From Gammaproteobacteria bacterium (lineage in GTDB: Bacteria > Pseudomonadota > Gammaproteobacteria > SURF-13): a stretch of 10,820 bases of DNA. Below, piece by piece: positions 1-10,820 of the stretch (positions are counted from its first letter, which is position 1; each line of letters begins with the position of its first letter). The translations under genes were made by a program, and so were the position numbers. The stretch spans positions 1 to 10,820 of the forward strand of contig JAMDBH010000049.1 of NCBI GenBank assembly GCA_023487615.1. The letters run 5' to 3'. The notes under the pieces are model-generated. The model had not been told where the DNA came from. It saw only the letters and a program-made list of their open reading frames with translations, and ran no database searches.

Positions 1-75
1 CAGGAGGTCCACCTGCTCATCATCCATTGCCTATGCGACCTTATTGATTATCAGTTGATTGGAAAGGAGACCTAA
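1..75 (+). CDS. diaA: 3' end of SIS-domain phosphoheptose isomerase / DiaA-like protein (partial)
   Basis: Frame 1 is open from the first base to a TAA at 73-75 and encodes 24 C-terminal residues starting QEVHLLIIHCLCDLID. This resembles the last helix of the GmhA/DiaA family of SIS-domain proteins; the CLCDLID stretch is closer to DiaA (DnaA-binding initiation factor) than to E. coli GmhA (sedoheptulose-7-phosphate isomerase). The stop lies 4 bp before the dolP start, and the dolP ribosome binding site lies inside this gene's last codons, so the two are very probably co-transcribed. The diaA-dolP pairing is well known in gammaproteobacteria. Because only the tail is visible, the choice between DiaA and GmhA is tentative; membership of the family is fairly safe. 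Confidence 0.75.
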   Translation, partial: QEVHLLIIHCLCDLIDYQLIGKET

Positions 76-79
76 ACCC

Positions 80-658
80 ATGAACTCTAAATTTTCTTTA
101 CTGGCAGCAGTAGCGTTGTCAGCGGCCTTATTGCAGGGTTGTGCGGCAGTAGCGGTCGGCGGCGCCGCCACTGGCGTGGCGGTCGCGCATGACCGGCGCA
201 CCGCGGGCACCATCGTGGATGACGAAAGCATCGAAGTGAAGGCTGCCGGGGCGCTCAATGCGGACAAAGAGATTCGCGACCAGACCCATCTCAATGTCAC
301 CAGCTACAACAATGTCGTGCTGATGACCGGCGAGACGCCTACCCAGCAACTGGGCCAGCGCGCCTATCAAATCGTGAGCGGGCTCGACAAGGTCAAGAAG
401 GTGCATAACGAGACCGTCGTCGCGGCGCCCAGTTCGTTCGGCTCGCGCAGCAATGACGCCCTGCTGACCAGCAAGGTCAAGGCACGCATGATCGCCACCA
501 AGGGCTTTGATTCCACGCTGGTGAAGGTCGTGTCGGAGCGCGGAATTGTTTACCTGATGGGTCTGGTATACCGTCACGAGGGTGACCTGGCGACGGCTAT
601 CACACGCCAGACCGATGGCGTACAACGCGTCGTCAAGCTGTTTGAATATCTGGATTAA
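80..658 (+). CDS. dolP: DolP (YraP)-like dual BON-domain outer-membrane lipoprotein
   Basis: A 192-residue lipoprotein, almost the length of E. coli DolP (191). Residues 1-20 form a signal peptide ending in the lipobox LLQGC, with C21 as the lipidated cysteine; Ala at +2 fits sorting to the outer membrane. Two BON domains follow, roughly residues 46-115 and 124-192; the second carries the GxVYLMGLV core. DolP binds anionic phospholipid and supports outer-membrane integrity and envelope protease control in E. coli. The start at 80 is chosen over an in-frame TTG at 59 because AAGGAGA at 64-70 is well spaced for it and the signal peptide begins there (MNSKFSLLAA). It follows the diaA-like gene by 4 bp and faces sspB tail to tail. 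Family assignment is secure. Confidence 0.92.
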   Translation: MNSKFSLLAAVALSAALLQGCAAVAVGGAATGVAVAHDRRTAGTIVDDESIEVKAAGALNADKEIRDQTHLNVTSYNNVVLMTGETPTQQLGQRAYQIVSGLDKVKKVHNETVVAAPSSFGSRSNDALLTSKVKARMIATKGFDSTLVKVVSERGIVYLMGLVYRHEGDLATAITRQTDGVQRVVKLFEYLD

Positions 659-689
659 AAGGCAGATACAAGATACAAAAATAAAGGAC

Positions 690-706
690 CTCTGAATAAC
701 TCAGAG
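690..706. repeat. Short palindrome CTCTGA/TCAGAG between dolP and sspB
   Basis: A 6-bp perfect stem (CTCTGA, loop ATAAC, TCAGAG) lies in the 64-bp gap between the converging 3' ends of dolP and sspB. No T-run follows on either side, so it is a poor intrinsic terminator. Its core is the same as that of four other palindromes in the window (1178, 6100, 8763, 8875), so it is listed as a member of that repeat family. A modest role in protecting 3' ends is possible but not shown. Confidence 0.5.
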
Positions 707-722
707 CATCCCTACTAGAGCG

Positions 723-1124
723 TTATTTGACCAGTGTGAGCTTGGGTTTTCCGGGCTTGACGGCGTTGGGTTTGGGAGGTGTGCCGCTCTCGAGTTCATT
801 AAAGACCATGCCTTGGCCATTCTCGCGGGCGTAGATCGCCAGCACGGCGGAGATCGGTATGCTGACGTGAGTGGCTGCTCCGCCGAAGCGGGCGTTGAAC
901 TCGATCAGCTCATTGCCGATTTCCAGATTATGGGCGGCGGAAAGGCTGGTGTTGAGGATGATCTTGCCGTTCTGCACGTACTTGACAGGTACATTCACCT
1001 CCGGCCCGGTCACGTTGACGAGCAGGTGAGGGGCAAGTCCGTTGTCTACGATCCAGGTGTGGATCGCGCGGATCAGGTAGGGGCGGCTGGAGGTCATCTC
1101 CATATTGATAGGAGGGCTGTTCAT
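723..1124 (-). CDS. sspB: ClpXP protease specificity-enhancing factor SspB
   Basis: SspB tethers ssrA-tagged and some other substrates to ClpX. The 133-residue product has the substrate-binding domain at about residues 12-105, with the family-typical RPYLIRAI start, the FNARFGG strand and the AVLAIYARENGQGM segment. A Pro/Lys-rich linker follows, then the C-terminal ClpX-docking tail KPKLTLVK, equivalent to RPALRVVK in E. coli. The linker is much shorter than in E. coli SspB (165 residues) and lacks its acidic stretch. The ATG at 1124 is preferred to an in-frame TTG at 1136 because GGGA lies about 7 nt before it; ATGs at 1103 and 1097 are also possible, since homology begins only near RPYL. 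It follows sspA on the same strand with about 65 bp between them. Confidence 0.93.
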   Translation of the reverse strand: MNSPPINMEMTSSRPYLIRAIHTWIVDNGLAPHLLVNVTGPEVNVPVKYVQNGKIILNTSLSAAHNLEIGNELIEFNARFGGAATHVSIPISAVLAIYARENGQGMVFNELESGTPPKPNAVKPGKPKLTLVK

Positions 1125-1177
1125 TGTCTTTCCCAATAGCTGAACACTGGGATGCTATTTTACACGACTTTAGGAAA

Positions 1178-1208
1178 CTCTGGAAAAGTCATCCATGACG
1201 TTTTTCAG
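1178..1208. repeat. Palindromic repeat overlapping the 3' end of sspA
   Basis: Starting CTCTGGAAAAGTCATCC, this sequence folds as a hairpin: CTG/CAG, a G-T pair, AAAA/TTTT, one bulged base, and GTCAT/ATGAC around a tiny loop. It aligns closely with the palindrome at 6100-6131 (AAACTCTG, then AAAA, TCATCC, TGA, TTTTTCAG), differing at about five positions and one indel. The sspA stop codon (1191-1189) and its last codons lie inside it. On the sspA transcript the hairpin falls between sspA and sspB, where it could affect mRNA stability or attenuation; there is no terminator-like U-run. Confidence 0.6.
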
Positions 1209-1842
1209 CGGGTTGTTGGACTCGCATTTCTCGCTCGGCCTCCGTGAGGCTGGCAAGGAAGCCCGCGCGGGCAAATAGCCGCGCCGAATATTTGGCGATG
1301 TGCTTCGCCTGGGGCGGCAATTCGACCCCTAGATGCGGTAAGCGCCACAGAATCGGCCCTATAACGCAGTCCACCAACGACAACTCATCGCTCATGAAGA
1401 AGGTCTTTTGCCCGAACAGCGGATCGCTGGCGGTCAGGCTGTCCCGCAGGGCCTTGCGGGCTTTGCTGAGGCGGTGATTGTCCGGATTTTCCAGTTCTTC
1501 GACGGCGCTGTACCAATCCTGTTCGATACGGTACATCATGAGCCGCGCCCGCGCTCTCGACACCGGGTCCACCGGCATCAGCGGCGGATGCGGAAAGCGC
1601 TCATCCAGATATTCCATGATAATGAGTGAATTATAAAGCACCAGATCGCGGTCTACGAGGGTAGGCAAGGTATGGTAGGGGTTTAGATCTATCACGTCTT
1701 CAGGCAGGTGTTCAGGATCTACGTGGATAATGTCCACAGCGATATTTTTTTCGGCGAGCGCAAAGCGGGTGCGGTGGCTGAAGGGGCAAACCGGGCCGGA
1801 GTAGAGAGTCATGACCGATCTTCTATTGATAATTAACGACAT
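1189..1842 (-). CDS. sspA: Stringent starvation protein A (SspA), GST-fold RNA polymerase-associated factor
   Basis: SspA binds sigma70-RNA polymerase and alters promoter use in stationary phase and acid stress; it has a glutathione-S-transferase fold without GST activity. The 217-residue product has a thioredoxin-like domain at about 9-85 and an all-helical C-terminal domain at about 90-205. The surface motif FPHP, essential in E. coli SspA, is present at exactly residues 83-86. The N-terminus MSLIINRRSVMTLYSGP lines up with the full E. coli start, which supports the ATG at 1842 over the internal ATG at 1812. CPFSH (19-23) replaces the E. coli residues after SGP. The last residues, including the stop codon, fall inside a palindromic repeat shared with other gaps here. 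sspB follows downstream. Confidence 0.95.
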   Translation of the reverse strand: MSLIINRRSVMTLYSGPVCPFSHRTRFALAEKNIAVDIIHVDPEHLPEDVIDLNPYHTLPTLVDRDLVLYNSLIIMEYLDERFPHPPLMPVDPVSRARARLMMYRIEQDWYSAVEELENPDNHRLSKARKALRDSLTASDPLFGQKTFFMSDELSLVDCVIGPILWRLPHLGVELPPQAKHIAKYSARLFARAGFLASLTEAEREMRVQQPAEKRHG

Positions 1843-1941
1843 AAGAGCTCCCTGATATGTTTTGTGAGATAACTGTTTTACGGGCTTAAGTCATTGACTC
1901 TTTTGGGATAACTGATGAATAGTTATGGTCACCCTGCCGCG

Positions 1942-1968
1942 AGTATACCTTAGATGACACGGTGTCAA
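1942..1968 (-). promoter_or_regulatory. Candidate sigma70 promoter for sspA-sspB
   Basis: Reading the - strand, TTGACA (1968-1963) is followed after 15 nt by TATACT (1947-1942), about 100 bp before the sspA ATG. Both hexamers are close to consensus; the spacing is 2 nt short, though CATTGA two bases earlier would give 17. A 13-bp dyad covers the -35 region. This is a pattern match only. Confidence 0.45.
1955..1967. promoter_or_regulatory. 13-bp dyad TGACACGGTGTCA, possible operator
   Basis: A perfect palindrome with 6-bp arms around a single G overlaps the -35 hexamer of the candidate sspA promoter and lies about 40 bp upstream of the candidate act promoter. Its position suits a repressor or dual regulator of the divergent pair. 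I do not recognise the binding protein. Confidence 0.35.
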
Positions 1969-2008
1969 TGTAGTGAGAGCCATATTTTTGATGTGGCTTG
2001 TAATAGTA

Positions 2009-2038
2009 TTGACATCACTCTTTGCGTTGATTTACGAT
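2009..2038 (+). promoter_or_regulatory. Candidate sigma70 promoter for the act operon
   Basis: TTGACA (2009-2014) is followed after 18 nt by TACGAT (2033-2038), a four-of-six match to the -10 box. It is the best + strand match I found in the gap and would leave a leader of roughly 360 nt before actA. A promoter nearer the gene cannot be excluded. Confidence 0.35.
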
Positions 2039-2402
2039 TTGAAGTTCAATAATGATCTACTCGTTTAGGGGAGCTTTGCTTTTGAGTATTGTGTAGGCTG
2101 AGTTGGGCGCCCACCCTGTCGCTCCCTGTTGTGATGAGTGTTTTAAGGATGCGTTTTTTGCAAATGCCGACGCGGTAGCCGTAGTCGTCGAGGCATATTC
2201 TGCAAACAATTCCCCGGGTGAGTCACTTAGGCCGACATAATCGTTAAAGGTTAGGGCGTGCTATTGCCGCGCGCCTCGGGTTTTACGTGTTACAAGGCAC
2301 CGTCGGCCTGTTTCCCATGTGTTCGCTTGGTCCTAAGGGGGCATGAGAGGGGCAGCGGGCGTTTTGAAATGTGCGTGTTTTCCAGACAGCGGAACTAACA
2401 AG

Positions 2403-3002
2403 ATGAATGACTTACTTCGGCGTTGGTTATTGACCTTCCTGTGTGTCGGCGGCTTCCTGATTGGGACGAGCGCTGCTGCGTCGGAAGGCCCCACTATTAA
2501 ATATCCTGTTCCCCCGCCGGGCGACTACAACGGTGACGTGGTCGAACAGCCCATCGAGTTCCCGCACGACATCCATACCAAGATCAACAAGATCAACTGT
2601 CTCTACTGTCACAGCTACGGCCGCCGCAGCAAGGTGGCCGGCATCCCACCCACCAGCAAGTGCATGGGCTGCCACCGTGTGATAGCCACCGACAAGCCGC
2701 GCATTCAGAAGCTCACCGAGTATTGGGAAAAGCGCCAATCCATTCCATGGAAGAAGGTGCACGACGTGCCCGATTTCGTTCATTTCACCCACGAAAAGCA
2801 CCTCAAGAAATTCATCTTCGATAACGAGGAACTGGTACAGGAGCTTTCCGTGGACACCGTGGCGCCGGTGTGTGCCGCTTGTCATGGCGATCTCAGGGAG
2901 ATGACGGTGGCGCGAAAGGTAAAGCCGATGACCATGGGTTGGTGTGTCGCGTGCCATGAAGCCAACGGCGGACCCGGCGACTGTTGGAAGTGTCATAAAT
3001 AA
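2403..3002 (+). CDS. actA: ActA-like pentaheme cytochrome c subunit of alternative complex III
   Basis: A 199-residue exported multiheme cytochrome. Residues 1-26 are a signal peptide or anchor (RR, then a hydrophobic run, then TSAAA before SEGP). Five CxxCH heme sites follow: CLYCH (66-70), CMGCH (87-91), CAACH (157-161), CVACH (181-185) and CWKCH (194-198). Extra histidines at 55, 58, 120, 127, 130 and 133 can serve as distal ligands. Five hemes in a cytochrome c7-like arrangement as the first gene before a molybdopterin-like/ferredoxin/NrfD set is the hallmark of ActA, which passes electrons from the ActB iron-sulfur chain toward the periplasmic acceptor. The ATG at 2403 is preferred over an in-frame ATG at 2343 because the signal peptide begins there and GGAA lies upstream. 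It is the first gene of the operon; actB1 follows after 37 bp. Confidence 0.88.
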   Translation: MNDLLRRWLLTFLCVGGFLIGTSAAASEGPTIKYPVPPPGDYNGDVVEQPIEFPHDIHTKINKINCLYCHSYGRRSKVAGIPPTSKCMGCHRVIATDKPRIQKLTEYWEKRQSIPWKKVHDVPDFVHFTHEKHLKKFIFDNEELVQELSVDTVAPVCAACHGDLREMTVARKVKPMTMGWCVACHEANGGPGDCWKCHK

Positions 3003-3039
3003 TCAGCCTTAATTTGAAAACACGAACGGATGAACAGCT

Positions 3040-5238
3040 ATGAGTGGTAGCGAAATAAACCGCAGGGGCTTTCTCAAATTGATGGGCTGGAGTGCGGCGG
3101 GCGCGGGTCTTGCCGGTTGCGACCTCCCTTCCACCGTGACCCTGGAGCAAGGTAAGGAAACCGTGATGTCCTACCTTTCTCCCGAGGAATACGTCATACC
3201 GGGCATCGGCGTATGGTATGCCTCTACCTGCATGCAGTGTGCGGCCTTCTGCGGCATTCACGGCCGGGTGCGCGAGGGACATGCCCTGAAACTCGAGGGC
3301 AATCCCGATTCGCCGCTGAACCGCGGAAAGCTGTGCCAGATGGGTCAGGCCGGTATACAGGGCCACTACAACCCGGACCGCATTACTCAGCCGCTGCTGC
3401 GTAAGGACGGCAAACTCACTCCGATAGGCTGGGATGAAGCCTGGAACCTGATCGGTCAGAAAATCTCCAATGCGCCCGGCGAACGCTTCGCCTGGGTCAC
3501 CGGCACGGTCAGTGGGCACCAAGCGGTGTTGCTTGCCGCCCATATCGAGGCCGTGGGCTCTAAAAATCATTTTGCAGTCGAGGTGATCGGCCCGCACGTG
3601 GGCCGCGCCGTGAACCGGGACATGTTGGGCGAGGCGATGCCGCGCCTGGTTCTCGACAAGGCCAAGCTCATCCTCTCGCTGGGCGCCGATTTTCTGGGCA
3701 CCTGGGTGTCGCCCACCCATTTCGCCACCGAGTACGCCAAATTCCGTTCCGGCTCGCGCGGCATGCTCGTACAGGTCGAACCGAAGATGACCCTGACCGG
3801 CGGCAACGCCGATCTGTGGGTGCCCATCCGTCCGGGTACCGAAGGCGTGCTGGCGCTGGCCATCGCCAACGTATTGATGAAGGGCGGCGCCAAAGTCCCC
3901 GAGTCCGCTATTGCCGCGGTATCGGCCTATGAACCCGCCAAGGCGGCCGACATCACCGGCGTCTCCGCCGAGCGCATCGAAAAAATTGCCGCGCTGCTCA
4001 AAGAGCACAGCCCAAGCCTGGTGCTGGCCGGCGCGCCGGTGGAGGGCCATGCCCACGGCTATCAGGCCGCCGCCGCCGTACAGTTGTTGAATATCATGCT
4101 GGGCAATGTCGGCCAAACCATCGTTTCGGCGGGCGATTTCCCCTTCCCGCAACTGGCGGCGAAGAGTGGCAGCACGCGCGATCTCATCGCTTTTGCCGAC
4201 GCCGCCAAGAATCAAAAGCTGGACGTTGCGTTTTTCTACGGCGCCAATCCCGTTTACAGCGCCCCGCAATTCCTGGCGCTCCCCGAGGCCCTGCAAAAGA
4301 TTCCGTTCAAGGTCGCCTTCGCCCAGTTCCCCGACGAAACCGCCGAGGCGGCCGATCTGGTCATCCCGCTGGCGTCGTATCTGGAAGATTGGGGCACGCA
4401 CGTAGCTGCCTACCAGCCGGAACAGGCCGGCATCACGGTGCAGCAACCGCTGATGGAGCGCATGTACAAAGACACCATCGGCTTCGGCGATGCGCTGCTC
4501 AGACTCCTGAAGCTGGGCAAGCCCGAACAGTATGCCGCCTGGGAAGACTACTACGCGTACCTGCGCAACGCCGTGGCAAGCCTGCCTGCCGAATACAAGG
4601 GCGACGCCGCGAGCGACAACGTATTCTGGAATCAGACCCTGCAAAAGGGCGTGCTGAAGGTGGCCGCCGCTGCGCAAGAGCTGAAGCCGCAGGTACCCGA
4701 GATCAAACTGCCCGACGCGCAGCCCAATGAAGGCTATCCGCTCTACTTGGTGCCCTCCGCCCAATTGGGACTGTGGGACGGCCGGCATGCCAACCTGCCC
4801 TGGCTGCAAGAGGCGCCCGATCAGATCAGCAAGGTGGTGTGGGATACCTGGGCGGAGATTCATCCCGCCACGGCGGCGAAGCTCGGCATCAAGGAAGACG
4901 ACGTCATAGAGATCGCCTCGGAGCAGGGTTCGATCAAGGTCAAGGCCTATCTGTTCAAGGGCGTGCACCCGGACGTGGTCGCTGTGCCGATGGGTCAGGG
5001 CCACGAGGCCTACGGCCGCTACGCCAAGAACCGGGGCGCGAATGTATTGAAAATCCTCAATCCGGTCGCCGACGCCAAGACCGGCGAGCTTGCGCTGTAC
5101 GGCACGCGCGTCAAGCTGGCCAACACGGGAAAAAATGAACCTCTGGTCATCGAGGGCCGCGGCAACAACAGTCAACGCGGCCGCAAGCTGGTGGTGACCA
5201 TTTCCGCAGATCAGTTCCGCAAGACGGAAGGAGCTTAA
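3040..5238 (+). CDS. actB1: ActB1: molybdopterin-oxidoreductase-like subunit of alternative complex III (separate gene)
   Basis: This 732-residue protein corresponds to the N-terminal half (B1) of ActB. It opens with a Tat signal (NRRGFLKLMG, residues 7-16) ending in a lipobox LAGC with C27, and Asp at +2. Next comes the region that binds the proximal Fe-S cluster in DMSO-reductase-family enzymes, with C64, C67, C71 and C99 in the complete C-x2-C-x3-C-x27-C pattern. The Rossmann-like domains and a C-terminal beta-barrel domain (about 600-720) follow. Where catalytic relatives have a Cys, Ser or Sec ligand for molybdenum, the sequence reads AVEVIGPHVGRAV, with no such residue. Loss of molybdenum is typical of ActB1, where the domain is structural. 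Known ActB1 domains are described as cofactor-free, so the intact cysteine set is unusual. Polysulfide or thiosulfate reductase is less likely given the full act gene set. No strong Shine-Dalgarno is visible before 3040. Confidence 0.87.
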   Translation: MSGSEINRRGFLKLMGWSAAGAGLAGCDLPSTVTLEQGKETVMSYLSPEEYVIPGIGVWYASTCMQCAAFCGIHGRVREGHALKLEGNPDSPLNRGKLCQMGQAGIQGHYNPDRITQPLLRKDGKLTPIGWDEAWNLIGQKISNAPGERFAWVTGTVSGHQAVLLAAHIEAVGSKNHFAVEVIGPHVGRAVNRDMLGEAMPRLVLDKAKLILSLGADFLGTWVSPTHFATEYAKFRSGSRGMLVQVEPKMTLTGGNADLWVPIRPGTEGVLALAIANVLMKGGAKVPESAIAAVSAYEPAKAADITGVSAERIEKIAALLKEHSPSLVLAGAPVEGHAHGYQAAAAVQLLNIMLGNVGQTIVSAGDFPFPQLAAKSGSTRDLIAFADAAKNQKLDVAFFYGANPVYSAPQFLALPEALQKIPFKVAFAQFPDETAEAADLVIPLASYLEDWGTHVAAYQPEQAGITVQQPLMERMYKDTIGFGDALLRLLKLGKPEQYAAWEDYYAYLRNAVASLPAEYKGDAASDNVFWNQTLQKGVLKVAAAAQELKPQVPEIKLPDAQPNEGYPLYLVPSAQLGLWDGRHANLPWLQEAPDQISKVVWDTWAEIHPATAAKLGIKEDDVIEIASEQGSIKVKAYLFKGVHPDVVAVPMGQGHEAYGRYAKNRGANVLKILNPVADAKTGELALYGTRVKLANTGKNEPLVIEGRGNNSQRGRKLVVTISADQFRKTEGA

Positions 5239-5241
5239 ACC

Positions 5242-6096
5242 ATGTCGTCGCTACAGAATCTGATAGACAACTGGTCGCAATACCGCAAGGGCATCGAGGA
5301 GGGCGGCTTCCACCATTATGAACATCGCTGGGGCATGGCAATAGACCTCAACGCCTGCATCGGCTGCAATGCCTGTTCGACCGCCTGTTATGCGGAAAAC
5401 AACCTGGCCGTGGTCGGGCCGGAGCGTTTCGCGCAGGGCCACTTCATGCACTGGATGCGCGTCGAGCGTTACTGGGATCAGCCCGACCAGGAGTTCCCGG
5501 AGCAGGGCGCGAGCTTCCTACCCATGATGTGTCAGCAGTGCGGCGCCGCGCCGTGCGAGCCGGTATGTCCCGTGGTGGCCACCTATCACACGCCGGATGG
5601 GCTCAACGCGCAGGTCTACAACCGCTGCATTGGTTCGCGTTATTGCAACAACAACTGCCCGTACCGGGTGCGTTATTTCAATTTCTGGTCGTATTACGAA
5701 AGCTCCTGGCCGGAGCCGCTCAACATGCAACTCAACCCCGACCTCACAGTGCGCGACAAGGGCGTGATGGAAAAGTGCACCTTCTGCGTGCAGCGCATCC
5801 GCACCGCCAAGGACAAGGCCAAGATGGAGAACCGCAAGATCAAGGACGGCGAGTTCACCACCGCCTGCGCGCAGGCCTGTCCCACCAATGCCATCCACTT
5901 CGGCGATCTGATGGACCCGGAGAGTCAGGTGACGAAGCTGTGGGCCACGCATCAGGTCTCGCGGGTGGACGAGCAGGGCCGTCCGCGCCACGAGCAGGAC
6001 AAACAGAATCCAGAACTGCGCGGTTACCGCGTGCTGGAAGAACTCAACACGGACCCGTCGGTGATGTATCTCGAACGGGTACGCGAGACTGTATGA
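5242..6096 (+). CDS. actB2: ActB2: iron-sulfur subunit of alternative complex III (separate gene)
   Basis: A 284-residue DmsB/NrfC-type ferredoxin subunit with four cluster motifs: C39-C42-C45-C49, C97-C100-C105-C109, C129-S132-C135-C139 and C179-C182-C209-C213. In the third motif (CIGSRYCNNNCP) the second cysteine is Ser132. This is the place where ActB proteins lack a cysteine and hold a [3Fe-4S] cluster, so three [4Fe-4S] and one [3Fe-4S] are expected. The chain carries electrons from the ActC quinol site to the ActA hemes on the periplasmic face. The protein has no signal of its own and would have to cross the membrane bound to the Tat-signal-bearing ActB1. It starts 3 bp after the actB1 stop, with AAGGAG at 5228-5233, so the pair is translationally coupled. 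In well-studied complexes both parts are one polypeptide. Confidence 0.9.
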   Translation: MSSLQNLIDNWSQYRKGIEEGGFHHYEHRWGMAIDLNACIGCNACSTACYAENNLAVVGPERFAQGHFMHWMRVERYWDQPDQEFPEQGASFLPMMCQQCGAAPCEPVCPVVATYHTPDGLNAQVYNRCIGSRYCNNNCPYRVRYFNFWSYYESSWPEPLNMQLNPDLTVRDKGVMEKCTFCVQRIRTAKDKAKMENRKIKDGEFTTACAQACPTNAIHFGDLMDPESQVTKLWATHQVSRVDEQGRPRHEQDKQNPELRGYRVLEELNTDPSVMYLERVRETV

Positions 6097-6099
6097 AAA

Positions 6100-6213
6100 C
6101 TCTGAAAAACTCATCCTTGATTTTTTCAGAGCCGGCCGCTCCTGCGCATCCCTGCGCGCGCGGCATTGGGGCTCCCTGCCCGGCAAAAAGTAAAAAATGT
6201 GATTTTTGCTTTT
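6100..6213. repeat. Mosaic palindromic element between actB2 and actC
   Basis: Most of the 153-bp gap is made of inverted repeats. First is CTCTGAAAAA / TTTTTCAGAG (6100-6131, 10-bp perfect outer stem, with TCA/TGA inside). Next is a GC-rich block with GCCG (6131-6134) / CGGC (6181-6184), GCCGC (6135-6139) / GCGGC (6160-6164) and GGG/CCC pairs. Last is AAAAG-T-AAAAAT (6186-6198) / ATTTTT-G-CTTTT (6202-6213). The last part, followed by CGTC, recurs at 8843-8874 in the actE-actF gap, and the first part recurs at 1178-1208. The composition resembles an intergenic palindromic mosaic (REP/BIME-like or MITE-like). It may set relative expression of the genes on either side. Confidence 0.65.
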
Positions 6214-6249
6214 CGTCAGCGTAACGCCATCGTGAAGGTAGAGGCTGGT

Positions 6250-7671
6250 ATGAAAGATATAGCGATACACTCCCAAGAAAAAGATATCCGCGAAGATCTG
6301 CCGTGGAAACAGATCAATACTGATATCCTGCGCTCCCTGGACAACCCGCGCCGGGGTTATTGGTATTCCATCATCGTCTGCCTGGTGCTGCTCGCCATCG
6401 GCTTCACCGCCGAGGTGATTCAATACCAACATGGCATGGGCATGTCCAAGAACCACCCGCACATGTGGAATCTGTACATCGCCACCTTCATCTTCTGGAT
6501 TGGCATGAGCCACTCCGGCACGCTGCTCTCGGCGATTCTGCACATCGTACACGCCGACTGGCGCAAACCGATCTATCGTTTCGCCGAGGCCATGACCACC
6601 TTCTCGCTGATGACGGCCTTGCTGTTTCCGGTGATTCACTTGGGAAGGCTGTGGAATTTCTACTGGGTTGTCCCTTATATTCCATCGCGCGGCACCTGGC
6701 CGAATTTCCGTTCCCCGCTGTCGTGGGATGGCTTTGCGATCATGACCTATCTCACTTCTTCGGCGCTGTTTTTGTACATTGGCATGTTGCCGGACTTGGC
6801 GATCGCGCGCGACAACACCACCGGCTGGCGTAAACGGCTTTACAGCACGCTGTCGCTAGGCTGGTGCGGCAACGACCGGCAGTGGCGCGTGTTCCGCAAG
6901 GCCTATATGCTGATGGCGATCTTTTTGATCCCGCTGGCCGTCTCGGTGCACTCCATCGTGTCGTCCGACTTCGCCATGTCCATCAATCCCGGCTGGCACG
7001 TGACCACCTTCCCGCCTTATTTCGTGGCTGGCGCGCTGTACTCCGGATGCGCGGCGATCATCACCCTGTTCATCCTGCTGCGCTACTACTTCCGTTGGGA
7101 GGAGTACATGACGCTGCCTATTCTGGAGAAGATCTGCAAGCTCACTTTTGCCATCGCCATGATGTGGACGTATTTGAATCTGGTCGAGTTCGCCTCGGTG
7201 TGGTACGGCCATGACGTATACGGAAAGGAGGTGTTGTGGGGCAAGATGACGGGGGCTTATGCGCCGGCCTTCTGGAGCATGATGTTCTTTGGCTCGGTGT
7301 TGCCGTTCACGCTCGCCTTCCGCTCGCTGCGCCGCCACATCCCCACCATGATGGCGGTGTCCATCCTGCTTAACGTCGGCATGTGGCTGGAACGCTGGAT
7401 GATCGTCTCGCCCACGTTGTCCCAGTCGTTCTATCCCTGGTCGTGGGACGTGATGTGGCCGACCGTCACCTCCTGGGCTATCGTGCTGGGCAGCTTCGGC
7501 TGGTTCGGCCTGCTGTTCCTGGTGTTCGTGAAGATCTTCCCGTCGGTCTCCATGTACGAGGTCAAGGAAATGGTTTACCACCGCAAGCTCGCCACCGAAA
7601 AGGCGGCAGCGCGCGTCGGCGGCGCCGCACCCGCCTACGGCGCACACATGAAAAAGGAGGACGCGGTATGA
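6250..7671 (+). CDS. actC: ActC: NrfD/PsrC-family quinol-binding membrane subunit of alternative complex III
   Basis: A 473-residue polytopic protein with about ten membrane segments (roughly residues 37-57, 74-100, 111-131, 161-181, 219-239, 254-279, 293-317, 338-358, 365-385 and 404-428), the count expected for ActC and more than the eight of PsrC. The N-terminal tail IREDLPWKQINTDILRSL and the GMSHSGTLLSAILHIV helix with nearby WRKPIYRFAEAMT are typical of the family. ActC oxidises membrane quinol at its periplasmic side, delivers electrons to the ActB2 [3Fe-4S] cluster, and is a candidate proton-translocating unit. The ATG at 6250 is chosen because GAGG lies just before it. An upstream in-frame start at 6166 would translate part of a palindromic repeat and add basic residues foreign to the family. 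The stop overlaps the actD start (ATGA). Confidence 0.9.
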   Translation: MKDIAIHSQEKDIREDLPWKQINTDILRSLDNPRRGYWYSIIVCLVLLAIGFTAEVIQYQHGMGMSKNHPHMWNLYIATFIFWIGMSHSGTLLSAILHIVHADWRKPIYRFAEAMTTFSLMTALLFPVIHLGRLWNFYWVVPYIPSRGTWPNFRSPLSWDGFAIMTYLTSSALFLYIGMLPDLAIARDNTTGWRKRLYSTLSLGWCGNDRQWRVFRKAYMLMAIFLIPLAVSVHSIVSSDFAMSINPGWHVTTFPPYFVAGALYSGCAAIITLFILLRYYFRWEEYMTLPILEKICKLTFAIAMMWTYLNLVEFASVWYGHDVYGKEVLWGKMTGAYAPAFWSMMFFGSVLPFTLAFRSLRRHIPTMMAVSILLNVGMWLERWMIVSPTLSQSFYPWSWDVMWPTVTSWAIVLGSFGWFGLLFLVFVKIFPSVSMYEVKEMVYHRKLATEKAAARVGGAAPAYGAHMKKEDAV

Positions 7672-8198
7672 AAAAGAGCCACCGCCTACTCGGCCTGTTC
7701 AGCAATTTTGACGAGGCCACCAAGGCCATTTATGACATTCGCGCCGACAAGGTGAGCGGCGTTTCCGTTAATGACGTGACCCTGATCTCGCCTATCGAGC
7801 ACCCGGAGGTCGAAGAGGCGCTCGGCGACCGCGGCGTGCATGTGCAGTTCTTCACGCTGTTCGGAGGACTGTTCGGCCTGATCGGCAGTTGGCTGTGGAT
7901 CTCCGCGGCGCAGGCCACCTTTTTGGTTCAGCCGCAGGGCGGCAAGCCGGTGGTGACCCTGGTCACCAACTTCGTATTGAATTACGAGATGATGATCCTG
8001 GGCGGCGTGCTGTTCACCCTGATAGGTCTCCTGATCGGCGCGCGATTGCCGTCGCGCCCCGGTTCGCTTTATAGCGAAAAAATCAGTCTGGATCAGATCG
8101 GCATCCTGCTGGAGGTTAATGAACCCAACCTGGCGCCGCTGAAGTCGCTGTTCCACCAACACAATGTAGTCGAAATACGCGAAGAGATCATTCGATGA
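7668..8198 (+). CDS. actD: ActD: DUF3341 membrane subunit of alternative complex III
   Basis: A 176-residue protein with two membrane segments (about residues 61-83 and 96-124) between a soluble N-terminal domain that begins RLLGLFSNFDEATKAIYDIR and a soluble C-terminal domain. That is the DUF3341 layout known as ActD, a small subunit beside ActC that carries no cofactor. Its ATG overlaps the actC stop by the ATGA arrangement, with AAAGGAGG at 7653-7660 as a strong ribosome binding site, so translation is coupled to actC. The actE start overlaps its own stop the same way. A longer in-frame reading from 7383 lies inside actC and is not real. Its strict position between actC and actE supports the assignment. 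Confidence 0.9.
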   Translation: MKKSHRLLGLFSNFDEATKAIYDIRADKVSGVSVNDVTLISPIEHPEVEEALGDRGVHVQFFTLFGGLFGLIGSWLWISAAQATFLVQPQGGKPVVTLVTNFVLNYEMMILGGVLFTLIGLLIGARLPSRPGSLYSEKISLDQIGILLEVNEPNLAPLKSLFHQHNVVEIREEIIR

Positions 8199-8752
8199 AA
8201 ACCCTGCGCCTATTCCTTGTCGTGCCGTTGCTCGCCCCGGTGTTTGTCTATGCCTGGCCGTGGTCGCAGGACATGATGAATCAACCCAGCATCAAGCCAC
8301 AGGAACCTGAACGTAACGGGCAATTGGCCCCCTTCCCTCATCGCTCGGTTCCCGTGCAAGGTATCCTGACCCAAACGGCCAGCCGTGAAGAGACTAATGA
8401 TCTGACCAATCCGTTTCCCCCGGATGAGGCCTCGATAAAAAGGGGACGTGTGCTGTTTCGCATCGTCTGCGCCGCCTGTCACGGGCAGACCGGCAAGGCT
8501 GATTCCCCTGTGACGGACAAGATTGGCGCGATTGACCTCACCTCGGATTATGCACAGAAGGATCTCACCGAAGGCTGGGTCTACGGCACCATCACCCACG
8601 GCGGTGCGGTGATGCCGCCCTATGGCGTACCGGCGGGCGGAGTGGGCTCCAATGATCTGTCACCGGAAGAGCGCTGGCATGTCGTCAACTATGTGCGCCA
8701 CGCCTTGACCAAAGAGGCGGCCGCTGCCGCCCCACAGGCAGCGACTCAATAA
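8195..8752 (+). CDS. actE: ActE: monoheme cytochrome c subunit of alternative complex III
   Basis: A 185-residue exported cytochrome. A short hydrophobic N-terminus (residues 3-20) is followed by WPWSQDMMNQPSIKPQE, the QPxxxPxE type of motif usual near the start of ActE. A single heme site CAACH (92-96) follows, with Met140 in GGAVMPPYG as the likely sixth ligand, then an LSPEERWHVVNYVR helix that closes a class I cytochrome c fold. With the five hemes of ActA this gives six c-type hemes, the number known for characterised ACIII. It is a likely exit point to soluble cytochrome c or HiPIP. The N-terminus has no cysteine, so it is not a lipoprotein in this organism. The start overlaps the actD stop (ATGA). 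The C-terminal tail is Ala-rich. A 177-bp palindrome-rich gap follows. Confidence 0.9.
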   Translation: MKTLRLFLVVPLLAPVFVYAWPWSQDMMNQPSIKPQEPERNGQLAPFPHRSVPVQGILTQTASREETNDLTNPFPPDEASIKRGRVLFRIVCAACHGQTGKADSPVTDKIGAIDLTSDYAQKDLTEGWVYGTITHGGAVMPPYGVPAGGVGSNDLSPEERWHVVNYVRHALTKEAAAAAPQAATQ

Positions 8753-8760
8753 CAGGTTAG

Positions 8761-8904
8761 GGAATCTCTGATTTGTTCAGAGATTCCTGCGGCACATGGA
8801 TGTGCCGCCATTTTTCAAACACTCAAGTGTTTGAAAAATGGAGAAAAGAAAAAATCGCATTTTTTGCTTTTCGTCTCTGAAAAATTCAGGGACGAATTTT
8901 TCAG
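8761..8904. repeat. Mosaic palindromic element between actE and actF
   Basis: Five hairpins stand side by side. (1) GGAATCTCTGA / TCAGAGATTCC (8761-8771/8777-8787), 11-bp perfect. (2) GCGGCACAT / ATGTGCCGC (8789-8797/8800-8808), 9-bp. (3) CCATTTTTCAAACACT / AGTGTTTGAAAAATGG (8808-8823/8826-8841), 16-bp perfect. (4) GAAAAG-AAAAAAT / ATTTTTT-G-CTTTTC (8843-8855/8859-8872). (5) CTGAAAAATTC / GAATTTTTCAG (8877-8887/8894-8904), 11-bp perfect. Parts 4 and 5 match parts of the 6100-6213 element in sequence or layout. The hairpins lie between two genes of one complex, so transcription presumably passes through. They may stabilise the upstream mRNA or cause partial termination before actF. Confidence 0.7.
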
Positions 8905-8929
8905 AATTTCTTAGAGGAGTAATGATTTA

Positions 8930-10015
8930 ATGCAAAACTTCGGCAGTTGGTCGGTACTGACCACGAATTTTTTAATCATCCTCTACATGGCGCTGGGGAC
9001 GATCACCCTGTCGGCGCTGCTGCACATGGCCAACGCCAAGTGGCGTTTCCAGATACGCAGTCTGGTGGCAAGCCTCGCGGTGTTGTTCCCGGTGGCCTTC
9101 GTCCTGCTGCTCATCCTTCTGTTTAACGGCGAGCATACTTTCCAGTGGCTGGCCCATGCCAACGAGGGCGAGCATCACCTGCCGGGGGGGTGGCGCGACA
9201 ACACCGTCCTGTGGCACAACTACACCTTCCTGGTGGCGCGTGAGATCATCGGATTTATCGTAGTCGTTGGGTTGTACAGTCTGTTTCTTAGATACCAGAA
9301 ACTGAGCGAAACTAATCCTTCGCCCGCAATCGCGCGCACCTTCCGTAATATTACCCTGTTGATCCCGTTTGCCTATGTTCCTTACGCGACCATGGTGGCC
9401 TGGGATTTTGAGATGACCCAGATGCCCGGCTGGCACAGCGCGAGTTACGGCGCCTACCACTTCGTCAGCAATTTCCACGCCTCGCTGGGGTTCCTGGCGG
9501 TATTGTTGTTTGTGCTGAGTCGCTCCGGGAAACTCGTCAAGCCTCTGCCCGAGTTCGTGTTCAATTATCTCGCGCAGTTTATGTTTGCCTTCACCATTCT
9601 GTGGACCTATCTGTTCTTTACGCAATTCCTCATCATGTGGTACGGGCGTTTCCCCGAAGAGACCATCCGTTTCTTCAACATGATGTACGGCGGGCCGATG
9701 CAGCCCAACATGGAGATCGGCGGCTACTCGCCGCTGTGGTGGACGTTCTTTACGCTCAAGTTCATCGTTCCATTCACGACCTTCTTGTTCACCGCCAACC
9801 GGCACAATCCGGTGGTTATCATCACCGTCGCGTCAGGCATCCTAGTCGGTACTTGGATCGAGCGCTATACGTGGATATCCGGTTCCGTGGACCCGAAGCT
9901 CTATCACTTCCCCATGACCTCGATCTTCGACATCGTGGTGACGGTGGTATTAGCAGTTGTGGTCTTTTTTGCGATACGCTGGTCACTGAACCGCGCCGGA
10001 CTGGTGAGGCTGTAA
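8930..10015 (+). CDS. actF: ActF: second NrfD-like membrane subunit of alternative complex III (short form)
   Basis: A 361-residue polytopic protein with about nine membrane segments (roughly 10-32, 46-66, 99-120, 140-158, 176-196, 210-235, 270-288, 294-312 and 331-350). Family signatures include the helix MALGTITLSALLHMANAKWR, the WTYLFFTQFLIMWYG motif (225-239) and the WIERYTWI helix end (309-316). ActF is a structural relative of ActC that pairs with it in the membrane; its function is less certain. Characterised ActF proteins have ten segments. The sequence here seems to begin at what is normally the second, so an N-terminal helix is missing. The start is well fixed: AGAGGAG (8913-8919) precedes the ATG and an in-frame TAG lies at 8912-8914. 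It is the last gene of the act operon, with an algW-like gene downstream. Confidence 0.85.
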   Translation: MQNFGSWSVLTTNFLIILYMALGTITLSALLHMANAKWRFQIRSLVASLAVLFPVAFVLLLILLFNGEHTFQWLAHANEGEHHLPGGWRDNTVLWHNYTFLVAREIIGFIVVVGLYSLFLRYQKLSETNPSPAIARTFRNITLLIPFAYVPYATMVAWDFEMTQMPGWHSASYGAYHFVSNFHASLGFLAVLLFVLSRSGKLVKPLPEFVFNYLAQFMFAFTILWTYLFFTQFLIMWYGRFPEETIRFFNMMYGGPMQPNMEIGGYSPLWWTFFTLKFIVPFTTFLFTANRHNPVVIITVASGILVGTWIERYTWISGSVDPKLYHFPMTSIFDIVVTVVLAVVVFFAIRWSLNRAGLVRL

Positions 10016-10028
10016 TCTTCCCAATAGG

Positions 10029-10054
10029 TTGATAGAAAACTCGTTTTGAATCAA
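10029..10054. promoter_or_regulatory. 26-bp dyad upstream of the algW-like gene
   Basis: TTGAT-AG-AAAAC-TC-GTTTT-GA-ATCAA is symmetric over 26 bp apart from the AG/GA pairs and the centre. It lies 14 bp after the actF stop and its right half covers the -35 box of the candidate promoter for the next gene. It could be an operator or a weak 3'-end hairpin for the act transcript; no T-run follows to make it a good terminator. Confidence 0.35.
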
Positions 10055-10073
10055 TCTGTGAGCGTGCTACCAT
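10046..10073 (+). promoter_or_regulatory. Candidate extended -10 promoter for the algW-like gene
   Basis: TTGAAT (10046-10051), a 16-nt spacer, and TACCAT (10068-10073) preceded by TG at 10065-10066 form an extended -10 promoter. Initiation would fall near 10080, about 27 nt before the ATG. It suggests the protease gene has its own promoter and is not strictly part of the act operon. Confidence 0.45.
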
Positions 10074-10102
10074 CCCCACTGTCATTATCCGGTAGTGGGG
10101 AT
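10072..10102 (+). promoter_or_regulatory. Inverted repeat covering the ribosome binding site of the algW-like gene
   Basis: ATCCCCACT (10072-10080) and AGTGGGGAT (10094-10102) form a perfect 9-bp stem with a 13-nt loop. The right arm contains the only plausible Shine-Dalgarno sequence (GGGGA, 10097-10101) before the ATG at 10107. In any RNA that includes both arms, the ribosome binding site would be masked. If transcription starts near 10080, the left arm would be mostly absent and the symmetry would act in DNA instead. Confidence 0.45.
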
Positions 10103-10106
10103 ATCT

Positions 10107-10820
10107 ATGCGCATCCGTAATCTTCTGTCGTTTCTGATCAAGTCCATCATCACCGGACTCGCCGCCGCGTTTATCATCGTGGTCTTTTACCCCGGACTGC
10201 TCAAGAAGGGCGACACGGTCGTGGAGGTTAAGGAGAGTACACGCCCGGCGGCCGCAAGCTCGTCTTCTGACCTATCCGCATTCGCGCCCAGTTCCTACGC
10301 AAAGGGAGTGGGTCAGGCTGCGCCCTCGGTAGTCAATATCTTTACAACCAAGGTTATCACCCAGCGCCCGCATCCGTTTCTGGACGACCCCTTCATGCAG
10401 CGCTTTTTCGGCGGCAACCCTCAGTTCGCCCCGCGGCAACGGCTCGAAAGTAGCCTCGGATCGGGAGTCATTATCAGTGACAAAGGCTACATCCTCACAA
10501 ATAATCATGTGATTGACGGCGCCGACGAAATCCAGATCGCCCTCAGCGACGGACGCAGCGCCCAAGCGCAAGTAGTGGGTTCCGATCCCGAGACCGATGT
10601 GGCGGTGTTAAAGATAGAAATGGATAAGCTGCCCAGCATCGTGATCGGCCAGTCGGATGCCCTGCAAGTAGGCGACGTGGTGCTCGCCATCGGCAATCCC
10701 TTCGGCGTGGGACAGACCGTCACTCACGGCATCGTCAGTGCTACGGGGCGTAACCATCTCGGCATCAACACCTTTGAAAACTTCATCCAGACCGACGCTG
10801 CGATTAATCCCGGCAACAGG
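10107..10820 (+). CDS. algW: AlgW/DegS-like membrane-anchored trypsin-like serine protease (5' part, cut by window end)
   Basis: The first 238 codons are present and open to the window edge. Residues 11-28 form a single uncleaved-type membrane anchor (FLIKSIITGLAAAFIIVVFY), as in DegS/AlgW and unlike the cleaved signal of DegP. The chymotrypsin-fold domain begins near residue 65 (YAKGVGQAAPSVVNI) and has His134 in TNNHVI and Asp164 in GSDPETDVAVLKI. SATGRN, FIQTDAAINPGN and the short PFLDDPFMQRFFG loop match AlgW closely. AlgW/DegS proteases cut anti-sigma factors when unfolded outer-membrane proteins appear, releasing an envelope-stress sigma factor. The last codon in the window is where the catalytic serine (GNSGG) should be, but it reads AGG. 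The PDZ domain would lie beyond the edge. Annotation as DegQ is the main alternative. Confidence 0.9.
   Translation, partial: MRIRNLLSFLIKSIITGLAAAFIIVVFYPGLLKKGDTVVEVKESTRPAAASSSSDLSAFAPSSYAKGVGQAAPSVVNIFTTKVITQRPHPFLDDPFMQRFFGGNPQFAPRQRLESSLGSGVIISDKGYILTNNHVIDGADEIQIALSDGRSAQAQVVGSDPETDVAVLKIEMDKLPSIVIGQSDALQVGDVVLAIGNPFGVGQTVTHGIVSATGRNHLGINTFENFIQTDAAINPGNR

Follow-up and report, generated by a model that had tools for sequence, protein, structure and literature searches.

An operon for alternative complex III (ACIII) occupies, in the 10,820-nt stretch of gammaproteobacterial DNA analysed here (hereafter the window), the degQ-sspA interval that holds (nif3-)petABC in most sampled members of the class. 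From sequence comparisons we consider it probable, at about three chances in four, that the ACIII operon has replaced petABC at this place in the window's order, that the original bc1 genes were lost from the genome, and that ACIII would then be the sole quinol:cytochrome c oxidoreductase. This ACIII type and respiration with ACIII only are already known; no published account of a locus swap from petABC to act was found. The respiratory chain has complex III at its core, and exchanges of it for an unrelated complex are usually seen just as presence or absence. Here, one chromosomal place shows petABC-only loci, loci with both, act-only loci and one deletion scar, and since these possible stages are visible at one place, it becomes testable in which order genes were gained and lost and what part position or regulation plays. 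Moreover, the small genomes of the order, a group of uncultured bacteria in which no bc1 was detected, are well suited as models of respiration with ACIII as the only complex III.

The act operon and its flanks

The full operon, actA-B1-B2-C-D-E-F, runs on the forward strand from 2343 to 10015 between sspA (reverse strand) and a degQ/algW-type gene, with ActB encoded as two proteins, B1 and B2 (Table 1). Profile matches bear out the gene order dolP-sspB-sspA-act-degQ/algW, with act opposite to sspA, which had been claimed in a sequence-only reading of the window. That reading also had diaA in the flank; the gene does adjoin dolP in the genome nearest to the window (G001, SspA 99% identical), but the window itself could hold at most its last codons. 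The degQ/algW homologues at the order's loci share 58-93% identity, and a gene of this type also borders petABC in class loci. Two sigma-70-like matches were found on the forward strand of the sspA-actA gap (2009-2038 and 1894-1923), against 0.9 expected.

Table 1. Predicted features of the window
Feature	Position	Strand	Remarks
dolP (BON-domain lipoprotein)	59..658	+	Outer left flank; likely start 80; PF04972 96.5 bits; PRK11023 174 bits, under cut-off 184
sspB, ClpXP specificity-enhancing factor	723..1136	-	PF04386 115 bits; NF008769 164 bits, over cut-off
sspA, stringent starvation protein A	1189..1842	-	PRK09481 292.5 bits, cut-off 314; left border of complex III place
sspA-actA intergenic, 500 bp	1843..2342	.	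Genes divergent; sequence scan
actA, pentaheme cytochrome c	2343..3002	+	5 CXXCH; likely start 2403
actB1, molybdopterin-oxidoreductase-like	3040..5238	+	PF00384 96 bits
actB2, iron-sulfur subunit	5242..6096	+	Fer4 families; 15 Cys
actC, NrfD-like quinol-site subunit	6250..7671	+	PF03916 90 bits
actD	7668..8198	+	PF11821 (ActD) 85 bits, cut-off 25.7
actE, monoheme cytochrome c	8195..8752	+	PF13442 40.6 bits; one CXXCH at residue 92
actF, second NrfD-like subunit	8930..10015	+	Homology within order
degQ/algW-type periplasmic protease	10095..10820, 3' end beyond window	+	PF13365 96 bits; right border

Judged by its predicted products, the operon has the sequence features by which ACIII, a quinol:cytochrome c (or HiPIP) oxidoreductase, is recognised, that is, the hemes, both parts of ActB, ActC and ActF, and ActD. 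ActB1 has a Tat/lipoprotein-type N-terminus and a CX2CX3CX27C motif at residue 64, which is exact in 72 of 75 ActB1 sequences and slightly differently spaced in the other three. Among sequences of sufficient length, five CXXCH motifs are present in all 70 ActA and one in all 85 ActE. ActC matches the ActC of four solved ACIII with E values of 2e-88 to 1e-102, and ActB1 matches solved ActB with E values of 5e-34 to 1e-43. ActF, for which no Pfam family scored above threshold, matches ActC distantly and is present in all six members of the order (96% identity in G001, 68-71% in the other five). The best NCBIfam matches of ActB1 and ActB2 are QrcB and QrcC of the menaquinone reductase Qrc (326 and ~232 bits), under cut-off. 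Identity with Qrc was rejected, since the QrcA, QrcB and QrcC profiles all scored below their cut-offs (74/180, 326/440 and 231/400 bits) and since ActD, ActE and ActF are present in the window; Qrc is not known to have any of these three.

The degQ-sspA interval in the class and in the window's order

An even sample of the class gave 129 genomes with sspA, and petB lies just upstream of it in 91 of them, at a distance of 1.3-1.7 kb and on the same strand in every case. The linkage was found in 88 of 115 genomes without ACIII versus three of 14 with ACIII (Fisher p 8e-5, uncorrected for kinship). The class pattern given in the sequence-only reading is thus the norm, so that the idea of act having displaced petABC, which had been made to depend on a comparison with relatives, stands. 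The usual class locus is degQ< nif3> petABC> sspA> sspB>, and the window's order has the same flanks around an inverted act. That is, both fit the collinear arrangement (his) tatC> degQ< [X] sspA> sspB> dolP< diaA< yraN< lpoA<, X standing for (nif3-)petABC at class loci and for act in the window's order. With all seven subunits identified and collinear flanks, a complete act operon does stand where petABC usually stands, as had been proposed.

The act arrangement is contiguous in five of the six genomes analysed from the order and lies on two contigs in the sixth (G006), with the break near the 5' end of actA; since it recurs in several genomes, an assembly error in a single one does not account for it. 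Cytochrome b and c1 (PF00033 and PF02167) were found in none of the six genomes, all of them drafts. Moreover, no match to PetA, PetB or PetC at E<=1e-3 was obtained in 1,389,952 bases of G002, almost its whole sequence. This genome-wide search had been named in the sequence-only reading as a way to tell a replacement of complex III at its own locus from an insertion that pushed petABC away. The absence of bc1 from all six draft genomes, together with flanks collinear with those of petABC loci, favours the former over the latter. Counting against replacement, act is inverted and nif3 missing in the window's order, unlike in the 22 other sspA-linked act loci, and act lies within 9 kb of sspA in four of the 14 ACIII hosts of the class sample, two of them from the window's order.

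The sspA-actA gap was also searched for a remnant of pet or nif3, and nothing scored above shuffled sequence. The best petC match of the window had an E value of 0.1 and lay on the strand opposite to sspA, and the best match in the order was a 32-aa PetA-like stretch with stops in G002 (E 7e-4), mostly over the end of actF. Over 13 stretches of the order the best score was 25.8 bits, which 16 of the 60 sets of shuffled sequence equalled (mean 25.1). With scores at the shuffled level, a remnant in the order's intergenic stretches is unsupported.

CcoN of the cbb3 oxidase is encoded in all six genomes, FixO and FixP_N adjoin the CcoN gene in G001, and NuoF and small cytochromes c are present in G002. 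Following the path and forward direction of known ACIII biochemistry, quinol would be oxidised at ActC and its electrons would cross the ActB2/B1 iron-sulfur clusters, reach the ActA and ActE hemes, and travel on via small cytochromes c to the cbb3 oxidase.

Related loci and alternative explanations

Possible stages of the exchange were seen among related loci, which were 80 of 218 ActC relatives. act, petABC and sspA stand together in 10 of the 80 (act>petABC>sspA>), act is beside sspA without petABC in 12 (act>sspA>), and five loci read degQ< nif3> act> sspA>, i.e. the native place with act instead of petABC. Another four loci, with alphaproteobacterial titles, have act next to petABC. A degQ and/or nif3 gene lies upstream of act in 37 of the 80; none is in view in the 10 both-type loci, some of which have little sequence there, so that no single locus has act and petABC inside both native flanks. 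At L122, one of the 12 loci without petABC, the 3' end of petC remains as a scar between actF and sspA; compared with three relatives, it has 77-79% identity over 111-154 bases (E 2e-15 to 4e-22). The RpoB of this genome barely differs from that of a genome with act and petABC together. The both-type locus L134 is sister to the pet-less L156, L167, L168 and L171 by RpoB (100/100) and, with L165 added to them, in the SspA+B tree (support 98/94). These relatives suggest that act can stand beside petABC and that petABC may be deleted afterwards. In G185, the SspA-nearest sampled outsider, petABC is elsewhere and nif3 is still next to sspA, an arrangement which could mean that petABC removal came first.

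Nine of the 12 genomes with act beside sspA and no petABC there have a different, second bc1 elsewhere. Such copies in ACIII genomes form a separate clade (19 of 20 usable, support 100/99), with a median PetB identity of 51% to the native type. For this comparison L175 (a 19-aa ORF) was dropped from the 20 second-copy loci, two additional cytochrome b copies of G060 and the second one of G073 were left out, and the duplicate L057 was kept in the native identity set and dropped from the PetB tree (44 rows). Tentatively, degQ-nif3-sspA may be a recurrent "complex III slot", with separate lineages each acquiring act at this place or next to petABC and petABC then being deleted. Many of these lineages would hold the distantly related second bc1 elsewhere, so that quinol oxidation and reverse transport would be divided between unrelated complexes, and the window's order would have kept ACIII alone.

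The act tree comprised 72 rows, after 13 of 88 ActC sequences without full B1/B2/C were dropped and three duplicate-genome rows left out; the SspA+B tree comprised 53 rows, duplicate genomes removed. RpoB was matched in 27 of 33 genomes and used for 26, some partial, the short pieces of G078 being left out. Rooting the act tree on the classical ACIII of G121 (L242) was not relied on, as this is a single very long row (length 5.13). The best ActC in the class outside the order is 76% identical, compared, from outside the class, with 64% for the best of the phylum sample and 72% for MAGs whose titles are alphaproteobacterial. A donor outside the class is unsupported by ActC identity, which is higher inside it, but the root of the act tree is uncertain.

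It is possible, if doubtful, that act already stood at sspA in the common ancestor of all sspA-linked hosts, with later losses of petABC and no separate arrival in the window's order. All sspA-linked act operons do fall in one 35-row set (support 98, midpoint root), and with the SspA+B data a single clade of their hosts is not rejected (p 0.073). RpoB, however, rejects that clade (p 0.012, or 0.037 with Nitrotoga removed; the groups were picked once the trees had been seen), and the opposite orientation of act and missing nif3 in the window's order also speak against a shared ancestral locus. The order and Gallionellaceae rows as one host group were neither rejected nor positively supported (p 0.15 with SspA+B, L169 and L172; p 0.28 with RpoB, Nitrotoga), RpoB gave p 0.10 for the order with G040, and the order with four petABC-only genomes was rejected by RpoB (p 0.019). 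A neutral coincidence, in which act came to lie at a tolerant site after petABC had gone for unrelated reasons, seems somewhat unlikely: no petB was obtained in 16 of the 115 ACIII-free genomes with sspA, and act lies away from sspA in 10 of the 14 class-sample hosts, whereas the 14 loci with act beside petABC (10 of them bearing sspA) and the 37 loci where act is preceded by degQ and/or nif3 speak for a preferred place.

That act entered between degQ and sspA and petABC simply moved elsewhere in the genome is highly improbable. Some members of the class do have native-type petABC at a distance from sspA, as G185 does, and petB is unlinked in 11 of 115 ACIII-free genomes, some of which may reflect contig breaks. 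Yet the lack of cytochrome b/c1 in all six drafts refutes a mere move as far as drafts can, and the copies elsewhere in other ACIII genomes belong to a different clade and are no moved native copy. Unlikely, too, is that the complex operates mainly in reverse in a lithotroph, from cytochrome c to quinone and feeding complex I, and is not a working bc1 substitute. According to the available parts of the respective articles, act and RuBisCO transcripts are up in Sideroxydans ES-1 on Fe(II), which was read as reverse transport (PMC8788666), and a similar proposal was made for Tenderia (PMC5371394). Against this, a single motif search found no RuBisCO motif in G002, which has few multiheme cytochromes, and without bc1 the flow from quinol to cytochrome c would need ACIII. 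Replacement of petABC by act remains the preferred reading.

Comparison with known systems

The solved ACIII (6f0k, 6btm, 6lod and 8k9e), of the Rhodothermus, Flavobacterium and Chloroflexota types, have ActB as one chain of 933-1039 aa, whereas ActB of the window is split. In addition, ActB1 of the window has the Cys residues for an extra 4Fe-4S cluster, absent in two solved ActB chains compared. A split ActB is found in the ACIII of iron oxidisers (Gallionellaceae and Zetaproteobacteria; Kato et al. 2015, PMC4643136), which, as far as the accessible part of that article goes, shares with the window the actA-B1-B2-C-D-E-F order and the CX2CX3CX27C motif in ActB1; the same part contains no comparison of the act locus with petABC. 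The window's order differs in that act is inverted between sspA and degQ and bc1 is undetected. Candidatus Nitrotoga is described, in the portion of the source available, as having ACIII without complex III (PMC6050957), and shares with the window's order ACIII as only complex III and act directly beside sspA (L172, PF00033 with 0 matches in the genome). It is a different lineage, however, in which act and sspA share a strand and their extracted ORFs overlap by a few bases, while act of the window is on the opposite strand.

Gene displacement in situ, in which another system doing the same job takes the same place, is a known concept. The same genes flank both sides here, though nif3 is missing and act inverted, and the original bc1 genes are gone in the six draft genomes. 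As to a foreign origin of act, the act tree and RpoB disagree, the root of the former being uncertain. What would set the present case apart is that a whole multi-subunit complex has been exchanged for one of unrelated proteins.

The act operon and the usual sspA locus

The complete act operon that the sequence-only reading had placed opposite in orientation to sspA was borne out by the gene order and family scans of the window. Judged from its sequence, the operon is a complete alternative complex III (ACIII) of the split-ActB type, a type already reported from iron oxidisers (PMC4643136).

Genes of the window, with coordinates and strand as available
Feature	Coordinates	Strand	Remarks
dolP		+	outermost upstream gene; DolP by family scan
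sspB		-	after dolP; SspB by family scan
sspA		-	after sspB; SspA by family scan
act operon	2343..10015	+	seven genes
actA			five heme motifs
actB1			molybdopterin-type by family scan; CX2CX3CX27C; Tat/lipoprotein-like start
actB2			iron-sulfur by family scan; 15 cysteines
actC			NrfD-type by family scan; matches ActC of four solved ACIII (E 2e-88 to 1e-102)
actD			PF11821 by family scan
actE			cytochrome by family scan; one heme motif
actF			no Pfam match; conserved in 6/6 genomes of the order examined
degQ/algW-type protease gene			after act operon; runs off window end

Six genomes of the order (SURF-13) were examined, covering three genera of one family and ranging from 1.3 to 2.4 Mb. The nearest, G001, carries the act block as in the window, with act proteins 94-99.8% identical, and the whole block lies on a single contig in five of the six genomes, being split over two contigs in G006.

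Across 149 class genomes sampled evenly, SspA (E 1e-35) was present in 129 and cytochrome b (E 1e-30) in 121. The class pattern of petABC adjoining sspA, on which the displacement idea had been built, was confirmed, 91 of the 129 genomes with SspA having a petB match on the sspA strand, 1.3-1.7 kb upstream of that gene. The ten petABC-sspA loci fetched (L057 among them) read degQ< nif3> petA> petB> petC> sspA> sspB> ... dolP< diaA< yraN< lpoA<, with degQ in view in 8/10 and nif3 in 7/10. The order's flanks, (hisF> hisI>) tatC> degQ< on one side and sspA> sspB> dolP< diaA< yraN< lpoA< on the other, are collinear with these (flank genes Pfam-confirmed in one example of each), and the interval between degQ and sspA holds petABC in the class loci and an inverted act, with nif3 missing, in the order. 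Among sampled outsiders, the SspA nearest to the order's is that of genome G185 (L240, L241), which retains nif3 beside sspA and carries a native-type petABC (PetB 66%) on a different contig from sspA.

An ActC-like gene (E 1e-60) occurred in 14 of the 149 genomes. In only four of these hosts, two being order members, does act lie within 9 kb of sspA; it lies elsewhere in the other ten. petB stands beside sspA in 3 of the 14 hosts as against 88 of the 115 other genomes (Fisher p 8e-5, not corrected for kinship). One host, G121, is distant and of the classical type, so that two ACIII types exist in the class; its ActB is fused (994-aa frame) and the operon (L242) lies away from sspA.

Replacement or displacement of bc1

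The absence of petABC, claimed from the window, held for the six draft genomes of the order. Cytochrome c1 (PF02167) was found in 0/6 order genomes versus 21/24 other class genomes tested likewise, and cytochrome b (PF00033) also in 0/6; of 14 well-known genomes searched identically as controls, 8 were positive. Scanning 1,389,952 bases of G002 (given as 1.4 Mb, completeness 100) at E 1e-3 gave no match to PetA, PetB or PetC, native or second-type, nor to nif3. A loose Rieske pattern matched four times in G002, in no case with the motif of class PetA proteins.

The sequence-only reading had also allowed for an insertion that pushed petABC away. Cytochrome b (PF00033) was found elsewhere in nine of the 12 act> sspA> genomes, none being found in three; it was present in 10/10 genomes with act, petABC and sspA together (both-type) and in 11/14 other genomes. 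Second copies were fetched from the act> sspA> and other genomes (19/20 usable, all nine act> sspA> genomes covered). Their 19 PetB sequences form one clade (100/99) with 51% median identity to native petB. The native and both-type sets, compared each within itself and with one another, give medians of 68-81%. This distinct clade therefore does not correspond to native petABC moved away. On the midpoint-rooted PetB tree, the second bc1 clade (L173-L192) falls on the side of the alphaproteobacterial rows.

act loci of relatives and phylogeny

ActC relatives numbered 218 in titled genomes, of which the best 80 were analysed, with landmarks located by tblastn of reference proteins. The closest among these 80 are MAGs titled Gammaproteobacteria, Proteobacteria or (a 3-kb contig) Verrucomicrobia bacterium. 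Within the same 80, ten loci read act> petABC> sspA> and 12 read act> sspA> without pet, including Gallionella (L169) and Candidatus Nitrotoga (L172); in five of the 12 the native place is complete, degQ< nif3> act> sspA>. In eight loci, petABC or its first gene only follows act with sspA not in view, five of these loci being titled as alphaproteobacterial (L146, L153, L154, L157 and L158, the last at a contig end). In a further 32, act is preceded by degQ and/or nif3, and both pet and sspA are out of view; in six of these inspected, rpe, gph or trp genes follow act, mostly past one or two other ORFs (rpe confirmed in one case, gph and trp identified by eye). Three loci are the order's own, one cut at actA; in the other 15 a contig end interrupts the locus or no landmark is in view. 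L118 has a second actC-like gene near 9090, after a complete act operon.

Neither degQ nor nif3 was seen upstream of act in any of the ten both-type loci, five of which have <5 kb of sequence there, and this counts against a simple series. L122, compared with L125 (DNA 87-90% identical, RpoB of their genomes nearly identical), has lost petABC, with ~150 bases left that match the 3' end of petC and what lies just past it; PF00033 gave no match in its genome, for which completeness is not given. On this alignment, L122 is a visible case of recent petABC loss. The act-pet neighbourhood recurs outside the class, since act also lies upstream of petABC in Rhodospirillales/Rhodospirillaceae-titled loci (L146, L153, L154, L157), whose PetB, in a separate clade, share a median 49% identity with the native PetB of the class.

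The ActB1+B2+C tree (72 rows) recovers the order as a single clade (100) and gathers every sspA-linked act operon into one 35-row set (98), together with seven rows of other or unknown linkage. The order's nearest neighbours in that set are Gallionella and Nitrotoga (90). Rooting with classical ACIII gave an unreliable root. The SspA+B tree sets the order apart from other act hosts, weakly (81/76), and does not reject all act hosts held as one clade (p 0.073). RpoB rejects that clade (p 0.012; without Nitrotoga 0.037) and likewise a group joining the order to four petABC-only genomes (p 0.019), the groups having been named after the trees were seen. On these trees, act may have reached the order either by transfer or by descent.

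Respiratory role and known systems

A cbb3-type oxidase gene (PF00115 match, 472-476-aa frames) is present in 6/6 order genomes, adjoined by FixO and FixP_N in G001, and G002 encodes NuoF, a FixO, a diheme and two small monoheme cytochromes c. Electrons would likely pass, in the direction we infer, from complex I and other dehydrogenases through quinone, ACIII and cytochrome c to cbb3. Alternatively, the order's ACIII might serve reverse transport, the role assigned from transcript work to ACIII of Sideroxydans (PMC8788666) and Tenderia (PMC5371394); the lack of a match to one RuBisCO motif in G002 argues weakly against such use. Two short proteins encoded close to the cbb3 genes (in G001, 175 and 173 aa; L236:5851-6378 and L235:6200-6721) match COX1 over its last third only, and two partial matches of that kind occur in 6/6 order genomes. 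G002 also has a cytochrome P460 gene (L296:10384-10941; PF16694, 111 bits).

Among the matches listed, no title, abstract opening or consulted passage described the locus swap, subscription papers and preprints lying outside the search. Already known are the frequency of ACIII (1-2% of gamma- and betaproteobacterial species in one survey; PMC8076601), the lack of complex III in Nitrotoga (PMC6050957), the frequencies of bc1 and ACIII in Gallionellaceae (PMC10734462) and, in general terms, the use of ACIII in place of complex III (PMC12329440).
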